Source: Actinomadura craniellae (GTDB lineage Bacteria; Actinomycetota; Actinomycetes; Streptosporangiales; Streptosporangiaceae). Taken from it: a stretch of DNA of 64,000 bases. The position numbers and the translations under genes are program-made. The notes below the pieces were generated by a model. It was given only the letters and a program-made list of their open reading frames with translations. It did not search any database and was not told where the DNA came from. This document shows, piece after piece, positions 1 to 64,000 of the stretch (positions are counted from its first letter, which is position 1; the number at the start of each line of letters is the position of its first letter). The stretch covers positions 124,001 through 188,000 of the forward strand of contig NZ_QLYX01000012.1 of NCBI RefSeq assembly GCF_003289645.1. Direction: 5' to 3'.

Positions 1-2
1 AC

Positions 3-80
3 CTTCCCGAGCCGGGCGGCGACGGGCTCTTCGGCCGGTCGTGGTTCCTGGCCGTACGAGAACGGATCGTCTCCGCCTAG
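3..80 (+). CDS. C-terminal end of an upstream gene (partial)
   Basis: One frame is open from the first bases of the window to a TAG at 78-80 and reads as about 25 residues with actinomycete-like codon use. Only the tail is visible, so no family can be named. It lies 29 bases before the next start on the same strand, so it may be the preceding gene of that operon. Confidence 0.45.
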   Translation, partial: LPEPGGDGLFGRSWFLAVRERIVSA

Positions 81-109
81 CCGCGGTGACCGAACACGGA
101 AGGCGGCTC

Positions 110-430
110 ATGCGAAAAGGCCTCATGGTCGTGCAGTCCGGTCCGATCGAGCCCGCACGCGAGGACGAGTACAACGACTGGTACGACAACACGCACCTGC
201 CCCAGGTCCTCGCGGTGCCGGGGTTCGTCGCGGCCCGCCGCTACCGGGCGCGTTCCGGGGCCGATCCGGCGCTGCCCGGGTACCTGGCGATCTACGAGAT
301 CGAGGCCGACGACCTCACCGATCCCGTCAAGGAGTTGCGCGCCCGCTCGGCCGCGGGTGAGATCCGGCAGAGCGGCGCGGTACGGCTGGACCCGCCGCCG
401 GTCGTCACGCTCTACGAGCTCATGGAGTGA
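110..430 (+). CDS. Dimeric alpha/beta-barrel protein, DUF4286/EthD-like
   Basis: A small protein of 106 residues. The segment DEYNDWYDNTHLPQVLAVPG is typical of the dimeric alpha/beta-barrel (EthD/DUF4286-like) fold, small cytoplasmic proteins often found in catabolic gene clusters, with no assured reaction. The start at 110 is preferred over an upstream in-frame ATG at 41 because GGAAGG lies six bases before it and the conserved core begins directly after. It follows the partial gene at the window edge by 29 bases and converges on the next gene. Function in the pathway is unknown. Confidence 0.6.
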   Translation: MRKGLMVVQSGPIEPAREDEYNDWYDNTHLPQVLAVPGFVAARRYRARSGADPALPGYLAIYEIEADDLTDPVKELRARSAAGEIRQSGAVRLDPPPVVTLYELME

Positions 431-443
431 GGGCGGGCCCGGG

Positions 444-782
444 TCAGCGGCTCATGGCGACCAGCCGGCGCGCGACGTGCACGTTCGCCCCGGCCAGCAT
501 CATCGGCAGCGCCGTGGAGCTCTCCAGGGCGGTGCCGAGCACCCCGTCGTGGAACTGGCGGGCCTGCACGCCGTACGGTCCGACCACCAGGGCGATCGGG
601 CCGCCGGGTGGTTCCCCGCCCGGCGGTGGTTCGGGGAAGCACCAGGTGAACGGGCCTTCGGGGGTGGTGAAGCGCAGCTCGATGTACTCGGCCCGGGCGG
701 GGCAGGGGTGGACGAGTTCGAGCGTGGCCGGTATCAACGAATCCGTCGGCTGCGGAGCGCATCCGGAGGGCGCATGCGACAT
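444..782 (-). CDS. Hypothetical protein, 112 residues
   Basis: An unrecognised small protein, convergent with the DUF4286-like gene. It has a proline/glycine-rich middle (PEPPPGGEPPGGP) and a C-terminal half with alanine- and valine-rich helices, and no membrane segment or signal peptide. ATG at 782 is chosen; a GTG at 809 would add nine residues but would start inside the operator-like site at 800-811. That site just upstream ties it to the island-wide regulon, so it is probably a real expressed gene. No function can be offered. Confidence 0.5.
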   Translation of the reverse strand: MSHAPSGCAPQPTDSLIPATLELVHPCPARAEYIELRFTTPEGPFTWCFPEPPPGGEPPGGPIALVVGPYGVQARQFHDGVLGTALESSTALPMMLAGANVHVARRLVAMSR

Positions 783-799
783 GATCCCACCAATCAAGT

Positions 800-811
800 A
801 AGCGTTCACTC
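800..811. promoter_or_regulatory. Island operator site 1
   Basis: AAGCGTTCACTC; the reverse complement GAGTGAACGCTT matches the core GAGYGNNCRCTC repeated across 0.8-22.7 kb. It sits about 18 bases before the start of the 112-residue protein. Candidate binding site for the TetR protein at 21610-22293. Confidence 0.6.
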
Positions 812-856
812 ATTTAGAATGTAACACCGATCGGTGCCGTGGGCCAGTGGGCGGGC

Positions 857-2335
857 TCAGGAACGGGCGGCCGGCGAGCGGAGCGCGGCGGGCAGCCCGA
901 TGCTCTTCGTCTCCAGGAAGCTCCGCAGCCCCTCCGGGCCCAGTTCGCGTCCCAGCCCGGACATCTTGAACCCGCCGAAGGGCACCGCCGGGAACGGGGG
1001 GTAGCTGCCGTTGATCGCGATGCTGCCCGTGCGCACCCGCCGGGCGACCCGCAGCCCCCGCGCCGGGTCGCCCGTCCACACGCCGCCCGAGAGCCCGTAG
1101 GGGGAGTCGTTGGCGATGCGGACGGCGTCGTCCTCGCCGTCGTGGGGGATGAGGCACAGCACCGGTCCGAAGATCTCCTCGCGGGCCACCCGCATGGAGT
1201 TGTCCACGTCGGCGAGGATTGTCGGCGCGACGTACCACCCCTTCGGCAGGTGGTCGGGCCGGCCGCCGCCGGCCGCGACCCGGGCGCCGGCGGCCACGGC
1301 CAGGGCGATGTAGCCCTCCACCCGGTCGCGCTGGCGCTCGGCGACGAGCGGCCCGACCAGGGTCGCCGGGTCGTGCGGGTCGCCGACCGGTATCGCCGCG
1401 GCCGCCGCCGCGGCGGCCTCGACCGCCTCGGCGTACCGGGCCCGCGGCAGTAGGACCCGGGTGTGGGCGCCGCAGACCTGCCCGGACAGGTGCATGGCCC
1501 CGCCCACCAGCGTGGGCATGACGCCGGCGACATCGGCGTCGTCGAGGACGACGGCCGCCGACTTGCCGCCCAGTTCCAGGGAGACGCGCTTGACCTGGTC
1601 GCCGCACAGGCTCATGATCCGCCGGCCGGCCGCCGTCGATCCGGTGAAAGCGATCTTGTCCACGCCGGGGTGCGTCACCAGGTGCTCGCCCGCCGCGCGG
1701 TCGCCGGGCACCATGCTCACCACGCCGGCCGGGACACCGGCCTCCGCCAGCGCCTCGGCCAGGATGAAGTTGCTCAGCGGGGCCTCGGGCGGCGGCTTGA
1801 CGACCACGGTGCACCCCGCCGCCAGCGCGGGCGCGGCCTTCCAGGAGGACAGGGTGACCGGGGCGTTCCACGGGACGATCGCGCCGACCACACCGACCGG
1901 CTCGCTGGTCACCAGGCCCGTGCGGTCGCCGGCGACCACCTCGCGCTCGAACTCGAAGGTGCGGATGAGATCGGCGTAGTAGTCGAACGTGGCGGCGACC
2001 ATCCCGGTCTGGGCGCGCGGTGCCTGGCTGATCGCGCAGCCCATCTCGTCCACGGTGACCTGGGCGATCTCGGCCTCGCGCTTGCGCAGCACCGCGGCGG
2101 CGCGGGCGAGGATCGCGGCCCGCTCGCCCGGGGCCAGCCGCGGCCAGGGGCCGTCGTCGAACGCCGCGCGCGCCGCGTCGACCGCGCGGTCGATGTCGGC
2201 CGGCGTGGCGACGGGGACCTCGCCGACGACCTCTTCGGTCGAGGGGGAGATGACGCCCAGCCGGTCGCCGCCGGCGGGCGGTGTCCAGGCGCCGCCGATG
2301 AAGAACTCCCGCCGGTACATCAGCCGGTCGTCCAC
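857..2335 (-). CDS. Aldehyde dehydrogenase family protein
   Basis: An NAD(P)-dependent aldehyde dehydrogenase of 492 residues, the usual length. The Rossmann/active-site asparagine motif PWNAP, cofactor loop FTGSTAAG, general-base motif LELGGKS and catalytic cysteine in GQVCGAHTR are all present, followed by the EEIFGPV motif. It should oxidise an aldehyde intermediate to a carboxylic acid in the cytoplasm; the substrate is unknown. A GTG at 2335 is used because GGGAGG precedes it; an ATG five codons later has no ribosome site. It is divergent from the amidohydrolase at 2502, with an operator-like site between them, which implies shared control. Confidence 0.9.
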   Translation of the reverse strand: MDDRLMYRREFFIGGAWTPPAGGDRLGVISPSTEEVVGEVPVATPADIDRAVDAARAAFDDGPWPRLAPGERAAILARAAAVLRKREAEIAQVTVDEMGCAISQAPRAQTGMVAATFDYYADLIRTFEFEREVVAGDRTGLVTSEPVGVVGAIVPWNAPVTLSSWKAAPALAAGCTVVVKPPPEAPLSNFILAEALAEAGVPAGVVSMVPGDRAAGEHLVTHPGVDKIAFTGSTAAGRRIMSLCGDQVKRVSLELGGKSAAVVLDDADVAGVMPTLVGGAMHLSGQVCGAHTRVLLPRARYAEAVEAAAAAAAAIPVGDPHDPATLVGPLVAERQRDRVEGYIALAVAAGARVAAGGGRPDHLPKGWYVAPTILADVDNSMRVAREEIFGPVLCLIPHDGEDDAVRIANDSPYGLSGGVWTGDPARGLRVARRVRTGSIAINGSYPPFPAVPFGGFKMSGLGRELGPEGLRSFLETKSIGLPAALRSPAARS

Positions 2336-2377
2336 GCCGCCTCCCGCGCTCGCCCAGGGGCCTCAACCTAGCATGGT

Positions 2378-2389
2378 GAGTGAACGCTC
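2378..2389. promoter_or_regulatory. Island operator site 2 (divergent promoter)
   Basis: GAGTGAACGCTC is an exact match to the core, and it is flanked by further symmetry (GCATGG left, CTATGC right). It lies between the divergent aldehyde dehydrogenase and amidohydrolase genes and could control both. Confidence 0.7.
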
Positions 2390-2501
2390 GCTATGCTGAG
2401 GAGTACGTGCACAAGGACGCGAACCCTGTACGGGGCGGCCCACCGCGGCCACCGTGGCACGACGGCTTGTGGAGCCGTGCCCCCTACCGATCGGAGTGTC
2501 G

Positions 2502-4142
2502 ATGGATCTGCTCCTGCGCCGGGCCCTGGTGATCGACGGCACCGGCGAACCGGCCCGGGCCGCCGACGTGGCCGTCGCCGGCGACCGCATCTCGGCGGTC
2601 GGCGCCCCCGGCGAGCTCGCGCCCGGCCCCGGCACCGAGGTCGTCGACCTGGACGGCCTGGTCCTGGCCCCCGGCTTCATCGACGTCCACACGCACTACG
2701 ACGCGCAGATCCTCTGGGACGCCGACCTCACCCCGTCGAGCTGGCACGGCGTGACGAGCGTCGTCATGGGCAACTGCGGGTTCGGGGTCGCGCCGACCCG
2801 CCCGGAACACCGCGACATCATCGTGCGCACCCTCGAAAACGTCGAGGGGATGTCGATGGAGGCGCTCGACGCGGGCATCGACTGGTGTTTCGAGACGTTC
2901 CCCGACTACCTTGCCGCCATCGACCGGCGGCGCAAGCGCCTCAACGTCGGCGCCTTCATCGGGCACTCCCCGCTGCGGCTGTTCGTGACCGGCGGCGAGG
3001 AACGGCCGGCCACCCCCGCGGAGATCGACACCATGCGCGGCCTCGTCCGCGAGGCCGTCGCGGCCGGCGCCATCGGGTTCTCGACCTCGCGGCAGCCGGC
3101 CCACCAGGGCGCCTACGGCCGGCCCGTGCCGAGCCGGTTCGCCGAGACCGACGAGATCTACTCGATCGCCGAGGTGCTCGGCGAGCTGGGCAAGGGCGTC
3201 ATGCAGGTGTCCATCGGGCCAGGGATGTTCGTCGACCAGTTCTCCGAGCTCGCGGTGCGCTACGGCATCCCCGTCACCTGGACGGCACTGGTGGCCCGGG
3301 CCGACAAGCCCGGCGCCGCGCTGCGCACGGTCGAGCGCGGCGCCGCGCTGCCCGGCGAGGTCTACCCGCAGATCGCGTGCCGCCCGATCGTCATGCAGAT
3401 CGGCATGGCCGACCCCACCCCACTCGGCGAGATCGACGTCTGGAAGGAGGTGCTGGCCGTTCCCCGCGGCGAGCGTGCCGGCCTCTACCGCGACGCGGAC
3501 TGGCGGAAGCGGGCGCGCCCGGCGACGCTCGACGCCTGGAGCCACCGCTGGCCCAAGACCAGCGTCGAGGAGACCCGCGCCCACCAGGACGTGGTCGGGA
3601 TCCCGCTCGACCGGCTGGCGGCCGACCGGGGCACCACCCCCTTCGACCTGATGCTCGACCTGGCGCTGAGCGACGACATGGCCACCCGGTTCCGGATCGT
3701 CCTGGACAACGACGGGGACGCCGAGGTCGGCGACCTGCTCGCCGACAAGCGCACGCTGCTCGGCCTGTCCGACGCCGGGGCGCACGCCACGCAGCTGTGC
3801 GACGCCTGCTACTCGACCCACCTGCTCGGGCACTGGGTGCGCGAGCGCGCGGCCCTCTCGCTCGAAGACGCCGTCTGGCGGCTGACCGGGCACCCCCACC
3901 GGGCGTTCCGCATCGCCGACCGCGGCCTGGTGCGGGCGGGCTTCCACGCCGACCTCGTCGCCTTCGATCCCGCCACCGTCGGGACCACCCCCGTCGAGCG
4001 GGTACAGGACCAGCCCGGCGGCGCCGACCGGCTCGTCGTGCGCAGCACCGGGGTCGAGCACATGTGGGTCAACGGGGTGGCGACGCGAACCGGCGGAAAG
4101 GACGTCGCCGGAGCCGCCCCCGGACGACTCATCCGTGGCTGA
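2502..4142 (+). CDS. N-acyl-D-amino-acid deacylase-like amidohydrolase
   Basis: A 546-residue metal-dependent amidohydrolase of the D-aminoacylase group. Visible features are the beta-strand HxH motif in FIDVHTHYDAQ (H63, H65), the bridging cysteine region MGNCGFGVAP (near residue 92) and the late aspartate in SDAGAHA. The middle ligand segments typical of true D-aminoacylases (SHxK and HxYPY) are not seen, so amide hydrolysis of N-acyl-D-amino acids is uncertain; a ring or ester hydrolysis is equally possible. The start at 2502 follows GGAG. It heads an operon with the P450 at 4248 and starts just after operator site 2. A related paralogue lies at 18664. Confidence 0.8.
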   Translation: MDLLLRRALVIDGTGEPARAADVAVAGDRISAVGAPGELAPGPGTEVVDLDGLVLAPGFIDVHTHYDAQILWDADLTPSSWHGVTSVVMGNCGFGVAPTRPEHRDIIVRTLENVEGMSMEALDAGIDWCFETFPDYLAAIDRRRKRLNVGAFIGHSPLRLFVTGGEERPATPAEIDTMRGLVREAVAAGAIGFSTSRQPAHQGAYGRPVPSRFAETDEIYSIAEVLGELGKGVMQVSIGPGMFVDQFSELAVRYGIPVTWTALVARADKPGAALRTVERGAALPGEVYPQIACRPIVMQIGMADPTPLGEIDVWKEVLAVPRGERAGLYRDADWRKRARPATLDAWSHRWPKTSVEETRAHQDVVGIPLDRLAADRGTTPFDLMLDLALSDDMATRFRIVLDNDGDAEVGDLLADKRTLLGLSDAGAHATQLCDACYSTHLLGHWVRERAALSLEDAVWRLTGHPHRAFRIADRGLVRAGFHADLVAFDPATVGTTPVERVQDQPGGADRLVVRSTGVEHMWVNGVATRTGGKDVAGAAPGRLIRG

Positions 4143-4247
4143 CCTTCCCAGCCGGATCCCAGCCGGAGAAACTTCGCGACGGTGGGCTTCGCCGCAGCCC
4201 CCGCGGCATTCGGTACGACCCCCACCACCTGTCGAGGAAGAGATCTG

Positions 4248-5468
4248 ATGGAGACGAGCGAGCCGACCGGACCGATCACCGACGAATGGATCGAGCAGCA
4301 CTTCGATCACCTCTCGCCGGAGCTGGCCCGGGAGTTCCACCCCACGCTGGCCCGCGCCCGGTCGCGCTGCCCCGTGACCCGCAGCGACCAGTACGGCGGG
4401 TTCTGGGTCACCACCAGGTACGAGGACGTGCTGCGCATCGCGCAGGACTGGCAGACGTTCAGCTCCGAGCTGGGCATCACGGTGCCCAACAACGGGCCGA
4501 CGATGAAGATCCTGCCGGTCACCATCGACCCGCCGCTGCAACGGACCTTCAAACGGCTGATCAACACCCAGTTCACCCCGGCGAAGGTCGGCCCGTGGGA
4601 GGAACCCACCCGCGCGCTGGTGAACCGCCTCATCGACGCCTTCATCGAGCGCGGCGAGTGCGACTTCATGGCGGACTTCGCCCGCCCCTTCCCCGGCCTC
4701 GCGTTCTTCGACCTGGCGCTGCACGCCCCCGCCGACGACTTCGAGGAGGTCAACGGCTACGCGATGCAGGCGGCGCTGCCGCACCTGCCGGAGTCACGGG
4801 AGAGCATGATGAAGCTCGCCCGGTGGATCGGCGCGCTCGTCGAGCGGCGGCGCGCGGAGGGACCGCGGGGAGACGTGGTCGACGCGGTGCTGGGCGCCGA
4901 GATCGAAGGCCGGCCCATCACGACCGCGGAGGTCGTCGGCACCGTCCAGCTCCTGGTGCTGGGCGGCCTGGAGACCACCGCCGGGGTGCTGGGCGCCGCG
5001 ATGCTGCGGTTCTGCGCGCAGCCGGAGATCCCCGCCCTGCTCCGCGAGCGGCCGGACCTGATCCCGGCCGCCGTCGAGGAACTGCTGCGTCTGGACGGCT
5101 CGTTCATCTGCATCGGCCGGACGACCCGGCACGACACCGAGATCGACGGCCACCAGGTCAAGGCCGGGGAGCCGGTCATCCTCTACTGGGCGTCGGCCAA
5201 CCGCGACGAGGTCGAGTTCCCCGACCCCGACACCTTCGACCTCGACCGCACCAGCAACCGGCACATCGCCTTCGGCGCCGGCCCGCACCGCTGCGTCGGC
5301 TCCAACCTGGCCCGGATGAACCTGCGGGTCGCCCTGGAGGAGATCGTCCGCCGGCTCGACGACATCAAGCTCCGACCGGGCGTCGACATCGGCTTCCACT
5401 CCACCTTCAACCGGGCCCCGCACACCGTCCCGATCACCTTCACCCCGGTCGCCCGAGACGGCGGGTGA
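4248..5468 (+). CDS. Cytochrome P450
   Basis: A soluble bacterial class I P450 of 406 residues, normal length. It has the I-helix oxygen-activation motif GGLETT, the K-helix ExxR in EELLR and the heme-binding loop FGAGPHRCVG with its cysteine ligand. It would hydroxylate a pathway intermediate using electrons from a ferredoxin; the only small ferredoxin in the window is at 17405, in the same putative regulon. ATG at 4248 follows GAGGAAG. It lies about 105 bases after the amidohydrolase and is probably cotranscribed. A strong hairpin follows it. Confidence 0.9.
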   Translation: METSEPTGPITDEWIEQHFDHLSPELAREFHPTLARARSRCPVTRSDQYGGFWVTTRYEDVLRIAQDWQTFSSELGITVPNNGPTMKILPVTIDPPLQRTFKRLINTQFTPAKVGPWEEPTRALVNRLIDAFIERGECDFMADFARPFPGLAFFDLALHAPADDFEEVNGYAMQAALPHLPESRESMMKLARWIGALVERRRAEGPRGDVVDAVLGAEIEGRPITTAEVVGTVQLLVLGGLETTAGVLGAAMLRFCAQPEIPALLRERPDLIPAAVEELLRLDGSFICIGRTTRHDTEIDGHQVKAGEPVILYWASANRDEVEFPDPDTFDLDRTSNRHIAFGAGPHRCVGSNLARMNLRVALEEIVRRLDDIKLRPGVDIGFHSTFNRAPHTVPITFTPVARDGG

Positions 5469-5475
5469 AGTTGGG

Positions 5476-5517
5476 CGAGGACGCCGACGCCCCCCGATGT
5501 GCGCGTCGGCGTCCTCG
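5476..5517. terminator. Bidirectional stem-loop terminator
   Basis: A perfect 15-bp stem (CGAGGACGCCGACGC, 5476-5490, pairing with 5503-5517) with a 12-base loop, between the convergent P450 and amidohydrolase genes. Confidence 0.75.
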
Positions 5518-5528
5518 GGTCTGCGGGG

Positions 5529-6731
5529 TCAGTTCCGGACCGGGGGCTCCAGGTTGTAGAGCTTCGTGGCGGTGTGCTGGAGGACCTTGCCGATGGTCTC
5601 CTCGGGGAGGCCGCCCAGCGCCTGCTCCATGACCACGCGCGGGCTCGGCGACTCCGAGGCCGGGCCGGGGGAGAGGCTGGTGGCGTGCGGGAAGTCGGTC
5701 TCGAACATGAGGTTGTCCTGGAGCTGGTCGATCACCGCGCGCACCGACTGCCGCTCGAACCAGAACATGCCGTAGATCTGCCGGCGCATGTACTCGCTGG
5801 GGAGCATCCGCTCCGGGAACTCCTTGTGGGCGCCGACGTTCAGCCACTGCCAGTCCATGCTCTCGCCGAGGAACGGCAGCCAGCCGGCGCCGTTCTCGAC
5901 CGAGACGAACTTCAGGTCCGGGTACCGGTGGCAGACGCCGCTCAGCACCACCTCGGCGACGTTCTGCGCGTTGCCGAGCAGGACCAGCGCGCTCTCCCGG
6001 GTGAAGTCGAGCTTCTTGGACTGGTCGACCGCGCCCTTGAGCTCGTCGTCGGTGGCGAGGAAGCCCACGTGGAAGTTCATGCTGAGGCCCATCTCCTGGG
6101 CCAGGCCCAGCAGCGGCTCCCAGTAGTCGTCGATCAGGCGGGGGAATCCGGCCTTGTCGTAGCGGGCGGCGAACAGGACGCCCTTGTGGCCCATCTCGTG
6201 GGCGCGCTTCATCTCGGCGACCGACTCGTCGATGTTCCAGAAGGGGAGCATGGTCATCGGGATGAGTCGCCGGGAGTCGGCCGAGCAGAACTCGGTGATC
6301 CAGTCGTTGTAGGCCCGGACGCATTCGGTCGCCAGTTCGCGCGGCATCTGGTTGAGGAACCGGTGGCTGTGGAACCCCAGGATGTTCGGATACATCACCT
6401 GGTAGTAGACGCCCACCTGGTCCATGTAGGCGAGGCGTTCCTTGGGGTCGATGGCGGCCGGCAGCGCCTCGGAGAGCTTCTTGGGGTGGGAGGGCGGCCA
6501 CTCCGGCCAGCCGGCCTGGGCGAAGGCGCCCACGCCGTACAGCTTCTTGTCGCCGATGTACCAGTAGTCCTCCTGCCGCCGTTCGTGGTAGCGCACGTGG
6601 GGGACGAGATCGCCCCACTTCGACGAGATGCGCGACGTCCACAGATCGGCGGGCTCGATGATGTGGGAGTCGACGTCGGCGACCGCGTACCGCTCGCAGA
6701 GAGCGACCTCGGTCGTGTCCTGGTCAGCCAT
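5529..6731 (-). CDS. ACMSD-like amidohydrolase (Amidohydro_2)
   Basis: A 400-residue TIM-barrel amidohydrolase of the ACMSD/LigW (amidohydrolase 2) group, which includes metal-dependent decarboxylases and hydrolases. The first metal motif is DVDSHIIEP, where aspartate replaces the first histidine of HxH; MNFHVGF supplies a later histidine and ETDFPHA the final acidic residue. This DxH form also occurs in the paralogues at 13217 and 16135. The start at 6731 follows AAGGAG. It is transcribed towards the P450 terminator and is preceded by operator site 3. Substrate unknown; decarboxylation or hydrolysis of a ring-derived acid is a family-based guess. Confidence 0.82.
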   Translation of the reverse strand: MADQDTTEVALCERYAVADVDSHIIEPADLWTSRISSKWGDLVPHVRYHERRQEDYWYIGDKKLYGVGAFAQAGWPEWPPSHPKKLSEALPAAIDPKERLAYMDQVGVYYQVMYPNILGFHSHRFLNQMPRELATECVRAYNDWITEFCSADSRRLIPMTMLPFWNIDESVAEMKRAHEMGHKGVLFAARYDKAGFPRLIDDYWEPLLGLAQEMGLSMNFHVGFLATDDELKGAVDQSKKLDFTRESALVLLGNAQNVAEVVLSGVCHRYPDLKFVSVENGAGWLPFLGESMDWQWLNVGAHKEFPERMLPSEYMRRQIYGMFWFERQSVRAVIDQLQDNLMFETDFPHATSLSPGPASESPSPRVVMEQALGGLPEETIGKVLQHTATKLYNLEPPVRN

Positions 6732-6759
6732 CCGCGCGGGCTCCTTCTGGCTCGTTAGA

Positions 6760-6771
6760 GAGTGCTCACTT
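6760..6771. promoter_or_regulatory. Island operator site 3
   Basis: GAGTGCTCACTT, preceded by GA and followed by ACTT, matches the island core (GAGTG-NN-CACTC, one mismatch). It lies 29 bases upstream of the amidohydrolase start at 6731. Confidence 0.65.
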
Positions 6772-6813
6772 ACTTATTTACCTTAGGTGTGCCACGGGCG
6801 ATGCGCAACAGCC

Positions 6814-7656
6814 TCACTCGCCGGGCTCGGGCACGCCGCGCAGGTGCGAGGCCATCATCAGCGGGGTCACGCTGAGCACGCCCGACTCCACCGGCAGGGT
6901 CGCGCCCGTGATCCACCGCGCCTCGTCGCTGGCCAGGAACGTCGCCGCCCAGGCGACGTCCCAGCCGGTGCCGGGCGTGCCGAGGAGGCCCGCCTCGGAG
7001 CGCATCGTGTTCATGAACTCGGCGCGGGCGCCGGGCGCGGAGACCGACAGCACCATCGGCGTGGTGATGTGCCCCGGCGCGACGGCGTTGACCCGGATGC
7101 CCTGGCGGCCGTGCGAGTACGCCATGTCGACCGTCATGGCGATCAGCCCGCCCTTGGCCGCCGAGTAGGCCACGGTGCCGTCGCCGCGCAGCGCCGAGAT
7201 CGAGGACACGTTGACGATCGACCCGCCCCCCTGCCCGGCCATCACGGGCACCGCGTACTTGGACGCCAGGAAGGCGGTCCGCAGGTTGATGTCCATGGCC
7301 TGGTCCCAGGCGTCCTCGTCGGTGTCGACGACCGTCCCGAGCGCCGCGCGGCCGATGTTGTTCACCAGGATGTCGACCGTCCCGAACGCGTCGACGGCCG
7401 CGCGGACCATCGCCGCGCAGTCCGCCGCCCGGGTGACGTCGGCCGCGAACACCTCGGCCTTGCCGCCCTCCTCCTCGATCATGCGCTGGGTCTCCTCGGC
7501 GCGCTCGGGGTACAGGTCGGCCAGCAGGACGCTCGCCCCCTCCCGGGCGAGCACGACCGCGGTCGCCTTGCCCGTGCCGATCCCCGGTCCCGGCGTCGAA
7601 CCGGCGCCCGTCACGATCGCGACCTTGCCCTCGACCCGCCCGGCGCGCTCCACCAT
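6814..7656 (-). CDS. Short-chain dehydrogenase/reductase
   Basis: A 280-residue SDR. The nucleotide-binding motif is a long variant, TGAGSTPGPGIGTGKA (residues about 15-30), followed by NNIG, the catalytic serine in NVSSIS and the YSAAK catalytic pair. It probably oxidises a hydroxyacyl intermediate or reduces a ketone with NAD(P). ATG at 7656 has GGAAGGGAG before it. It is the last gene of a leftward operon with the thiolase-fold protein (7692) and DUF35 partner (8873), whose promoter region holds operator site 4. This suggests a beta-oxidation-like role. Confidence 0.88.
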   Translation of the reverse strand: MVERAGRVEGKVAIVTGAGSTPGPGIGTGKATAVVLAREGASVLLADLYPERAEETQRMIEEEGGKAEVFAADVTRAADCAAMVRAAVDAFGTVDILVNNIGRAALGTVVDTDEDAWDQAMDINLRTAFLASKYAVPVMAGQGGGSIVNVSSISALRGDGTVAYSAAKGGLIAMTVDMAYSHGRQGIRVNAVAPGHITTPMVLSVSAPGARAEFMNTMRSEAGLLGTPGTGWDVAWAATFLASDEARWITGATLPVESGVLSVTPLMMASHLRGVPEPGE

Positions 7657-7691
7657 CGCGTTCTCCCTTCCTCGTGCGAACCGTGTGCCGT

Positions 7692-8876
7692 TCACCAGCG
7701 CGTCAGCAGTGCCGCGCCCGCCTCGAAGCCGCCGACATTGGTCACCGCCGCGACCTGCGCGCCCGCGACCTGCCCGTCGCCGGTCTCCCCGCGCAGCTGG
7801 CGCACCGCCTCGGCGGTGTGGCCGAAGGCGGCGTGCAACCGGCCGCCGGACAGCTGGCCGCCCCAGGTGTTGAGCGGGAGGTCGCCGCCGAGGGCGATCC
7901 GCTTGCCGCCCTCGACGAACGCGCCGGCCTCGCCGACCTCGCAGAAGCCCATCGCCTCCAGCCACCAGACGACCTCGATGGTGAAGCCGTCGTAGAGTTG
8001 GGCCACGTCCACGTCGCCGGGGCGCAGGTCGGTCCGCGCCCACATCGCGCGGGCGGCGCCGTGGCCGACCCGGCCCATGTCCTCCCACTGCTCCCAGGAC
8101 GGCCGGCCCTCGACCACCCCCGCCATCGCCTCGATGCGGACCGGCGACCGCAGGTCGGGCGCCGTCTCCGCGGCCGACACGACGATCGCGGTGGCGCCGT
8201 CCACGGGGACGTCGCAGTCGTACAGGCACATCGGCGTAGAGATCATCCGCGATTCGAGGTACTCCTCGACGGTCAGCGGTGACCGGTACACGGCGTCCGG
8301 GTTGCGGGCGGCGTGCGCCCGCTGCGTCACCGGGATCCACGCGAGCTGCTCGCGGGTCACCCCGTACTCGTGCATGTAGCGCGCGGCGTACGGGGCCACC
8401 TGGCAGACCGGCGACAGCATCCCGACGGGGAGCAGCCAGGCGAGCGGGCCCTCGGCGACCGGTTTGGTGGACCCGTAGGCCGGGCGCCCGCCGGCGGCGC
8501 GGCTCGCGCTGCCCTCCTTGACGGTCCGCCAGATCACGACGTGGCGGGCCTGGCCGGTGGCGACCGCCTGGGCCGGCCCGTAGAAGGGCAGCGCCATCCC
8601 CTCGACGAGCCCCTGCCGCCAGGTGGTGGTGATCCGCAGCGCGTCCTGCACCTCGTAGAGGTTCCCGTTGGCGTAGCCGGGCAGGTTCGCCGCGCCGCCG
8701 CCCGGGAACATGGCCAGGCCGTCGATGTCGTCGAGCGTCAGCCCGGCGTCCTCGACGGCGGCGAGGACGGCGTCGATGGTGAGCTGGAGGCCCGAGCGGC
8801 CGAGCCGGCGCCCGATGGCCGACTGGCCGATGCCGGAGATCACGGCTCGCCGCTCGAACAGGTCGGTTCCCCTCAC
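7692..8876 (-). CDS. Thiolase-fold lipid-transfer/retro-aldolase-like protein
   Basis: A 394-residue thiolase superfamily protein of the SCP-x/lipid-transfer group, with CDVPVDGATA and the late GGQLSGGRLHAAFGH motif. No clear nucleophilic cysteine is seen in the usual N-terminal thiolase position. The GTG start overlaps the stop of the upstream DUF35 gene (GTGA), so the two are translationally coupled. In steroid side-chain catabolism, Ltp2-type proteins paired with DUF35 partners act as retro-aldolases on acyl-CoAs; a similar C-C cleavage is inferred here, with ordinary thiolysis the alternative. Confidence 0.82.
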   Translation of the reverse strand: MRGTDLFERRAVISGIGQSAIGRRLGRSGLQLTIDAVLAAVEDAGLTLDDIDGLAMFPGGGAANLPGYANGNLYEVQDALRITTTWRQGLVEGMALPFYGPAQAVATGQARHVVIWRTVKEGSASRAAGGRPAYGSTKPVAEGPLAWLLPVGMLSPVCQVAPYAARYMHEYGVTREQLAWIPVTQRAHAARNPDAVYRSPLTVEEYLESRMISTPMCLYDCDVPVDGATAIVVSAAETAPDLRSPVRIEAMAGVVEGRPSWEQWEDMGRVGHGAARAMWARTDLRPGDVDVAQLYDGFTIEVVWWLEAMGFCEVGEAGAFVEGGKRIALGGDLPLNTWGGQLSGGRLHAAFGHTAEAVRQLRGETGDGQVAGAQVAAVTNVGGFEAGAALLTRW

Positions 8877-9304
8877 GCCGCCGCCCCGTCCGCGGGGGAG
8901 ACGGCCACGAAGCTCGGGATGGCGAAGCCGCCCGGCCCGGGTTCGAAGCCGATGTCCACCGCCATGCCGATGGCCGCCCGCTCCGGCGGGCACCCCCGCA
9001 GCCGGCCCGCCACCCGCACCCCGGGATGGCCGGGGAACTCGACGAGGACGACGGCGTACGGCACCGGGAGGTCGGGGAGCCAGCGCTGGTGGTTGACGGT
9101 GAGGCTGTAGACCCGGCCCCGGCCGGTGATCTCGACGGGGACCGGCGTCCTGGCCCGGCAGGAGCGGCATATCCCGCGCGGCGGGAACGACTCGGCGCCG
9201 CAGGACGAGCACCCCTCGACGACCAGGCGGCCCTCCTTGGCGGCGGCCCAGAACGCCTCGGTCTCCTCGGTGACGGCGGGCGGTATCCCTACGGTTGCGT
9301 CCAT
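8873..9304 (-). CDS. DUF35 OB-fold acyl-CoA-binding partner
   Basis: A 143-residue protein with an N-terminal rubredoxin-like zinc ribbon (CSSCGAESFPPRGICRSC, near residues 32-49) and a C-terminal OB fold. DUF35 proteins bind acyl-CoA and form complexes with thiolase-fold partners, fitting the overlapping downstream gene. ATG at 9304 follows an AAGGGGAAG purine run; an upstream in-frame start at 9343 would lie inside the operator region and is less likely. First gene of the leftward DUF35/thiolase/SDR operon. Confidence 0.87.
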   Translation of the reverse strand: MDATVGIPPAVTEETEAFWAAAKEGRLVVEGCSSCGAESFPPRGICRSCRARTPVPVEITGRGRVYSLTVNHQRWLPDLPVPYAVVLVEFPGHPGVRVAGRLRGCPPERAAIGMAVDIGFEPGPGGFAIPSFVAVSPADGAAA

Positions 9305-9329
9305 CTTCCCCTTCCCGCGCCACGCAAGA

Positions 9330-9341
9330 GAGTGTTCGCTC
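9330..9341. promoter_or_regulatory. Island operator site 4 (divergent promoter)
   Basis: GAGTGTTCGCTC matches the core exactly. A second half-site-like AAAGTGAGCC follows at 9361. It lies between the divergent DUF35 operon and the luciferase-like/CoA-transferase operon. Confidence 0.7.
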
Positions 9342-9429
9342 ACTATACCTCTACCGTAAGAAAGTGAGCCTTTGCTATCTTCGGGCCGTCGGCGCCGTCC
9401 GGCGTCGGCGCTCTCGCGAAGGAGGCGGG

Positions 9430-10392
9430 GTGTCCGACGATCGCATCATCCTCGGGGCGGCGGCGATTCCGGAGCCGGACAAGGACTGGCTGGCGGCGGT
9501 CGAGCGCCTGCCGATCGCGTCGGTATGGCAGGGCGGCCACGTGCTGCCGCCGAGCCAGACCGGCGAGGCGATCACCCGGCTGGCCCTGATGACCGCCTGG
9601 ACCGAACGGGTGCGGGTCGGTACCGGCGTGCTCCCGCTCCCGCTGTACCAGCCGGTGGTCGTGGCCAAGCAGCTCGCCGACCTCGACTCCCGCTCCGGCG
9701 GCCGGGTCTCGGTCGGCCTCGGGGTCGGCGGGGAGTTCCGCCAGGAGTTCGAGGCGGTCGGCGTGCCGCTCGACGAGCGCGGCGCCCGGACCGACGAGGC
9801 GATGGAAGTGCTCCGGCTGCTCTGGCGGGGCGGGCCGGCCCGGCACCGCGGCCGGTTCTTCCGGCTCGACGACGTGGAGCTCCGGCCGGTACGGCCGCCC
9901 GGGGCCGGCGCACCCGGGATGCGGCCGGGTGGCCCGCCGCTGCTGGTGTCCGGCCGCAAACGGCCGGCCATGCGCCGCGCCGCCCGGCTGGGCGACGGGT
10001 GGATGCCGTACCTGGTGTCGCCGGACGCGTACGCCCGCTCGGTGCGCGCCATCGAGGAGGAGGCGTGGGAGGCCGGCCGTGACCTGGCCGGATTCGAGTG
10101 GATGATGTACCTGTACTGCTCCATCCGCCGGGACGGCGACCGCGCCCGCGACGACGTCGCCGGGTTCCTCGGCTCCGCCTACGGTGACAAGCCCGGCGCC
10201 ATGCTCGACCGCATCGCCCCGGCGGGCACGCCGGAGGAGGTCGCGGCCCGGCTCCAGCAGTACGTCGACGCCGGCGTCCGGCACTTCGTCATCGCCCCGG
10301 CCGCGCCCGCCGACACGCTGGAGGTGGTCACCCTCGCCGCCCGGGAAGTGCTGCCGAGGCTGTCCCTGCCGGTCCGGGGCGGGACGCCGTGA
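9430..10392 (+). CDS. F420-type LLM-class oxidoreductase
   Basis: A 320-residue luciferase-like monooxygenase family protein (LLM class), a TIM barrel that in actinomycetes usually binds coenzyme F420. Typical segments are RVRVGTGVLPLPLYQPVVVA, the glycine-rich SVGLGVGG and ARLGDGWMPY. It probably performs a hydride transfer or oxygenation on a pathway intermediate. The GTG at 9430 is chosen because AGGAGG precedes it; the frame is open further upstream but without conserved residues. Its stop overlaps the GTG of the CoA transferase, so they are coupled. Confidence 0.85.
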   Translation: MSDDRIILGAAAIPEPDKDWLAAVERLPIASVWQGGHVLPPSQTGEAITRLALMTAWTERVRVGTGVLPLPLYQPVVVAKQLADLDSRSGGRVSVGLGVGGEFRQEFEAVGVPLDERGARTDEAMEVLRLLWRGGPARHRGRFFRLDDVELRPVRPPGAGAPGMRPGGPPLLVSGRKRPAMRRAARLGDGWMPYLVSPDAYARSVRAIEEEAWEAGRDLAGFEWMMYLYCSIRRDGDRARDDVAGFLGSAYGDKPGAMLDRIAPAGTPEEVAARLQQYVDAGVRHFVIAPAAPADTLEVVTLAAREVLPRLSLPVRGGTP

Positions 10393-12677
10393 TCGCTCCT
10401 GTGTCCAGGCTGCCGTTCGCCGGGCTGTCCGTCGTCGAGGTCGCGGTCGGCGCCGGCGACCTCGGGCTGGGGGCGGCCGGGGGAGTGCCGGGCATGCTCC
10501 TGGCCGACCTCGGCGCCGACGTCGTCCGGGTGGTGGGCGCGGAGCCGGTGCCCATCGACCGGGACGTGCCCTGGGGCCGGGCGTGGCACCGCGACAAGCG
10601 CCTCGTCGCCACCGACGACCGGGACGAGGTGTTCGCGCTGCTGCGCTACGCGGACGTCGCGCTGGTGTACGGGCCGGAGGCGCTCGTGGAGGCGCGTGGC
10701 CTGGGCTACCGCGACCTGTGCGCCGCGAACCCGTCGCTGGTCTACGCGCGCTGCCGCCCCAGCCGGACGGCCGCGGGGACCGTCGAGGACTACGGCCTCC
10801 TGGTGGAGGCGAACGCCGGACTCTGCACCCAGCTGGCCGGCCACCGGCCCGGCCCGATCTTCGTCGACGTCCGGGCGTCCGGCATCGGCACCGCGTCGCT
10901 GCTCGTCGTGTCCGTGCTCGCCCTCCTGGGCCGCCGGGCCCGGACCGGCGCCGGCGGGTGGGCCGAGACCTCCCTGTACGACGGGATGCTCGCCACGCTC
11001 GGCTGCATGATCGGCCGCTCCGAGCGGGCCGCGCCCGAGATCGAGGGGTACTGGGAGAAGGGGTCGACCTTCCCGAACTTCCTGTACCGCTGCGCCGACG
11101 GCGAGCTGATCCAGGTGTGGTTCGGCGGCAAGGGGATGTACCGGTCGCTGATCGAGGTGCTCGGCGACGAGCCGAGCGCCCAGGGCTACTACACCGACCA
11201 GATGACCGGGAAGCTCGGCGAGCGGGCCGCCCGGTGGACGTCGTTCTTCGCGACCGAACCGCGCGACGTCTGGATCCGCCGGCTGCGGGAGGTGGGCGTG
11301 GCGTGCGAGCCCGTGCTCGGCCCCGGCGAGGCGCTGGCCGATCCCCACCTGGCCGAGATCGGGCTGGCCGTCCCGCGCGCCGACGCCGGTCACCGCGACG
11401 TGGTGGTCGGCTCGCCGATCTCGATGCGCCCGCTCGGCCCGCGGGACGGAACGGCGGCGCCGCCCGGAGCCGCGAGCGGGGACCTGCTGGCCGGGGTCCG
11501 CGTTGTGGACTTCTCCGCGTTCGTGGCCGGCCCGCTCGCCGCCGAGGTCCTCGCCGACCTCGGCGCGGACGTCATCAAGATCGAACCACCGGAGGGCGAG
11601 GCGATGCGCGCCGCCGCGTACGCCGTGGCGGCGTGCCAGCGGGGCAAGCGCAGCCTGGCGCTGGACATCGGCGCGCCGGCGGCCCGGCCCGTCGTCGAGC
11701 GGCTGCTGGCCGGGGCCGACGTCGTCCTGCACAACTTCCGGGTCGGGGTGGCGGAGCGGCTCGGCATCGACGAGGAGACCGTCGCCCGGCTGAACCCGGA
11801 CGCGGTGTACTGCCATGCCAGCGCGTTCGGCGCCACCGGCCCCCGGGCGGCCCTGCCGGCGAACGACGCGCTCATGCAGGCGGTGACCGGTTTCGAGCGG
11901 GCCGTCGGCGGCGCCGGCAACGATCCGCTGGCCGCGACCTGGATCCCGCTGGACATGGCGGGGGGCTGGGTCGCCGCCGTCGGCGTGCTGGCCGGTCTCT
12001 ACGCGCGGTCGGCCGGCGGTCGCGGGCAGCACGTGGTGACGAGCCTGCTCGGCTCCGGGATGCTGCTGCAGAGCGGGGTGTTCGAACGCGATGGCGAGCT
12101 GGTCCGCGGTCCCGAACTGGACGCGCGGCAGACCGGGTACGGGCCCGGCTACCGCCTCTACGAGGGCGGCGACGGCCGGTGGTTCGCGCTGGTCGTCCCG
12201 GACGAGCCGGCCTGGCGGCGGCTGGCCGCCCTGGTGCCGGACGGGTCGCTCCCGGAGGTGTACGCGCCGCTGCGCGGGGGTGCCGCCGACGACGCCGCCC
12301 GGCGGGCGGAGGCGGTCCTCGAAACCGCGTTCGCGGCCGGGCCCGCGGCCGGGTGGGTCGGCCGGCTGCGCGGTGCGGGGCTGCTCGCCGAGCTCGTCGA
12401 GCCGCTCGACCGGGACGGTTTCCGGCGCGCCGTCCTCGACGACCCGGTGAACCGCGTGCTCGGCCGGGTCGTGTCCTACGAGACCGCCGACTGGGGGCGC
12501 TTCGAGCAGATCGGCCCGCTGCTGCGGTGCGGCCCGGCGGCCGGCGGCGGTCCGCGGCTGATGCTTCCGGGCGTCGGCGAGCACAGCGTGGAGATCCTCA
12601 CCGAGCTCGGGTTCGGCCGCGAGGAGATCGACGCGCTGCTCGCCGCGCAGGTCGCCCGGCAGATGAAGTCCGACTGA
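10389..12677 (+). CDS. Tandem-fused family III CoA transferase (two CaiB/BaiF domains)
   Basis: A 762-residue protein, twice the usual family length, made of two CaiB/BaiF (family III) CoA-transferase domains: residues about 1-350 and 365-762. Each begins with a conserved strand followed by LADLGADVVRV or LADLGADVIKI, and each keeps an aspartate at the catalytic position (D134 in VEDYGLL; D493 in ANDALMQ). Family III enzymes form interlocked dimers, so a fused pair can act as one unit. It should load CoA onto a carboxylic acid substrate. The GTG overlaps the upstream stop (GTGA). First domain is the more diverged. Confidence 0.87.
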   Translation: MIAPVSRLPFAGLSVVEVAVGAGDLGLGAAGGVPGMLLADLGADVVRVVGAEPVPIDRDVPWGRAWHRDKRLVATDDRDEVFALLRYADVALVYGPEALVEARGLGYRDLCAANPSLVYARCRPSRTAAGTVEDYGLLVEANAGLCTQLAGHRPGPIFVDVRASGIGTASLLVVSVLALLGRRARTGAGGWAETSLYDGMLATLGCMIGRSERAAPEIEGYWEKGSTFPNFLYRCADGELIQVWFGGKGMYRSLIEVLGDEPSAQGYYTDQMTGKLGERAARWTSFFATEPRDVWIRRLREVGVACEPVLGPGEALADPHLAEIGLAVPRADAGHRDVVVGSPISMRPLGPRDGTAAPPGAASGDLLAGVRVVDFSAFVAGPLAAEVLADLGADVIKIEPPEGEAMRAAAYAVAACQRGKRSLALDIGAPAARPVVERLLAGADVVLHNFRVGVAERLGIDEETVARLNPDAVYCHASAFGATGPRAALPANDALMQAVTGFERAVGGAGNDPLAATWIPLDMAGGWVAAVGVLAGLYARSAGGRGQHVVTSLLGSGMLLQSGVFERDGELVRGPELDARQTGYGPGYRLYEGGDGRWFALVVPDEPAWRRLAALVPDGSLPEVYAPLRGGAADDAARRAEAVLETAFAAGPAAGWVGRLRGAGLLAELVEPLDRDGFRRAVLDDPVNRVLGRVVSYETADWGRFEQIGPLLRCGPAAGGGPRLMLPGVGEHSVEILTELGFGREEIDALLAAQVARQMKSD

Positions 12678-12696
12678 CCGTGAGGAGCGAACAGGC

Positions 12697-13128
12697 ATGA
12701 CCGGGATCGCGCGGGACGGGGCCGTGCAGCTGGTGAACGAGATGGCGCGCCGGTTCCGGGCCGGCGACCATGACGGCGCGTTCGACCTGCTGCATCCGGA
12801 GTTCCGCATCCAGCAGCCGGAGTCGCTGCCGCACGGGGGCTGGCATCACGGCCGGGCCGGCATGGTCGCGATGGGCGCGGAGTTCGCGCGGCACTGGGAC
12901 CGCGCGATCGGCGAACCGCGCGTCCTGGACTGCGGCGGTTCGGCGGCGGTGCAGATCACCACGCAGACGTGGACGGCGAAGTCCTCGGGCCGGGCGGCGA
13001 CGGTCGACGTTGTCGAGCTGTTCTCCGTCGCGGACGGGCGCATCGCGGAGATCAGGGTCTTCCAGCAGGACACGCACGCGCTGCTGGCCACCTTGGACGA
13101 GCCCGGGGCCGGCCGGTCCGCGCCTTGA
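12697..13128 (+). CDS. SnoaL-like (NTF2 fold) protein
   Basis: A 143-residue protein with the NTF2-like cone fold pattern: an N-terminal helix with RFRAGDHDGAFDLLHPEF and later strands ending in VFQQDTHAL. Members include polyketide cyclases, isomerases and dehydratases, and many have no known reaction. It starts 19 bases after the CoA transferase with GAGGAG before the ATG, so it is the last gene of the luciferase-like/CoA-transferase operon. A hydration or isomerisation step is possible but not shown. Confidence 0.72.
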   Translation: MTGIARDGAVQLVNEMARRFRAGDHDGAFDLLHPEFRIQQPESLPHGGWHHGRAGMVAMGAEFARHWDRAIGEPRVLDCGGSAAVQITTQTWTAKSSGRAATVDVVELFSVADGRIAEIRVFQQDTHALLATLDEPGAGRSAP

Positions 13129-13157
13129 CACGCCGAAGCAGCCGGTGGAACATTAGT

Positions 13158-13169
13158 AACTGGGCACTC
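13158..13169. promoter_or_regulatory. Island operator site 5 (weaker)
   Basis: AACTGGGCACTC; the reverse complement GAGTGCCCAGTT keeps one perfect arm and a diverged second arm, with AGAAAGT outside as in other sites. It lies about 48 bases upstream of the amidohydrolase at 13217. Confidence 0.5.
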
Positions 13170-13216
13170 ACTTTCTTAGCGTTCGATTCCGTCGACGAGG
13201 CCCCTCGGAGGTTGCG

Positions 13217-14449
13217 GTGGTGGAGTACCCGCTGATCGATGCCGACGGGCACTACTACGAGCCCGACGACTGTTTCTCCCGGCACATCGAGGCGCGCTTC
13301 AAGGACGAGACCGTGCGCGTCGAGCGGGGCGCCGACGGCCTGGGGCGCGTCTTCCTCCGGGGCGGGCGCACCTTCATGAGCGTGATGCCCGGCGACTACG
13401 CCTCCGCGCCCGGCGCCCTGGAGGGGCTGTTCGCCGGCGGGGTCGCCGACGGCTTCACCCACCGCGAGGTGATCAACGCCAGGGACTACCCGGAGTTCAC
13501 GCAGAAGCCCGCCCGGCTGGCCCTGCTGGACGAGCAGGGGCTGGAAGCGACGATCATGCTGCCCACCCTGGGCGTCGCGGTCGAATACGACATGCGGGAC
13601 GACGTCGAGCTGACCTATGCCAGCCTGCGGGCGTTCAACCGCTGGCTGGAGGAGGACTGGGGGTACGGCGACGACGGCCGGATCTTCGCCGTGCCGATGC
13701 TCTCCCTGCTCGACATCGAGCGGGCCATGACCGAGCTGCACCGGGTCATCGACGCCGGCGCCCGCCTGGTGCACCTGTGCCCGGGGCCGATCGGCGGCCG
13801 CTCACCGGCCGACCCGCTCTTCGACCCGTTCTGGGCGACCGTCGCCGAGGCGGGCATCCCGGTGGTGTTCCACGTGTCGAACAGCGGCTACAACCACTTC
13901 TACGGCACCTACTGGTCGGAGAACCCCACCAACCCCTCGCACCTGCAGTCCCCGCTGCAGTGGGCCCTGTGCAACACCGAGCGGCCGGTCGTCGACACGC
14001 TCATCGCGCTGACGCTGCACAACCTGTTCGGCCGGCACCCCGACGTGCGGGTCGTCTCGATCGAGAACGGCTCCAGCTGGCTGAAGCCGCTGTTCAAGAC
14101 GATCGACAAGGCCGCGGCGCTGGGCCGCCGCGGTCCCATGATCGGTGGCAAGCTGCCGGGCGAACCCAGCCGGGCGCTGGCCGAGCACCTGTGGGTCTGC
14201 CCGTTCCCCGAGGACGACGTGAACGAGCTCATCGACGCCATCGGCGCCGACCACGTGCTGTTCGGGTCGGACTACCCCCACCCCGAAGGGCTCCGGGAAC
14301 CCCGCGACTACATCCCCCGGCTCGCCGGCTGCAACGCCGAGATCACCCGGAAGGTGCTGCGCGGGAACACCGCCGGGCTCCTCGGGCTGCCCGACCGGGC
14401 GCCCGCATCGCCGGTGCGGCTGCCGGAACCCCGTGCCGGCGGGCGCTGA
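13217..14449 (+). CDS. ACMSD-like amidohydrolase (Amidohydro_2)
   Basis: A 410-residue amidohydrolase 2 protein, second of three in the island. The first motif is DADGHYYEP (DxH in place of HxH), VVFHVSNSGYNH carries later histidines and FGSDYPHPEG the final aspartate and histidine. The family includes decarboxylases and hydrolases acting on ring-derived acids. The GTG at 13217 follows CGGAGG. It is followed after 51 bases by a zinc alcohol dehydrogenase on the same strand, probably cotranscribed, and preceded by operator site 5. Confidence 0.82.
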   Translation: MVEYPLIDADGHYYEPDDCFSRHIEARFKDETVRVERGADGLGRVFLRGGRTFMSVMPGDYASAPGALEGLFAGGVADGFTHREVINARDYPEFTQKPARLALLDEQGLEATIMLPTLGVAVEYDMRDDVELTYASLRAFNRWLEEDWGYGDDGRIFAVPMLSLLDIERAMTELHRVIDAGARLVHLCPGPIGGRSPADPLFDPFWATVAEAGIPVVFHVSNSGYNHFYGTYWSENPTNPSHLQSPLQWALCNTERPVVDTLIALTLHNLFGRHPDVRVVSIENGSSWLKPLFKTIDKAAALGRRGPMIGGKLPGEPSRALAEHLWVCPFPEDDVNELIDAIGADHVLFGSDYPHPEGLREPRDYIPRLAGCNAEITRKVLRGNTAGLLGLPDRAPASPVRLPEPRAGGR

Positions 14450-14500
14450 CCGCTCGCCGAGACCCCGCTCCCCGCCGGACCGGACCCGAAGGATGCAGCA

Positions 14501-15589
14501 GTGAAAGTCGCCGTCGCGTACGAGGCCGGTCGGCCTCCCGTCCTCGAGGACCTGCCGGTCCCGAGCATTGGCCCGCGGGATGTTCTGGTGCGCATCAGCG
14601 CCAGCGGCATCTGCCACACCGACCTCAACGTGATCGACGGGTTGTCGGCGCTGCCGCTCCCGATCGCGCTGGGCCACGAGGGGTGCGGGGTCGTGGCGGA
14701 GGTCGGTCCCGAGGTGCGCCGGACCCGGCCCGGTGACCGCGTCCTCACCTCGGTCACCCCCGCGTGCGGGACCTGCAAGCGGTGCCTCAACGGCCTGTCC
14801 AACCACTGCGTGCTCAACCCGGTGGTCAAGGCGATGCCCCGGTTCGATCTCGGCGACGGCCGGTGGGCCCCCGCCGTGTGCGGCTGCGGGACGTTCGCCG
14901 AGGCCATGGTGGTGCACGAGGCGTCGGTGGTCCCGGTGGAGACCGACCTCGCCGACGAGGAGCTGGCCCTCCTCGGCTGCGGCGTCACGACCGGCCTCGG
15001 GGCCGCCCTCAACACCGCGGCCGTCATCCCGGGGTCCAGCGTGGCGGTGGTCGGCTGCGGCGGTGTCGGCCAGGCGGTGATCCAGGGGGCGCGCATCGCC
15101 GGCGCCGCGACCATCATCGCCATCGACCCGGTGCCCGGCCGGCGCGCCGTGAGCGTCCAGGCGGGCGCCACGCACACCATCGACCCGGCCGAGGGCGACC
15201 CGGTCGAGCAGGTGCGGGCGCTGACCGGCGGGGAGGGCGTCGACTACGCCTTCGAGGTCGTCGGGCGCCCCGAGCTCATGGGGCAGGCGTTCGACATGGC
15301 ACGCGTGCAGGGCACGGTGACGCTCGTCGGGATGCCGGCCGTGGGCGAGACCCTGACGCTGCCGGCGATCCAGGCGGTGTTCTCGGGAAAGCGGCTGGCG
15401 GGGTCGGTCGTCGGCGGGGCCCAGGTGCTGCGCGACTTCCCCAGGTTCATCCGGCTCGCCGAGGCGGGCCGGCTGGATCTCGGCTCGATGGTCTCCAAGC
15501 GCATCAAGCTCGACGAGATCCAGGACGGCATCGACACGGTGGCCCGGGCTGAGGGCGTGCGGACCGTCATCGTCCAGGCGTCTTCCTAG
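14501..15589 (+). CDS. Zinc-dependent alcohol dehydrogenase
   Basis: A 362-residue medium-chain (class III-like) zinc alcohol dehydrogenase. Catalytic zinc region SGICHTDL and GHEGCGVV, structural zinc cysteines in CGTCKRCLNGLSNHC and the nucleotide fold VVGCGGVGQAV are intact. It would interconvert an alcohol and an aldehyde, the aldehyde then being a substrate for the aldehyde dehydrogenase at 857. The ATG follows GAAGGATGCAGCA. It is downstream of the amidohydrolase and convergent with a SnoaL-like gene. Confidence 0.88.
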   Translation: MKVAVAYEAGRPPVLEDLPVPSIGPRDVLVRISASGICHTDLNVIDGLSALPLPIALGHEGCGVVAEVGPEVRRTRPGDRVLTSVTPACGTCKRCLNGLSNHCVLNPVVKAMPRFDLGDGRWAPAVCGCGTFAEAMVVHEASVVPVETDLADEELALLGCGVTTGLGAALNTAAVIPGSSVAVVGCGGVGQAVIQGARIAGAATIIAIDPVPGRRAVSVQAGATHTIDPAEGDPVEQVRALTGGEGVDYAFEVVGRPELMGQAFDMARVQGTVTLVGMPAVGETLTLPAIQAVFSGKRLAGSVVGGAQVLRDFPRFIRLAEAGRLDLGSMVSKRIKLDEIQDGIDTVARAEGVRTVIVQASS

Positions 15590-15599
15590 GCCCGGGCCC

Positions 15600-15986
15600 T
15601 CACCCCATCGAGTCGTGGGAGTAGTGGCACCGCCACTCGACCACCTGGCCCGTCGCGTCGACGCGCATGGAATCCGCCCCGCGCCGGACGGTCCCGTCGG
15701 GGGCCCGGCAGGTGTAGACGAGGACGACCGCGTCGGTGCCCGCGTAGGTCGCCTCCAGCGTGTACCGGATGCCCGGGGTGCGCCGCAGCGCGTGGTCGAC
15801 GTAGGAGCGCAGTGCCGCGTACCCCTCGATCGACGCCTTCGCCGGGTCGCCGGTCAGCCGCGGGACGAACGGGGAGCTGAAGACGACGCCGGGGGCGAAC
15901 GGCTCCATGATCGTGGCGAGGTGGCCGGCGTTCCACCCCTCGTCCCAGTGCCGCCGCAGCTTCTCCACCATCGCGTCGTCGAGCAT
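15600..15986 (-). CDS. SnoaL-like (NTF2 fold) protein
   Basis: A 128-residue NTF2-fold protein with the pattern WDEGWNAGHLATIMEPFAPG near the N terminus and strands ending in EWRCHYSHDSMG. It resembles uncharacterised SnoaL-domain proteins of actinomycete catabolic clusters. The ATG at 15986 has GAGAGGTGG before it. It is convergent with the alcohol dehydrogenase and divergent from the amidohydrolase at 16135; the shared intergenic region holds operator site 6. No reaction can be assigned. Confidence 0.7.
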   Translation of the reverse strand: MLDDAMVEKLRRHWDEGWNAGHLATIMEPFAPGVVFSSPFVPRLTGDPAKASIEGYAALRSYVDHALRRTPGIRYTLEATYAGTDAVVLVYTCRAPDGTVRRGADSMRVDATGQVVEWRCHYSHDSMG

Positions 15987-16082
15987 CCGACCACCTCTCG
16001 ATCCGTTCGCCCGGCGGCCCGTACCGGCCCGCCGTGCCGATTGCCTCTGGCGTCCGGGGAACCGGCTACGTACGATGATAGT

Positions 16083-16094
16083 GAGCGTTCGCTT
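16083..16094. promoter_or_regulatory. Island operator site 6 (divergent promoter)
   Basis: GAGCGTTCGCTT, nearly a perfect palindrome, within AGTGAGCGTTCGCTTTCA. It lies between the SnoaL-like gene and the amidohydrolase. Confidence 0.65.
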
Positions 16095-16134
16095 TCATGT
16101 CTCCGCCTTCCGGCGAGGCGGTTGGGAGATTCTC

Positions 16135-17346
16135 ATGTCGTTCACCTGGTTCATCTCGGTCGATGACCACCTCATCGAGCCGGCGCGGTTGTGGCAGGAA
16201 CGGCTGCCGACGCGCTGGCGGGATCGCGGCCCCCGGATCGTCCGCGACGGAGACTCGGAGTTCTGGGTCTACGAGGACCGTCAGATCGTCACCACCGGCC
16301 TGAACGCCGTGGCGGGCAAGCGGCGGGAGGAGTTCTCACCGGAACCGATCACCTATGACGAGATGCGGCCGGGCTGCTACGACCCGGCCGCCCGCGTGGC
16401 CGACATGGACCAGGGCCACGTCCTGTCCTCGATGCTGTTCCCGTCCTTCCCGCGGTACTGCGGCCAGGTCTTCCACGAGGCCAAGGACAAGGAGCTCGCG
16501 CTGCTGGGCGTGCAGGCCTGGAACGACTTCATCCTGGAGGAGTTCGCGGAGGCCTACCCGGGCCGGTTCATCCCGATGATGATCATCCCGCTGTGGGACC
16601 CGGTCGCCGCCGCGGCCGAGATCGAGCGGACCGCCGCCCGCGGCGCCAAGTCGATCGCGTTCTCGGAGAACCCCACCAAGCTGGGGCTGCCGTCGATCCA
16701 CACCGACCACTGGGACCCGGTGCTGCGCGCCTGCGACGAGACCGGCCTGGTCGTGTCGATGCACGTGGGGTCGTCGTCCAACCTGATCCGCACCTCCCCG
16801 GACATGCCGACGCTGGCGTTCATGGCGTACTCGGCCGCGGCCAACCAGGCGGGCACGCTGCTGGACTGGCTGTTCAGCGGAAACTTCGAGCGGTACGGCA
16901 ACCTGAAGATCGCCCTCTCGGAGGGCTCGATCGGCTGGATCCCGTACTTCCTGGAGCGGGCCGAGCAGGTCGTCGACAAGCAGCGGTTCTGGGCGTCCCG
17001 CTTCGACATCGACATGAACGCCTCGCACGAGCGCGGCGAGGCCAAGGGAGCGGCCCGGTTCGACCTGGACACCGACATCCGCCGGCTGTTCAAGGACCAC
17101 GTCTACGGGACCTTCATCGAGGACCAGGCGGGCCTGCGCCTGCTGGACATCATCGGCGAGGACAACGTGATGCTGGAGTGCGACTACCCGCACTCCGACT
17201 CGACCTGGCCCGACACGATCGAGATGGCCAACAAGTGGCTCGGGCACCTGCCCGAGGACGTGCAGCACAAGATCACCGTGGGCAACGCGGCCCGGGTCTA
17301 CGACTTCACCCCGGCCGACCCCGCCACCATCATCACCGCGTCCTGA
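16135..17346 (+). CDS. ACMSD-like amidohydrolase (Amidohydro_2)
   Basis: A 403-residue amidohydrolase 2 protein, third of the set, closest in layout to the one at 5529. First motif SVDDHLIEP (DxH), a middle histidine in VSMHVGSS and the final ECDYPHSDS. ATG at 16135 follows GGGAG; the frame is open further upstream but without conserved residues. A strong hairpin separates it from the convergent ferredoxin. Three paralogues under one apparent control suggest successive or isomer-specific hydrolysis or decarboxylation steps. Confidence 0.82.
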   Translation: MSFTWFISVDDHLIEPARLWQERLPTRWRDRGPRIVRDGDSEFWVYEDRQIVTTGLNAVAGKRREEFSPEPITYDEMRPGCYDPAARVADMDQGHVLSSMLFPSFPRYCGQVFHEAKDKELALLGVQAWNDFILEEFAEAYPGRFIPMMIIPLWDPVAAAAEIERTAARGAKSIAFSENPTKLGLPSIHTDHWDPVLRACDETGLVVSMHVGSSSNLIRTSPDMPTLAFMAYSAAANQAGTLLDWLFSGNFERYGNLKIALSEGSIGWIPYFLERAEQVVDKQRFWASRFDIDMNASHERGEAKGAARFDLDTDIRRLFKDHVYGTFIEDQAGLRLLDIIGEDNVMLECDYPHSDSTWPDTIEMANKWLGHLPEDVQHKITVGNAARVYDFTPADPATIITAS

Positions 17347-17357
17347 CGCCCTGCGCG

Positions 17358-17391
17358 CCGCCGCCCCGCTTCACCTCCGGCGGGGCGGCGG
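17358..17391. terminator. Stem-loop terminator
   Basis: A perfect 12-bp stem (CCGCCGCCCCGC, 17358-17369, with 17380-17391) and a 10-base loop, between the convergent amidohydrolase and ferredoxin genes. Confidence 0.7.
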
Positions 17392-17404
17392 AGTCGCCGC
17401 ACGG

Positions 17405-17593
17405 TCAGTTCGCGGTGATGGCGCGCTCGGGGCAGTTGGCCACGGCGCTGGCCACCTTGGCTTCGAGACCGGCGGGCACCTCGGCGACCAGCACCAGCCC
17501 GTGCCCCTCCTCGTCGAGGGAGAACACCTCCGGGCAGATCTCCCAGCAGCGGGCGTGCCCCTGGCAGCGGTCCGGGTCCACTGTGACCTTCAT
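17405..17593 (-). CDS. Small 3Fe-4S-type ferredoxin
   Basis: A 62-residue ferredoxin of the kind that serves bacterial P450s. Cysteines occur in DRCQGHARCWEICP and ANCPERAI; the spacing, with histidine or alanine in the second position, fits a [3Fe-4S] protein, though a 4Fe form cannot be excluded. ATG at 17593 follows GGAGAC. It is the last gene of a two-gene leftward operon with the SDR at 17638. It is the likely electron donor for the P450 at 4248 and perhaps the one at 37656. Confidence 0.88.
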   Translation of the reverse strand: MKVTVDPDRCQGHARCWEICPEVFSLDEEGHGLVLVAEVPAGLEAKVASAVANCPERAITAN

Positions 17594-17637
17594 CGGCCGT
17601 CTCCTTCGTTCGGGCGTCTCGGGCGTCTCGGTATGGG

Positions 17638-18453
17638 TCAGAACGTGGCCGACAGGGCCCACGGGCCCTCCGGGAAGGGCTGGCCGAGCAGTTCCATGCT
17701 GTAGGCGACGCGGCCGGTTGCGGTTCCGGGCGGCGCGCCGCACAGCGCGAGCGCGGCGTCCGCCATGGTGTCGTCGTCCTCGACCGGGGCGTTGTCGGGG
17801 GTGTGCGGCGAGACCACGGCCACCCCGGGCGTCATCACCAGCCCGGACGTCCCGAGGGAGTTGACGCTCACGCCCGAGCCGTGCACCTCGGCAGCCAGGC
17901 CCGTGGTGAGCCGGTCGAGCGCCGCCTTGCACATCCCGTACGGCACGCAGCCGTCGCTCGCCCAGTCGGGGTACGGCGGGCCCATGGGGTGGCGCGCCTG
18001 CTTGGAGGTGATGTTGAGCACCCAGCCCCGGCCCCGCTCGACCATGCCGGGCACGGCCAGCTGGCACAGCCGGAACGGGGCGTGGACCATCATCTGGAAC
18101 ATCAGCGCGTAGCGGCGCGGGGGGATGTCGAGCGCCGGGCCGTAGAAGTTCACGCCGGCGTTGTTCACCAGGGTGTCCACCGGGCCGAGCGCCGCCTCGG
18201 CCCGGGCCACGATCGTCTCGACGTCATCGGGCGAGGTCAGGTCGGCGGGTACGGGCACGGCCCGGCCGCCGTTCGCGCGGATGCGCTCCACGACCTCTTC
18301 GAGCGACCCCGGAAGCGATGACGAACCGGGGGTGACCGTCCGCGCGACCAGGGCGACCGCCGCGCCCTCGGCGGCGAATCGCTCGGCGATGTACTGCCCG
18401 ATCCCGCGGCTTGCACCGGTGACGAGTGCCACGCGGCCGTCCATGGATCCCAT
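17638..18453 (-). CDS. Short-chain dehydrogenase/reductase
   Basis: A 271-residue SDR with TGASRGIG at residues about 13-20, the NNAG motif, the serine in NITSKQ and a catalytic YGMCK pair. It probably acts on a hydroxyl or keto group of an acyl-CoA intermediate. ATG at 18453 is chosen because CGGGAG precedes it; a second ATG three codons later is possible. It lies 44 bases upstream of the ferredoxin gene. Operator site 7 is in its promoter. Confidence 0.86.
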   Translation of the reverse strand: MGSMDGRVALVTGASRGIGQYIAERFAAEGAAVALVARTVTPGSSSLPGSLEEVVERIRANGGRAVPVPADLTSPDDVETIVARAEAALGPVDTLVNNAGVNFYGPALDIPPRRYALMFQMMVHAPFRLCQLAVPGMVERGRGWVLNITSKQARHPMGPPYPDWASDGCVPYGMCKAALDRLTTGLAAEVHGSGVSVNSLGTSGLVMTPGVAVVSPHTPDNAPVEDDDTMADAALALCGAPPGTATGRVAYSMELLGQPFPEGPWALSATF

Positions 18454-18522
18454 GAGCACTCCCGAAGCCCGAAGTGTGCGGTCGGGGCGGGTGCTCCCGA
18501 ACCGGAACCACTTTAGCAAAGT

Positions 18523-18534
18523 GAGTGCACACTC
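18523..18534. promoter_or_regulatory. Island operator site 7
   Basis: GAGTGCACACTC, both arms perfect, extended to AGTGAGTGCACACTCTCT. It lies 70 bases upstream of the SDR start at 18453 and 49 bases from site 8, so the divergent promoters may each have a site. Confidence 0.7.
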
Positions 18535-18582
18535 TCTCTGGCTGCTCGGGTGACGCGGACGATGCGGGCGGCTATGGTAAGT

Positions 18583-18594
18583 GAGTGAACGCTC
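18583..18594. promoter_or_regulatory. Island operator site 8
   Basis: GAGTGAACGCTC, an exact core match in TAAGTGAGTGAACGCTCTG. It lies 70 bases before the amidohydrolase start at 18664, the mirror image of the position of site 7. Confidence 0.7.
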
Positions 18595-18663
18595 TGTTGT
18601 GTCCCGGGGTGTGCCGGGGACGGCACCGCGCCCGCCACCGTTCCGGCCGGAAGGACGTGAACC

Positions 18664-20370
18664 ATGCATGACATCGTGATCCGCAACGGCGAGGTGGTCG
18701 ACGGGACCGGAGCGGCTCCGGTGCGGGCCGACGTCGCCATCGACGGCGACCGCGTCACGGCCGTGGGCGAGGTCGACGGCCGCGGCCGGCACGAGATCGA
18801 CGCCGCCGGCCGGTTCGTGACCCCCGGTTTCATCGACGTCCACACCCATCTCGACGCCCAGCTCTTCTGGGACCCGGCGGCCACCCCGTCGTGCCACCAC
18901 GGCGTCACCACCGTCGTGATGGGGAACTGCGGGGTCACCTTCGCGCCCGTCCGCCCCGGGCAGGAGGGCTACCTCGCCGCGATGATGGAGTCGGTCGAGG
19001 ACATCCCGGCCGACTCCATCATGGCCGGGCTCGACTGGGGCTGGGAGACCTACGGCGACTACCTGAAGGCCCTGGGCCGGCGCGAGTTCGGGGTGAACGC
19101 CGGCGGCCTGATCGGGCACTGCGCCCTGCGGCACTACGTCATGGGGGAGCGCGGCCTCGACGAGGCGCCCGCCACCGACGACGACATCACCGCCATGGCG
19201 GCCGTCGTGGCCGAGGCCATCGACCACGGCGCCCTCGGCTTCTCGACGTCGCGCACCTTCATGCACACGGTGCCCGACGGCCGGCCGGTGCCGGGGACCT
19301 TCGCCCTGCCGGCCGAGCTCGGCGCCATCGCCGACGTGCTCGCCGCCCGCGGCCGCGGCACCTTCCAGGTCGTCCCCCGCATCGGCGAGCGCGACGGCGC
19401 CGAGCGCCGGAACTCCATCGCCGAGATGGACTGGATGGAGCAGGTGAGCCGCGCGTCGGGCCGGCCGCTGGCGTTCTCCATCATGCAGAGCGACCGCCGC
19501 CCCGGCCTCTGGTCCTGGGTGATGGACCGGGTGGCCGAGGCCCGGGGCCGCGGCGCCGACGTGCGCCCGATGACGGCCGTCCGGGGCAGCGCCATCGTCT
19601 ACGGCCTCGTCGGCCGGACGCCCTACGACACGCTGCCGGCGTGGTCCGAGCTCATGGCCGAGCCGTTCGCCGCCCGCCTGGCCGCGCTGGGCGACCCGGA
19701 GCGGCGGCGGCGCCTGGTGGCGGAGGCGGAGCGGCCCGCCGAGACGTCCGGCCCGCTGGCGCCCAAGGACCCGGCCAAGCTCTACCTGATGCCCCCGGGG
19801 TCGGCCGACTATGACGTGCGCGCCGAGAACAGCCTGGCCGCCGAGGCCGCCCGGCGCGGCACGAGCCCGGCCGCCGCCTTCCTCGACTACACCGTGGAGA
19901 CCAAGGGCCTGGGCCTGCTCTACTACCCCGTGCTCAACCAGGACCTCGACGCGGTGGCCCAGATGATCACCAACCCCGATGTGGTGATCGGGGTCGCGGA
20001 CGCGGGCGCGCACGTGGCCCTCACCATGGACGCCGGCAACTCCACCTACTTCCTGAAGCACTGGGTGCGCGACGAGGGGCTGCTCGACATCGGCCCGGCC
20101 ATCAAGAAGCTCACGCTCGACGGCGCCGACCTCTTCGGGCTCGCCGACCGGGGCGTGCTGCGGCCGGGCTCCTTCGCCGACGTGAACGTCCTGGACCTCG
20201 CCGGCCTCTACCTGCACACGCCCGAGATGGCGGCCGACTTCCCGCTGGGGGCGAACCGCTTCGTCCAGCGCGCCCGCGGCTACGACTACACGATCGTGAA
20301 CGGCACGGTCGTCGTCGCCCACGACGAGCTGACCGGGGAGCGTCCCGGACGCCTGGTCACCCACGCCTGA
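18664..20370 (+). CDS. N-acyl-D-amino-acid deacylase-like amidohydrolase
   Basis: A 568-residue paralogue of the protein at 2502. It has the HxH motif in FIDVHTHLDAQ (H60, H62), MGNCGVTFAP for the bridging cysteine region and the late ADAGAHVA aspartate segment. As in the paralogue, the SHxK and HxYPY ligand segments of known D-aminoacylases are not found, so it belongs to a separate subgroup whose reaction is unclear. ATG at 18664 follows GGAAGG. It is divergent from the SDR/ferredoxin pair and preceded by operator site 8. Confidence 0.8.
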   Translation: MHDIVIRNGEVVDGTGAAPVRADVAIDGDRVTAVGEVDGRGRHEIDAAGRFVTPGFIDVHTHLDAQLFWDPAATPSCHHGVTTVVMGNCGVTFAPVRPGQEGYLAAMMESVEDIPADSIMAGLDWGWETYGDYLKALGRREFGVNAGGLIGHCALRHYVMGERGLDEAPATDDDITAMAAVVAEAIDHGALGFSTSRTFMHTVPDGRPVPGTFALPAELGAIADVLAARGRGTFQVVPRIGERDGAERRNSIAEMDWMEQVSRASGRPLAFSIMQSDRRPGLWSWVMDRVAEARGRGADVRPMTAVRGSAIVYGLVGRTPYDTLPAWSELMAEPFAARLAALGDPERRRRLVAEAERPAETSGPLAPKDPAKLYLMPPGSADYDVRAENSLAAEAARRGTSPAAAFLDYTVETKGLGLLYYPVLNQDLDAVAQMITNPDVVIGVADAGAHVALTMDAGNSTYFLKHWVRDEGLLDIGPAIKKLTLDGADLFGLADRGVLRPGSFADVNVLDLAGLYLHTPEMAADFPLGANRFVQRARGYDYTIVNGTVVVAHDELTGERPGRLVTHA

Positions 20371-20447
20371 CCGGGACGGGCCGGCCGAGCGCACCCGGCG
20401 AACCCCGGACGCGGCCGGGCCGGTCGCGGGCCCGCCCCCGCCGGGCC

Positions 20448-20631
20448 GGTGATTGTTCCGCCCGCCTCCGCGGCCGGAAGGGCCTCGTCACGTCTCCGCG
20501 GTCAGGGGGATCTCGGTGCTCGCCCACCCGTGCAGGATCGGTGATCGCTCCGCTTGCCTCCGCGGCCGGAGGGACCTCGTCACGTCTCCGCGGTCAGGGG
20601 GATCTCGGTGCTCGCCCACTCGTGCAGGATC
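20448..20631. repeat. 92-bp tandem duplication covering the 3' end of a hydrolase gene
   Basis: Two copies of a 92-base unit, 20448-20539 and 20540-20631, differing at only a few positions. The unit holds the last codons and stop of the hydrolase that ends at 20580. The copy at 20464-20541 is therefore a spare tail outside the gene, still reading the same final residues. It accounts for most of the 209-base gap after the amidohydrolase gene. Confidence 0.85.
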
Positions 20632-21461
20632 GGGGCGAGCAGGGGCCAGCGCACGAACAGGCCGGCGGCCCGCCCCGCCGTGCGGGCCGCCTGCCGCTCC
20701 CGCCACTCCGTGTCGCCCCACGGCGGTTCGACCAGCCGGGCGCGCGGCAGCAGCCGGGCGACCTCCTCGGACGTCTCGCGCCGGTGGTGGATGTCGCTCG
20801 CACCGCTGCGGAACACCAGGGCGGGCAGGTCGAAGGCCCGCGCGTCCGCCGCGGGCAGGCCGGGGACCAGTTCGTCGCCGCAGGGGCAGTAGGCGGCCAG
20901 CCACCGCTCGAACGTCGCGACGAACTCGGCCGGGTCCGTCTCCATGAGCCGCCGCCGGTTGCCCGGGTTGCGGTCGATGACCTCGGCCCACTCGGGCAGC
21001 GCGGCGACGGCCTCCATGCCGCCCTCCCACGCCGCCCTGATCGAGCCGGAGCAGTAGTGGTGCCCGATGGACACCAGGCCGAAGACGCCACCGCTGATCC
21101 ACCACAGCGCGACGCCGGCGGCCACGTCGCGCCGGCGCACGGCGGTGAGCAGGGAGATCCGGGAGCCGCCGGACCCTCCCGCGAGCACCGCGGGGGCCAG
21201 GTCCAGGTGGGACAGCAGCGCGGCCAGGGTGTCGGCCTGCATGGCCGACTCGGAGGAGCCGGTGAGGCACACGTCCGACTCGCCGGTGTTCGGGCGGTCC
21301 CAGATGAGCACCTGGTTGCCGCGCTCGGCGAGCGCGGTCGCGAGTTCCCGGACGCCCGGCGAGTCCTTGCTCTCCCGCCCGCCGGGTGTGATGGCCCAGG
21401 GCCGCCCGTCGCCGATCACCTCGTAGCCGACCGTCAGACCGTTCACCCTCGCCGTCGCCAT
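20580..21461 (-). CDS. Alpha/beta hydrolase
   Basis: A 293-residue alpha/beta-hydrolase-fold protein. WDRPNTGESD resembles the strand before the oxyanion loop and LAGGSGGSRISL is the nucleophile elbow with serine. A histidine in the C-terminal third (ILHEWAS) could complete the triad. It may cleave an ester, a lactone or a C-C bond of a ring-fission product. Start ATG at 21461. Its last codons lie within the 92-bp tandem duplication. Operator site 9 lies 34 bases upstream, so it belongs to the regulon. Confidence 0.83.
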   Translation of the reverse strand: MATARVNGLTVGYEVIGDGRPWAITPGGRESKDSPGVRELATALAERGNQVLIWDRPNTGESDVCLTGSSESAMQADTLAALLSHLDLAPAVLAGGSGGSRISLLTAVRRRDVAAGVALWWISGGVFGLVSIGHHYCSGSIRAAWEGGMEAVAALPEWAEVIDRNPGNRRRLMETDPAEFVATFERWLAAYCPCGDELVPGLPAADARAFDLPALVFRSGASDIHHRRETSEEVARLLPRARLVEPPWGDTEWRERQAARTAGRAAGLFVRWPLLAPILHEWASTEIPLTAET

Positions 21462-21494
21462 GGGCCGGACGTTACTACGAAGCCAACTATAAGG

Positions 21495-21506
21495 AAACGC
21501 TCACTC
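21495..21506. promoter_or_regulatory. Island operator site 9
   Basis: AAACGCTCACTC; the reverse complement GAGTGAGCGTTT fits the core with one diverged arm. A second element, AGAGCGTTCATT, follows at 21514-21525, so two half-overlapping sites may be present. Confidence 0.6.
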
Positions 21507-21609
21507 ATTAGTCAGAGCGTTCATTGGCGACGCGACTTCCCGCCGGCGCGCCGAGCCCTGCCTCGAAGCGAGGCCGCGGGAGGGTGCCGGCCTCGCTTCG
21601 GGGCACGGG

Positions 21610-22293
21610 CTAGCGTCGCTTGCGCGTCGGTTCGAGTGGCGGGAAGAAGCCCTTGACGGTGCCCTCGCTGATCAGGGACACCGCGCGGTGCCGGTCGAAG
21701 CCCTTACCGTGGTGGCTTTCGAGGGCCAGGATGAACGCGATGCCCATCACCGCGCGGGCCGAGATGTCGGGCGACTCGAACGGGAACCCGTACCGGTTCT
21801 CGACCTCGCGCCAGGCCTCGGCCAGCCGGTCCATGGCGACCGCGAAGTTCTCCTGGAAGAACCGCCGGGCCACCTGGGGGTCGCCGAAGAGCACCAGGCC
21901 GAGCAGCGGCAGGATCTCCTCCAGCGTCGAGATGAGCTGCCGGTAGAGCCCGGTCATGGTCCGCAGCTGCAGCTCGGGCGTCATCGGCTGGTCCCGGTCG
22001 ACGGTCGCCGTCGCGGCGACGAGGTCGTCCACGGCCTGCTTCAGCGGCTCCACGACGGCCTCGTAGAACAGCTGGTCTTTGCTCTCGAAGTGGCGGTAGA
22101 TCACACCTTCGCTGATGCCGCTGTGTTCGGCGATCACCTTGATGGTCGTGCCGCTGATGTCACCGGTCTCGGTGAACGCACGCCGCGCGGCGGCCAGAAT
22201 GGAACTCCTGCGAGCCTCGGCCGTGAGGCGCCGGCGCGGTCGCGGTGCCGCGGGCTCGGGCTCGGGCGGCGAGGGGGCGGCCGGACTGGTCAC
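21610..22293 (-). CDS. TetR-family regulator, candidate controller of the island
   Basis: A 227-residue TetR protein. The N-terminal helix-turn-helix spans about residues 24-70 (ILAAARRAF, VIAEHSGISEGVIYRHFESK) after a proline-rich leader; the C-terminal part is the ligand-binding domain. It is the only regulator within 0-24 kb, where ten copies of one pseudo-palindrome occur at promoters, so it is the best candidate to bind them. TetR repressors of this kind usually release DNA on binding a pathway acyl-CoA or substrate. Its own promoter has a related but diverged element (22322-22344), suggesting autoregulation. Confidence 0.88.
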   Translation of the reverse strand: MTSPAAPSPPEPEPAAPRPRRRLTAEARRSSILAAARRAFTETGDISGTTIKVIAEHSGISEGVIYRHFESKDQLFYEAVVEPLKQAVDDLVAATATVDRDQPMTPELQLRTMTGLYRQLISTLEEILPLLGLVLFGDPQVARRFFQENFAVAMDRLAEAWREVENRYGFPFESPDISARAVMGIAFILALESHHGKGFDRHRAVSLISEGTVKGFFPPLEPTRKRR

Positions 22294-22321
22294 GACGTCT
22301 CCCCGCTACTGGAAGCCCGCA

Positions 22322-22344
22322 TAGTAAGTGTGCGCATACTCTCA
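22322..22344. promoter_or_regulatory. Diverged operator-like element before the TetR gene
   Basis: TAGTAAGTGTGCGCATACTCTCA has the AGTAAGTG arm of the island motif, but its centre is a different palindrome, GTGTGCGCATAC. It lies 29 bases upstream of the TetR start, consistent with a weaker autoregulatory site. Confidence 0.4.
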
Positions 22345-22644
22345 TACTAGTTGGTGTAATGCGATGAAGCCGCCAACTCTGTTCCGCACATGCCTGGTTT
22401 TGCGGCTCCCCGGCCGTGGCCGGGGGAATCCGTGCGCTCCGGGCTCCTCCAGCGCCCGTTCATAACCATCTTCTCTGTAGTCGAGAACCATCTTTCCTGA
22501 TGAGTGCAGGTCTGGGGCTGTTGGAGGGTGTAGCACTACCGGTCTACGCGAGTGTTCGGCGCGATTGATCAAGGCGAATGCGGCACATCCAGGGATCTTT
22601 GATTCTCCTCTGGCGCATACTTGATTCTCGCCCATGTAGAAAGT

Positions 22645-22656
22645 TAGCATTCACTC
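22645..22656. promoter_or_regulatory. Island operator site 10
   Basis: TAGCATTCACTC; the reverse complement GAGTGAATGCTA keeps one full arm, with a further ACTC repeat beside it. It lies 32 bases before the start of the binding lipoprotein at 22688. Confidence 0.5.
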
Positions 22657-22687
22657 ACTCTTCGGGGGAGTATCGAGGAGGAACTCC

Positions 22688-24058
22688 GTGAAACCGAAAA
22701 CCAGTGTGGTCGCCCTCGTGGCGCTGGCCCTGCTCGCCGCCGGATGCGGTCGCAGCGGCTCCGGCGCCGAGGAGGAGCCCACCGGCGGCGCCGGGCAGGT
22801 CGTGTCGGGAGACTTCGGCGACCTCAAGGACGTCTGCGGGCCGGGCAAGGTCACGAGCTCACCCGCACAGGGCGTCACCGCGAGCCAGATCGAACTCGGC
22901 GTCTTCAGCGACGTCGGCTTCACCAAGAACCCCGAGTACCTCGACACCGCCAAGGTGTTCACGTCCTGGTGTAACGCCGCGGGCGGCATCAACGGCCGCA
23001 AGCTCGTCGCCAACATCCGGGACGCCAAGTTCATGGAGGTCCGCCAGCGGATGATCGAGTCCTGCCGGGAGGACTTCGCCCTCGTCGGCGGCAGCGCGGG
23101 GCTGGACGGCCTGGGCGTCAAGGACCGGCTGTCGTGCCTGCTGCCCGCCCTCCCGGCACAGGTGGTGCAACTGGAGAACAACGGTTCGGACCTGCAGCTC
23201 AGCCAGATCGGGGGCGCGTCCTACAACCGCTACACCGGTTACTTCTCCTGGCTGGTGAAGGAGGCCCACCCGTCCTCGGCGGGCGCCGTCGGCATCGCCG
23301 TCGGCGACTCCCCGGCCACCAAGGTCCTGGGCGCTCAGACCAAGGAGACCTTCGAGGCCATCGGCGGGAAGGTCGTCTACGAGGGCCTCTTCCCGGCCCA
23401 GGGCGTCACGAACTGGGCGCCCTACGCCCAGGCGGTCAAGAGCAAGGGCGTCAAGGGCCTGGTGTTCTTCGGCAGCTTCGCCGACCTGGCCAAGCTCGCG
23501 CAGGCCCTCACCAACATCAACTACAAGCTCGACTGGATCGACGCCAACAGCAACTCCTACGGCCCGGCGTTCGTCAAGCTCGCCGGCACGTCCCTGGACT
23601 TCCAGAACGCCCTGGCCGACCTCAGCGGGGTGTACCCGCTGGAGAACGCGTCCGCGAACCCGGCCACCAAGCAGGTGCTGGACCTGTTCGCCAGGTACGC
23701 CCCCAAGGGGCAGGTCACGCTGCAGGCGGTGCGCGCCTTCTCGTCCTGGCTGCTGTTCGCCAAGTCGGCCAAGGCGTGCGGTGACGCGCTGACCCGCAAG
23801 TGCCTCTACGAGACGGCCCGCAAGGAGGCCGCGTGGACCGGCGGCGGCCTGATGGCCCCCGTGGACTTCACCAAGCAGGACGCGCCCCTGTCCTGCTTCA
23901 ACGTCGAGAAGGCGTCGTCGCAGGGCTGGAAGCCGGCCGACTTCAAGCCCAACCAGGGTGCGTACCGGTGCGGCGCCCCCGCGCACAAGTTCACCGGCAC
24001 CTACATCAAGCCCGTCACCCTGGCCGACGTCGGCAAGAGCATGAACGATCTCAAGTGA
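22688..24058 (+). CDS. Branched-chain-type ABC substrate-binding lipoprotein
   Basis: A 456-residue extracytoplasmic binding protein of the periplasmic-binding-protein type I (branched-chain amino acid, LivK-like) group. The signal peptide ends in the lipobox LLAAGC with C20 as the lipidated residue; the mature part starts with a Gly/Glu-rich linker and contains NAAGGINGRKL, typical of the family. The GTG start follows GAGGAGGAA. No permease or ATPase gene is adjacent, so it must work with a transporter encoded elsewhere. Operator site 10 suggests it captures the island substrate. Confidence 0.85.
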   Translation: MKPKTSVVALVALALLAAGCGRSGSGAEEEPTGGAGQVVSGDFGDLKDVCGPGKVTSSPAQGVTASQIELGVFSDVGFTKNPEYLDTAKVFTSWCNAAGGINGRKLVANIRDAKFMEVRQRMIESCREDFALVGGSAGLDGLGVKDRLSCLLPALPAQVVQLENNGSDLQLSQIGGASYNRYTGYFSWLVKEAHPSSAGAVGIAVGDSPATKVLGAQTKETFEAIGGKVVYEGLFPAQGVTNWAPYAQAVKSKGVKGLVFFGSFADLAKLAQALTNINYKLDWIDANSNSYGPAFVKLAGTSLDFQNALADLSGVYPLENASANPATKQVLDLFARYAPKGQVTLQAVRAFSSWLLFAKSAKACGDALTRKCLYETARKEAAWTGGGLMAPVDFTKQDAPLSCFNVEKASSQGWKPADFKPNQGAYRCGAPAHKFTGTYIKPVTLADVGKSMNDLK

Positions 24059-24125
24059 CCCGTCCCTGACGGGAACCTGCTGGCGGCCTGGGCCTGACCC
24101 GGGACGAGCGGCGCGGCGACCGGGA

Positions 24126-25343
24126 TCAGATGACCCCGTCGTCCCTGAGCGCGCCAAGCTCGTCCCAGGTCAGGCCCAGTTCCAGGAGCACGGCCTCGGT
24201 GTGCTCCCCGTGCTCGGGGGCGCGCGCCGGCCGCCCGGGCCGCCCGTCGAACCGGGCCGGTGCGGCGACCATGGGCAGCGGGGGGCCGCCGCCGAGGTCG
24301 ACGTCGGCGAGGTAGCCGTTGGCCCGGACCTGCGGGTCGTCCGCCAGCTCGTGCGGCTGCAGCGAGGGCGCCCAGGTGCCCGCGAAACCGGCGAGCACCT
24401 GCCGCCACGCCGCGAAGTCCCGCTCGGCGAAGACGCCGTCCAGCCACTCCACGCAGGCCCGGGCGTTCCGCCGGCGCGCGGCCAGGTCGGCGAAGCGGGG
24501 GTCGGCCGCCATCTCCGGCCGGCCGAGCGCCGCGCACAGCTCCGGCCAGTGCCGGTCGGGGGCGAGCATCTGCAGCACGATGAACCGGCCGTCGGCGGTG
24601 CGGTACGCCTGCATCAGCGGGTTCGCGGCCTCGTGCCGGTCGGGGGTTCGCCGGACCGGCCCGGCCCCGTCGATGCAGGCGTTGACCAGGTCCATCTGGA
24701 TCTGCCACATGCCCGAGGCGAGCAGGGAGGAGTCGACCACGGACGGTTCCCCCGTCGCCAGCCGGCGGAACAGCGCGGTACCGACGGCCGCGGCGACGCC
24801 GAGCCCGCCGACCACGTCCCCGAACGCGGGCGGCGGCGGCACCGGCCACGCGCCGGCGGACCCCCGGAAGATCTGCTGCATCCCGCTGCGGGCCCAGTAG
24901 GCGCCCGCGTCGTACCCGCCCCGCTCGGCGTCCGGCCCGTGCGGCCCGAAGGCGGACCCGCTCACGTAGATGATCGACGGGTTGTCGGCCCGCACGCCCG
25001 CCACGTCGATGCCGAGCCGCTCGCACGCGGCGGGCCGCAGGTTCGTCGCGAACACGTCCGCCGCCGCGAGCAGCCGGGACAGCAGCCGCCGCCCGCCCGG
25101 GTGCTTCAGGTCGAGGCCGACCGAGCGCTTCCCCCGGTTCGCCGCCTGGAACTGGACGTCGACGCCGTTGTACTCCTTGTGCAGCCCGGCCGTGACGAGC
25201 CCGCGGTACGGGTCGCCGGTCTCGGGGTGCTCGATCTTGACGACGTCCGCGCCCCACTCGGCGAGGACGGCCCCGGCGATGGGGACGAACACGTGCGAGG
25301 CGACCTCCACGACGCGCACGCCCGTGAGCGGTCCGGCCGTCAT
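24126..25343 (-). CDS. Family III CoA transferase (CaiB/BaiF)
   Basis: A single-domain CoA transferase of 405 residues. The N-terminal strand VRVVEVASHVFVPIAGAVLA leads into EWGADVVKIE, and the catalytic aspartate lies in GGYDAGAYW. It transfers CoA between carboxylic acids. ATG at 25343 has only a weak purine run before it; the frame is open further upstream but without conserved residues. It is convergent with the lipoprotein gene. No island-type operator precedes it; the palindrome at 25561 is 218 bases upstream. Confidence 0.85.
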   Translation of the reverse strand: MTAGPLTGVRVVEVASHVFVPIAGAVLAEWGADVVKIEHPETGDPYRGLVTAGLHKEYNGVDVQFQAANRGKRSVGLDLKHPGGRRLLSRLLAAADVFATNLRPAACERLGIDVAGVRADNPSIIYVSGSAFGPHGPDAERGGYDAGAYWARSGMQQIFRGSAGAWPVPPPPAFGDVVGGLGVAAAVGTALFRRLATGEPSVVDSSLLASGMWQIQMDLVNACIDGAGPVRRTPDRHEAANPLMQAYRTADGRFIVLQMLAPDRHWPELCAALGRPEMAADPRFADLAARRRNARACVEWLDGVFAERDFAAWRQVLAGFAGTWAPSLQPHELADDPQVRANGYLADVDLGGGPPLPMVAAPARFDGRPGRPARAPEHGEHTEAVLLELGLTWDELGALRDDGVI

Positions 25344-25560
25344 CTCGCCGCCGTTCCCGGCGCGCGGCCCGTCGGATCGGTGGTCGGCTCGCTCGCGGCA
25401 GGCACCGGTTCCCTCCTCGGTCAGGTCCCGTCCACGGCGCGGCCGCCGCGGCCCGTCCAGCCCATGATCCGTTACCGGCTCCGCGGCTGTCTGCGCACCG
25501 GCGTGACTAGCTTCGCCAGGCTCGTCCCGTCCGGCGGTCCCGGGCCCGCACCAGGGGTCT

Positions 25561-25592
25561 TGACCATACATATCCACCTATATGTATGGTCA
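25561..25592. promoter_or_regulatory. Perfect 13-bp inverted repeat, probable operator
   Basis: TGACCATACATAT and ATATGTATGGTCA are perfect inverted arms separated by six bases. It is AT-rich against a GC-rich background, lies 70 bases before the start at 25662 and faces the CoA transferase on the other side. It looks like a repressor operator for the divergent promoters; the TetR at 27772 is a candidate binder. The rest of the 318-base gap shows nothing else. Confidence 0.7.
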
Positions 25593-25661
25593 GGGTGCGC
25601 GAGCGCATGGCGTCCACCCGGCCTGCCGCCGTGGCCCGCACCGTTACAGGAGGTGAACGGG

Positions 25662-26591
25662 ATGACCGACCTGCAGATCCGCAGGATCCAGTTCGAGTTC
25701 GACTCGTCGGTTCCCTTCCAGTGGAACCGCGCCAATCCCGACTTCGGGCTGATGGCCAACGCGATCGGCGTCCTCGCCATCGCCTTCGAGAAGTACATCG
25801 TGGCCGTCACCCGCCAGGCGATCCCGCTGCTCACCGATCCCGCGCTCGCCGAGGAGGCCGAGGCGTTCCTGCGGCAGGAGGCGCAGCACGCGCGGGCGCA
25901 CCGGCTGCACATCAACGCCCTCATCGAGCAACACCCCGGGCTGCGCGCGACCCTGGACGAGGCCGTCGCCGACTACGACCGCCTGCGCGAGCGGGAGCCG
26001 CTGGAGTACCACGTCGCCTACATCGCCGCCCTGGAGGCGACGTTCACGCCCCTGTTCAAGATGATGCTCGACAACCGGCAGAGCCTGTTCACGAACGGTG
26101 ACGACCGGGTGGCGTCCCTGTTCGCCTGGCACTTCGTCGAGGAGATCGAGCACCGCAGCTCCGCGCTGCTGATCTACCACGGCCTCATCGACGACCCCCG
26201 GTACCGCACCCGGGTCGCCCGCCGGGTCTTCGCCCACGCGGTGAGCGTCTACGCGGGCATCATCGAGGGCTTCGAGCGGCACGTCCCCCTCGCGGACCGG
26301 CTCGTCGACACCCGCCGGATGCTGCCCAGGAGCATCTGGCTGCGCGAGGTCAGCGCGCGGCTGCCGCTGCTGCGCCGGCGGCTGACCGCCGACCAGTACC
26401 CCACGGCCTTCCAGCAGGTGCCCATAAGGCAGCTCTGCACGACCCTGGTCCGCCTGCTGCTCTCCCAGGCGCCCCGGCACAGGCCGGTGAACGAACCGTT
26501 GCCGGCCTGGGCGGACACCTGGTTCGACGCCTACGGCAAGGGCACGGACATGACCCGGTTCGAGGGCACGCCACTGGGGAGCGGCAGATGA
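25662..26591 (+). CDS. Metal-dependent hydrolase, COG3687 type
   Basis: A 309-residue helical protein of the COG3687/PF10118 predicted metal-dependent hydrolase family. Candidate ligands are in EAQHARAH (E-x-x-H type), ALEATFTPLF and HFVEEIEHRSS, giving a ferritin-like di-metal pattern. Its reaction is not established. ATG at 25662 has a strong AGGAGGTGA eight bases before it. The stop overlaps the start of the membrane protein downstream (ATGA), so the two are coupled and probably work together. The palindrome at 25561 lies in its promoter. Confidence 0.78.
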   Translation: MTDLQIRRIQFEFDSSVPFQWNRANPDFGLMANAIGVLAIAFEKYIVAVTRQAIPLLTDPALAEEAEAFLRQEAQHARAHRLHINALIEQHPGLRATLDEAVADYDRLREREPLEYHVAYIAALEATFTPLFKMMLDNRQSLFTNGDDRVASLFAWHFVEEIEHRSSALLIYHGLIDDPRYRTRVARRVFAHAVSVYAGIIEGFERHVPLADRLVDTRRMLPRSIWLREVSARLPLLRRRLTADQYPTAFQQVPIRQLCTTLVRLLLSQAPRHRPVNEPLPAWADTWFDAYGKGTDMTRFEGTPLGSGR

Positions 26592-27712
26592 GCGGCCCGT
26601 GCGACGCCGCCTTCCGCACCATGGCCGAACGGCTCGGCGGCATCTCCTGCGACGCCGACCCGGTCGGCACCGTCCGGGCCCCCTGGAACCTGGACAACTG
26701 GACCCTGCCCGTGGTCGAGACGCTCATGATCGGTGGCGCGCTGTTCGCCCTGGTCCACGCGGTGCGGCTGTGGCGGCGGTCGGGGAACCCGGCCGCCCTG
26801 GCCTTCTGGGGCGCGGCCGTGGCGTTCGTGCTCATCCTCGAACCACCGCTGTACTTCCCCCGGCAGTTCGGCATCGGCGAACACCTCGACGTGCTGTTCG
26901 TGCACAACGTGTTCGGCGTCCAGTTCCTCTACGACCGGATGCCGCTCTACATCGTCGCGCTCTACCCGGCCTCCTTCTACCTGGCCTGCTCGCTGGTCTC
27001 CGCGCTCGGGGTGTTCCAGCGGCACGGCCGGGTGCTCGGCGCCGTGTGCGTCGGGTTCGTCAACCACTGCTTCTACGAGATCTTCGATCACCTCGGGCCG
27101 CAGCTGCGCTGGTGGGCCTGGAACACCGACGCCGCCGTCAACGGCCCGATGCTCGGCTCGGTGCCACTGGTCAGCACCGTGATCTTCGGGATCATCGCGC
27201 CCGGGCTGCTGGCGTTCTGGTGGCGGCTGCTGATCGCGGAGCCGGCCGAGCGCGGCGCGCTCGGCGGCGGCCGGACGGCCGCCGGCACCGTCGCGGTCGC
27301 GGTCCTCACCACGCTTTCCCTGCCGGTCCTCAGCGCCCCGGTGTCCTACCTGACGCTCGCCGGAAACCCGAACGACACCGTCATGTCCGTCGTGCTCTAC
27401 GCGGCCGTCGTGGTCGTGGGGGCGGTCGCCCTGCCCGCCCTCGCCCGCCGCGCGGACACCGCTCCCGCCGTGACCGGCGACCCCTCCGCCCACCGTTACG
27501 CCCTGCTGCACGGCGGGGTGTACCTCGCGGTCTTCGCCGTCCTGTGGGCCGCGTCCCTGCCGGACCTGCTGGCCGCCGAGCACGGCGTGACCGGGAACGG
27601 GAACCCCGTCGGCAACCCCTTCTACGCCGCGGGCTGCGCGGTGGTCTGCGGGTGGGTGCTCGTGCTCGTCCGGGCCCGCGCCGGACGCCCGGTCGCGCCG
27701 GTCGCCGGCTGA
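26588..27712 (+). CDS. Polytopic membrane protein
   Basis: A 374-residue integral membrane protein with roughly eight to nine hydrophobic helices, for example LPVVETLMIGGALFALVHAV, LVSTVIFGIIAPGLLAFWW and VLYAAVVVVGAVALPALA. No recognised transporter motif is seen. The first 35 residues are hydrophilic with two cysteines. It overlaps the stop of the COG3687 hydrolase, implying a membrane-associated partner. It is convergent with a TetR gene 60 bases away. Confidence 0.72.
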   Translation: MSGPCDAAFRTMAERLGGISCDADPVGTVRAPWNLDNWTLPVVETLMIGGALFALVHAVRLWRRSGNPAALAFWGAAVAFVLILEPPLYFPRQFGIGEHLDVLFVHNVFGVQFLYDRMPLYIVALYPASFYLACSLVSALGVFQRHGRVLGAVCVGFVNHCFYEIFDHLGPQLRWWAWNTDAAVNGPMLGSVPLVSTVIFGIIAPGLLAFWWRLLIAEPAERGALGGGRTAAGTVAVAVLTTLSLPVLSAPVSYLTLAGNPNDTVMSVVLYAAVVVVGAVALPALARRADTAPAVTGDPSAHRYALLHGGVYLAVFAVLWAASLPDLLAAEHGVTGNGNPVGNPFYAAGCAVVCGWVLVLVRARAGRPVAPVAG

Positions 27713-27771
27713 CGGACGCGGTCACGGCCGGTGCGAACCGGCGGTGGCCGCCGTCCGGCTGCCCCGGGCGG

Positions 27772-28404
27772 TCAGCCGTCGGGGACCGGTACCCGACGGG
27801 CGTCCGCCCGGACCGTGATGCAGGGGGCCAGCCAGCGCATCAGGTAGTCGCGCAGGCCGGCACCGGTGCGGCGCGGCGTACCGGCGTCCATCACGAAGGA
27901 CTGCATGGTGCGCAGCATCTGCTCGACCAGCTCGTCGAGGTCCGCCGGGCCGAAACCGGCCGCGGGCCAGTCGACGGGGAACCGCTCGATAAACCCGCGG
28001 CCGAGCGCCAGCGCGTGCTCGGAGGTGATGCCCCCCGCGACCGCGCTGCCCCGCTCGGCGGACAGCAGCAGCCCGACGTAGGGTTCGGACGGCAACTGTT
28101 CGAGGGTGAACGCCACGCCCTCCACCACGACCTCGGCCGGCGTGCCGCCCCGCCGGGACAGGTGCCGTTCGATGCGGTCGAGGAAGGGGTCCACGGCGTC
28201 GAAGGCCGTGGCCACGAGAAGCTCGTCGGTGTTCGCGAAGTACCGGTAGATCGTCTGCCGTGTCACGCCCAGCCGGCGGGCGACCTCCGCCAGGCTCGTG
28301 TCGGTCCCGGACCGGTCGATGCACGCGCGCGTCGCCGCGAGGATCCGCCGGACGGCCTCGTCGTCGTCCCCCGGAAGATCACCGGACCAGCCGTGGCGCC
28401 GCAC
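27772..28404 (-). CDS. TetR-family regulator
   Basis: A 210-residue TetR protein. The helix-turn-helix is RRILAATRACIDRSG followed by SLAEVARRLGVTRQTIYRYF, and a long ligand-binding C-terminal domain follows. GTG at 28404 is preferred because GGAAGGGGGCGG precedes it; another GTG lies at 28419 and the frame is open further upstream. A GTAC-N5-GTAC element lies just upstream. It is convergent with the hydrolase/membrane protein operon, and the palindrome at 25561 is a possible target. Confidence 0.8.
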   Translation of the reverse strand: MRRHGWSGDLPGDDDEAVRRILAATRACIDRSGTDTSLAEVARRLGVTRQTIYRYFANTDELLVATAFDAVDPFLDRIERHLSRRGGTPAEVVVEGVAFTLEQLPSEPYVGLLLSAERGSAVAGGITSEHALALGRGFIERFPVDWPAAGFGPADLDELVEQMLRTMQSFVMDAGTPRRTGAGLRDYLMRWLAPCITVRADARRVPVPDG

Positions 28405-28422
28405 CCCGCCCCCTTCCACCTC

Positions 28423-28435
28423 GTACCGACTGTAC
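28423..28435. promoter_or_regulatory. Possible TetR autoregulatory element
   Basis: GTACCGACTGTAC, an imperfect palindrome with GTAC at each end, about 20 bases before the TetR start. Short and unsupported by other copies. Confidence 0.3.
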
Positions 28436-28486
28436 TGAACGGCGGGGCGGTCACGGCTGCTCCGGGGCACCGGCCCACGACGGCCT

Positions 28487-28993
28487 TCAGCCCGCCGCGA
28501 CCGGCCGCCCTGCCGGCGGCGGGGCGAGGGGCAACATGGACAGGACACGATCGGTGGTGAGGGCCATGGTGCAGCGTCCGGCGGCGTAGGTGGTGGCCGA
28601 GAGATGGTGGTCGGCGGAGAGGTCGGCGGTGGCGTCCGCGACGAAGAACACCTCGATGTCGCGCATGAACGCCTCGCGGGCCGTCATGAGGCAGCCGAGG
28701 TGGGCGTAGATCCCGGTGATGATGAGCTGGTCGCGGCCGAGGTCGGCCATGACCCTGGCCAGCGGGGTCTGCTGGAAGTCGCCGTAGACGACCGGGATCC
28801 CGAGCGTGGCGCAGTGCGAGCGCAGCGCGATGATGTTGGTGACGAGTTCGGGGATCGGGGGGACGTCGCGGGCGAAGGCGTCCGCGAAGTGGTTCTGCAG
28901 GTCGTGGATCAGCAGCACGGCACGGGAGGGGTCCGCGGTCCAGCCGATGCCTCCGGCGGCGCCGGTCACGGCGGCCACGCTCTTGCGCATCAT
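28487..28993 (-). pseudogene. Isochorismatase remnant joined to an EntA-like N terminus
   Basis: A 168-residue frame whose residues 18-168 match isochorismatase (EntB/DhbB N-terminal domain): AVLLIHDLQNHF with catalytic D31 and GIYAHLGCLMTAREAFMRDI with catalytic C101. Between residues about 70 and 77 some 45-50 residues normally present are missing, including the segment with the catalytic lysine (VKWRYSAFHRS in EntB). Residues 1-17 (SVAAVTGAAGGIG) are not isochorismatase but a nucleotide-binding TGxxxGIG motif of an EntA/DhbA-like SDR. It therefore looks like a fused and internally deleted relic of 2,3-dihydroxybenzoate genes, unlikely to be active. An IdeR-like box precedes it. Confidence 0.75.
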
Positions 28994-29019
28994 CTCATCC
29001 CTGATTAGATCTGCCTAAG

Positions 29020-29038
29020 TTAGGTTAGGCATACCTAT
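29020..29038. promoter_or_regulatory. IdeR/DtxR iron box 1
   Basis: TTAGGTTAGGCATACCTAT matches the consensus TTAGGTTAGGCTAACCTAA at 16 of 19 positions. It lies 27 bases upstream of the isochorismatase remnant. Confidence 0.75.
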
Positions 29039-29108
29039 ATTTCAGGGGCGACGGGTGGTCGTCAAGGGTGTTCAGGCTCACTTGACAGGCGCGCCGTCTG
29101 GTTGGATC

Positions 29109-29127
29109 TTAGGTAAGCCTTGCCTAA
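29109..29127. promoter_or_regulatory. IdeR/DtxR iron box 2
   Basis: TTAGGTAAGCCTTGCCTAA matches the iron-box consensus at 15 of 19 positions and is close to palindromic. It lies upstream of the MbtH gene, with about 165 bases of leader after it in which no other gene is seen. Confidence 0.7.
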
Positions 29128-29293
29128 GTAAGGCGTCGTCTGTGTCGCGCGTCGGCCGGCCGTGTCCGCCGCGCGGCCGGTATCACGGCAGGAGACTCCG
29201 GGAACCCTCGCTCTCAGGGCAGGGGAGTCGAGGGTTCCCGGTCCCGCCGGCCGTGATCGGGGCCGTCGTTGCCGACATCCTCGGAGGAACCCG

Positions 29294-29500
29294 ATGAGCA
29301 GCCCGTTCGACGACGCCGACGGCGTCTTCCTCGTGGTGGTCGACGACGAGGGACGGCACTCGTTGTGGCCGCTGTTCGCACCCGTCCCCGCCGGGTGGAC
29401 CACTGTCCACGGGCCCGCCGGGCACGAGGACTGCCTCGACTACGTCCAGCGGTCCTGGACCGGCCTGGGCCCGCTGAGCCCGCGATGGGGGCGGGCGTGA
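29294..29500 (+). CDS. MbtH-like protein (orphan)
   Basis: A 68-residue MbtH-family protein. These small proteins bind and support adenylation domains of nonribosomal peptide synthetases, often for siderophores. The three invariant tryptophans (W25, W35, W55) and SLWP...VPAGW are present, but the terminal motif WTDLRP has become WTGLGP and the early asparagine is aspartate. ATG at 29294 follows GGAGGA. No NRPS lies in the window; with an iron box upstream it probably served, or serves at a distance, a siderophore synthetase. Confidence 0.88.
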   Translation: MSSPFDDADGVFLVVVDDEGRHSLWPLFAPVPAGWTTVHGPAGHEDCLDYVQRSWTGLGPLSPRWGRA

Positions 29501-29562
29501 CCGGCACCCCCGCGCCGTTCCGCCGCCGCGCAGGCACGCCCCCACGCCGTGGGCCTGTGACA

Positions 29563-29612
29563 CCGCTCCCGCCCGGCCCGGCGTGTCGCCCTGCCGGGTC
29601 GGACGGGAGCGG
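29563..29612. terminator. Long stem-loop terminator
   Basis: CCGCTCCCG.CCG.CCCGGC pairs with GCCGGG.CGG.CGGGAGCGG over about 20 positions with two imperfect pairs and a loop near 29582-29592. It lies between the convergent MbtH and phosphatase genes. Confidence 0.7.
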
Positions 29613-29619
29613 CGCGCGG

Positions 29620-31488
29620 TCAGCCGCCGATCACCCCGCCGTCCTTGCGGGTGATGACGATCGTGGCCGAGCGGGGGCGGCCGGTGGGGCTGAAGTCGGG
29701 CCAGTTCGAGCTCGCCCGCGGGTTGTCGGGCGTGCCCGAGTCACCGGGGTGCTGGATGTTCACGAACAGCGACCGGCCGTCCGGCGTGGCGGTGATGCCG
29801 GTGATCTCCGAGCGCGGCGGGCCGACCAGGAACCGCCGGATGTCGCCCGTGCGGGTGTCGGCCGCCAGCATCTGGTTGTTCTGCGGGGCGCCGTTGACCA
29901 TCGGCTGGGTGCCGTCGGTCTGGATCCACAGCCGCCCGGCGGCGTCGAACCAGAGGCCGTCGGGCGAGCCGAACGCCTGGTCCGGGGGGACGGTGGCGCC
30001 GCTGGCCTGGTCCCCGGCGAGCAGGAAGATGTCCCACTCGAACGTCTTCGCGCTGGGGTTCCCGCCCTCGTCGATCTTCATGATGTGGCCGAAGCGGTTG
30101 TTCAGCCGCGGGTTGGCCGCGTTCACCGACTCGGTCCGGGCCGTGTTGTTCGTGCAGGTGAAGAACACCGCGCCGGTGCGGGGCTGCACCGTGCACCACT
30201 CCGGGCGGTCCATCGGGGTCGCGCCCACCGCGTCGGCGGCCAGGCGCGCGTGGATCAGCACCTCGGCCTGGTCGGCGAACCCGTCGGCCTCGGTCAGGCC
30301 CGGCCGGCCGTGCACCAGCGGCAGCCACGTGCCGGAGCCGTCCTCCTCGAACCGGGCGACGTACAGGGTGCCCCGGTCGAGGGGGCTGCGCCGGTGCCTG
30401 AGCGCCTGGTGGATCGGTTCCGCGCCCACGAACTTGTAGAAGTAGTCGAACTGCGTGTCGTCGCCCATGTAGACGACGGCCTCGCCGTGCCTGCCGCGCA
30501 CGACGACGGCGTTCTCGTGCTCCATGCGTCCCAGGGCGGTCCGCTTCTTCGGCTTCGACGAGGGGTCGAAGGGATCGACCTCCACCACCCAGCCGAACCG
30601 GTTGTACTCGTTCGGCTCCTTGCGCATGTCGAACCGGGAGTCCGTGGTGTACCAGGGGTACGGGCTCTCCGACCCGATGCCGTAGCGGTCCTCGGCCGAG
30701 CCGGCCGGCGGCGGCTGCTCGCCGTAGTAGAAGTACTTGTTGATCGTCTCCTCGCAGGTCAGGTACGTGTTCCAGGGGGTCGGGCCGCTGGCGCAGTTGT
30801 TCAGGGTGCCCAGCACCCGGACACCGCTGGGGTCCGCGCTGGTGCGCAGCAGCCGGTGGCCCGCCGCGGGACCGGTGACCTCGGTGGGGGTGGTCATGGT
30901 CACCCGGCGGGCGAACCTCGACTCGACGATGCGCCACCGGTCGTCGCGGTGGTTCTGCTCGATCTCGATGACCGACACGCCGTGCGCGGCGAGCGACTTG
31001 GCGGTCTTCTCCGCCGACCAGTTGGCCCGGCCGTCGGTGTGCAGCAACTGCTCGGTGGTGCATTCGTGGTTCACGCAGAGCAGGCCGGAACGCCCGCCGC
31101 GGAGCGGGAAGAACCACATGCCGTCGTGGTGGTCACCGGCCTGCCGGGCCTGCTCCGCCGCGCTGTTGCCGGCGTTCTCGGCGAACGCGGGCCCGGACGG
31201 CTCGATCGGGTGGCCCCAGGGGAAGAGCACCTGGTACTGGTACCCGGGCGGCAGCATGACCTGGTCGGCGACACTCGGCGGGATCGCCGGGAACCCGAGC
31301 AGCCGCGGCTTGCCGTGCCCCCCGTGCCCGCCTCCCGGCCGGGTGGCGGCCGCCGCCTCGGCCGGGTTCGCGGCGCCGAAGAACGACGCGGTGGCGGTGG
31401 CGAGCCCGCCGGCCAGCACCGTCCTGCGGGACATGCGGCGCTGGACCAACTCGGAGATCGAAGGTGAAGCAGCGTTGTCGGGATGCAC
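29620..31488 (-). CDS. phoX: PhoX-family (DUF839) exported alkaline phosphatase
   Basis: A 622-residue protein of the PhoX/DUF839 family, calcium- and iron-dependent phosphatases exported folded through the Tat system. The signal has a twin-arginine motif SRRTVLAGG near residue 20 followed by a hydrophobic stretch ending in an Ala-rich cleavage region. Family segments include LLCVNHECTTEQ, TYLTCEETINKYF and MEHENAVVV. The GTG at 31488 follows GGAG. A PHO-box-like region lies 85 bases upstream. It should release phosphate from organic esters outside the cell. Confidence 0.87.
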   Translation of the reverse strand: MHPDNAASPSISELVQRRMSRRTVLAGGLATATASFFGAANPAEAAAATRPGGGHGGHGKPRLLGFPAIPPSVADQVMLPPGYQYQVLFPWGHPIEPSGPAFAENAGNSAAEQARQAGDHHDGMWFFPLRGGRSGLLCVNHECTTEQLLHTDGRANWSAEKTAKSLAAHGVSVIEIEQNHRDDRWRIVESRFARRVTMTTPTEVTGPAAGHRLLRTSADPSGVRVLGTLNNCASGPTPWNTYLTCEETINKYFYYGEQPPPAGSAEDRYGIGSESPYPWYTTDSRFDMRKEPNEYNRFGWVVEVDPFDPSSKPKKRTALGRMEHENAVVVRGRHGEAVVYMGDDTQFDYFYKFVGAEPIHQALRHRRSPLDRGTLYVARFEEDGSGTWLPLVHGRPGLTEADGFADQAEVLIHARLAADAVGATPMDRPEWCTVQPRTGAVFFTCTNNTARTESVNAANPRLNNRFGHIMKIDEGGNPSAKTFEWDIFLLAGDQASGATVPPDQAFGSPDGLWFDAAGRLWIQTDGTQPMVNGAPQNNQMLAADTRTGDIRRFLVGPPRSEITGITATPDGRSLFVNIQHPGDSGTPDNPRASSNWPDFSPTGRPRSATIVITRKDGGVIGG

Positions 31489-31572
31489 AGATGGTCTCCA
31501 GCCATGAGCGTGGACCGCGGGTTCGCCGAGGTCAGAAGCGCAGTAACGCTAGAGAGGTGAGATGTCCCGATC

Positions 31573-31606
31573 TTCACCTGAATGTGAACGAAAGCGTAAG
31601 TTCACC
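31573..31606. promoter_or_regulatory. PHO-box-like region upstream of phoX
   Basis: Contains GTTCACC (31600-31606), GTGAAC (31584-31589) and TTCACC (31573-31578), variants of the GTTCACC unit bound by PhoP in streptomycetes, but in mixed orientation. The family of the downstream gene supports phosphate control. Confidence 0.45.
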
Positions 31607-31652
31607 TGCTCGCCGTGCCCGGCCACGCCCAGAGGTGTGCCCGGGCGAGAGA

Positions 31653-32330
31653 TCAGGAGCCGATGTCGCGGTCGCCGGCCTCGATGAGCCCGCTCTCGTA
31701 GGCGAAGATCACGACCTGGGTGCGGTCGCGCAGGCCGAGCTTGGTGAGGATGCCCGACACATGTGACTTGACGGTCGCGGCGCCGATGAAGAGCTCCTTG
31801 GCGATCTCCGAGTTGCTGGCGCCCCGCGCGATGGCCGCCATCACCTCGCGCTCCCGGTCGGTGAGGCGGTCCAGGCGGCCCGCGGCGGCGGCGTTGACGG
31901 TGCGGCGCTCGGTGAACTGGCCGATGAGGCGCCGGGTGATCGACGGGGCCAGCAGCGCCCCGCCGTCGGCCACGGTGCGGACGGCACTGGCGAGCTGGTC
32001 GGTGGGGATGTCCTTGAGCACGAAGCCGCTCGCACCGGCGCGCAGTGCCTTGAAGACGTACTCATCGGGGTCGAAGGTGGTCAGGATCAGCACCCGGACG
32101 TTCCAGTCGGCGGCGGCCAGGATCCGGGAGGTCGCCTCCAGGCCGTCCATGTCGGGCATCCGGATGTCCATGAGGATCACGTCCGGACGGTGCCGGCGCG
32201 CCACCTCGATCGCCTCGACCCCGGTTCCGGCCTCGGCGACGACCTCGATGTCGTCCTGGACCCGCAGGATCATGGCGAAGCCGCCACGGACCAGCGCCTG
32301 GTCGTCGACCACCGCGACACGGATGCTCAC
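31653..32330 (-). CDS. NarL/LuxR-family response regulator
   Basis: A 225-residue response regulator. The receiver domain starts VAVVDDQALVRGG and has the phospho-acceptor aspartate D55 in VILMDIRMPD, with TTFDPDEYVFKALRAGASGF after it. The C-terminal LuxR helix-turn-helix is LTDREREVMAAIARGASNSEIA. GTG at 32330 follows AAGGAAC. It is downstream of its cognate histidine kinase with an 82-base gap. Divergence from the MMPL transporter suggests a membrane-stress or export role. Confidence 0.9.
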   Translation of the reverse strand: MSIRVAVVDDQALVRGGFAMILRVQDDIEVVAEAGTGVEAIEVARRHRPDVILMDIRMPDMDGLEATSRILAAADWNVRVLILTTFDPDEYVFKALRAGASGFVLKDIPTDQLASAVRTVADGGALLAPSITRRLIGQFTERRTVNAAAAGRLDRLTDREREVMAAIARGASNSEIAKELFIGAATVKSHVSGILTKLGLRDRTQVVIFAYESGLIEAGDRDIGS

Positions 32331-32412
32331 GAGGTTCCTTTCTCGCCCGGCGGCTCGGCGGCCGGGGAGCACATCCGCCGGATCGGGGCTTTCGCCGGGC
32401 CCGTCGTCTCGC

Positions 32413-33633
32413 TCACTTCGGCTCGCCTCCGGTGGGCAGGTGGGCGACGACGTGGAACCCGCCGTCCGGGCGTGGCCGGGCGTCGAGGGTGCCGCCCAGC
32501 AGCAGCGCCCGCTCCCGCATCCCGATGATCCCGTGCCCCCGGGTGCCGTTCGGGGCGACGCCCGGGCCGGGTAGGGCGGCGGGACCGCCGTCGAGCACCT
32601 CGACGACGAGCCCGCTCCGGTCGGCGCCGAGCCGCACCTCGGCGCGCGCACCGGGCCCGGCGTGCTTGAGCACGTTGGTGAGCGCCTCCTGGACGATGCG
32701 GTACGCGAACAGGTCCACCCGGGCCGGAAGCCCGGCCGGTGTCCCGTCCGCCGCCAGCGACACCTCCACTCCGGCCGCGCGGATCTGCTCGACCAGCCGG
32801 GGGAGGCCCGTGAGGCTGGGCTGCGGGCCCAGCCCGTCGAGGTCGGTCTCCGGCCGGAGGACCCCGAGCAGGTGGCGCAGCTCGTCGAGCGCCTGGCGGC
32901 CCGCCTCCTCCACCGCCCCCATCGCGCGCAGGGCGCCGTCGGGATCCGCGGCGGCCACGGCCTTGGCCGCACCCGCCTGCACGGTCATGAGGCTCACCCG
33001 GTGGGCGACCACGTCGTGCAGTTCGCGCGCGATGCGGGTCCGTTCCTCGGCCACGATCCGGCGGGACTCGGCGGCCTGCTCCCGCCGCGACTGGATGATG
33101 CGCTGCTCGCGCAGCCGGAAACGGTGCCCGACGTACCACGCCCCGAACATGAAGGCGCTGCCGTAGATGACGGCCTCCTGCCACGGGGCCGGGTCGATGA
33201 GGCCCTCGACGTTGAGGACCAGGAGGGCCGCGGCGACTCCCACCTGGGCCCGCCGGTCTTCGGTGGAGTACCGGCCCGCGCTGTACAGGGCGATGATCGT
33301 CACCACCCCGGTGAGGTCCTTGTCGGCGAGGCCGCCGAGCGTCACGGCCCAGGCGGCCACCGCCACGCCCACCACCGGCAGCGGTGCGCGCCGGCGCCAG
33401 TACAGGGCCGCGGCGGCCACGGCGAACACCGGTACGGCGGCGACCGGGATGTCGTCGAGGGGACGGATGGCCAGCTCGTCGCCGGGCGCATCCATCACGA
33501 ACACCGTCGCCAGGAAGACGGCGAGCGCGAGAGCGGCGTCCGCGGCGCGCGGCCAGCGGGCGAAGGGGCCCCGGAACAGGCTCGGGGCGTGCCCGAGAGG
33601 GGTCCGGGCGGGCGGTGCCGTACGGTTCACCAT
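32413..33633 (-). CDS. Membrane sensor histidine kinase (HisKA_3)
   Basis: A 406-residue NarL-type sensor kinase. The N-terminal part has about five hydrophobic helices (from ALALAVFLATVFVM on), then the DHp phosphorylation motif ARELHDVVAHRVSLM and a HATPase domain with the N box RIVQEALTNVLKHA and the late GHGIIGMRERALLLGG. ATG at 33633 follows GTGGAGCG; the frame is open further upstream but without conserved residues. It is cotranscribed with the response regulator at 31653 and divergent from an MMPL transporter. Confidence 0.9.
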   Translation of the reverse strand: MVNRTAPPARTPLGHAPSLFRGPFARWPRAADAALALAVFLATVFVMDAPGDELAIRPLDDIPVAAVPVFAVAAAALYWRRRAPLPVVGVAVAAWAVTLGGLADKDLTGVVTIIALYSAGRYSTEDRRAQVGVAAALLVLNVEGLIDPAPWQEAVIYGSAFMFGAWYVGHRFRLREQRIIQSRREQAAESRRIVAEERTRIARELHDVVAHRVSLMTVQAGAAKAVAAADPDGALRAMGAVEEAGRQALDELRHLLGVLRPETDLDGLGPQPSLTGLPRLVEQIRAAGVEVSLAADGTPAGLPARVDLFAYRIVQEALTNVLKHAGPGARAEVRLGADRSGLVVEVLDGGPAALPGPGVAPNGTRGHGIIGMRERALLLGGTLDARPRPDGGFHVVAHLPTGGEPK

Positions 33634-33914
33634 CGCTCCACGGGGGGATATGAGGCGGCCCGCCGTGAACTCGGCGGCGGGAACGGCCCCACCGTAAGCC
33701 AGGCCGTACGCGCGGTCATCCGCCTGCAGGCGGAGGCGGGCTCCGCCGCCCGGGGGGAACGGCCCGCACCGGCGGCCGAACACGACCCGCCGCGCGGCGG
33801 AAGGCCGGCCCGTCCACGGGCGGGCGACCGCGCCAGGTCCCGGCATGCACGGTTGAACACGGCGCCGTCCCCGGCGCACCCGCCGTCCGGACGGACCACC
33901 GAAGGAGCACCGTC

Positions 33915-36116
33915 ATGCATCGCATCATCCGTCGTATCGGCGCCGCCAGCGCGCGCAGACCGTGGGCCACGATCGGGATATGGGTGGCCGCCACCCTCAT
34001 CTTCCTGGGGTCGGCGGGTGTCGCCGGCGGCACGTTCGTCGACGACTTCGTCGCCCCCGGCAGCCAGAGCGAGCAGGCGATGGAACTGCTGGAGGAGCGC
34101 TTCCCCGAAGCGGCCGGCGGCAGCGCCATGGCGGTGTTCGCCGTACCGGAAGGGCAGCGGCTGGAGCGCCACCGGTCCGCCATCGACGCCGCGGTCGCCC
34201 GGATCGGCGGCGTGGAGCACGTGACCGCGGTGGCCGCTCCGTTCGCCGCCGGCACGGTGTCGCCCGACGGGCGCGTCGGCTTCGCCGAGATCACCTTCGA
34301 CGTGCCGGCGACGGAGCTCGGCCCGGACTCGATCGCCGCGATCGGCGACGTGTTGCAGCCCGTGCGGGACGCCGGCATCACGGCGGAGGTCGGCGGTGAC
34401 GCGGCGTTCATCAACGCCGAGCCGATAAGTTCGGGCACCGAGGCGGCCGGCGTGCTGGCCGCGCTGGTCGTGCTGCTCGTCGCGTTCGGCACGGTCGTCG
34501 CCGCGCTGGTTCCGGTCGCGCTCGCCCTGCTGACGGTCGCCGCCGGCATGGGCGGCATCATGCTGCTGGCCGGCGCGATGGACGTCTCCGGTGCCGCGCC
34601 GACCATCGGCGCGATGATCGGGCTGGGGGTCGGCATCGACTACGCCCTGTTCATCATGGCCCGCTACCGCGAGAACCGGGCCGCCGGTCAGGACAACCCC
34701 ACCGCCCTGTCGGGCGCCATGGGGTCGGCGGGCTCCGCCGTCCTGTTCGCCGGCGGCATCATCGTCGTGGCGATGGCCGCCCTGTCGCTGACCGGTCTGG
34801 GCTTCCTGATCTCGGTCGGCCTCAGCACCGCGCTGGTCGTGCTCTTCGCCGTGGCCACCGCCCTCACGCTGCTACCGGCGGTGCTGACGCTGCTCGGTGA
34901 CCGCATCGACGCCGGGCGGCTCATCGGCCGCCGGCGCCCCGCCAGGCGGGCGAAGGACGCGAGGGACGCGAAGGACGCGAAGGACGTGGAGAACACGGCC
35001 TGGTGGCGCTTCGCGCACCGCGTCTCGGGCCGGCCGTGGCCGTACCTGATCGTCGCGTCGGCGGCGCTGTTCGTGCTGGCGGCCCCGGCGCTGTCGATGG
35101 AGACGGGTTTCCCGGACGCCGGTGACGACTCGACGAGCACCACGCACCGGCGCGCCTACGACCTGCTGGCGGAGGGCTTCGGTCCGGGCTTCAACGCCCC
35201 GCTGCTGCTCGTCGCCGACCTGCGCGCCCCGGGCGTGGACGCCCAGGACATCCCCGCACTGTCCGCGCGCGTCGCCGCCGACCCCGGCATCGCCATGGTC
35301 GGCGAGCCGCGTACCTCTCCCGCCGGGGACGCGGTCGTGCTGCCCATGATCCCCACCACCGCGCCCACGGACGCCGCGACGTCCGAGACCCTGGCCCGCG
35401 TCCGCGACCTCGTTCCCGCCAACGTGTCCGTGTCGGGCCTGACCGCCATGACCGACGATCTCACCGAGCAGCTCAGCGATACCCTGCCGATCTTCATCGC
35501 CGCGATCCTGGTCGCGTCGTTCCTGCTGCTGATGGTGGTGTTCCGGTCCATCGTGGTGCCGCTGAAGGCGGCCGTGGTGAACCTGCTGTCGATCGGCGGC
35601 GCGTACGGCGTCGTGGTCGCCGTGTTCCAGTGGGGCTGGTTCAAGGACGTGTTCGGCCTGGAGGGGACGATCCTGATCGCGTCCCCGCTGCCCACGATCT
35701 TCTTCGCGGTCCTCTTCGGCCTGTCCATGGACTACGAGGTGTTCCTGCTCTCCCGGATCCGGGAGAGCTACGACGCCACGGGTGACACCGTCGAGTCGGT
35801 GGCCCGCGGCATGGCCGGCACGGGCCGCGTGATCACCTCCGCCGCACTGATCATGACGGTGGTGTTCCTCGGCTTCGTCGCCAACCCGTCGCCGCTGGTC
35901 AAGATGCTGGGCCTGGGGCTGGCGACGGCGATCGTGCTGGATGCGACGATCGTCCGGATGGTGCTGGTGCCCGCGGCCATGGCCCTGCTGGGCCGGGCCA
36001 ACTGGTGGCTGCCCCGCCGGCTCGACCGCCGGCTGCCCCACCTCGGCCTGGAGGGCGCCGGCGACGTCCCGCGGCGGCCCGAACCGGAGCCCGCCGCCGT
36101 GTCCGGCCGAGGCTGA
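33915..36116 (+). CDS. MMPL/RND-family transporter
   Basis: A 733-residue inner-membrane transporter of the MMPL family with two repeated halves, each having a large external loop after the first helix and then five helices. Conserved segments are GLGVGIDYALFIMARYRE in the first half and FGLSMDYEVFLLSRIRESY in the second. It probably uses the proton gradient to export lipids or drugs. ATG at 33915 follows GAAGGAG. A central cytoplasmic linker carries a 9-bp DNA repeat encoding Lys/Ala/Asp-rich residues. The 281-base gap before it shows no gene. Confidence 0.9.
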   Translation: MHRIIRRIGAASARRPWATIGIWVAATLIFLGSAGVAGGTFVDDFVAPGSQSEQAMELLEERFPEAAGGSAMAVFAVPEGQRLERHRSAIDAAVARIGGVEHVTAVAAPFAAGTVSPDGRVGFAEITFDVPATELGPDSIAAIGDVLQPVRDAGITAEVGGDAAFINAEPISSGTEAAGVLAALVVLLVAFGTVVAALVPVALALLTVAAGMGGIMLLAGAMDVSGAAPTIGAMIGLGVGIDYALFIMARYRENRAAGQDNPTALSGAMGSAGSAVLFAGGIIVVAMAALSLTGLGFLISVGLSTALVVLFAVATALTLLPAVLTLLGDRIDAGRLIGRRRPARRAKDARDAKDAKDVENTAWWRFAHRVSGRPWPYLIVASAALFVLAAPALSMETGFPDAGDDSTSTTHRRAYDLLAEGFGPGFNAPLLLVADLRAPGVDAQDIPALSARVAADPGIAMVGEPRTSPAGDAVVLPMIPTTAPTDAATSETLARVRDLVPANVSVSGLTAMTDDLTEQLSDTLPIFIAAILVASFLLLMVVFRSIVVPLKAAVVNLLSIGGAYGVVVAVFQWGWFKDVFGLEGTILIASPLPTIFFAVLFGLSMDYEVFLLSRIRESYDATGDTVESVARGMAGTGRVITSAALIMTVVFLGFVANPSPLVKMLGLGLATAIVLDATIVRMVLVPAAMALLGRANWWLPRRLDRRLPHLGLEGAGDVPRRPEPEPAAVSGRG
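34950..34985. repeat. Four copies of a 9-bp in-frame repeat
   Basis: GCGAAGGAC, GCGAGGGAC, GCGAAGGAC, GCGAAGGAC in tandem within the MMPL gene, giving A-K/R-D repeats in the charged linker between the two halves. Its length may vary between strains. Confidence 0.7.
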
Positions 36117-36137
36117 CGCGGCGGCCTCGCAGAGGTC

Positions 36138-36174
36138 GGCCGGGCCCGGTCCGCTCCCAGGACCGGGCCCGGCC
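36138..36174. terminator. Bidirectional stem-loop terminator
   Basis: A perfect 15-bp stem (GGCCGGGCCCGGTCC, 36138-36152, with 36160-36174) and a 7-base loop, between the convergent MMPL and hydrolase genes. Confidence 0.75.
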
Positions 36175-36213
36175 ACGGTCGTTCCGTCGAGCGGACATCG
36201 GGCGAGCGCATGG

Positions 36214-36942
36214 TCAGTGCTCCGCCCGTTGCACGAACGCGGTGACCGCCCGCGGGAAGAAGAGGCGGTCCGGCCGGAACACGTCGTGCGGAGCCTCGGG
36301 GACGACCACGACCTCGACGTCCGGCCGGACGTCGCGGTAGCGGGCGATGTCCTCGTCCGTGAGGATCCCGCCCCGGCCGCCGGGCCGGGCCACCAGGAGC
36401 GGGCACGGCAGGGACCCGAGACCGTCCCACAGCTCCCGCGGCGTCGAGTGCGCGGCGAGCTGGTCGAAGACGTGCCGCGGCATGCGGTCGCTCATCGGCC
36501 GGCCGCGGAACGTTGTCTGCCATTGCGACTCCACCAGCGACGGGCTCAGCCGCACCTCCATCGCGCGGTAGTCCGCGATGGCCAGCGACGCCACGCGCTC
36601 GGGGCACGACAGCGCCAGGTCCAGTCCCCAGGTGGTGCCCCGCGAGAAGGTCACCAGGTGGAACCGCTGGATCCCTTCCTCGTCCAGCACCGCTCTCAGA
36701 TCCGCGGCGTGGTCCGCCGCCGTATAGCCCGAGGGTGGGGCCTCGCTGCCGCCGCGACCGCGCACCTCGACGACCAGGAGGCGCCGGGGGGCGAAGAACT
36801 CGAGCATCCCGCCGTATTCATCGGCCGTGTCCGACAGGCCGGGCGAGAACAGCACTGGCAGCCCGACGGGATCGGCCGGCGCGTTGTCCAGGTACCGGAT
36901 GCGCGGTCCGCTGCGAGCGGTCCAACCTGCTTTGAAGATCAC
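36214..36942 (-). CDS. Alpha/beta hydrolase
   Basis: A 242-residue alpha/beta hydrolase. The nucleophile elbow is TFSRGTTWG, the acid is likely in the ILTDED region and the histidine in VVVPEAPHDVF. EVRGRGGSEAP marks the loop after strand 4. Substrate unknown. ATG at 36942. It is divergent from the DDN-like gene; the 143 bases between them contain a doubled CCTGGGGT element but no clear operator. Confidence 0.78.
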   Translation of the reverse strand: MIFKAGWTARSGPRIRYLDNAPADPVGLPVLFSPGLSDTADEYGGMLEFFAPRRLLVVEVRGRGGSEAPPSGYTAADHAADLRAVLDEEGIQRFHLVTFSRGTTWGLDLALSCPERVASLAIADYRAMEVRLSPSLVESQWQTTFRGRPMSDRMPRHVFDQLAAHSTPRELWDGLGSLPCPLLVARPGGRGGILTDEDIARYRDVRPDVEVVVVPEAPHDVFRPDRLFFPRAVTAFVQRAEH

Positions 36943-37085
36943 CCGACCGAATATCCCATCCTGGGGTTGTTGTGCCGATCACCACCCTGGGGTGAACCGG
37001 CGCGGGGCCGGGTCCGCGCTTGCGCCCGGCGGATGCGTTTTGGTAGAGCGGTTGCGCCACCCCACCGGATGAAACGAGTTCTGTC

Positions 37086-37538
37086 ATGACCGAAGGCAGT
37101 TACCTGCGGCCCGACCTCAGCCTGGCGGGCGCCGAGCACGTCCGCCGCTACCAGGAGACCGACGGGGAGGTCGGCTACCGCTGGAACGGCGCGCACATCC
37201 TGCTGCTGACGACCACCGGCCGGAACAGCGGCCGGCCGCGCACCGCGCCGCTCATCTTCGCCCGTGCCGGGGACGACTATCTGGTGGTCGCGTCGAAGGG
37301 CGGTGCGCCGACGCATCCGGCGTGGTACCTCAACCTGCGGGAGAACCCGCAGGCGCGCATCCAGGTGCGCGCCGAGCGGCTGAGCGTCGTCGCGCGCACC
37401 GCCGGGGAGCAGGAGAAACCACGGCTGTGGAAGATCGTCAACGAGGTGTGGCCCCCTTACGACGACTACCAGGCGCGGACGGACCGCGACATCCCGGTGG
37501 TCGTCCTCACCCCGGTGCCCCGCGACGAGGCCGGGTGA
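37086..37538 (+). CDS. DDN-like deazaflavin-dependent nitroreductase family protein
   Basis: A 150-residue split-barrel protein of the F420-dependent DDN/nitroreductase family. The cofactor-binding segment LLLTTTGRNSGRPRTAPLIF and the PTHPAWYLNLRENP motif are typical. Members reduce quinones, nitro groups or other activated substrates using F420H2; the physiological substrate is unknown here. ATG at 37086. Lies alone between two divergent or convergent genes. Confidence 0.85.
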   Translation: MTEGSYLRPDLSLAGAEHVRRYQETDGEVGYRWNGAHILLLTTTGRNSGRPRTAPLIFARAGDDYLVVASKGGAPTHPAWYLNLRENPQARIQVRAERLSVVARTAGEQEKPRLWKIVNEVWPPYDDYQARTDRDIPVVVLTPVPRDEAG

Positions 37539-37655
37539 GGCGACGGACCGGAACGCCACGACCGGCCGGCACGGCGGGTCGCGGAGCCGGCGGCTCTCCG
37601 GCGGTCCGGCGCCCGCCGGCCCGGCCGCCCGGCGGAACGGGCTCCGGGCCGCCGG

Positions 37656-38852
37656 TCAATGACCGATCACGAGCGGCAGGGTCTCCCAGCCGCGGACGGT
37701 GGAGGTCGGCGCCAGCTTGGCGCCGGCCCAGTCGACGTCCCAGTCCGGGAAGCGCTTGAGGATCTCCTCCAGTGCGATCCGCCCCTCCAGCCGGGCCAGT
37801 GCCGCCCCGAGGCAGTAGTGGGCGCCGAGGCCGAAGGTGAGCTGCTGGCCGGCGCGGCGGTGGATGTCGAAGCGTTCGCCGTCGGGGTAGCGGGCCTCGT
37901 CGCGGTTGGCGGCGGCGACGAGGAACAGGATGGCGCTGCCGGCCGGCACCGTCGCACCGTGGAACTCGACGTCTTCGGTGACGTACCGGCCGACGAACGG
38001 GCCGGGGGGTTCGAAGCGCAGCAGTTCCTCGACCGCGCCGGGGATCAGCGCGGGGTCGGCGGCGAGTTCGCGGCGCTGGTCGGGGTGGCGGGCGAGGGTG
38101 GACCCGGCCCAGCCGATGAGCCGCCCGGTCGTCTCGTTGCCGGCGCCGGCGACCACGGTGACGTAGGTGATGACCTCCTCGCGGGTGAGGGTGCGCGTCA
38201 CGCCGTTCTCGTCCTCGAACTCGGCGGTCAGCAGCGTGGTCATCAGGTCGTCGGAGGGATGGTCGCGACGCCAGTCGATGTAGTCGGCGAACGTCTCGTT
38301 GGTGAAGTGCGTTCCCGCGCTGTAGTCCATCGGCCCGCCGGCCTCGGTGCGCAGGCTCTCGTCGGTGGTGTCGCGGATGGCCGCCTGGTCGGCCTCCGGG
38401 ATGCCGAGCAGCATGCCGATCACCCGCATCGGCATCTCGGCGCTGACCTCGGAGATCAGGTCGAAGGACCGCTCGCCGACCAGCGGGTCCAGGGTGCGCG
38501 CGCAGAACCGGCGCACCATCGGCTCCAGCGCGGCGATCCGGCGGGGGGTGAAGACGCGGACGAGCAGCCGGCGGTGCACGTCGTGCAGCGGGGGGTCCTC
38601 GAAGATCAGCGTGCCCGGCGGGATCTCGATGCCGGACTTGATCAGTTCGAGGACCGCGCCCTTGGCGGAGGAGAACGTCCGCCAGTCCGGCAGGCCGCGC
38701 TCGCAGTCGGCGAACCGGCTGACCGCGTAGAAGTCGTGCTTGTCGTTGTAGTACAGCGGCGCCTCCTCCCGCATCCGCCGGTACGTCGGGTAGGGGTCCG
38801 CGGTCAGGGCCAGGTCGTAGGGATCCCAGTAGATCGCGCCGTCGGTACTCAC
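37656..38852 (-). CDS. Cytochrome P450
   Basis: A 398-residue soluble P450. I-helix AGAGNETT, K-helix ExxR in EELLR and heme loop FGLGAHYCLG are all present. The GTG at 38852 has GGAGG seven bases before it; the frame is open further upstream but without conserved residues. No ferredoxin is adjacent. Its promoter region contains a 9-bp inverted repeat (39013-39057) in an AT-rich patch. Neighbouring rubber-oxidation genes do not imply a shared role, since a strong terminator separates them. Confidence 0.9.
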   Translation of the reverse strand: MSTDGAIYWDPYDLALTADPYPTYRRMREEAPLYYNDKHDFYAVSRFADCERGLPDWRTFSSAKGAVLELIKSGIEIPPGTLIFEDPPLHDVHRRLLVRVFTPRRIAALEPMVRRFCARTLDPLVGERSFDLISEVSAEMPMRVIGMLLGIPEADQAAIRDTTDESLRTEAGGPMDYSAGTHFTNETFADYIDWRRDHPSDDLMTTLLTAEFEDENGVTRTLTREEVITYVTVVAGAGNETTGRLIGWAGSTLARHPDQRRELAADPALIPGAVEELLRFEPPGPFVGRYVTEDVEFHGATVPAGSAILFLVAAANRDEARYPDGERFDIHRRAGQQLTFGLGAHYCLGAALARLEGRIALEEILKRFPDWDVDWAGAKLAPTSTVRGWETLPLVIGH

Positions 38853-39012
38853 CTGCGTGCCTCCAGGGCTCGGGCGGAGGAGCGTCGACCGCCGTGTCGG
38901 CCGGATCGTGCGCTGCGAGCTGTCACGTGCTGGGGACGGGCGCCGCACCTGCGGCCGGGGCTGATGGCGCCGGCCGGTAAGGGCAATGCGCGTATTCGAT
39001 CACGCAGCATAG

Positions 39013-39057
39013 CGATATCGGAGCACGAGATAATGCATGAATTTATGGCCGATATCG
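39013..39057. promoter_or_regulatory. Inverted repeat in the P450 promoter region
   Basis: CGATATCGG and CCGATATCG are perfect 9-bp arms separated by 27 AT-rich bases that include GATAATGCATGAATTTAT. It is 160 bases upstream of the P450 start, a plausible operator or promoter patch. Confidence 0.4.
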
Positions 39058-39070
39058 GTCGGCACGCGAG

Positions 39071-39107
39071 CGGAATCCGGTCCAGGAAACCCCTGGACCG
39101 GATTCCG
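39071..39107. terminator. Stem-loop terminator after oxiA
   Basis: A perfect 16-bp stem (CGGAATCCGGTCCAGG, 39071-39086, with 39092-39107) and a 5-base loop, 25 bases downstream of the oxiA stop on the reverse strand. Confidence 0.75.
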
Positions 39108-39131
39108 CAGCCCCCGGGCGCGGAGGGGGCG

Positions 39132-39608
39132 TCACATCTTCGTGGCGGCGGATTTGATGGCTTCGCGGATCCGGGCATAGGTGCCGCAGCGGCAGATGTT
39201 GCGGAGCTCGTCCAGGTCGGCGTCGGTGATCTCGCGGCCTTCGGCGCGGGCCTGGCGGACCTTGGCCACGGCGGACATGATCTGGCCGGGCTGGCAGTAG
39301 CCGCACTGGGCGACGTCGTACTCCAGCCAGGCCTCCTGCATGGGGTGCAGGTCGCGGCCGACGGTGCCGGGCAGGCCCTCGATGGTGACGACCTCGTCGT
39401 CCGGGCCGAGCTGCGCGACGGGCACCGAGCAGACGTTGACCGCCTTGCCGTTGACATGGGAGGTACAGGCCTGGCAGACACCGATGCCGCAGCCGTACTT
39501 GGGGCCGGTGACGCCGAGCAGGTCGCGCAGCACCCAGAGCAGGCGGACGTCGTCCTCGACCTCCACAGTGATCTTCTTGCCGTTGAGACTGAAGGAGTGG
39601 GTCGGCAC
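39132..39608 (-). CDS. oxiA: OxiA-type [2Fe-2S] subunit of a molybdenum aldehyde oxidase
   Basis: A 158-residue iron-sulfur subunit of the xanthine-oxidase family (isoquinoline 1-oxidoreductase alpha type). The plant-type cluster cysteines are in YGCGIGVCQACTSH, with a further one in NVC; the second cluster uses CGYCQPG and ICRCGTY. It carries electrons from the molybdenum subunit encoded just upstream. In Streptomyces sp. K30, lcp-oxiB-oxiA encode rubber cleavage and oxidation of the resulting aldehydes, and the same gene order is seen here. Confidence 0.85.
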   Translation of the reverse strand: MPTHSFSLNGKKITVEVEDDVRLLWVLRDLLGVTGPKYGCGIGVCQACTSHVNGKAVNVCSVPVAQLGPDDEVVTIEGLPGTVGRDLHPMQEAWLEYDVAQCGYCQPGQIMSAVAKVRQARAEGREITDADLDELRNICRCGTYARIREAIKSAATKM

Positions 39609-39620
39609 GTCAGGGCTCCT

Positions 39621-41915
39621 CTAGAAGGCGCGGTCCAGGCCGTCGGTGGGGGACTGGGGGGTGGACGGCTGCAGCGGGAAGGGCTCGAAGCCCAGGGTGG
39701 AGTGGTTGAGGGGGAAACGGGTCGGCATGGTCCCCGTGGCGCGGGCGTACGCGCAGGCCACGGCGGCCAGGGACGGGGCCACCGCCAGCTCGCCGGCGCC
39801 GCCGGGCTCGTCGCCGGTGGGCGGCAGGACGATGACGCGGGTCTGCGGCGGGGTGTTCCACTGCCGCGTGTAGAAGTAGTTGTCCCAGCTCCCTTCGAGC
39901 GGGATGCCGTCCTTGATGTGCAGGCTGGCGGTCAGCGCCATCGCGATGCCGTCGTTCAGGCCGCCGATCATCTGCGCCTCCAGGCCGCGCGGGTTGATCG
40001 GCAGCCCCGCGTCCACCACGACCAGGGCGCGGGTGACGCGGGGGCCGGCGACGCCGTGCCGGATGGGGCGGTTGACGGTCTCGGGGCGGCAGTCGAGCTC
40101 GACGAGGACCGCGCAGGCGGCCCGGTACTCGGCGTGCAGGCCGATGCCCTGGGCGACGCCGTCGGGCAGGGCCCGCCCCCAGCCGCCCTCGGCGGCCGCC
40201 CGGTCCAGGGCGGTGCGCAGCCGCCCGTTCTTCAGGTACTCGCGGCGGAACTTCACCGGGTCCTTGTTCATCGCGGCGGCGAGCCGGTCCACGACGAGTT
40301 CCCGCGCGCACACCAGGTTCGGCGAGTAGACGTTGCGCATGCTGCCGGTCTTGAACTTCAGCGGGACCTCGGTCAGCGTCTGCTTGGTCGAGCCGAAGTT
40401 GTAGGGGGACGACTGGCTCAGGATGAAGAACACCTGGGAGACGATCGGGTTCCCGACGACCGGCAGCTTGGCGGCGTTGGCGGTGACGATGTCGCCGAAC
40501 CCGTGGCTGAAGCTGGTCTCGACGTTGACGTGCCGCTGCTCGTAGCTGAGCACGTCCCCGCCCCGGTAGGTGGCGCGGATGCGGGAGACGCACATCGGGT
40601 GCGCGCGGCCCTGCCGGACGGAGTCGGTCCGCGACCACGACAGCTTGACCGGCTTGCCGATCTTCTTGGAGATCTCCGCGGCCTCCACCGCGGCGTCGGT
40701 GTGCAGCCGCCGCCCGAACGAGCCGCCGCCCTCCACGACGTGCACCTTGACGGCGGTCACCGGAAGGCCGAGCAGCCCGGCGATCTGGTTCTGCGCGTCC
40801 CCGGGGACCTTCAGGCTGGACCAGATCTCGGCGCGGTCGGCCCGCACGTCCGCGATCGCGACCTCCGGCTCCAGCGGGGAGTTGGAGGCGAACATGAAGG
40901 TGAACTCGGCGTCGATGGACTTGCTGAACAGCGGCGGCCCGGCCGGTGACGGCACCGCCTTCTTGAGCTTCGCCAGCACGGTGTCGTCGGACTCCCCGGC
41001 CACCGGCCCCGGCCGCCAGGTCACGTCCAGCGCCCGGAGCGCGTCGATGCACTGGCCGAACGTCCGGCCGCGCACGGCCACCCCGTGCTTCAGCACCACG
41101 ACGTCGGTGATGCCGGGCATGGCCGTCACGGCGGCGGCGTTGCGGACGGACGCCACCGTGCCGTCGATGGTCGGCGGGCGCCGCATCATCGTCGGCAGGG
41201 CGTTCGGGACGTCCAGGTCCATGGCGAACGTCTTGCGGCCCGTCACGGCGGCGAGGGCGTCCACGCGGTTCGCCGGCCTGCCGATGACGGTGAACTTCGC
41301 GGGGTCCTTCAGCGGTACCAGGACCGGAATCACGTTGGTGGTCGCGGCAGCCTTCGCCAGCGAACCGTAGCTCGCCCGCCGGTCGCCGTGGATCACGAAG
41401 CCGGCCTCGGTGGTCACCTTGGCGGCGTCCACCTTCCAGGCCCGCGCGGCGGTCTCGACGAGCCGCCGCCGCGCGACCGCGGCGGCGGTGCGCACCGGGG
41501 TGTAGAGCGAGCGGACGGACGTGGACCCGCCGGTGAACTGGTTGAACAGCAGCTCGGGGCGGGCGTCGGAGAGGGTGACCTTGACCTTGTCCAGCGGCAG
41601 GTCCAGTTCCTCGGCGATCAGCATCGCGATGGCGGTGGTGATGCCCTGCCCCACCTCGGCCCGGGGGAGCGCGTACGACGCGGTCCCGTCCTCGTGGACC
41701 TGGACGGTGACGAGCCCGGCGGTCGGCGACGCTGCGATCTTCACCAGGTCGCCGACGTCGAAGATCTCCTCCAGCTGGGGCAGGGACGGGACGTCCGCCG
41801 CGGCCGGGTCACCGGTCCACTGCACGGCAACCGCCAGTGTCGGCGCCGTGACCAGGTAGCCGAGGAAGTGCCTGCGCCGCAGCCCCTCGTCCGGTTCGTT
41901 CGATTCGTGTTCCAT
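39621..41915 (-). CDS. oxiB: OxiB-type molybdopterin subunit of an aldehyde oxidase
   Basis: A 764-residue molybdenum-cofactor subunit of the isoquinoline 1-oxidoreductase beta type. A twin-arginine motif RRRHFLGYLV lies near residue 14, so the complex is probably exported by the Tat system. Cofactor segments include TGRKTFAMDLDVPNALPTMM, GGGSFGRRLH and the late GVAGPRVTRALVVVDAG. With OxiA it should oxidise aldehyde ends of oligo-isoprenoids made by Lcp to acids. It is separated from lcp by two strong hairpins, so it may have its own promoter. The oxiA gene follows after 12 bases. Confidence 0.86.
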   Translation of the reverse strand: MEHESNEPDEGLRRRHFLGYLVTAPTLAVAVQWTGDPAAADVPSLPQLEEIFDVGDLVKIAASPTAGLVTVQVHEDGTASYALPRAEVGQGITTAIAMLIAEELDLPLDKVKVTLSDARPELLFNQFTGGSTSVRSLYTPVRTAAAVARRRLVETAARAWKVDAAKVTTEAGFVIHGDRRASYGSLAKAAATTNVIPVLVPLKDPAKFTVIGRPANRVDALAAVTGRKTFAMDLDVPNALPTMMRRPPTIDGTVASVRNAAAVTAMPGITDVVVLKHGVAVRGRTFGQCIDALRALDVTWRPGPVAGESDDTVLAKLKKAVPSPAGPPLFSKSIDAEFTFMFASNSPLEPEVAIADVRADRAEIWSSLKVPGDAQNQIAGLLGLPVTAVKVHVVEGGGSFGRRLHTDAAVEAAEISKKIGKPVKLSWSRTDSVRQGRAHPMCVSRIRATYRGGDVLSYEQRHVNVETSFSHGFGDIVTANAAKLPVVGNPIVSQVFFILSQSSPYNFGSTKQTLTEVPLKFKTGSMRNVYSPNLVCARELVVDRLAAAMNKDPVKFRREYLKNGRLRTALDRAAAEGGWGRALPDGVAQGIGLHAEYRAACAVLVELDCRPETVNRPIRHGVAGPRVTRALVVVDAGLPINPRGLEAQMIGGLNDGIAMALTASLHIKDGIPLEGSWDNYFYTRQWNTPPQTRVIVLPPTGDEPGGAGELAVAPSLAAVACAYARATGTMPTRFPLNHSTLGFEPFPLQPSTPQSPTDGLDRAF

Positions 41916-41983
41916 GGCGGTCCTCCCGGCGGTCCCGTCCTACCTTTGCGCCGATCCGTCCCGGGGCGGGCCGGATGGCGGCG

Positions 41984-42018
41984 CTCGGGCTCGGAACCTG
42001 ACGGATTCCGAGCCCGAG
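41984..42018. terminator. Stem-loop downstream of lcp (second)
   Basis: A perfect 13-bp stem (CTCGGGCTCGGAA, 41984-41996, with 42006-42018) and a 9-base loop, between lcp and oxiB. Confidence 0.65.
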
Positions 42019-42032
42019 ATTCGTTGCGGAGT

Positions 42033-42059
42033 CCCCGGCCACGGCGTGCGTGGCCGGGG
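42033..42059. terminator. Stem-loop downstream of lcp (first)
   Basis: A perfect 10-bp stem (CCCCGGCCAC, 42033-42042, with 42050-42059) and a 7-base loop, eight bases after the lcp stop. With the next hairpin it should cut readthrough from lcp into oxiBA. Confidence 0.7.
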
Positions 42060-42066
42060 CCGTTGG

Positions 42067-43314
42067 TTACGGGAAGTTCGGGTTGTTGGCGACGGGGATC
42101 TCGATGCTGATCGGGAAGTCCCCCTCGGACAGGACGAGCAGGGCGCCCAGGCGGAGGATCTCGTCGAAGGCCCAGTAGACCTTCTGCAGGATCCCCGGCG
42201 CCCTCTCCAGCGAGAGCAGTCCCTCACGGACGGCGATGAAGGGCTCCCAGGCGATCTCGAAGACCGAGTCCCAGAACGGGTCCTTGCGGATCTTCAGCCA
42301 GTTGGCGATCTCGTCGCCGAGCACGTAGCGGGTCAGCGAGCCGAGGATGGGCTTGGTGAGGAGGCCTCCGTCGAGGAAGGAGCCGAGGTTGAGCAGCATG
42401 TCGGCCAGCTTGATGCCCTCGGGCGTCGGGGCCAGGATCGGGGTGAGGACCTGCGCGGCCTGGGAGTTGGCCTCGCTCCACGACTTGGGGATGTACTCGT
42501 CCTTGATGCCGAGCATGTGCGCGGCCAGCTGCCAGGAGTGCAGGAAGGCCTCGGACTCGGCGGCGGGGATCGGGATCTTCCACTTGATCAGGTTCTGCAT
42601 GACGGTCGTGGGCAGGCTGTGCCAGGTGACCATCATGTCCGCCTGGCTGATCGGGATCTCCTCGTCGGCGACCTTCGACCAGGCCGGGGACTTCGGCAGC
42701 AGGTTGCGCACGCCCGCGTGCGCCAGCCGGGTCTTGACGCAGGTCACGATCATCGAGCCGTCGGGCTTGTAGGCGTCGTCGGTCCCGATGTCGTACCCGA
42801 GCTTGGCGGTCTTGGTGATGCGGTCCTTCATGTCCGCACCGCCCTTGGAGTAGTAGACCGCGCGCGCCTCCCGGGGGATGACCGTGCTCATCATCCCGCT
42901 GGCGAAGCCGTAGGTGACGCCGAGGTAGAGACCCCGCTTCTCGTTGAAGTTGACCGCGGTGGCGAGCTTGCTTTGGTCGGCCCAGGACGGCATCTGCCTG
43001 GCCCGCTCCATGAATTCCCGCAGGTCCGCGGGCAGCCCGGCCGGCAGCGGCTGGCCGTTCTTGGTCCAGGTCCGCAGCAGCTTGTTGACCTGGGGCACGA
43101 CGCCCCGGTCGAGCAGCGAGCCGACCAGTTCGTCGGCTTCGGCGTCCCACACCTGGCGCGGGTCGGCGCCGGCCCCCGCGCCGGCCACCGAGCCCTCCGG
43201 AGACCAGGTCCACAGCATGCCCGCCCCGGCGGGCGATGTGACGCCGCCCAGCGCACCTACCGCGCCCAGCGTTCCCCCCGCCACCAACACGTTGCGCCTA
43301 CTGGGTTTCTCCAT
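42067..43314 (-). CDS. lcp: Latex-clearing protein (rubber oxygenase), MpaB/DUF2236 family
   Basis: A 415-residue exported oxygenase of the Lcp type, which cleaves poly(cis-1,4-isoprene) to oligo-isoprenoid aldehydes with a b-type heme. The Tat motif KPSRRNVLVAGG is near the N terminus, followed by an Ala/Gly-rich hydrophobic stretch. The DUF2236 core has VKTRLAHAGVR and MMVTWHSLPTT; H232 in WHSL is the likely heme ligand by analogy with Lcp of Streptomyces K30. ATG at 43314 has GAGGAGGAA before it. The downstream oxiBA genes and divergent TetR support the call. Confidence 0.83.
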   Translation of the reverse strand: MEKPSRRNVLVAGGTLGAVGALGGVTSPAGAGMLWTWSPEGSVAGAGAGADPRQVWDAEADELVGSLLDRGVVPQVNKLLRTWTKNGQPLPAGLPADLREFMERARQMPSWADQSKLATAVNFNEKRGLYLGVTYGFASGMMSTVIPREARAVYYSKGGADMKDRITKTAKLGYDIGTDDAYKPDGSMIVTCVKTRLAHAGVRNLLPKSPAWSKVADEEIPISQADMMVTWHSLPTTVMQNLIKWKIPIPAAESEAFLHSWQLAAHMLGIKDEYIPKSWSEANSQAAQVLTPILAPTPEGIKLADMLLNLGSFLDGGLLTKPILGSLTRYVLGDEIANWLKIRKDPFWDSVFEIAWEPFIAVREGLLSLERAPGILQKVYWAFDEILRLGALLVLSEGDFPISIEIPVANNPNFP

Positions 43315-43355
43315 GCTTCGTTCCTCCTCGGGCAGAGCGCGCCCTCTTGATACTC

Positions 43356-43382
43356 TGATACACGGAGGGTGTCTGTGTATCA
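43356..43382. promoter_or_regulatory. Candidate LcpR operator in the lcp promoter
   Basis: TGATACAC and GTGTATCA are perfect 8-bp inverted arms with 11 bases between, 42 bases upstream of lcp and in the shared region with the divergent TetR gene. A further TGATACT repeat precedes it. Confidence 0.65.
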
Positions 43383-43486
43383 TTGGCGCTTCGTCAATAA
43401 GAGCACACCGTGTCGGTCGTCACAAGCCCTCTTGTGCTGACGGCTGTGAGCGCCTACGGCAGAATCAGTCGTCTCAGGAGGAGACC

Positions 43487-44161
43487 GTGGAACCTGCGTT
43501 GCCCTTCCTCATGCCGATCTCGGGCCAGGAGTCACTCCTCGAACGCGCGTACATCGACGCCGTCGAACAGGTCGACGACACCGACGAGACCCGGGTGCGC
43601 GTGCTCGACGCGGCGTACGAGCAGTTCTGCCGCCTGGGTGTGCAACGGTCCACCATGGAGGACGTGGCCCGCCGGGCCGGGATCTCACGGGTCACGCTCT
43701 ACCGGCGGTTCGCCACCAAGGACGCGCTGGTCGCCCAGGTGGTCCGCCGGGAGTTCCGCCGGTACTTCGACCAGTTCCTCGTCGAGATCCAGGAGGCCGA
43801 GACCGTCGCCGACCGCGTGGTGCTGGGCTTCGTGAGCTCGCTGCGCGCCATCCGGAGCAACCCGATGATCGGCGGCCTGATCGACACGGAGCCCGACCTG
43901 CTCGTGTCCTCCATGATCAACGACGGTGGGCGGACCCTCGCCACCGTGCGGCAGTTCCTCGCCGGCCAGCTCCGCCACGAGCAGCACGCGGGCAACGTGC
44001 CGGAGGACCTGGACGTCGATCATGTGGCCGAGCTGATGGTCCGGATCTCCGCCTCCTTCCTGGCCATCCCCAGCCACCTCATCGACCTCGACGACGACGA
44101 GCAACTGGCCGCGCTGGCCCGGCGATTCCTCGTGCCCATGCTGGAACCGCCGGCTCGCTGA
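43487..44161 (+). CDS. TetR-family regulator, LcpR-like
   Basis: A 224-residue TetR protein with helix-turn-helix VLDAAYEQFCRLG and MEDVARRAGISRVTLYRRFATKD at about residues 30-75. It is divergent from lcp, the arrangement known for LcpR, a repressor of lcp in rubber-degrading actinomycetes. GTG at 43487 follows CAGGAGGAG. The inverted repeat at 43356-43382 is its probable target. It is followed by an 800-base stretch with no gene. Confidence 0.83.
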   Translation: MEPALPFLMPISGQESLLERAYIDAVEQVDDTDETRVRVLDAAYEQFCRLGVQRSTMEDVARRAGISRVTLYRRFATKDALVAQVVRREFRRYFDQFLVEIQEAETVADRVVLGFVSSLRAIRSNPMIGGLIDTEPDLLVSSMINDGGRTLATVRQFLAGQLRHEQHAGNVPEDLDVDHVAELMVRISASFLAIPSHLIDLDDDEQLAALARRFLVPMLEPPAR

Positions 44162-44969
44162 ATCGGCCGCTGACACCGGCCCCGGGAGCCCGGGCTCGGT
44201 GGAATCATTTACGAGTGCTCGCATATTGCATAACGCGACACGATTTTCGGCGCCCCTGACCGCTCGGTGCCTCCGTTGGTAATACCTGCGCCTCACAGGG
44301 GCTGGTGTGTAAGGTGAGACACCTTGGGTATGGGCGGGCCGTCCGTACTGTGATGCATGTCACCGGGTCGTGAAGAAATGGCCGGTGATGGGTTGGCGGT
44401 TGGCTGTGCCATACCATCCGGGCCTCTCTGACTGGTGGTTTCTCCGGTCGGTCCGGGTGCGACGCTAAACATCTGCTAGAGCGATGCTGGAAGAGCGCGC
44501 TCGGGCGGGGCAAGTGCGGCGGGGGAAGTGGCCGCTCCTGGTCGTCCCCTGGCATCCGTCCGGTGCCGGGGGCGTGGGCGCTGCGAGGGGTTTGCAGGTG
44601 GCGGGGCATCTGCCGGCCGGACGCCTAGTTGAATAATCAATGGTTCGGGGGTCTGGCCGCGGGGGCCGGTGTTCACGGAACCATGCCGGGTCAATTGCAG
44701 TTATATTTGGGTGGGGGCTGCCGGGCCGAGTGGCCTGGTGATGCGGGATAGGTCTCCTCGCCGATGTCGTCGCTGGATCAAACGGGTGACTGTATGTCCA
44801 CGAGACTACTCAGCGTAGTCTTTTCCGTTTTACTCCCGAGCGTGCCTAACGTAACGAGCTTGCTACGTTCCGTCCCATCTCGTCGTGGTGCGGCTATTCA
44901 AATGCGCCGAGATTGTCTCGTTTCCCGAGTTGAGTGGTCCGCCAGCGTTCTCTCGAGACAGGGAATATC
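44162..44969. other. 808-base region without a convincing gene
   Basis: A long spacer of clearly lower GC than the flanks, between the LcpR-like gene and the sensor kinase. It has small hairpins (AAGGTG-AGA-CACCTT at 44311-44325) and AT-rich patches. Short frames on both strands lack actinomycete third-position GC and recognisable domains. It may mark the border between older chromosome and the biosynthetic cluster, or hold a non-coding RNA. Confidence 0.55.
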
Positions 44970-46076
44970 GTGCCGAAAAGAATTCCTGAATTGCAGGAGT
45001 GGACCACGCCCGACCTGGCGACCCTCATCGAGATGGACCGGGCCAATCTGCTGGCACGTTACGGGCGTGCGATGGAGACCGCCGAGGGGCCCGTCGCCAC
45101 TGAACCGGCGGCGCTCAGACGGGTGGCGGCGACCGCGGACCAGGTTCTCACCGACGTGGTCGAGAGCCTGCGCGCCGACCGGGTACGGGTAGCCGAGAGC
45201 TACAAGATCGCCGCTTCTGAGGAGGAGGACCGGAAGGCGGCCGACGAGCCGCATCCGCGGGAGTCGCTGGTGGCGGGCTCGACCATGTTCGACATGGTTC
45301 TGCGGAAGCTGATCGGCCATCTCCGCGTTGACGAGGAGTCCGCCCAGGGCGTCATCCTGGCGATCGTGGCCCTGCACCAGAGCCTCATGATGCGGCTCTC
45401 GGAGGAGTTCATCGCCTCCTCCGGCCGGCTGCTCAGCGACGTGCACGAGGCCCAGACCAGCGAGCGGGCACGGATCGCACGCGAGATCCACGACCGGGCC
45501 GGGTTCTGGCTGAACACCGCCTCCCACCAACTCGAACTGCTCGACGCCGCCGCGGAGCAGTCGCTGATCTCCGGCCGGGAGGCCGAGCGGCTGAAGAAGG
45601 TGCGCGAGGCGGTCGGGAACGTCGTCCACAGCCTGCGGGAGGTGACGTCCGAGCTGCGCCTGCAGGAGCCGATGAAGAGCCTGGAGACCGCGCTGCTGAT
45701 CGCGCTGTCGGCCCTGTCGAACGACGAGGTGACGCTCCGGGTGAACATCAACGGTGACGAGGCCTGGGCGCCGCACACGGTCAAGGACGAAACGTTCCTC
45801 ATCATCCGGGAGGCGGTCCGCAACGCGGTCGTGCACGGGCGCTCCAGGCTCGTCGTCGTCGGCGTGCACATCGCGCCCCAGGAGCTGCGGGTCTTCATCG
45901 ACGACGACGGCGGCGGATTCGACGTGGCGAGGCGTGGGGTGTCGGGCGGTCTGGGCCTGTCGAGCATGCGCGAGCGGGCCGAGCTCATGAACGGGACGCT
46001 CACGGTCTCCAGCGTTCCCGGGCGGGGAACCCACGTCGAGCTCTTCGTGCCGCTGCCCGGGCAGGACGATGCCTGA
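44970..46076 (+). CDS. Soluble sensor histidine kinase (HisKA_3)
   Basis: A 368-residue cytoplasmic histidine kinase without membrane segments. The first 150 or so residues are helical and unrecognised; the DHp motif is RARIAREIHDRAGFWLNTAS, and the HATPase domain has IIREAVRNAVVHG, DDDGGGFD and GGLGLSSMRERAEL. GTG at 44970 follows CAGGGA; an earlier GTG at 44934 is possible. It overlaps the response regulator downstream by eight bases, so the pair is coupled. Position at the cluster edge suggests control of biosynthesis. Confidence 0.86.
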   Translation: MPKRIPELQEWTTPDLATLIEMDRANLLARYGRAMETAEGPVATEPAALRRVAATADQVLTDVVESLRADRVRVAESYKIAASEEEDRKAADEPHPRESLVAGSTMFDMVLRKLIGHLRVDEESAQGVILAIVALHQSLMMRLSEEFIASSGRLLSDVHEAQTSERARIAREIHDRAGFWLNTASHQLELLDAAAEQSLISGREAERLKKVREAVGNVVHSLREVTSELRLQEPMKSLETALLIALSALSNDEVTLRVNINGDEAWAPHTVKDETFLIIREAVRNAVVHGRSRLVVVGVHIAPQELRVFIDDDGGGFDVARRGVSGGLGLSSMRERAELMNGTLTVSSVPGRGTHVELFVPLPGQDDA

Positions 46077-46881
46077 GACCACCCGCACGGCGATTCTGAT
46101 CGTCGACGATCACGTGCTGGTCCGCGACGGCGTGCGCGAGATCCTCGAGGCGCAGGAGGACATGCGGGTCGTGGGGGAGGCGGGCGACAGCCCGACCGCC
46201 GTCGCGCTGGCCGCCGAACTCCGGCCGGACGTCGTCCTGCTCGACATCGAGATCCCGGGGGAAGGCGCCATCACGAACGTGGGCCGGATCCGGGAGGTCT
46301 CGCCGGAGTCCGCCGTGGTCATCCTCAGCATGTTCGAGGGGCCGCGGCTGCTGCACGAGCTCATGGAGGCGGGAATCCGGGGCTACCTGCTCAAAACCGT
46401 CACCCGGCAGGAACTGGTGGCCGCCATCCGCAGCGTCGCCGGGGACGAGCACCGGGTCGTCTTCTCGGTCTCCAAGGAGAGCCTCACCTACGTGCGCGGC
46501 CCCGCGGAGGAGACCCTGACCGAGCGCGAGCGCGAGATCCTCCAGCTCACCGCCGAGGCGCTGAGCAACAAGCAGATCGCGTCGCGGCTGTCCACCACCG
46601 AGGCCACCATCAAGCGGAACCTGCGCGCCATCTTCGGCAAGCTGGGGGCCGTTTCGAGGATCGACGCGGTGAACAAGGCCGTGGCCGCCTCCCTGATCGT
46701 GGGGGTCACCGGGTCCGCCGCGCAGTCGCGGCCGGTCGATCCGGCGCACATGCCCGGACGGAGGGAGATCGGGCACCGCTACGTCGCGACCGGCACCGAC
46801 CATCCGGGGCCCGCCGGGCGGGGGCGGTTCCGGTCAGGGAGCACCGAACGCGGGCGCGCGCCCGGCGACGGCCCCCGGTGA
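46069..46881 (+). CDS. NarL/LuxR-family response regulator
   Basis: A 270-residue response regulator with receiver domain (acidic pair VDDH, phospho-acceptor D59 in VVLLDIEIPG) and a LuxR helix-turn-helix LTEREREILQLTAEALSNKQIA. The last 50 or so residues are an unusual Arg/Gly/Pro-rich tail beyond the normal family end. The tail runs 48 bases into the convergent aldo/keto reductase gene. It is the partner of the overlapping kinase at 44970. Confidence 0.87.
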   Translation: MPETTRTAILIVDDHVLVRDGVREILEAQEDMRVVGEAGDSPTAVALAAELRPDVVLLDIEIPGEGAITNVGRIREVSPESAVVILSMFEGPRLLHELMEAGIRGYLLKTVTRQELVAAIRSVAGDEHRVVFSVSKESLTYVRGPAEETLTEREREILQLTAEALSNKQIASRLSTTEATIKRNLRAIFGKLGAVSRIDAVNKAVAASLIVGVTGSAAQSRPVDPAHMPGRREIGHRYVATGTDHPGPAGRGRFRSGSTERGRAPGDGPR

Positions 46882-47796
46882 GAACAGCAGCCGCAGGGCT
46901 TCGCGGTCCTCGGCGGTGAGGTCCACCTGGGCGGCGTTCATCTCCACGTGGACGGGGTTGCGGGTGCTCGGGACCGGCAGGACGCCCGGCCCCTGGCTCA
47001 GCAGCCAGGCCAGGGCCAGCCGCGCGAAGCCGATGTCCAGCCGCGCGGCCACGTCCCTGGCCGCCCAGAGCAGCTGCCGGTTCGGCTCGATGTTGCCGTG
47101 GTGGAACCGGGGGTCGGAGCGCCGCAGGTCGCCTTGGGCGAGCCGGTCGACCGAGGTGATCGCACCGGTGAGGAAGCCGCGGCCCAGCGGGCGGCAGGCG
47201 ATCAGCGGCACGCCCAGCTCCCGGGCGACCGGCAGCCGGTCGAGCTCGGCGCTCCGTTCCCACAGCGAGTACTCGACCGCCAGGGCGGAGATCGGGTGCA
47301 CGGCATGCGCGCGTCGCAGCTGCCCTGCCGACGCGCCGGTCAGGCCGATCTGGCGGATCTTGCCGGCGGTGACCAGTTCGGCCAGCGCTCCCACGCTCTC
47401 CTCCACCGGCCGGCGCGGATCGACGCGGGCGAGGTGGTACAGGTCGATGCAGTCCACGCCCAGCCTGCGCAGCGAGGCCTCGCAGGCCCGGCGCAGGTTG
47501 CGCGGGTCCGCGTCGACGCCGATCGGCCTGCCGCCGTCGTCGAGGCGCATCCCGCCGCGCGTCGCGAGAACGACGCCGTCCCGCCGCCCCGCGATCGCCC
47601 GGCCGACGAGCCGCTCGACCCTGCCTCCGGCGAAGAAGTCGGCCGTGTCGACCATGATTGTTCCGGTCTCGACCGCGCTGCGAATCACCCGTACGCTGGC
47701 GGCGTCGTCGATCGCACCGTAGGCACCGGTGAGCGCGAGCGTGCCGAAGCCCGTCCCGGAGCGGTAGATCGCCGATTTCCGCACACGCTCTGACAT
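46834..47796 (-). CDS. Aldo/keto reductase family protein with degenerate tetrad
   Basis: A 320-residue TIM-barrel protein clearly of the aldo/keto reductase family (FGTLALTGAYGAID, VERLVGRAIAGRR, GKIRQIGLTGAS, CRPLGRGFLTG). The catalytic tetrad Asp-Tyr-Lys-His is largely lost: D50 stays, but tyrosine is F55, lysine is R80 and histidine is A123. A normal ketone reduction is therefore doubtful; it may bind a nucleotide or sugar, or act by another mechanism. Relatives in deoxysugar pathways are NDP-hexose reductases. The gene end overlaps the convergent regulator by 48 bases. The 263-base gap before the SARP gene holds both promoters. Confidence 0.83.
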   Translation of the reverse strand: MSERVRKSAIYRSGTGFGTLALTGAYGAIDDAASVRVIRSAVETGTIMVDTADFFAGGRVERLVGRAIAGRRDGVVLATRGGMRLDDGGRPIGVDADPRNLRRACEASLRRLGVDCIDLYHLARVDPRRPVEESVGALAELVTAGKIRQIGLTGASAGQLRRAHAVHPISALAVEYSLWERSAELDRLPVARELGVPLIACRPLGRGFLTGAITSVDRLAQGDLRRSDPRFHHGNIEPNRQLLWAARDVAARLDIGFARLALAWLLSQGPGVLPVPSTRNPVHVEMNAAQVDLTAEDREALRLLFSPGAVAGRAPAFGAP

Positions 47797-48059
47797 TATT
47801 TGTTACCTCTGGTCATCTCCACTGTCTGCTTGAGCTGGACGTCACAGGCTGTCGGTGCACGCTCGCGTTTCGTTGGAGGGGCCCTCCGGTCGGAATGTGG
47901 CCTGCGGATCGTGTGATACCGACGGGGATAACTTTCGATCGCCTGACTCGACCCTCCGGCTAGTGGGGCGCGACCCTTGGGCCACGTGTCTTGCCGGTTG
48001 CTCGTCGCAATGATTAGTTTCGACCTTATCTGCACCGGATCTTGAGTTTTGGGGACCTT

Positions 48060-50069
48060 ATGGATTTCCGTGTGCTCGGCCCTGCAGAAGTACTCGCCAA
48101 CGGACGCAATATCATCCCTTCCGCGCCCAAGCCCCGCCAGGTGATCTCGCTGCTCATCCTGCGCAGGAACACGGTCGTCCGCACCGACGAGCTCATCGAC
48201 GAGCTGTGGGAGGGCGGCCCTCCGGTAAGTGCGATGACAACCCTCCAGACCTACATCTACAAGCTCCGTAAAATTCTGCTCGATCATGGTGCCGAGGAAA
48301 TTCTGGGCACCAGGCCAGGTGGTTATCTGCTGGCAGTTCCGGATTCCGCCATTGACCTGCACCGGTTCGAGCAGGACGTCACCACCGGTCAGGAACTGCT
48401 GGAGGCCGGTGAGCCCGTCGAGGCCGCGCGGATCATGAGTGGTGCGCTGGCCATGTGGCGCGGCCAGGCGCTGGCCGATGTCGAGCAGGGACCCCTGCTG
48501 TCCTCGTACGCGACCCGGCTCGAAGAGCTCAGATCCCGGACGCTGGAGCTGCGGATCGAAGCCGATCTGCGGCTGGGGCGCCACCGCGAGCTGATCAGCG
48601 AGCTCAAGTCCCTGGTCCTGACCCACCAGTTGCACGAGCACCTGCACGCCTCGCTGATGATCGCCCTGTACCGCTCGGGACGGCGGTACGAGGCGCTCGA
48701 GGTCTACCAGACCCTGCGCGGAAACATGATCGAGGACCTGGGGCTCGAACCGGGCCGGGAGCTCAAACGGCTCCATCAGGCGCTGCTGACCGACTCTCCA
48801 CCCGGACAGCCGTTCGACCACGGAGAGCCCGCCACGCCCGGGCCACCCGGCCTGGACGCTCCCGCCCCACGCCCCGCTCCCGCCCCGCGTCCCGCGCCCG
48901 CAGCGCCCGCACCGCGGGCCCGGGTCGAACCCGCGCCACCGGCCGCCGGGCAGGCCCGGGGCGAACCGCCGGCGGGCGCCCTCGCCCCGCCGGCGCAGTT
49001 GCCCCCCGACATCGCGGACTTCACCGGCCGCAAGCGGATCATCAACGAGGTCCTGGCCGGATTCGCACCGGAGGAGGGCGCGGCCGCCCGCACCGCCACC
49101 CCGATCGTGGTGATCTCGGGGATGCCGGGCGTGGGCAAGACCGCTCTGGCGATCCACCTGGCCCACCGGCTGCGTCGCCGCTTCCCGGACGGGCAGCTCT
49201 ACGCGGAACTGCGCGGCTCGACCGGTGCGCCCCGGGAGGTCACCGGGATCCTCCGCGGCTTCCTGCGGGCGCTGGGAGCCACCGAGGCGCAGATACCGGA
49301 AGGGGCGGAGGAACGCGCCGCCCTGCTCCGCTCGATGACCGCCGGCCGCCGGCTCCTGATGGTCCTGGACGACGCCGCGCGCCCGGCCGACCTGTGGCCG
49401 CTGCTGCCCGGCGACCCGCGCTGCGCGGTCGTCGTCACCAGCCGGCCCCGGCCGCACGGCATGGCCGGCGTGCGCGACCTCGGCCTGGACGCGATGACCC
49501 CGGCGGAGGGCGTCGAGTTGCTGGCCCACATGACCGGGCGGGACCGGCTGGAACAGGCGCCGCACGCGGCGCGGCGCCTGGTCGGGTTGGGCGGCGGCCT
49601 GCCGTTCGCGCTGCGCTGCATCGGCAGCCGGATCGCCATGATGCCGGGCCTGGCGCTCGACGAGGTGGCCGGGCAACTGGAACGGGCGCCCCTGGACCTG
49701 CTGCGCATCGGGGATCTGGACATCCGGGCCGCCTACGACGCCGGCTACGACCGGCTCCGCCCGATGGAGCAGGGCGTCTTCCGGCTGCTGAGCATGCTGC
49801 CCGAGGGCGGCTTCACCACGGAAGAGGCGGCCGGGCTGCTGGGCTGGGAACCCGACGGCGTACGACCGGTCCTCGAACGCCTCGCCGACGGGCATCTGAT
49901 CGTGGTGGTGCCCCGCGGCGACGGAGAGATCCGCTACCGGTTCCCCACCCTGACGCTGGCCTATGCCCGCGAGCGCCTGACCTCGACGCTGGCACGCGTG
50001 CCGCAGGAGTTGCCCGTGCCCGGCCACGAGTCCGTCCGGCCGGGAGGAGGCGAGCGGATCGCCGGATAG
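48060..50069 (+). CDS. SARP-family transcriptional activator with NB-ARC domain
   Basis: A 669-residue SARP regulator. Residues 1-95 form the OmpR-like winged helix (MDFRVLGPAEVL, TDELIDELWEGG, TYIYKLRKIL), about 100-245 the BTAD domain (LHRFEQDV to GLEPGRELKRL), then a Pro/Ala linker near 250-320 and an NB-ARC ATPase with Walker A GMPGVGKTALA (about 353) and Walker B RLLMVLDDA. It lacks the long TPR tail of AfsR. SARPs switch on antibiotic clusters, so it likely drives the genes to its right. ATG at 48060 is chosen over a TTG at 48042. Confidence 0.92.
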   Translation: MDFRVLGPAEVLANGRNIIPSAPKPRQVISLLILRRNTVVRTDELIDELWEGGPPVSAMTTLQTYIYKLRKILLDHGAEEILGTRPGGYLLAVPDSAIDLHRFEQDVTTGQELLEAGEPVEAARIMSGALAMWRGQALADVEQGPLLSSYATRLEELRSRTLELRIEADLRLGRHRELISELKSLVLTHQLHEHLHASLMIALYRSGRRYEALEVYQTLRGNMIEDLGLEPGRELKRLHQALLTDSPPGQPFDHGEPATPGPPGLDAPAPRPAPAPRPAPAAPAPRARVEPAPPAAGQARGEPPAGALAPPAQLPPDIADFTGRKRIINEVLAGFAPEEGAAARTATPIVVISGMPGVGKTALAIHLAHRLRRRFPDGQLYAELRGSTGAPREVTGILRGFLRALGATEAQIPEGAEERAALLRSMTAGRRLLMVLDDAARPADLWPLLPGDPRCAVVVTSRPRPHGMAGVRDLGLDAMTPAEGVELLAHMTGRDRLEQAPHAARRLVGLGGGLPFALRCIGSRIAMMPGLALDEVAGQLERAPLDLLRIGDLDIRAAYDAGYDRLRPMEQGVFRLLSMLPEGGFTTEEAAGLLGWEPDGVRPVLERLADGHLIVVVPRGDGEIRYRFPTLTLAYARERLTSTLARVPQELPVPGHESVRPGGGERIAG

Positions 50070-50157
50070 CGGACGCTCCTTCGAGCGGGGATCGACCCGC
50101 CGTGCGGTGCGGGCCGGTAGACAGCAGACGGGCACAGCGACGGGAACGGGGTGAACG

Positions 50158-51585
50158 ATGACCGTACCGATGACCGGGACCGCCACGGAGGTGGACCCGC
50201 GCGATCCGTTCCACCGGCTGGCACGGCTGCTGGACACCGGCACCGGTGTGCCGCTGCACCAGCCGGACGGCAGCGGCGTGCTGACGATGCGCGGGCTGGT
50301 GGGCGGGATCGAGGTCGTCGCCTACTGCACCGACGCGACCGTCATGGGCGGTGCCATGGGCGCCGCCGGCTGCCGCCGCATCGCGGCGGCGATCGACACG
50401 GCGGTGGCCGAGCGCCGCCCGGTCATCGGCGTCTGGCACTGCGGCGGCGCCCGGCTGGCCGAGGGAGTGGAGTCGCTCGAAGGCGTCGGGCAGGTGTTCG
50501 CCGCGATGGTCCGGGCCTCCGGCCGTGTGCCGCAGCTGTCGGTCGTGGTGGGCCCGGCGGCCGGCGGCGCGGCCTACGGCCCCGCGCTGACCGACCTGGT
50601 GATCATGGCTCCGGCCGGGCGGGTGTTCGTGACCGGTCCCGACGTGGTGCGCCGGGTCACCGGCGAACAGGTCGACATGGCCGAGCTCGGCGGAGCGGAG
50701 GCGCACGGGCGCCGGTCAGGCGTGGTGCACGTGGTGGCCGCGTCCGAGGACGACGCCTACCGCCGGGCCCGGAGCATCACCGGGCTGCTGGGCCGGCAGG
50801 GCTCGTTCGACCTGCGGGCGGTGGGCGGCGAGGACGACCTCCGCCGGTTGCTGCCCGACCGGCCCGCCCGCGCCTACGACGTCAAGCCGCTGGTGCGCCG
50901 GATCCTGGACCCGGGAGCGGACGGCGCCGCGGCGTTCGAGGAACTCCAGGCCAAGTGGGCGCCGAACGTCGTGGTGGGCCTCGGCCGGCTCGGCGGCCGC
51001 ACCGTGGGCGTGGTCGCGAACAACCCGCTGCGCAAGGGCGGCTGCCTCGACTCGCTGTCGGCGGAGAAGGCGGCCAGGTTCGTGCGCATGTGCGATGCGT
51101 TCGGCGTCCCGCTGCTGGTCGTCGTGGACGTTCCGGGTTACCTGCCGGGCGTGAGCCAGGAGTGGGAGGGCGTCGTGCGCCGCGGTGCGAAACTGCTGCA
51201 CGCGTTCGCCGAGGCCGTCGTGCCCCGGGTGACGCTGGTGACGCGCAAGTCCTACGGCGGCGCCTATGTCGCCATGAACTCGCGCTCGCTCGGCGCGACG
51301 GCCGTGCTCGCCTGGCCGGAGGCGGAGACCGCGGTGATGGGGGCCACCGCCGCGGTGGACATCCTGCATCGCAAGCGGCTCGCCGCCGCCCCCGAGGAGG
51401 AGCGCGAGGCGCTGCGGTCGCGGCTCGCCGAGGAGCACGAGCGCACCTCCGGCGGGCTGCGCCGGGCCGTGGCGATCGGGGCGGTCGACGAGGTCATCGA
51501 CCCGGCGCGGACCCGCCGCCGGCTCGCCGAAGCCTTCGCCGCCGCCCCGGCACTGCGGGGCAGTCACGGCAACATCCCGCTCTGA
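50158..51585 (+). CDS. Acyl-CoA carboxylase carboxyltransferase (beta-type) subunit
   Basis: A 475-residue carboxyltransferase of the PccB/AccD type, slightly short for the family. Segments include CGGARLAEGVESLEGVG, VVGPAAGGAAYGPAL, VANNPLRKGGCLD and SYGGAYVAMNS, the two crotonase-like halves. With a biotinylated alpha subunit it would make malonyl-CoA, methylmalonyl-CoA or a special extender unit for biosynthesis. No alpha or biotin carrier gene is nearby. ATG follows GGGGTGA; 88 bases after the SARP gene, so probably cotranscribed. Confidence 0.87.
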   Translation: MTVPMTGTATEVDPRDPFHRLARLLDTGTGVPLHQPDGSGVLTMRGLVGGIEVVAYCTDATVMGGAMGAAGCRRIAAAIDTAVAERRPVIGVWHCGGARLAEGVESLEGVGQVFAAMVRASGRVPQLSVVVGPAAGGAAYGPALTDLVIMAPAGRVFVTGPDVVRRVTGEQVDMAELGGAEAHGRRSGVVHVVAASEDDAYRRARSITGLLGRQGSFDLRAVGGEDDLRRLLPDRPARAYDVKPLVRRILDPGADGAAAFEELQAKWAPNVVVGLGRLGGRTVGVVANNPLRKGGCLDSLSAEKAARFVRMCDAFGVPLLVVVDVPGYLPGVSQEWEGVVRRGAKLLHAFAEAVVPRVTLVTRKSYGGAYVAMNSRSLGATAVLAWPEAETAVMGATAAVDILHRKRLAAAPEEEREALRSRLAEEHERTSGGLRRAVAIGAVDEVIDPARTRRRLAEAFAAAPALRGSHGNIPL

Positions 51586-51605
51586 GCCGGCCCGCCCGTG
51601 TTACC

Positions 51606-51620
51606 GTCAGGAGCCCTGAC
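51606..51620. promoter_or_regulatory. Inverted repeat, candidate MarR operator
   Basis: GTCAGG-AGC-CCTGAC, perfect 6-bp arms, 14 bases before the MarR start and 20 after the carboxyltransferase stop. Could also be a weak attenuator, but no T run follows. Confidence 0.45.
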
Positions 51621-51633
51621 AGCGAGCGGCCCC

Positions 51634-52095
51634 ATGCGGATGACCTCCATGCACCAGCCGGCCCCGCCCATCGCGTACCTGCTCGCCTGCGCCAGCACGC
51701 TGGCCGCGCGCCGGGCCGACGAGAAGCTCCGGCCCCACGGCCTGACGATCCGCCAGTTCGGGCTGCTCCACCAGCTCCGGCTCGAACCGGAACTCACCAT
51801 GTCCGAGCTCGCCCAGCAGCTCGGCATCGCGCGGCAGTCCGTGCACCAGCTGATCAACGAGCTGGAGCAGGCGGGCCACCTGCGCCGGCTGCCGGGGGCG
51901 TCGTACCGGACCAGGCGGCTGGAGGTCACCGACACCGCGCAGTACCTGCTGTCCCGGATGTCCGGGGCGCTGGACGGCGCCGAGACCGGCCTGCTCGGCG
52001 GCCTCGACCCCGACGAGGTCGAGACGCTGCGCCTGCTGCTGCGGCGGCTGCTGGCCCATGCCACCGACGACGAGACCTGGATGTCGGACGGCTGA
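51634..52095 (+). CDS. MarR-family regulator
   Basis: A 153-residue MarR protein with the winged helix-turn-helix ELTMSELAQQLGIARQSVHQLINELEQAGHL and the wing RTRRLEVTDTA. MarR proteins often control export or catabolic genes in response to a small phenolic ligand; here a role in resistance or in cluster control is inferred. Start choice is uncertain: ATG at 51634 or 51640, or an in-frame GTG at 51598. It is followed after 82 bases by a glycosyltransferase on the same strand. Confidence 0.84.
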   Translation: MRMTSMHQPAPPIAYLLACASTLAARRADEKLRPHGLTIRQFGLLHQLRLEPELTMSELAQQLGIARQSVHQLINELEQAGHLRRLPGASYRTRRLEVTDTAQYLLSRMSGALDGAETGLLGGLDPDEVETLRLLLRRLLAHATDDETWMSDG

Positions 52096-52177
52096 CCCGT
52101 CCCCGCGACCCCGCCGCGAGAGCGGTTCGAGCACCGCCGCCTAGGTTGGCGCGCATGACGGCCGACGTGACGGGGCG

Positions 52178-53485
52178 ATGACCATGCGGGTGCTGTTCGT
52201 GACGGTGGCCGCCGGCTCGCATCTGGGGGCCCAGGTTCCGCTGGCCTGGGCGCTGCGGGCCGCGGGCCACCAGGTGTGCGTCGCCAGCCAGCCGGACCTG
52301 GAGGACGAGATCGTCGCCGCCGGGCTCGCCGCGGTGCCGGTCGGCCCGCCGCTCGACCAGGAGGGGTCGGTTGAGGAGCTGCGCCGGCGGCGGGAGGAGG
52401 AGGCGCGGCGGCTGGACGGCGAGCCGCCCGACGCGCAGGAGCTGATGCGCGTCGGCGACCTGAGCCCCGACCGGCTCGGCTACGACCGGCTGCACGGGAC
52501 CGTCACCGTGATGACGTCGGCGATCTTCCAGAACTTCTCCGCCAGGGAGACGGTCGATGACCTCGTGGGCTTCGCCCGGCACTGGCGGCCGGACCTGGTC
52601 GTCTGGGACACCATGCTGATGGCCGGCGCGGTCGCCGCGCGGGCCTGCGGCGCGGCCCACGCCCGGCTGCTGTACGGCCTCGACCTCGTCGGCCGGATGC
52701 GGGAGGAGTACCTGGCGGAGGTGGCCCGCAGGCCCGCGGACCTGCGCGAGGACCCGCTGGCCGAGTGGCTGGGCTGGACCATGGCCCGGTACGGCGGCGC
52801 GTTCGGCGAGGACCTGGTGGTCGGCCAGTGGACCATCGATCCGATCCCGTCGTCGATGCGGCTGGCGGTGGACCACCACTACGTGCCGATGGGGTACGTG
52901 CCCTTCAACGGCCGTGCCGTGATCCCGTCCTGGCTGCGCGAGCCGCCCGCGCGCCGCCGGGTGTGCCTGACCCTGGGAGTCTCGTTCCGCGAGGTGATGG
53001 GCGGCGACCAGGCCTCGATCGGGGCCCTGCTGGAGGCGCTGGCGGGCCTGGACGTCGAGGTGGTCGCGACGCTGGACGCCGACCAGCTCGCCACGGTGGA
53101 CCGGGTGCCCGGCAACGTGCGGGTGGTCGACTTCGTCGCGCTGAACGAGCTGCTGCCGAGCTGTTCGGCGATCGTCCACCAGGGCGGGTTCGGGACGGCG
53201 CAGACCGCGCTGGCCCACGGCGTCCCCCAGGTCATCGTCCCGAGTGACATGTGGGACGCGATCGCCAGGGCGCAGCGCGTGCAGCGCTCGGGCGCCGGCC
53301 TGTGCGTGTCCGACGACGGGCGGCCGCCCGCGGTCGCCGAGCTGCGGGACGCGCTGGTGCGCGTCCTGGCGGAGCCGTCGTTCGCCCGGGCCGCGGCCGG
53401 GATGCGCGCCGAGGTCCGCGGCGCCCCGGCCCCGGCCGACCTCGTCCCGCTGCTGGAGAAGCTGACCGCCCGGCACCGCGGCTGA
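52178..53485 (+). CDS. EryCIII/DesVII-like glycosyltransferase
   Basis: A 435-residue GT1-fold glycosyltransferase of the activator-dependent macrolide type (EryCIII, DesVII, SpnP). Characteristic segments are SHLGAQVPLAWALRAAGH, WRPDLVVWDTM, GQWTIDPIPSS and REPPARRRVCLTLGVS. The donor-binding loop is HQGGFGTAQTALAHGVPQ. It would transfer a TDP-deoxysugar to the product. Family members often need a P450-like activator encoded next door; none is here. It converges on rmlD with three bases between. Very similar to the protein at 62311. Confidence 0.88.
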   Translation: MTMRVLFVTVAAGSHLGAQVPLAWALRAAGHQVCVASQPDLEDEIVAAGLAAVPVGPPLDQEGSVEELRRRREEEARRLDGEPPDAQELMRVGDLSPDRLGYDRLHGTVTVMTSAIFQNFSARETVDDLVGFARHWRPDLVVWDTMLMAGAVAARACGAAHARLLYGLDLVGRMREEYLAEVARRPADLREDPLAEWLGWTMARYGGAFGEDLVVGQWTIDPIPSSMRLAVDHHYVPMGYVPFNGRAVIPSWLREPPARRRVCLTLGVSFREVMGGDQASIGALLEALAGLDVEVVATLDADQLATVDRVPGNVRVVDFVALNELLPSCSAIVHQGGFGTAQTALAHGVPQVIVPSDMWDAIARAQRVQRSGAGLCVSDDGRPPAVAELRDALVRVLAEPSFARAAAGMRAEVRGAPAPADLVPLLEKLTARHRG

Positions 53486-53488
53486 CCG

Positions 53489-54403
53489 TCAGGCGCCGCG
53501 GCCCGCCGTGGCCGCGGCCTGGCCGAACCGGCTCAGCGCCTCGTGCAGCGCGCCGCGCCAGTCGCGCAGCGGCTCCATGCCGACGTCCTTCCAGCGGTCG
53601 TGCCCGAGCACGGTGTAGGCGGGGCGCGGGGCCGGGGTGCGGTACACCTCGCTGGTGGTGGGCCGTACCCGCGCGGGGTCCGCGCCGACCAGCCGGAAGA
53701 CCTCGCGGGCGAGGTCGAACCAGGTGGCCTCCCCGGAGTTGGTCGCATGGAAGATCCCGGCCGCGCCCGGCGTGCGGGCGAGCGCGACGACCCGCCCGGC
53801 GACGTCGGCCGACCAGCTGGGCTGCCCGTACTGGTCGGCCACGACGTGGACGCTGTCGCACCGGGACTCCAGGTCGATCATGGTGCGGACGAAGCTGCGG
53901 CCGTGGGCGCCGTAGAGCCAGGCGGTACGGACGATCGCCGCCGAACCGGGCAGCAGGGCCGACACCGCCCGCTCGCCCGCGAGCTTGCCGCGGCCGTAGG
54001 CGTTGCGCGGCGCGGGCGGGTGATCCTCGGAGTAGGGGGTGCGGGCGTCGCCGGGGAAGACGTAGTCGGTGGAGATGTGCACCAGCCGCACGCCGTGCTC
54101 GGCACAGGCCACGGCCAGGTTCCGCGGCCCGTCACCGTTGATCCGCAACGCCAGCGACTCGTGGGACTCGGCGTCGTTCACGGCCGTGTAGGCGGCACAG
54201 TTGACGACGACCTCGGGCCGGTGCTCGGCGAAGGCCGCGCGCACCGCCGCGAGATCGGTGACGTCCAACCCCGCGCGGTCCAGCGCGGCGACCTGGTCAC
54301 CGCCGGGGTCACGGTCGGGGTCACCGCCGGGCGCGTCGCCCGCCAGCCGCGCCACCACGTCGCGCCCGAGCAGCCCGCCCGCCCCGGTGACCAGCCACCT
54401 CAC
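53489..54403 (-). CDS. rmlD: dTDP-4-dehydrorhamnose reductase (RmlD-like)
   Basis: A 304-residue extended SDR. N-terminal WLVTGAGGLLGRDV, DVTD for the first acidic loop, VNCAAYTAVNDAE, the catalytic ISTDYVFPG and YGRGKLAGE (Tyr/Lys) and QYGQPSW are family hallmarks. It reduces the 4-keto group of a TDP-6-deoxysugar, normally giving TDP-L-rhamnose after RmlC epimerisation; RmlC is not in the window. The GTG start overlaps the rmlB stop by four bases, so both are cotranslated. Confidence 0.9.
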   Translation of the reverse strand: MRWLVTGAGGLLGRDVVARLAGDAPGGDPDRDPGGDQVAALDRAGLDVTDLAAVRAAFAEHRPEVVVNCAAYTAVNDAESHESLALRINGDGPRNLAVACAEHGVRLVHISTDYVFPGDARTPYSEDHPPAPRNAYGRGKLAGERAVSALLPGSAAIVRTAWLYGAHGRSFVRTMIDLESRCDSVHVVADQYGQPSWSADVAGRVVALARTPGAAGIFHATNSGEATWFDLAREVFRLVGADPARVRPTTSEVYRTPAPRPAYTVLGHDRWKDVGMEPLRDWRGALHEALSRFGQAAATAGRGA

Positions 54404-55389
54404 CGCACCGCCTGGATCTGCGTGCGCAGCTTCGCGCGCGCCTTCAGCGGCTCCCACCAGTCCCGGTTCTCCCGGTACCAGGCGACGGTGGCCTCCAGCC
54501 CGCGCCGGAAGTCCTGCCGCGGCCGGTACCCGAGCTCCTCGCGCGCCTTGCGGCAGTCGACCGAGTAGCGCAGGTCGTGGCCCTTGCGGTCCCGTACGTG
54601 CTCGACGCTGTCCCAGCCGGCCCCGCAGGCCGCCAGCAGCAGCTCGGTCAGCTCGCGGTTGGTCAGCTCGGTACCGCCGCCGATGTTGTAGATCTCGCCG
54701 GCGCGCCCCCGCGTGCGCACCAGCTCCACGCCGCGGCAGTGGTCCTCGACGTGCAGCCACTCGCGGACGTTGGACCCGTCGCCGTACAGCGGGACCTTCC
54801 GCCCGTCCAGCAGGTGGGTGACGAACAGTGGGATGATCTTCTCGGGGAACTGGCGCGGGCCGTAGGTGTTGGAACAGCGGGTCACCCGCACGTCCAGCCC
54901 GTGGGTGCGGTGGTAGGCCAGCGCGAACAGGTCCGAGGAGGCCTTGGACGCCGAGTAGGGGGAGTTGGGCTGGACCGGATGGTCCTCCGGCCACGAGCCG
55001 GTCGCGATGGAGCCGTAGACCTCGTCGGTCGACACGTGCACGAACGGGCCGACGCCGTGCTGCAGCGCCGCGTCCAGCAGGACCTGGGTGCCCAGCACGT
55101 TGGTGAGCACGAAGTCCTCGGCTCCCTCGATCGAGCGGTCCACGTGCGACTCGGCCGCGAAGTGCACGATCTGGTCGGCCTCCGACATCAGCTTGTCGAC
55201 CAGTTCGGCGTCGCGGATGTCGCCCTGTACGAACCGCAGCCGGGGATGGCCGATGGCCAGGTTGGCCGGGTTCGCGGCGTAGGTCAGCTTGTCCAGCACC
55301 GTGATCTGCGGCTCGCGCGCGTCGGCGAGCATCATCCGGACATAGGCGGAACCGACGAAGCCGGCCGCTCCGGTCACCAGGAGGTTCAC
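54400..55389 (-). CDS. rmlB: dTDP-glucose 4,6-dehydratase (RmlB-like)
   Basis: A 329-residue extended SDR. VTGAAGFVGS nucleotide motif, HFAAESHVDRSI, STDEVYGS with the TDE catalytic residues and YSASKASSD with the Tyr/Lys pair, then RCSNTYGPRQFPEK, leave little doubt. It turns TDP-glucose into TDP-4-keto-6-deoxyglucose, the branch point for rhamnose and aminosugars. GTG at 55389 is chosen since the nucleotide fold begins at once; the ribosome site is weak. RmlA and RmlC are missing from the window and may be encoded elsewhere. Confidence 0.92.
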   Translation of the reverse strand: MNLLVTGAAGFVGSAYVRMMLADAREPQITVLDKLTYAANPANLAIGHPRLRFVQGDIRDAELVDKLMSEADQIVHFAAESHVDRSIEGAEDFVLTNVLGTQVLLDAALQHGVGPFVHVSTDEVYGSIATGSWPEDHPVQPNSPYSASKASSDLFALAYHRTHGLDVRVTRCSNTYGPRQFPEKIIPLFVTHLLDGRKVPLYGDGSNVREWLHVEDHCRGVELVRTRGRAGEIYNIGGGTELTNRELTELLLAACGAGWDSVEHVRDRKGHDLRYSVDCRKAREELGYRPRQDFRRGLEATVAWYRENRDWWEPLKARAKLRTQIQAVR

Positions 55390-55540
55390 ACCAGGCAGGT
55401 TGCCGGAGCCCCGTCGAAGACCATCTGAGAACGGGTGGGGTCCCGGGGGGCGCGCCCGCTCCACCGGATCTCGACGCGTTGACGATCGGGGGCGGTGACC
55501 CTCGGATACCGGTGAACCCGTTCCACCGCAGGAGGAGCCA

Positions 55541-55870
55541 ATGGCATTGTTCGCCGTGCTGGCGACGCAGGCACCGACCGGGATCAGCGCGGATGAGTTC
55601 CGGCGCCGACTGCCCGAGGGATTCGCCTACACCCGGAACCTGGTCGACAAGGGCATCATCAAGCACAACTGGATCCGCGTCGGGGCGTCGGGGGGCCTGC
55701 TCATCTACGACGTCGAGTCGCACGAGCGGCTCAACACCCTGCTGTACGAGAACCCGATCAGCCCGCACCTCAGGTTCGAGGTCATTCCGCTGGCCGTGGT
55801 CGGCGGCTTCGACCCGAGGGCCTTCGAAAATACCGCAAACACCGAAAACACCGCGGGCGAGCCCGAATAG
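55541..55870 (+). CDS. Muconolactone-isomerase-like protein
   Basis: A 109-residue ferredoxin-fold protein resembling muconolactone delta-isomerase (MFAVLATQAPTGIS-like start, HNWIRVGASGGLLIYDVESHERLNTLL). In catabolism the family moves a double bond in a lactone; in a biosynthetic cluster it may act as a small isomerase or cyclase. The tail (FENTANTENTAGEPE) is low complexity. ATG at 55541 follows AGGAGGAG. It is divergent from rmlB and convergent with the Rieske-less oxygenase. Confidence 0.75.
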   Translation: MALFAVLATQAPTGISADEFRRRLPEGFAYTRNLVDKGIIKHNWIRVGASGGLLIYDVESHERLNTLLYENPISPHLRFEVIPLAVVGGFDPRAFENTANTENTAGEPE

Positions 55871-55877
55871 CCCGCCC

Positions 55878-56858
55878 TCACTCGCCGAGCATGGCCACCG
55901 CGAGGCTCCGGTAGAAGGCCAGGACCCCGGGCTCCTTGGGGCTGAGGTGGCCACGCCCGGCGAACCGCGCCCCGGCGCACCGCTGGACGGCCTCCATGCC
56001 CGCCCGGTCCTCGTCGTTGACCACGGCCGCCCCCTCCTCGCTCTCCGCGCGCAGGGCCGCGCGGTCCGCGCCCTCGACCATCGCGGCCGGTAGGAGCGCC
56101 CCGCCGCGCACCTGGGTGCGGTCGGCGGTCAGCGGGATCAGGCTGATCCAGATGACCGAGTCCCCGAAGGCCGCGACGCTGCCGCAGGGGAAGACGCAGC
56201 AGTTGTACATGTTGGCCTTGTACTCGTCGTCGAGCGCGAGCACCACCGGTTCCATCGGCTCCCGGAACGGGCTGAGCAGGCGGGTCACCCAGCGCGAGTC
56301 GGCGCGCACCGCCATGTCGGCGCCGGGCGGCGTGAGGAGCGCCACGGTGTTCGGGTGCAGCCCCATGGCGTGGTAGTTCTCGTGCGCGTTCTGCACGGCC
56401 AGCTTCCAGTTGCAGCGCCATTCCTCCAGCCAGCCGCCGACCTGGACCATCTCGTCCAGCCGGTGGCCGGCCAGCTCCGCCCCGACCCGCGCCAGGTGCG
56501 GGGCCAGCGGTTCGGCGCCGGCGTCGAGGTTCACGAACACCAGCCCGTTCCACTGCTCGACCCGGGGTGCCGGCCGGCGGCGGCCGGGCGGCGTTCCGCG
56601 CAGCGCGCCGTCGTCGCCGCGGACGACCTCCACCGGCTCGCCCGCCACCGACAGCGCCACCCGGGACCCGGGGGCGGCGAGCTCGTCGGCGTGCGCCACC
56701 AGCACCCACGACCGCCCGAACACCCGGGCCCGTTCCAGCTCCCACAGCTCCGCCGAGACGAACGCCCTCGGCGGCAGGCTCAGCGCGGGCGCGCCGGGTT
56801 CGCGGTAACGTCCCAGCTCCGCCAGGAGCGCCGAGGTCTCCGCGGTCATGATCGTCAT
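55878..56858 (-). CDS. Ring-hydroxylating oxygenase paralogue lacking the Rieske domain
   Basis: A 326-residue relative of the Rieske oxygenase at 61109 that aligns along its length (FVSAELWELERARVFGRSWV; RTQVRGGALLPAAMVEGADR; FAGRGHLSPKEPGVL). About 50 residues are missing: between residues 84 and 105 only RGTPPGRRRPAPRVEQ remains where the paralogue has the CxH...CxxH cluster. The mononuclear iron histidines in NAHENYHAMGLHP are kept. It cannot receive electrons by its own Rieske centre, so it is either inactive, a partner subunit or an enzyme with another chemistry. The ATG overlaps the stop of the glycosyltransferase upstream (ATGA) and follows GAGGAA. Confidence 0.85.
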   Translation of the reverse strand: MTIMTAETSALLAELGRYREPGAPALSLPPRAFVSAELWELERARVFGRSWVLVAHADELAAPGSRVALSVAGEPVEVVRGDDGALRGTPPGRRRPAPRVEQWNGLVFVNLDAGAEPLAPHLARVGAELAGHRLDEMVQVGGWLEEWRCNWKLAVQNAHENYHAMGLHPNTVALLTPPGADMAVRADSRWVTRLLSPFREPMEPVVLALDDEYKANMYNCCVFPCGSVAAFGDSVIWISLIPLTADRTQVRGGALLPAAMVEGADRAALRAESEEGAAVVNDEDRAGMEAVQRCAGARFAGRGHLSPKEPGVLAFYRSLAVAMLGE

Positions 56859-58135
56859 GTTTCCTCGCGATGTGCGGCGGTCAGTTTCTCGATGGCCGGG
56901 ACGGCGTCGTTCGGCGGGTCCATGGCCAGGATCTCCTGCCGCAGCCGCCGCGCGTTCTCGGTGAAGGACGGCTCGGTCAGCACCCGCACGACCTTCTCGC
57001 GGAACAGTTCGGCGCTGAACTCGCGCAGCGGGATGGCCAGCAGCGTGCCCTGCTCCTCGTAGGCGTGGCCCATGGCCTCGGAGACCCACTCCCAGCCGGT
57101 GAGGACGACCTGCGGGACGCCGTGGAACTCCCCGGTGGCCTTGGTCTGGTAACCGGCGTGGTGGATCACGAGAGCGCAGGTGGGCAGCAGGTCGTTCATC
57201 GGTACGAAGTCCACGACGCGGACGTTCTCTCCGAGCTCGGGGAGGTGCTCGCGCTGCTCGGCGGCGATCGCCGCGACGACCTCGACGTCCAGTTCCGCCA
57301 GCGTCCGCAACATCGCGGCGAGCAGGGAGCCGAGGTCCCACAGCCGGTACTCGTCGGTGATGCTCACCCCGAGGGTGAGGCAGACGCGGGGCCTGGCCGG
57401 CGGTTCGCGCAGCCAGCGCGGGACGACGCTGCGGCCGTTGTAGGGGAGGTACCGCACCGGCACGGTCTCCAGGCCGAGGTCCTCGCGCTGGCTCGGCGGC
57501 CTGGTGTCGATCGTGAACTGGCCGGTCAGCATCGTCTCGTCGAACCGGCGCGCGGACCCCAGCCGCTCCAGCGTCCAGTCCAGCCACTCGGCGGTGGGGT
57601 CCTCGCGGTGCTCGGGCTCCTGCTCCAGCGCCCGCCGGAGGAAGTGCCGCCTGGTGGTGATCTGCATGGCCTGCTCGGGCCCGGAGACCAGGCGGGCGTG
57701 GGCCGCGCCCACGGCCACCGCGGCCACCGCCCCGGCGATGCACAGGGTCTCCCAGATCACCAGGTCCGGCCGCCAGGCGCGGGCCAGACCGACCAGCTCG
57801 TCGATCATTTCGTCGGAGTTCAGCGGCATGTTGAGCGCCGGGGTGATGATGGTCTCGTAGGCCAGGTGGTCTTCCCAGCTCTCCTCGGCCTCGTCGACCC
57901 CCGTCGTGTCGAGCGTGTTGTAGTAGGCGATCGCCTCGTGGTGGAACTCGCCGAGCAGCTCGTGCCACGGCGGGCACTCGATCGGCTCGGCGGCCAGCCC
58001 CGCCCGGGTGACGGTCTCCACCAGTTCGGGCTTGCAGGCCGTCCTGACCTCGTGGCCGGCGGTCCGCAGCGCCCAGGCCATCGGCACCAGCAGCTGGAAA
58101 TGGCTGCCTTCGAGCGAGGTGATCAGGATTCTCAT
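56855..58135 (-). CDS. EryCIII-like glycosyltransferase with altered donor loop
   Basis: A 426-residue glycosyltransferase of the EryCIII/DesVII group (SHFQLLVPMAWALRTAGHE, WRPDLVIWETL, GQFTIDTRPPS, REPPARPRVCLTLGVS). The donor-binding loop reads HHAGYQTKATGEFHGVPQ, whereas relatives in this cluster have HxGG/SGxGT; the glycine and GT are changed. It may use an unusual sugar donor or be weak. It is the middle gene of a leftward operon: methyltransferase, glycosyltransferase, dioxygenase, this gene, Rieske-less oxygenase. Confidence 0.86.
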   Translation of the reverse strand: MRILITSLEGSHFQLLVPMAWALRTAGHEVRTACKPELVETVTRAGLAAEPIECPPWHELLGEFHHEAIAYYNTLDTTGVDEAEESWEDHLAYETIITPALNMPLNSDEMIDELVGLARAWRPDLVIWETLCIAGAVAAVAVGAAHARLVSGPEQAMQITTRRHFLRRALEQEPEHREDPTAEWLDWTLERLGSARRFDETMLTGQFTIDTRPPSQREDLGLETVPVRYLPYNGRSVVPRWLREPPARPRVCLTLGVSITDEYRLWDLGSLLAAMLRTLAELDVEVVAAIAAEQREHLPELGENVRVVDFVPMNDLLPTCALVIHHAGYQTKATGEFHGVPQVVLTGWEWVSEAMGHAYEEQGTLLAIPLREFSAELFREKVVRVLTEPSFTENARRLRQEILAMDPPNDAVPAIEKLTAAHREET

Positions 58136-58142
58136 CCTGACC

Positions 58143-58946
58143 TCAGGCCGGGCGGATGAGCGGGAACTTCTCGCCCGCGACCGGCTCTCCCGGCCGCAGG
58201 TGCGCGACGGGATGGTCCTGGACCCCCGGGCGGTAGGTGGCGTCGGCGTCCATGTAGACGACGCCGTAGGCCAGGCGCCGTTCGGAGTCGGTGTTGACCC
58301 CGGCCAGGTGGACGGTGCGGAAGTGGTGGAAGATGACGTCGCCCGCCCGGGCCGGGACGGTGACCCGCGGCGCGTACGGGAAGTCCGGCCAGACCTCCTC
58401 CATGGGCCGGTAGTGCTCGAAGCCCGCCAGGTGCACCTGCCGCTCGGTCTCCGGGCGCAGGTGCGAGCCGGGAACGTAGATGAGGCTGCCGCGGTCCGCC
58501 GGGACGTCGACCAGCGGGGTCCAGGCCGTCAGCGTCCGGGACAGGCCCGCCAGCGGGAGGCCCGGCTCGTCGTCGTGGATGACGGTCGGCAGGTGCACGT
58601 GCGGGTCCTTCTTCAGCACGTCGGTGCCGTAGAGGCGCAGCGGCCCGCCGGAGAGCCGCTCGGCGATCTCCGTGATCACCGGGTGCAGGGCGAGCCGGCG
58701 CAGGTCCGGGTGCTTGAGCCAGGCCGCCTCGACGTAGTGGACCTGGGTCTCCTCCGCCGAGGCGCCCCAGATCTCCGGGCCCTCCTTGTCCAGCAGTTCC
58801 TCCGCGGCCGCCCGGAAGGTCGCCACCTCCTCCGGGGAGAGGACCTGGGGGAGGTGGACGAACCCCCGGTCGTGGTAACTGCGGACGGTCTCGTCGGTCA
58901 GGGATTCGGCCGTGGTCGGGTCGCCGAGGGCCACCATGTCGCTCAT
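58143..58946 (-). CDS. Phytanoyl-CoA dioxygenase (PhyH)-like Fe(II)/2-oxoglutarate enzyme
   Basis: A 267-residue Fe(II)/2-oxoglutarate oxygenase. The metal triad is likely HDD in TVIHDDEPG plus the distal histidine in TVHLAGVN, and the arginine in ERRLAYGV binds 2-oxoglutarate. GSLIYVPGSHL is typical of PhyH proteins. In antibiotic clusters (for example SnoK of nogalamycin) relatives make C-C bonds or epimerise sugars rather than hydroxylate fatty acids. It lies seven bases before the glycosyltransferase at 58135. ATG at 58946; one three codons later (58937) is possible. Confidence 0.84.
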   Translation of the reverse strand: MSDMVALGDPTTAESLTDETVRSYHDRGFVHLPQVLSPEEVATFRAAAEELLDKEGPEIWGASAEETQVHYVEAAWLKHPDLRRLALHPVITEIAERLSGGPLRLYGTDVLKKDPHVHLPTVIHDDEPGLPLAGLSRTLTAWTPLVDVPADRGSLIYVPGSHLRPETERQVHLAGFEHYRPMEEVWPDFPYAPRVTVPARAGDVIFHHFRTVHLAGVNTDSERRLAYGVVYMDADATYRPGVQDHPVAHLRPGEPVAGEKFPLIRPA

Positions 58947-58951
58947 TCCTC

Positions 58952-58987
58952 GTGTCCTGTGGGGTGTCCTGTGGGGTGTCTCGTGGA
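58952..58987. repeat. Three 12-bp tandem units
   Basis: GTGTCCTGTGGG occurs twice exactly, then GTGTCTCGTGGA, with a fourth partial unit beyond, in the short gap between PhyH and the next glycosyltransferase. Probably slippage. Confidence 0.65.
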
Positions 58988-59013
58988 TGTCTCGTGGGCG
59001 TACCGGGCGGGCG

Positions 59014-60162
59014 TCAGCGGGCCAGGCCGGCCAGCCGGGCCACCAGGTCGGCCGGGGCCGGCATCGACAGCAGCTCGTCGCGCGCCTGCCGGGCCGCGTC
59101 CCGCAGCGCCTCGTCCTTGAGCAGGGTCTGGCATTCGGTGACCCCCACCGACTCGGGCTCGGAGACGATCCCGATGCCGCGGCGGGGTAGCAGGTCACCG
59201 CCGGTCTGCTGGTAGGAGCCGCGCGGCAGCACGCACTGCGGTATGCCGGCGGCCACCGCGGTCATCGTCGTCCCGCTGCCGCCGTGGTGGATGACGGCCG
59301 AGCAGGTCTCCAGCAGGACGTCGAGCGGGGCCCACTCCACGATGCGGACGTTGGGCGGCAGTTCGCCCAGCAGCGCGGCGTCGCCGCCGCCGAGTGTGAC
59401 CGCGAACTCCGCGTCCACCCCGCCGGCCGCCGCCAGCAGCGGGGCCAGCATCGCGATGCCGCCCCACTGGGCCTCGATGGTGCCGAGGGTGACCGCGATC
59501 CGCGGCTTCTCGGCCGGCCGCAGCAGCCAGTCGGGCAGGACGGCCCCGCCGTTGTAGGGCACGTACCGCATCGGCCAGGCGCCGGGCGAGCGCCGCTGCT
59601 CGGGCAGCAGCGCCTGGAAGCTGGGCGGGAACATCGTGATCTGCGCCCGCGCCCGCGGCTCGCCGGTGACGCCGTGCCGGTCGTAGTGCGCGGCCATGGC
59701 GGCGCGGACCGTCTCGGCGAGCCGCGCGCCGCTGTCGTAGGAGCCGAGCCTGAGCTCGACGTGCGGCAGGTTCAGCGCGGCCGCGACGAGCGGCCCCGCC
59801 CCCTGGAGCGGCGGGGAGATGACCAGGTCGGGAGACCAGGACCGGGCCGCCGCGAGCGTGCCGTCGACCATGACCCCCGAGACCCGGCCGAACAGCTTGG
59901 CCAGGGCGAGGTCGTCGGGGTCGTCGGCGAACATCGGGTTGGCGGCATCGGCCTCGCCGTCCGCCTCGTCGGGCATGTAGACCTTCAGGTAGTCCAGCCC
60001 GGGCGTGACGTCCATGACGTCCAGCCCGGCGTCCGAGACGGCCAGGCTTAGCCCGCCCGTCGCGTAGCGGACCTCGTGCCCCGCCGCGCGGAGCGCCTGT
60101 GCCAGCGGCACGGTCGGAAAGAGATGGCCGAGCCCGGGAGAGGTGACGAACAGTGCACGCAT
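59014..60162 (-). CDS. GT1-type glycosyltransferase (CalG/UGT-like)
   Basis: A 382-residue glycosyltransferase, shorter and more distant than the three EryCIII-like ones. It begins RALFVTSPGLGHLFPTVPLAQALRAAGHE and has RYVPYNGGAVLPDWL and the canonical donor loop HHGGSGTTMTAVAAGIPQ. Such enzymes need no P450-like activator. Cluster context suggests attachment of a deoxysugar to the aglycone. ATG at 60162 follows GGTGGGG. It follows the methyltransferase by 92 bases. Confidence 0.87.
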   Translation of the reverse strand: MRALFVTSPGLGHLFPTVPLAQALRAAGHEVRYATGGLSLAVSDAGLDVMDVTPGLDYLKVYMPDEADGEADAANPMFADDPDDLALAKLFGRVSGVMVDGTLAAARSWSPDLVISPPLQGAGPLVAAALNLPHVELRLGSYDSGARLAETVRAAMAAHYDRHGVTGEPRARAQITMFPPSFQALLPEQRRSPGAWPMRYVPYNGGAVLPDWLLRPAEKPRIAVTLGTIEAQWGGIAMLAPLLAAAGGVDAEFAVTLGGGDAALLGELPPNVRIVEWAPLDVLLETCSAVIHHGGSGTTMTAVAAGIPQCVLPRGSYQQTGGDLLPRRGIGIVSEPESVGVTECQTLLKDEALRDAARQARDELLSMPAPADLVARLAGLAR

Positions 60163-60254
60163 GATTGCCCCACCAAAAAGACGCCTTGGTTCCGACACCG
60201 CGTCACCGTGCCAGGCGGCCCTCTCACCGGGATCGACGGACGCTGGAGACCCGG

Positions 60255-60968
60255 TCACCGCCGGGCACCGACGAACAGCCCGCGGCCGGAGTGCAGGCCC
60301 GCGACGTACTCCACGGCGAACCCGGCGGCGTCGAAGGCCGCCTCGTACTGCGCCCGGGTGTACAGCCTGATGAGGTGCGTCTCGGCGAAGTGCCGCGCGC
60401 CCGACCGCGCATCGGCGACGACGTAGTGCACGTTCATCCGGGAGGCGTCGCCCTCGCGGGTCGAGTGGGAGACCCGGGCGACGGTCCGCTCGTCCACGGT
60501 CGTCACGTCGGCGGACACGTATCCGTCGAGGTAGGTCTCGGAGAACCACCAGGGGTCGATGGCGACGACCCCGCCGGCCGCCAGGTGCCGCGCGAACCCG
60601 CGCAGCGTCGACTCCAGCTCGGTGACGCCGGCGGTGTAACCGATCGACCCGAACATGCAGGTGATCACGTCGAAGGTCCGGCCGAGGTCGAAGGCGCGCA
60701 TGTCACCGGCGTTGACCGTGACGCCGGGCAGCCGCCCGCGCGCCGCCTCGACCATCGGGTCCGACAGTTCGAGCCCTTCCACATGGTCGAACAGCCCGGC
60801 GAAGTGCCGCAGGTGCGCGCCGGTGCCGCAGGCGACGTCCAGCAGCGACCGGGCCCCGGGCAGCAGGGATCGCGCCCGCCGGGCGATCTCCTCGGTCTCG
60901 GCCTGGTAGTCCTTGCCGCGGCCCTGGTGGATCAGTTCGTAGATCTCGGTGATTTCGGTGCCGTACAT
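60255..60968 (-). CDS. TDP-aminosugar N,N-dimethyltransferase (DesVI/TylM1-like)
   Basis: A 237-residue SAM-dependent methyltransferase. The start MYGTEITEIYELIHQGRGKDY, the SAM motif LLDVACGTGAHLRHFAG and WWFSETYLDGYV, followed by RVSHSTREGDASRM, closely follow the DesVI/TylM1/EryCVI group that dimethylates the 3-amino group of TDP-deoxysugars. The family length fits the start at 60968, although no ribosome site is seen there; a longer form from 61040 has no conserved residues. It predicts a dimethylaminosugar on the product. The aminotransferase needed is outside the window. Confidence 0.89.
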   Translation of the reverse strand: MYGTEITEIYELIHQGRGKDYQAETEEIARRARSLLPGARSLLDVACGTGAHLRHFAGLFDHVEGLELSDPMVEAARGRLPGVTVNAGDMRAFDLGRTFDVITCMFGSIGYTAGVTELESTLRGFARHLAAGGVVAIDPWWFSETYLDGYVSADVTTVDERTVARVSHSTREGDASRMNVHYVVADARSGARHFAETHLIRLYTRAQYEAAFDAAGFAVEYVAGLHSGRGLFVGARR

Positions 60969-61108
60969 GAGGGGGACGGTGCGCCGTCCGGCTGGAGGAC
61001 GCCCGGGCATCCGGTGGAGGGCGTTCCAGCGATCCTGCACCGGTTCACCAGCGGCGGCGGGCAGTGTCGGCGGCGGACCGAACCCGAGCCCACGAGGGGA
61101 GCCCGGCC

Positions 61109-62257
61109 ATGACCGCTGCGGACACTTCGGCGCTGCTGGACGAGCTGGGGGACTACCTGCGGGAGGACGCGCCGGCGCTGAGCCTGCCGCCGGAGGCGTT
61201 CGTGTCGCCGGAGCTGTGGGAGCTGGAGCGGACGCGGGTGTTCGGGCGGTCGTGGGTGCTGGTGGCGCACGCCGACGAGCTGGCCGAGCCGGGCTCGTAC
61301 GTGGCCCTGTCGGTGGCCGGTGAACCGGTGGTGGTGACCCGGGACCGCGACGGCGAGCTGCACGCGCTGTCCCCGATCTGCCGGCACCGGATGATGCCGG
61401 TGGTGGAGGAGGGGTCCGGCCGCGCCGACTCGTTCACCTGCCCGTACCACCTGTGGCGGTACGGGCTGGACGGGCGGCTGATCGGGGCCACGTTCATGAA
61501 GGGCAACCCCGACTTCGACCCGAAGACCTGCCGTCTGCCGCGGTTCGCGGTGGCGCAGTGGCAGGGGTTCGTGCATGTCAACCTGGATGCCGGCGCCGAG
61601 CCGCTGGCTCCGCACCTGGCGCGGGTCGGCGAGGACCTGGCCAACTACCGGCTGGACGAGATGGTGCAGGTCGGCGGCTGGGTCGAGGAGTGGAACTGCA
61701 ACTGGAAGGTCGCCGTCGAGAACGCCCACGAGAACTACCACGTCCTGGGCTTCCACCCGGAGACCCTGCAACCGTCCACCCCCGGCGGGGCCGAGACGTC
61801 GGTGCGGGCCGACTCGCCCTGGGCGAACATCATGCGCGTCCGCTACACCGAGCCCCTGGAGGCGGCGATCCTGCCGCTCACCGAGGAGGAGAAGGCGCAT
61901 CTGTACGCCTTCTTCGTCTTCCCGTCCGGCAGCCTCGCGGCCTCCGGTGAGATGGTGGTCTGGCTCAGCCTCATCCCGCAGTCCATCGACCGCACCCAGG
62001 TGCGCGGCGGCGTGCTCATGCCCGCCGCGCTGATCGAGGGCGCCGATCGGGACACGATCCGCAAGGAGAGCGAGGGCTACGCCGCCATGATCAACGCCGA
62101 GGACCGGCACGGGCTGGAGGCCGTGCAGCGCTCGGTGGGCTCGCGGTTCGCCGGCCGCGGCCACCTCAGCCCCAAGGAGCCGGGCGTGCTGCTCTTCTAC
62201 CAGAACCTGGCGCGGGCCCTGCTGCGCGAGGACGGGGCGTGGCCCGGCCAGCTCTGA
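61109..62257 (+). CDS. Rieske-type ring-hydroxylating oxygenase, alpha subunit
   Basis: A 382-residue Rieske non-heme iron oxygenase. The [2Fe-2S] cluster ligands are C91, H93 and C111, H114 (CRH, then CPYH). The mononuclear iron histidines are in NAHENYHVLGFHP, with glutamate in place of the usual bridging aspartate. It would hydroxylate or otherwise oxidise the scaffold, or a sugar, using an external reductase not found here. ATG at 61109 follows GAGGGGA. It is divergent from the methyltransferase operon, and its paralogue at 55878 lacks the cluster. Confidence 0.9.
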   Translation: MTAADTSALLDELGDYLREDAPALSLPPEAFVSPELWELERTRVFGRSWVLVAHADELAEPGSYVALSVAGEPVVVTRDRDGELHALSPICRHRMMPVVEEGSGRADSFTCPYHLWRYGLDGRLIGATFMKGNPDFDPKTCRLPRFAVAQWQGFVHVNLDAGAEPLAPHLARVGEDLANYRLDEMVQVGGWVEEWNCNWKVAVENAHENYHVLGFHPETLQPSTPGGAETSVRADSPWANIMRVRYTEPLEAAILPLTEEEKAHLYAFFVFPSGSLAASGEMVVWLSLIPQSIDRTQVRGGVLMPAALIEGADRDTIRKESEGYAAMINAEDRHGLEAVQRSVGSRFAGRGHLSPKEPGVLLFYQNLARALLREDGAWPGQL

Positions 62258-62278
62258 AACACCGCGGAACACCGCCGG

Positions 62279-62310
62279 ACGCGGCGCCCCCACGGGAGGG
62301 GGCGCCGCGT
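62279..62310. terminator. Bidirectional stem-loop terminator
   Basis: A perfect 13-bp stem (ACGCGGCGCCCCC, 62279-62291, with 62298-62310) and a 6-base loop, between the convergent Rieske oxygenase and glycosyltransferase genes. Confidence 0.75.
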
Positions 62311-63588
62311 TCAGCGGTACTCGGCCGTCAGCCTCTCCAGCACCGGGACGAGCTCGCGCGGCGACGGGGTGCCGAGCATTTCGGCGCGCACCCGCGCCGC
62401 GTTCCGGGCGAAGGACGGCTCCTCCAGGACGCGCGTCACCATGGTCCGCAGCCGGTCGGCCGTCAGCTCCTCCGGCTCGCAGCACAACGCGATCCCCGAG
62501 TCCCGGGCCAGGTCCGCCCGCGGCCCGTTGCACCACATCCTGGTCGGCACGATGACCTGCGGAACCCCGTGCGCCAGGGCGGTCATGAACGTGCCGGAAC
62601 CGCTGTGATGGATGATCGCCGAGCAGCTCGGCAGGAGCAGGTCGAGGGGGACGAAGTCGACCGCGCGCACGTTGTCCGGGAGCCCGCGCGCCGCGTCGAG
62701 CTGCTCGGCGTTCAGGGTCGCCACCACCTCGACGTCCAGGTCGGCGACGGCCTCCAGCAACTCGTTGACCGAGGCCCGGTCACCGCCGGCGACCTCGCGG
62801 AACGAGACGCCCAGGGTGAGGCAGACCCGGCGCCGCCCGGGCGCCTCGCGCAGCCAGCCGGGGACCGTGGTCCGGCCGTTGTGCGGGACGTACCGGACCG
62901 GCAGGTACGGGTGCCGCACCGGCAGCCGCAGCGAGGACGGCACGGGGTCGATGGTCCACTGGCCGACCACCATGTCCTCGGTGAACTCCAGGCCGTACCG
63001 GTCGAGCGCGCGGCCCAGCCACTCCTCCAGCGGGTCGTCGCGCAGCTCCGGCGGCAGCCGGTCCAGCCGCCCCCGGTAGTGCTCGCGCATCAGGCCGACC
63101 AGGTCGAGGCCGAACATCAGCCGCGCATGCGCCGCGCCGCAGGCCCGCGCGGCCACCGGCCCGGCGAAGGTCATCGTGTCCCAGACCACCAGGTCCGGAC
63201 GCCAGCGCCGGGCGAAGTCGACCAGCTCGTCGATCATCGCGTCCGGGATCGTGTTCTGGTACACCATCGGCGTCCACGCGGCGAAGAGGGCCTGGAGATG
63301 GTCGTGCGGCGGCGGGTCGAGGCCGATCCGGCCGGGGTCCAGGACGCCGAGCCAGGACTGGTCCCGGATCTCCTCGATCTCGTCGCCGTCGTCCGGGTTC
63401 ATCTTGGCGCCCACGTCGAGCGTCTCGCCGACCGGCACCGCGGTGAGGCCGGCGCGCGTGATGTCGTCCACGACGTCCGGCTGGGCGGCGACGCACACCT
63501 CGTGCCCGGCGCTGCGCAGCGCCCACGCCAACGGGACCTGCGTGTTGACGTGGGTGCTCGCGGCGAAGGGCTGGAACAGGACCCGCAT
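62311..63588 (-). CDS. EryCIII/DesVII-like glycosyltransferase
   Basis: A 425-residue glycosyltransferase very similar to the one at 52178: VPLAWALRSAGHEVCVAAQPD, WRPDLVVWDTM, GQWTIDPVPSSLRL, REAPGRRRVCLTLGVSFREV. The donor loop is HHSGSGTFMTALAHGVPQ. The two probably arose by duplication and may add different deoxysugars. ATG at 63588. It is four bases after the stop of the SDR upstream on the same strand, so both are in one operon coming from beyond the right edge. Confidence 0.88.
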   Translation of the reverse strand: MRVLFQPFAASTHVNTQVPLAWALRSAGHEVCVAAQPDVVDDITRAGLTAVPVGETLDVGAKMNPDDGDEIEEIRDQSWLGVLDPGRIGLDPPPHDHLQALFAAWTPMVYQNTIPDAMIDELVDFARRWRPDLVVWDTMTFAGPVAARACGAAHARLMFGLDLVGLMREHYRGRLDRLPPELRDDPLEEWLGRALDRYGLEFTEDMVVGQWTIDPVPSSLRLPVRHPYLPVRYVPHNGRTTVPGWLREAPGRRRVCLTLGVSFREVAGGDRASVNELLEAVADLDVEVVATLNAEQLDAARGLPDNVRAVDFVPLDLLLPSCSAIIHHSGSGTFMTALAHGVPQVIVPTRMWCNGPRADLARDSGIALCCEPEELTADRLRTMVTRVLEEPSFARNAARVRAEMLGTPSPRELVPVLERLTAEYR

Positions 63589-63592
63589 CGGC

Positions 63593-64000
63593 TCAGGTGA
63601 GGGACAGCGCGCCGTCGACCGGCAGCACCATCCCGTTGGCGTAGGCGGCCTCCGGGCTCGTCAGCTGCACGATCCACCAGGCGACCTCTTCGGGGGTGCC
63701 GACGCGCCCGGCCGGCGCCTGGGTGCTGATCTGCTGGAGGAAGCCCGCGTACTGCTCCGGCGTCATGCCCATCTGGGGGCCCGAGGCGGTGTCGATGACG
63801 CCGGGGGCGATGCCCACCACCCTGATGCCGCGCGGCCCCAGCTCGACGGCCCAGGTCCGGGTGAGGAAGTCGAGCGCGACCTTCGCGGCGCCGTAGAGGC
63901 TGTTGTTGGGCCAGGACCGCAGGCCGAGCGAGCCGGCCGTGCTGAGGTTCACCACGGTCCCGCCGGTGGCCTCCAGCGGGTCCAGCGCGCGTTGCGTCAG
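63593..64000 (-). CDS. Short-chain dehydrogenase/reductase (partial, 5' end outside)
   Basis: The C-terminal 135 residues of an SDR that continues past the window edge. [11 protein letters not shown] gives the catalytic serine, LYGAAK the Tyr/Lys pair and GIAPGVIDT the loop after strand 6, ending with [15 protein letters not shown]. The nucleotide-binding half is not visible. It is cotranscribed with the glycosyltransferase at 62311; a sugar or scaffold ketoreduction is possible. Confidence 0.85.

Follow-up and report, generated by a model that had tools for sequence, protein, structure and literature searches.

Isochorismatases are the closest described counterparts of the protein discussed here. 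For PhzD, the published account of the active site names D38, K122 and G155 as catalytic residues, the nucleophile position being a glycine in isochorismatases (PMC5353710). For SmEntB, Gln79 and Arg88 are reported to be placed to hold the ring carboxylate and Lys123 near the pyruvyl group, with Trp95 lining the pocket and residues 79-104 helping to cap it (PMC12210187). Here we consider a short open reading frame in a window of Actinomadura craniellae DNA (by window we mean the whole stretch analysed, 64,000 nucleotides). We suggest, with a probability of roughly 0.86, that this frame is a scar left by deletions in a catecholate-siderophore (2,3-dihydroxybenzoate) operon that has been lost, and that it has no selected function and is decaying.

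The frame is open on the minus strand from end to end, with neither stop nor frameshift (Table 1), and its second ATG (28990) fits the start of relatives better than the first. Residues 1-17, MMRKSVAAVTGAAGGIG, correspond to the N-terminus of DhbA in relatives, for example MRDRVTAVTGAAGGIG in genome G284, which bears out the proposal of the initial annotation that the protein opens with an EntA-like stretch of 17 residues carrying a TGxxxGIG motif. The annotation was also right that the frame then runs on directly as an EntB-like isochorismatase: from W18 on it is DhbB, with a match to the Pfam Isochorismatase family (PF00857) at 79.7 bits (cut-off 27) in two stretches, and E. coli EntB (2fq1) aligns in two stretches as well, query residues 16-71 on EntB 24-79 and 68-162 on EntB 126-216. 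The internal gap in the DhbB-like part, put beforehand at about 45-50 residues including the catalytic lysine, is exactly 50 codons long and lies between VVY70 and G71; the K-W-R-Y lysine segment, whose presence on alignment the annotation had named as a reason to give up its reading, was looked for and is absent. D31, the catalytic aspartate, and C101 remain as described, D31 in a column that is invariant in the homologue alignment. Pfam and NCBIfam scans of the protein (P0002) returned no dehydrogenase family, the DhbA part being 17 residues long and not a full short-chain dehydrogenase domain. A search of the genome with the frame itself gave one match, at 100%, namely the frame. Judging from these alignments, the short fused frame is not a chance one.

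Table 1. Positions within the window of the fused frame, its parts and the neighbouring features.
Feature	Position	Strand	Remark
Fused remnant ORF: dhbA start, then dhbB with an internal deletion	28487..28993	-	168 aa
17 codons of former dhbA, TGxxxGIG motif	28943..28993	-	aligned to dhbA start of relatives
dhbB N-terminal part W18-Y70, including D31	28784..28942	-	
dhbB C-terminal part, G71 to stop	28487..28783	-	homologous to SAFQRT... of intact DhbB
Iron box 1, TTAGGTTAGGCATACCTAT	29020..29038		in what was the dhbA promoter; same sequence as the G264 box ahead of dhbA
Iron box 2, TTAGGTAAGCCTTGCCTAA	29109..29127		faces divergent gene
Lone mbtH-like gene	29294..29500	+	divergent, downstream of iron box 2

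Comparison with relatives shows what the locus lacks. Within the family, 341 genomes were searched, the genus being represented by one genome, the scar's own; 132 of them, that genome included, gave matches at E up to 1e-15. We inspected 47 distinct other places closely, 46 from this search and one from the contigs of named genomes, where Longimycelium tulufanense was the single relative found. All 47 keep the K-x-R-Y-S-A segment, and in the 44 with an HDMQ motif 89-95 residues separate HDMQ from the SA of YSA, compared with 41 in the scar. The family of short forms in relatives that the initial annotation had named as a counter-indication was looked for, and none of the 47 homologous places shares the short form. 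Among plasmids, 112 records match, none of which covers 80% of the query, and the 15 best of the 112 are longer across the gap. A candidate second family of short isochorismatases, at seven places in genus g35 (genomes G126, G128, G129 and G131) with single matches spanning about query residues 10-165, was rejected: the frames are of full length with the lysine motif, and the apparent shortness is an alignment artefact. Seven places with ambiguous ranges (G130, G294, G134, G062, G122, G268 and G250) contain the lysine motif too. The same g35 genomes carry several isochorismatase genes each, some of them amid long open frames.

The intact orthologous loci that the initial annotation proposed to look for do exist. 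In the six closest places (G284, G272, G264, G283, G259 and G226, all of genus g55), dhbA and dhbB form the ends of an intact operon with a corresponding iron-box operator in front, on one strand and in the same layout, with 3,577-3,603 nt between the positions of the two breakpoints (3,603 in the closest, G284). In G259, where the genes were identified by family profiles, the order is dhbA-dhbC-dhbE-dhbB, with DhbA at 308 bits (TIGR04316), the DHB-AMP ligase DhbE at 768 bits (TIGR02275), DhbB at 132 bits (Isochorismatase) and the isochorismate synthase DhbC at 469 bits, under the cut-off of 486 for NF005380 and above that of TIGR00543; a carrier protein and an iron-siderophore binding protein are encoded divergently. 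Given this intact operon, the fusion is the simple product of one deletion inside it. Two features expected of a deletion remnant (pseudogene) are thus found here: relatives have the parent operon intact behind the corresponding promoter, and essential catalytic parts are lost.

The two junctions are readable at nucleotide level. At the first, between 28943 and 28942, the dhbA codons ATC-GGC are followed by the dhbB codon TGG; in relatives the codon before this TGG is GGC, TCC, ACC or GAC, so the two sides would share anything from 1 to 5 nt, according to which codon the ancestor had. The second junction, between 28784 and 28783, has lost 150 nt. The dhbB gene of G284 contains TACAGCGCC twice, as an exact 9-nt repeat in the same frame and 150 nt apart, and the loss in the scar falls exactly between the positions of the two copies. 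The scar reads TAC-GGC-GAC at this point, two substitutions away from TAC-AGC-GCC, and these substitutions must have followed if the loss was repeat-mediated. The initial annotation considered two frame-keeping deletions unusual for simple decay. However, two in-frame 9-nt repeats 150 nt apart yield a loss of exactly 50 codons and keep the frame without selection, and the first deletion had a 1-in-3 chance of keeping it, so an open frame across the deletions is no sign of selection.

The same repeat could raise the suspicion that the short form is an error in assembling an intact operon, as the genome is a draft of 41 contigs and one of the deletions lies between sequences that are short repeats in a relative. 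We regard this as very improbable: substitutions sit at the second junction, the branch of P0002 in the tree is long, a repeat of 9 nt would not be long enough to mislead an assembly, the other side of the cluster has changed too, and dhbA and dhbE are found nowhere else above cut-off in a genome of 99.24% completeness.

What the second deletion removed speaks for loss of activity. Mapped by spacing on the alignment and in SmEntB numbering, the equivalents of Gln79, Arg88 and Trp95 and the lid (PMC12210187) all fall inside the 50 missing residues, and with them goes the segment of the catalytic lysine (K122 in PhzD, K123 in SmEntB). With the lysine, the substrate-binding glutamine and arginine, the tryptophan and the lid gone, isochorismatase activity of the predicted protein is very unlikely. 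The retention of C101, to which the initial annotation implicitly gave a catalytic role, does not alter this, since the nucleophile position is a glycine in isochorismatases (as in the D38-K122-G155 set of PhzD) and C101 is thus not catalytic in this subgroup; the residue after that glycine is C in 38 of 47 homologues and V in the other 9. It is conceivable that the frame encodes a still-working short isochorismatase of a distinct subfamily, as the Pfam score well above cut-off and the kept Asp31 might suggest, but with so much of the pocket missing, with the missing segment kept in 47 of 47 other places and with no DhbA or DhbE partner above cut-off in the genome, we find this hardly credible.

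These partners were sought throughout the scar's own genome. The best DhbA match reaches 156.6 bits (cut-off 300) and the best DhbE match 587.9 bits (cut-off 723.55), and no second isochorismatase was found. We also asked whether other parts of the genome could supply dihydroxybenzoate and set the idea aside: some related enzymes exist, but with no second isochorismatase an intact pathway was not found. An isochorismate synthase lies on contig C14 (1-18000) at 6479-8503 on the plus strand (282 bits, above cut-off); its end resembles DhbC by eye, and no isochorismatase is left in the genome beside it. On contig C1, at about 195000-228400, an aryl-AMP ligase related to DhbE (588 bits, below the family cut-off) stands beside NRPS genes; the region has two large NRPS-like open frames, of 6792 and 3567 aa, together with an mbtH, and a scan of parts of it found no iron box even when 4 mismatches were allowed.

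The deletions left the regulatory region in place. A scan of the window with an iron-box consensus that we take to be of the DmdR/IdeR type found, at up to 3 mismatches, two boxes, versus none in 100 shuffles. These 19-bp boxes lie upstream of the frame, and the promoter region with both of them aligns with that of five relatives. The genome also encodes a DtxR-family protein (one PF01325 match above cut-off). With two intact iron boxes and a DtxR-family gene, iron-responsive transcription is a fair prediction, and control of the scar by a DmdR/IdeR-type repressor is plausible; the suggestion of the initial annotation that the frame is perhaps iron-responsive is likely correct for the promoter, as predicted from sequence. 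Just past the second box, similarity to the relatives stops: they have a carrier-protein gene there, and the window has mbtH. This mbtH gene is on its own, preceded by an intact iron box and without a neighbouring NRPS gene, and the genome has three other mbtH genes; it could serve one of the NRPS clusters of the genome in trans.

Whether the frame is still under selection was addressed with a tree and codon models. The tree has 16 members (G290, whose N-terminal part is 2 residues shorter, was left out); the codon models cover 131 codons in 13 of these 16 sequences, without G197, G198 and G305. In both, the second junction was set by hand, because automatic alignment misplaced two junction residues, and the two junction codons were excluded from the codon models. 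P0002 and G284 form a group with support 91, and the branch of P0002, at 0.263, is 2.2 times longer than that of G284, at 0.119. Omega is 0.185 on the scar branch and 0.071 elsewhere, a difference that is not significant (2 delta lnL 3.3, about p 0.07). An omega of 1 over the whole scar branch is disfavoured (lnL -2897.51 vs -2895.01; 2 delta lnL 5.0, about p 0.025), though the branch also spans the time before the deletion. A two-phase model, constrained and then neutral, fits equally well (lnL -2895.18 vs -2895.01 for free omega), with 0.128 substitutions per codon in the neutral last phase. The codon models fit a history of constraint followed by recent neutrality as well as one of continued constraint, and decay needs no extra assumption.

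Survival of the frame over such a phase is no surprise. About 0.4-1.1% of neutral substitutions in sequence of such composition make a stop, which further weakens the argument that frame-keeping deletions are unusual for decay. At 0.10-0.15 substitutions per codon, a frame would escape stops with a probability of 0.91-0.94 if third-position composition is used and of 0.75-0.83 if GC is set to 70%. A neutral frame of this composition usually stays open, so an open frame is expected by chance.

Against decay weigh the open frame, the intact iron boxes, the well-kept protein outside the deletion and the disfavoured omega of 1. On such grounds, the open frame with its iron boxes and a scar-branch omega that is overall below 1, one might argue that selection has retained the truncated protein, under iron control, in a new role of binding or regulation instead of catalysis. 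The structural prediction can be cited in the same direction: with three sequences only, AlphaFold2 gave a model of five strands and helices at low confidence (mean pLDDT 60.6; 36-40 for the other four models), which could be the isochorismatase core minus the lysine strand. However, the intact control, also with three sequences only, scored an equally low 56.6, and a model of such confidence is not evidence for a stable fold. Moreover, the short form occurs in none of the relatives inspected, the two-phase decay model fits equally well, a frame would stay open by chance with a probability of about 0.75-0.94 near the fitted neutral time, and 2 of the 48 columns outside the deletion that are invariant among the 16 homologues have changed in the scar, in HDMQ and ADFS, in addition to the change of the junction residues from S-A to G-D. 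We consider such a new role unlikely, and the idea of the initial annotation that the product was perhaps kept for another role finds no positive support. In its most specific form, the proposal would have a small protein under iron control arise anew from the deletions, with a DhbA-derived start ahead of a catalytically dead isochorismatase core of five strands, and persist because it binds or regulates something in iron metabolism. We think this form unlikely as well.

Together, our data favour a model in which the frame is a decaying scar. The ancestor would have had a divergent cluster with two iron boxes in its middle, as seen in relatives, with dhbA-dhbC-dhbE-dhbB leftward and, presumably, a carrier protein and further siderophore genes rightward. 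A deletion of about 3.6 kb would have joined codon 17 of dhbA to dhbB just before the tryptophan codon, and another, of 150 nt between the two in-frame TAC-AGC-GCC copies in dhbB, would have taken out the lid of the active site together with the catalytic lysine and the residues that bind the substrate; the TAC-GGC-GAC now found at that junction would be a later product of substitution. A separate change on the right would have removed the carrier gene and left mbtH. As the iron-box promoter survives, iron limitation probably leads to transcription of the scar, and translation into a protein that, given the residues lost, would lack isochorismatase activity is possible.

The lost siderophore may have become dispensable. 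On contig C41 (50000-66000), at about 6040-10432 on the minus strand, two ORFs with IucA/IucC and FhuF domains adjoin an iron-box-like site at 10405. They form a probable NIS siderophore locus, which may replace the lost siderophore. A cognate siderophore-binding protein of the lost cluster was not clearly found in the genome (best 31% identity), so a reading of the strain as a 'cheater' is without support here.

The scar is a real, clearly readable and ordinary kind of gene loss. It shows cleanly how the erasure of a siderophore operon proceeds, since comparison with intact relatives reveals the two end points, the repeat that underlies the second deletion and the iron-box operator that survived. 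The case also cautions that, where GC content is high, a long open frame says little about function. If the cell turned out to produce and retain the protein, deletion within a siderophore operon would here have given rise to a new gene. In the literature searched, we found no report of a dhbA-dhbB fusion of this form. Compared with DhbB/EntB (PF00857; EntB 2fq1, VibB 3tg2, PhzD 1nf9), the predicted protein matches in sequence to either side of the gap and shares Asp31, the glycine at the nucleophile position and the C-terminal half, but lacks 50 residues and has its first 20 or so replaced by a DhbA start. With the 2,3-dihydro-2,3-DHB dehydrogenase DhbA/EntA (TIGR04316) it shares the first 17 residues, including the nucleotide-binding turn, but not the remaining 240 or so. 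At the level of the whole pathway, the nearest parallel is Nitrosococcus oceani, where one lineage is reported to have lost the synthesis of a siderophore and retained another (PMC7285500). Both cases have lost a biosynthetic cluster and kept a different siderophore locus, whereas in A. craniellae a visible in-frame scar remains.

Follow-up and report, generated by a model that had tools for sequence, protein, structure and literature searches.

Two paralogous genes for ring-hydroxylating oxygenase (RHO) α-subunits lie in one block within the window, i.e. the 64,000-nucleotide stretch of Actinomadura craniellae contig NZ_QLYX01000012.1 that was analysed here (Table 1). The block sits in an antibiotic-type, type II polyketide gene cluster encoding a ketosynthase pair, an ACP, cyclases, a SnoaL-like protein, TylF and a MycE-like methyltransferase, a berberine-bridge type oxidase, deoxysugar genes and at least eight EryCIII-like glycosyltransferases. 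As a type II polyketide synthase is combined with many glycosyltransferases, sugar-type O-methyltransferases and an acyl-CoA-dehydrogenase-like enzyme, the gene content points to a heavily glycosylated aromatic polyketide as the probable product. Three similar glycosyltransferase genes are found close together at L017 12584-17630 (G000:C4, about 200.6-205.6 kb).

Table 1. Features of the RHO block; positions refer to the window unless a locus is named.
Feature	Position	Strand	Evidence
Rieske-less RHO α-subunit paralogue, 326 aa	55878..56858	(-)	PF00848 match without PF00355; six further orthologues
Short linker in place of the 50-residue cluster-binding subdomain	56565..56600	(-)	~residues 87-98, alignment
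Putative bridging Glu160 and iron ligands His163, His168	56355..56381	(-)	Invariant; placed by alignment of the intact paralogue to CntA
Putative iron ligand Asp284	56007..56009	(-)	Invariant; ED motif of the intact paralogue aligns to that of CntA
Intact RHO α-subunit paralogue, 382 aa, proposed electron-donating partner	61109..62257	(+)	PF00355 and PF00848; in all seven clusters
Rieske ligand stretch C91xH93...C111xxH114 of the intact paralogue	61379..61450	(+)	Alignment
Glycosyltransferase GT2 of the activator-dependent family, upstream of the Rieske-less gene and coupled to it by ATGA	56855..58135	(-)	TIGR04516, 541.6 bits; ATGA context conserved
PhyH-type Fe/2-oxoglutarate oxygenase, same syntenic block	58143..58946	(-)	Profile match and synteny
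Glycosyltransferase GT3 of the syntenic block	59014..60171	(-)	Profile match and synteny
Methyltransferase, divergently oriented next to the intact RHO	60255..60968	(-)	Profile match and synteny
Small protein of the MIase family (PF02426), next to the Rieske-less gene and convergent with it	55541..55870	(+)	Profile match and synteny
Activator-like protein between PhyH and GT2	L042 8781, L043 8946, L044 8670, L045 10086, L046 8208, L072 9640		

One of the two RHO genes starts with ATG and is open over its full length, and its product matched the Pfam family Ring_hydroxyl_A (PF00848, 1e-19) but not the Rieske domain (PF00355), whereas the intact paralogue matched both. Pairwise alignment of the two proteins gave 66% identity and a single gap of 50 residues that spans the CRHR...CPYH stretch of the intact protein, in agreement with the proposal of the first-pass annotation that about 50 residues carrying CxH and CxxH had been lost in frame. 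Counted from the conserved SW..H motif to the tryptophan behind the gap, nearly all intact proteins span 102 residues and two span 103, as compared with 52 in the Rieske-less protein of the window and 53 in those measured from the Streptomycetaceae. A short linker does replace the missing part, as had been described, yet it extends over residues ~87-98 rather than 84-105, conserved sequence being back by W103. In most intact genes a CRH and a CRLP stretch are exactly 50 codons apart, so that a deletion between these short similar CR-x-x codon stretches is a plausible origin of the gap.

Outside the gap, the parts required for a mononuclear iron site appear to be complete. The intact paralogue, whose best sequence relative in the PDB is the carnitine monooxygenase CntA, aligns to CntA around the iron-site motifs, and transfer of this alignment to the Rieske-less protein suggests that it has the 2-His-1-carboxylate iron ligands, including H163 and H168, the two histidines already named as retained, and in addition D284. 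Likewise, E160, the putative bridging carboxylate toward the Rieske cluster of a neighbouring subunit, is present. At the level of sequence all four residues are invariant in the seven Rieske-less proteins, their seven paired intact proteins and three intact A-type proteins (see below for types A and B). The Rieske motif CxH...CxxH, on the other hand, is absent from all seven Rieske-less proteins. As this motif is the defining feature and its lack bars membership, the protein is a catalytic-domain paralogue derived from a Rieske oxygenase that is itself not filed as one.

We then predicted the structure of the Rieske-less protein with AF2, using 14 sequences (mean pLDDT 74.4, pTM 0.79; an earlier model from 10 sequences had a pLDDT of 45 and was set aside). 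The model matched RHO structures over its whole length, although residues 162-181 and 197-217 were poorly predicted, the best match being the α3 RHO CntA (6y8j, 6zgp) with a Z score of 27.0 and an rmsd of 3.3 Å over 290 residues. Together with the PF00848 match this suggests that the catalytic-domain fold is kept; in CntA, however, every chain has both metal centres, unlike in the Rieske-less protein. Strands were predicted at residues 52-56, 66-71, 74-80 and 86-89 and, past the linker, at 99-103 and 106-110, corresponding to a leftover Rieske base. According to the model only the cluster-binding part of the Rieske domain is missing while its basal β-sheet persists on both sides of the gap, and the earlier view of a cleanly removed domain holds for the cluster-binding subdomain but not for the domain as a whole.

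To find the same pair of genes elsewhere we searched ~1,500 genomes, some of them more than once. Rieske-less and intact RHO genes occurred together in seven genomes from three genera, including that of the window, the other six belonging to the Streptomycetaceae. A contig scan yielded Streptomyces sp. C10-9-1, Streptomyces sp. Root1304 and S. pseudovenezuelae, and genome searches added three further orthologues (G947, G836, G1141). In all seven genomes the intact paralogue is located 5-7 kb from the Rieske-less gene in the same block, with the shared order GT1, RmlD/RmlB, MIase, Rieske-less RHO, GT2, PhyH, GT3, methyltransferase, intact RHO, where RmlB or MIase was missed by the simple gene caller in some clusters. 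The reported ATGA overlap with the glycosyltransferase gene is real (56855-56858), and every Rieske-less gene (7/7) starts with ATGA at the end of GT2.

An unrooted tree, calculated with no outgroup, divided the RHO proteins between two sides, A and B (support 97/94), the seven Rieske-less proteins forming one clade within A (99/95); the branching order among the A-type sequences is not fixed by this tree, and a distant outgroup gave no help. The A side also takes in the truncated L052 and three intact proteins, L003, L051 and L054. For two of these intact ones, L003 and L051, the A-type gene adjoins GT2, PhyH, GT3 and RmlB, which is the same position as that of the Rieske-less gene, and a genome search detected no B-type RHO in either genome. 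Hence, in these data, A-type RHOs that have no B-type companion are intact, and those that have one are Rieske-less. Orthologues carrying the cluster, whose existence the first-pass annotation would have counted against its reading, thus do occur, namely in L003 and L051, but only in clusters lacking a second RHO, so that they polarise the change as a loss and leave the reading standing.

The cluster-binding subdomain was lost once, in a lineage having a B-type RHO in the same biosynthetic cluster. Being a single loss, its co-occurrence with B amounts to one event plus inheritance instead of seven independent events, and as an argument it is strong on conservation but weak as independent replication. 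Moreover, since the cluster is conserved as a block, the co-occurrence of A and B could reflect the shared pathway only. One further genome, G209 (L052/L053/L071), was left out of the count as contig ends truncate its A-type gene within the stretch that matters here. Both its A-type and its B-type RHO gene break at contig ends, two of which share an exact 127-bp stretch, and the assembly contains no A-type Rieske region; G209 could be an intermediate.

Sequence comparison among the Streptomycetaceae indicates that the Rieske-less gene is under constraint. Pairwise dN/dS (Nei-Gojobori with Jukes-Cantor correction) was about 0.21-0.38 for the Rieske-less genes versus 0.10-0.19 for the intact ones. 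Mean pairwise identity over residues 140-326 was 86.1% for the Rieske-less proteins versus 90.7% for the intact partners, and over the remnant Rieske base (residues 31-86) 70.1% versus 85.2%. The leftover base is thus relaxed, the catalytic region being nearly as conserved as that of the intact partner, and the constraint is strongest on the catalytic part. Purifying selection and the coupling to the glycosyltransferase gene, conserved across the orthologues, support the view that the gene is still maintained.

In Rieske oxygenases electrons cross between subunits, from the cluster of one to the iron of its neighbour, over about 12 Å via a conserved carboxylate (PMC12445004). A cluster-less subunit could therefore still be served by a neighbour, which predicts that its bridging Glu is kept. 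That paralogous RHO α subunits co-assemble is known from NdmA and NdmB, which form an α3-α′3 heterohexamer (PMC12445004, PMC10380055); both of these keep their Rieske clusters, however, whereas the Rieske-less protein has none. We consider it likely that the Rieske-less protein makes up the catalytic half of a hetero-oligomeric Rieske-type oxygenase and is fed by the cluster of the intact B paralogue, which has kept the ligands for both its Rieske cluster and its iron. A mixed oligomer with this paralogue is the best-supported mechanism because the intact partner is present in the same cluster in every genome with a Rieske-less gene and because the putative bridging residue is invariant. It counts against this reading that the examined part of the cluster yielded neither a reductase nor a ferredoxin.

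The data show that an A-type RHO gene, intact where it is the sole RHO, lost the cluster-binding subdomain once beside an intact B-type RHO, its product retaining the ligands of the mononuclear iron site and the bridging glutamate. From these features we infer complex formation, the electron route and the substrate as follows. A would assemble with B into mixed rings, in which the [2Fe-2S] cluster of a B subunit would hand electrons to the iron of the adjacent A subunit, and A would oxidise a substrate of its own, this step probably taking place on the glycosylated type II polyketide. It is quite possible, though short of probable, that the pair is an obligate mixed oxygenase with two paralogous active sites of different chemistry but one kind of Rieske donor, the cluster of A having been outsourced to B so that there are fewer clusters than active sites.

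The nearest precedents are NdmC and the two-chain chlorophyllide a oxygenase of Micromonas (MpCAO). NdmC, part of the caffeine N7-demethylase NdmCDE of Pseudomonas putida CBB5, is an RHO-type non-heme iron monooxygenase that lacks a Rieske cluster and receives its electrons in trans (PMC4408171, PMC10380055), and the protein studied here resembles it in being a Rieske-less RHO catalytic chain. NdmC requires NdmE, however, and its donor is an extra Rieske cluster that forms a fusion with the reductase NdmD, while the cluster in the window has no extra Rieske gene and, unlike the NdmC system, possesses a complete RHO paralogue. MpCAO is reported to be a Rieske oxygenase carried on two polypeptide chains (PMC9615114), and a Rieske-less chain fits such a split enzyme; the partner here differs in keeping both its own Rieske and its own iron ligands. 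In neither precedent is a complete oxygenase paralogue known to be the apparent donor.

An NdmC-like arrangement, in which a different Rieske protein or a ferredoxin encoded elsewhere, and not B, supplies the electrons, is nevertheless unlikely. NdmC does work in this way, using the extra Rieske cluster of NdmD (PMC4408171), and further Rieske proteins are encoded in the window genome. PF00355, however, detected no Rieske domain in the cluster other than that of the intact RHO, whereas all seven clusters include an intact B-type gene; on the contig this profile matched only the intact RHO and one RHO about 70 kb away, a neighbouring reductase with an extra Rieske cluster of the NdmC type not being found. 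We regard it as quite unlikely that A is a non-catalytic partner, i.e. a structural or regulatory subunit shaping the oligomer or the substrate channel of B: its own electron-carrying part is gone with the cluster and the remnant base is kept as expected for a packing scaffold, but a scaffold would need neither the iron ligands nor the bridging Glu, all of which are invariant.

A non-oxidative role is less likely as well. The iron site, kept without a built-in electron donor, might belong to an oxygen- or Rieske-independent enzyme that carries out a different reaction alone, such as a lyase or isomerase step, and 20 positions are indeed fixed differently in the Rieske-less proteins than in the B-type ones. 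Most of these positions agree with the intact A-type proteins, however, and thus mark type A, not a new function, and the bridging Glu is kept, rendering such an enzyme decidedly improbable. A decaying pseudogene or an assembly error is very improbable: the simple origin by deletion between short similar stretches would suit either, yet the gene is kept in seven genomes with the ATGA start context in all of them and under purifying selection. A missing segment due to assembly or sequencing error was ruled out by the same deletion in seven orthologues, and loss by decay by the conserved coupling together with purifying selection.

If the mixed A/B oligomer is real, it would be a natural example of an oxygenase whose active sites outnumber its clusters, apparently made and kept across distant actinobacteria. 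It would bear on whether an active site must have a cluster on its own chain and on how many clusters a ring needs, questions that normally call for engineered mixed trimers. The A/B pair would be a ready test of inter-subunit electron transfer, with the intact single-gene A-type orthologues as ancestral-type control. In annotation, Rieske-less subunits risk being written off as broken genes. The open-licence literature yielded nothing relevant on Rieske-less subunits or on Rieske enzymes encoded in type II polyketide clusters.

The small MIase-family protein is 80-85% identical in five Streptomycetaceae clusters, exceeding the other genes of the block, and may be a functional partner. A plasmid collection contained distant RHOs only, and nine IMG/VR contigs classed as viral (L074-L082) carry near-identical RHO genes with intact Rieske motifs. 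Finally, the Streptomycetaceae clusters encode a protein between PhyH and GT2 that is 26-32% identical to the P450-derived glycosyltransferase activator; the window has no activator at this position, its activator (TIGR04515) being located further along at L017 17732-18997.

Follow-up and report, generated by a model that had tools for sequence, protein, structure and literature searches.

Gene content and setting of the locus

The glycosyltransferase gene h50 occupies positions 56855-58135 on the minus strand of the window, the whole 64,000-nucleotide stretch of Actinomadura craniellae DNA analysed here, and encodes a protein of 426 residues from an ATG start. Both the N- and C-terminal EryCIII-like Pfam domains are present, and the protein scores 541.6 bits against TIGR04516 (activator-dependent glycosyltransferase; curated cut-off 440). 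h50 is a member of this activator-dependent GT1/EryCIII family, for which a glycine at the position of EryCIII 346 and the aspartate of the D/E-Q sugar motif are usual but not universal and are not counted as defining. The predicted model (pLDDT 84.6) adopts the GT-B fold, with the elaiophylin glycosyltransferase (PDB 7yp3-7yp6; canonical HHGGFGS loop) as the closest fold match at Z 45.7, followed by EryCIII (Z 43.6), SpnP (Z 42.3), and VinC (Z 41.1). The donor-phosphate loop HHAGYQTKAT (residues 325-334; 57134-57163, minus strand) is placed at the N-terminus of a canonical helix predicted for residues 329-337. The earlier note had singled out this loop against three relatives in the window, and the loop is real, as are the forms carried by the three: HQGGFGT in the paralogous activator-dependent glycosyltransferase h45 (52178-53485, plus strand), HHSGSGT in its fellow paralogue h55 (62311-63588, minus strand), and HHGGSGT in the SnogD-like h52 (59014-60162, minus strand; SnogD 4amb, E 1.5e-143).

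h50 lies between an oxygenase gene and a SnoK-like gene. Downstream, its stop codon overlaps the start of the oxygenase gene h49 (55878-56858, minus strand; 326 residues) in an ATGA at 56855-56858 (minus strand). Upstream, a junction of seven bases (58136-58142) separates it from h51 (58143-58946, minus strand), a SnoK-like non-heme iron enzyme of the PhyH type (SnoK 5epa, E 2.2e-106). An intact Rieske oxygenase paralogue of h49, h54, lies at 61109-62257 on the plus strand and has both Rieske and Ring_hydroxyl_A domains. The cluster runs from position 50158 to the window's end at 64000, continues in two further loci (L009 and L010), and encodes eight glycosyltransferases. Its type II ketosynthase is closest, among solved structures, to that of actinorhodin, and it also encodes relatives of nitrososynthase and AknOx and a TcaB9-type sugar C-methyltransferase. 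In nogalamycin biosynthesis, SnoK is reported to form the sugar-to-ring C-C bond (PMC5321127) and SnogD to attach the aminosugar (PMC4330554); SnogD (PDB 4amb) is a GT-B enzyme of a related pathway, at 30-32% identity to h50, and its window counterpart h52, two genes upstream of h50, reaches 221 bits against the TIGR04516 cut-off of 440. Judged from this gene content, the product is likely an anthracycline resembling nogalamycin whose chain bears a nitrosugar. We presume it to be of the arugomycin, viriplanin, decilorubicin or keyicin type, and we assume that h54 may correspond to SnoT of nogalamycin. Within the open-licence literature we found no paper on SnoT and none on this cluster, and the consulted passages of the genome paper on Kitasatospora sp. 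SUK 42, which carries a related cluster, make no mention of an anthracycline cluster.

Donor-site residues of the YQTK clade

With the h50 protein as query, a pattern scan of GTDB genomes recovered three orthologues at 69-70% identity, in Kitasatospora sp. SUK 42, Actinomadura sp. KC345, and Streptomyces sp. C10-9-1. Further orthologues came from scanning the window's family (341 genomes), its class (394), and Streptomyces (392), and duplicates were removed on identical matches (KC345 = G271; C10-9-1 = G562). The YQTK loop is thereby found in 12 genomes of two families (the window, SUK42, KC345, G562, G704, G828, G877, G987, G326, G778, G908, and G317), the other 11 proteins being 53-71% identical to h50. 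All 12 form a single clade with support of 100/100, and the change therefore arose once. The related clusters were located by means of the h50 gene, so that their containing it is no independent evidence of its importance. The reading frame is open in 11 of the 12. In the twelfth, from G987 (L098; G987:C4, about 179109-180422), the frame seems to shift near codon 17, through either sequencing error or genuine damage.

Position by position, the clade was compared with 65 other family members, six window paralogues among them, in an alignment of 77 sequences from which duplicate or fragmentary loci (L014, L052, L059) and matches spanning fewer than 380 residues were left out. Residues 328-332 read GYQTK in all 12 proteins, and the ten-residue loop, which opens with HH[A/G]GYQTK throughout, is invariant except for its first A/G position (Gly in eight, Ala in four) and one A/L. 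Position 330 (57146-57148, minus strand), where Gln replaces the pyrophosphate-binding Gly, is Gln throughout the clade, compared with Gly in 62 and Lys in three of the 65 others. Just beyond the loop that the earlier note named, and directly after one extra residue relative to the sister proteins, Val351 (57083-57085, minus strand) stands where the D/E-Q sugar-binding motif normally has its Asp; it too is fixed in 12 of 12, with Asp in 60 of the 65 others. Tyr329, Lys332, and Glu349 are likewise invariant in the clade, down to 53% identity. A second, less biased draw by family profile (28 new rows from 23 loci, after six loci already used were dropped) gave Gly in 25, Ala in two, and Trp in one at position 330, and Asp in 25 at position 351. 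Paralogues in the related clusters (n = 34) keep Gly at 330 in 33 cases and are more varied at 351 (Asp 17, Cys 9, Glu 7, Tyr 1). Gln at position 330 is absent outside the clade in each of these three sets (0/65, 0/28, and 0/34), which, together with the near-identity of the loop in all 12 members, amounts to more than chance.

The remainder of the loop has an older history. Sister transferases with 50-53% identity to h50 (L066-L068, at 50-52%, and L017) carry a GGVGT or GGFGT loop and Asp at 351, and L066-L068, which are of the GGVGT form, already contain TKATAELH, so that the K, A, T, and E look inherited. As such, the change in the donor-phosphate loop is real and selected, but to call it rewritten, as had been done, is too strong, because the first Ala is not fixed and KATAELH pre-exists in canonical sisters. 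What is specific to the clade, among the strongly conserved positions of the donor site, is the replacement of Gly330 by Gln and of Asp351 by Val. Position 310, where EryCIII has its base-stacking Phe, is His, Arg, or Tyr in seven of the 12; we had considered a Phe310 to His change as a sign of decay and dropped it, since Phe occupies this position in just 13 of the 28 second-draw sequences. Elsewhere in the G326 cluster, another glycosyltransferase (G326:C27, about 800843-802129; L044/L045) has the loop HQSDVWT, still further from the usual form, and keeps its sugar-motif Asp.

A comparison with two characterized transferases relates these positions to function. EryCIII (PDB 2yjn, solved with EryCII), the top sequence match to h50 among solved structures (E 3.4e-98), is described as using H342, G344, G346, S347, and T350 for phosphate and sugar and F326 for the base, and its D366 is aligned with the acceptor-contacting Asp of OleD (PMC3391682). 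Its H33, H342, G344, S347, T350, and G275 (PMC3391682) correspond to His12, His326, Gly328, Thr331, Thr334, and Gly256 of h50, and F326 to Phe310, which the window protein keeps; in contrast, one loop glycine (G346) and the aspartate (D366) are altered, to Gln330 and Val351. The catalytic His and the pyrophosphate motif His-x-Gly...Thr/Ser (His12, His326, Gly328, Thr331) are therefore retained. His12, at the catalytic-base position (58100-58102, minus strand; SpnP His13, EryCIII His33), is present in all 11 readable clade members, the frameshifted G987 copy being the twelfth. SpnP, the spinosyn forosaminyltransferase (PDB 4ldp, 4lei), shares family and fold with h50 at about 36-41% identity, and its loop, HHGSTTT, also lacks the usual glycines, with Thr335 at the position of Gln330 and Ser at the neighbouring one. 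A review describes N230 and T335 as hydrogen-bonding partners of TDP, D356-E357 as the D/E-Q sugar motif, and H13 as the base (PMC10054333); we take these numbers to be those of SpnP from the identities of the residues. N230 and H13 correspond to Asn233 and His12 of h50, both kept. Thus, a relative already binds TDP with the help of a polar residue that stands where this Gly would be. SpnP, however, keeps Asp356, the counterpart of Val351, and the loss of this Asp in h50 points to altered reading of the sugar or the acceptor.

Constraint on the coding sequence is evident from substitution rates. Nei-Gojobori omega for h50 is 0.13-0.22 over six close orthologue pairs, no higher than the 0.16-0.33 of h45, h51, h52, and h55 on those pairs. 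The Rieske-less gene gives 0.20-0.38 over five pairs. The h54 rows involving G562, whose own h54 lies beyond the fetched stretch, pair h54 with that genome's Rieske-less gene and are disregarded. Two pairs that include the window give h50 values of 0.36 and 0.42, at higher synonymous divergence. h50 is under purifying selection, like its paralogues.

Activator and oxygenase neighbours

EryCIII, the erythromycin desosaminyltransferase, has a known activator partner, EryCII, whereas h50 has none adjacent to it. Directly upstream of the YQTK glycosyltransferase, 10 of the 12 genomes carry a P450-derived, activator-like gene with an open frame of 350-503 codons (for example L011:8979-9992 and L012:3116-4207), which in nine of them sits between the SnoK-like gene and the transferase; a pattern check of the 10 found no heme-Cys motif. 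The KC345 and SUK42 copies score 338.5 and 232.4 on the activator profile TIGR04515, below its cut-off of 343, but both outscore every ordinary P450 of the window genome (best 187). The two genomes in which no activator adjoins the transferase are the window and G326, where the gap between the SnoK-like gene and the transferase is seven bases and about 16 bases, respectively. The two transferases fall in different subclades, so this absence probably arose twice. The window genome has one activator over the cut-off (469 bits), which lies in the same cluster at C4:205732-206997, past the window's right edge, with the over-cut-off match at C4:205756-206988.

On the other side of h50, the neighbour h49 is Rieske-less, as the earlier note held: it matches the Ring_hydroxyl_A catalytic domain (PF00848, E 1e-19), gives no match to PF00355 (Rieske), lacks the CxH...CxxH segment, and is short of about 49-50 residues, the cluster-binding segment, relative to its paralogue h54. 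The intact paralogues all share its His163, His168, and Asp284, which we take to be the His/His/Asp ligands of the mononuclear iron. The predicted model of h49 is poor (pLDDT 61) and was left out of the analysis. Among the 12 carriers of the YQTK loop, seven have a Rieske-less oxygenase beside the transferase (the window, SUK42, G562, G704, G828, G877, and G987; outside the window, L011, L013, L093, L094, L096, and L098), one (G326) has an intact Rieske oxygenase, one (KC345) has an adjoining oxygenase whose middle, over the Rieske region, is lost at a contig end, and three (G778, G908, and G317) have no oxygenase there. In KC345 (G271 contigs C168 and C182; L105 and L103), both oxygenase paralogues break at nearly the same residue, as if a near-identical shared stretch had collapsed in assembly. 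The overlap between the transferase stop and the oxygenase start is genuine and is conserved with the oxygenase as ATGA in eight of the 12, namely the seven Rieske-less carriers and KC345; G326 has TGATG. A search of 391 Streptomycetales genomes with the Rieske-less protein gave matches at E 1e-60 in two, both already known carriers, and we found no publication on Rieske-less oxygenases of this kind in the open-licence literature.

Phylogeny helps to order the two alterations. In a tree of the catalytic domain, the seven Rieske-less genes join the oxygenase of G326 and the fragment from KC345 in one clade (100/100) apart from the intact h54 genes, but a grouping of all intact oxygenases together is only weakly disfavoured (p-AU 0.09). 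A tree of full-length oxygenases instead groups G326 with the intact paralogues. We prefer the catalytic-domain tree because the full-length grouping is probably driven by columns present only in Rieske-bearing rows. Since in G326 the transferase with the changed loop adjoins a same-lineage oxygenase whose Rieske domain is intact, the neighbour's Rieske loss would be later than the loop change; the h49-lineage neighbour most likely once had a Rieske domain and lost it after the transferase had changed. The same observation led us to reject loop change and Rieske loss as one coupled event. The earlier interpretation is supported in part: the overlap is conserved and both alterations do occur together in seven of the 12 genomes, but the idea that they are one unit is not supported, the loop being found with an intact Rieske oxygenase in G326 and with no adjoining oxygenase in G778, G908, and G317. 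In most carriers the two altered genes are translated together, yet each was altered on its own.

A working or a lost donor site

Taken together, these comparisons make it on balance probable that h50 is an active enzyme, a TDP-deoxysugar glycosyltransferase that depends on an activator, serves a nogalamycin-like pathway to a nitrosugar-bearing anthracycline, and had its donor site remodelled a single time, in an ancestor of the clade. We counted for this reading the single origin, the two fixed substitutions, the retained core residues (His12, His326, Gly328, Thr331, Thr334, Asn233, and Gly256), purifying selection, and the adjacent activator in most orthologues. Against it stand the alteration of two donor-recognition residues at once, the want of an adjacent activator in the window and in G326 and the sub-threshold activator scores in SUK42 and KC345, the His, Arg, or Tyr at position 310 in seven of 12, and the G987 frameshift. 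By analogy with Thr in SpnP, Gln330 may take over a hydrogen bond to TDP, and the loss of Asp351 would fit a donor sugar that lacks a group, or bears a nonpolar one, at the position normally read by Asp. The window enzyme would have to borrow the cluster's one remaining activator or work without one, and the Rieske-less h49 would be translated together with h50, having been altered later.

The working, donor-specialised enzyme is favoured over a non-catalytic partner, an idea the earlier note had raised and which we consider unlikely. A protein that had lost donor binding and served another glycosyltransferase, or the oxygenase, as a structural or allosteric subunit could account for the fixation of both substitutions in all 12 members, for the window copy without an adjoining activator, and for the overlap with a Rieske-less oxygenase conserved in seven to eight genomes. 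Yet the clade, although old enough to have lost them, preserves the catalytic His and the remaining phosphate and TDP residues, purifying selection acts on the gene, an activator adjoins it in 10 of 12 genomes, three of 12 have no adjoining oxygenase to partner, and SpnP, whose loop Thr is reported to bind TDP (PMC10054333), is, with its Thr and Ser, described as the forosamine transferase of spinosad (PMC9854174). The earlier note looked to orthologues with the same loop and ordinary transferase activity as evidence against its proposal; of these two elements, the same-loop orthologues exist. It is doubtful, if a little easier to entertain, that h50 is an ordinary active transferase using an ordinary pathway donor, its loop change being a neutral variant that chance fixed in a single ancestor. 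The Gly position is indeed Lys, Ala, Thr, or Trp in some family members and the origin is single; however, the invariance of Tyr329, Gln330, Lys332, Glu349, and Val351 across the clade suggests constraint, and the other members mostly retain Gly (62 of 65 and 25 of 28). A decaying gene or a sequencing artefact, for which the apparent frameshift in G987 might speak, is highly improbable and is rejected for the clade, given that 12 genomes sequenced separately share the loop, that the frame is open in 11 of them, and that omega is 0.13-0.22.

In Rieske oxygenase trimers, electrons already move from one subunit to another. It is a long shot, well short of the preceding claim of a working transferase, that h50 and h49 constitute one sugar-tailoring station in which an unusual donor would be selected by Gln330 and Val351 and h49, its iron site retained but its own electron relay gone, would act in a mixed oligomer with h54, drawing electrons from the Rieske cluster of the neighbouring subunit.

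Gly at this point in the loop is often taken to mark a functional donor site, and the clade urges caution, in that the loop alone is no ground for calling such transferases dead. Twelve members with Gln for Gly and without the sugar-reading Asp provide a natural test of the roles of loop and Asp in donor choice for antibiotic glycosylation. Likewise, the conserved Rieske-less oxygenase and its intact G326 relative at the same place offer a before-and-after comparison.
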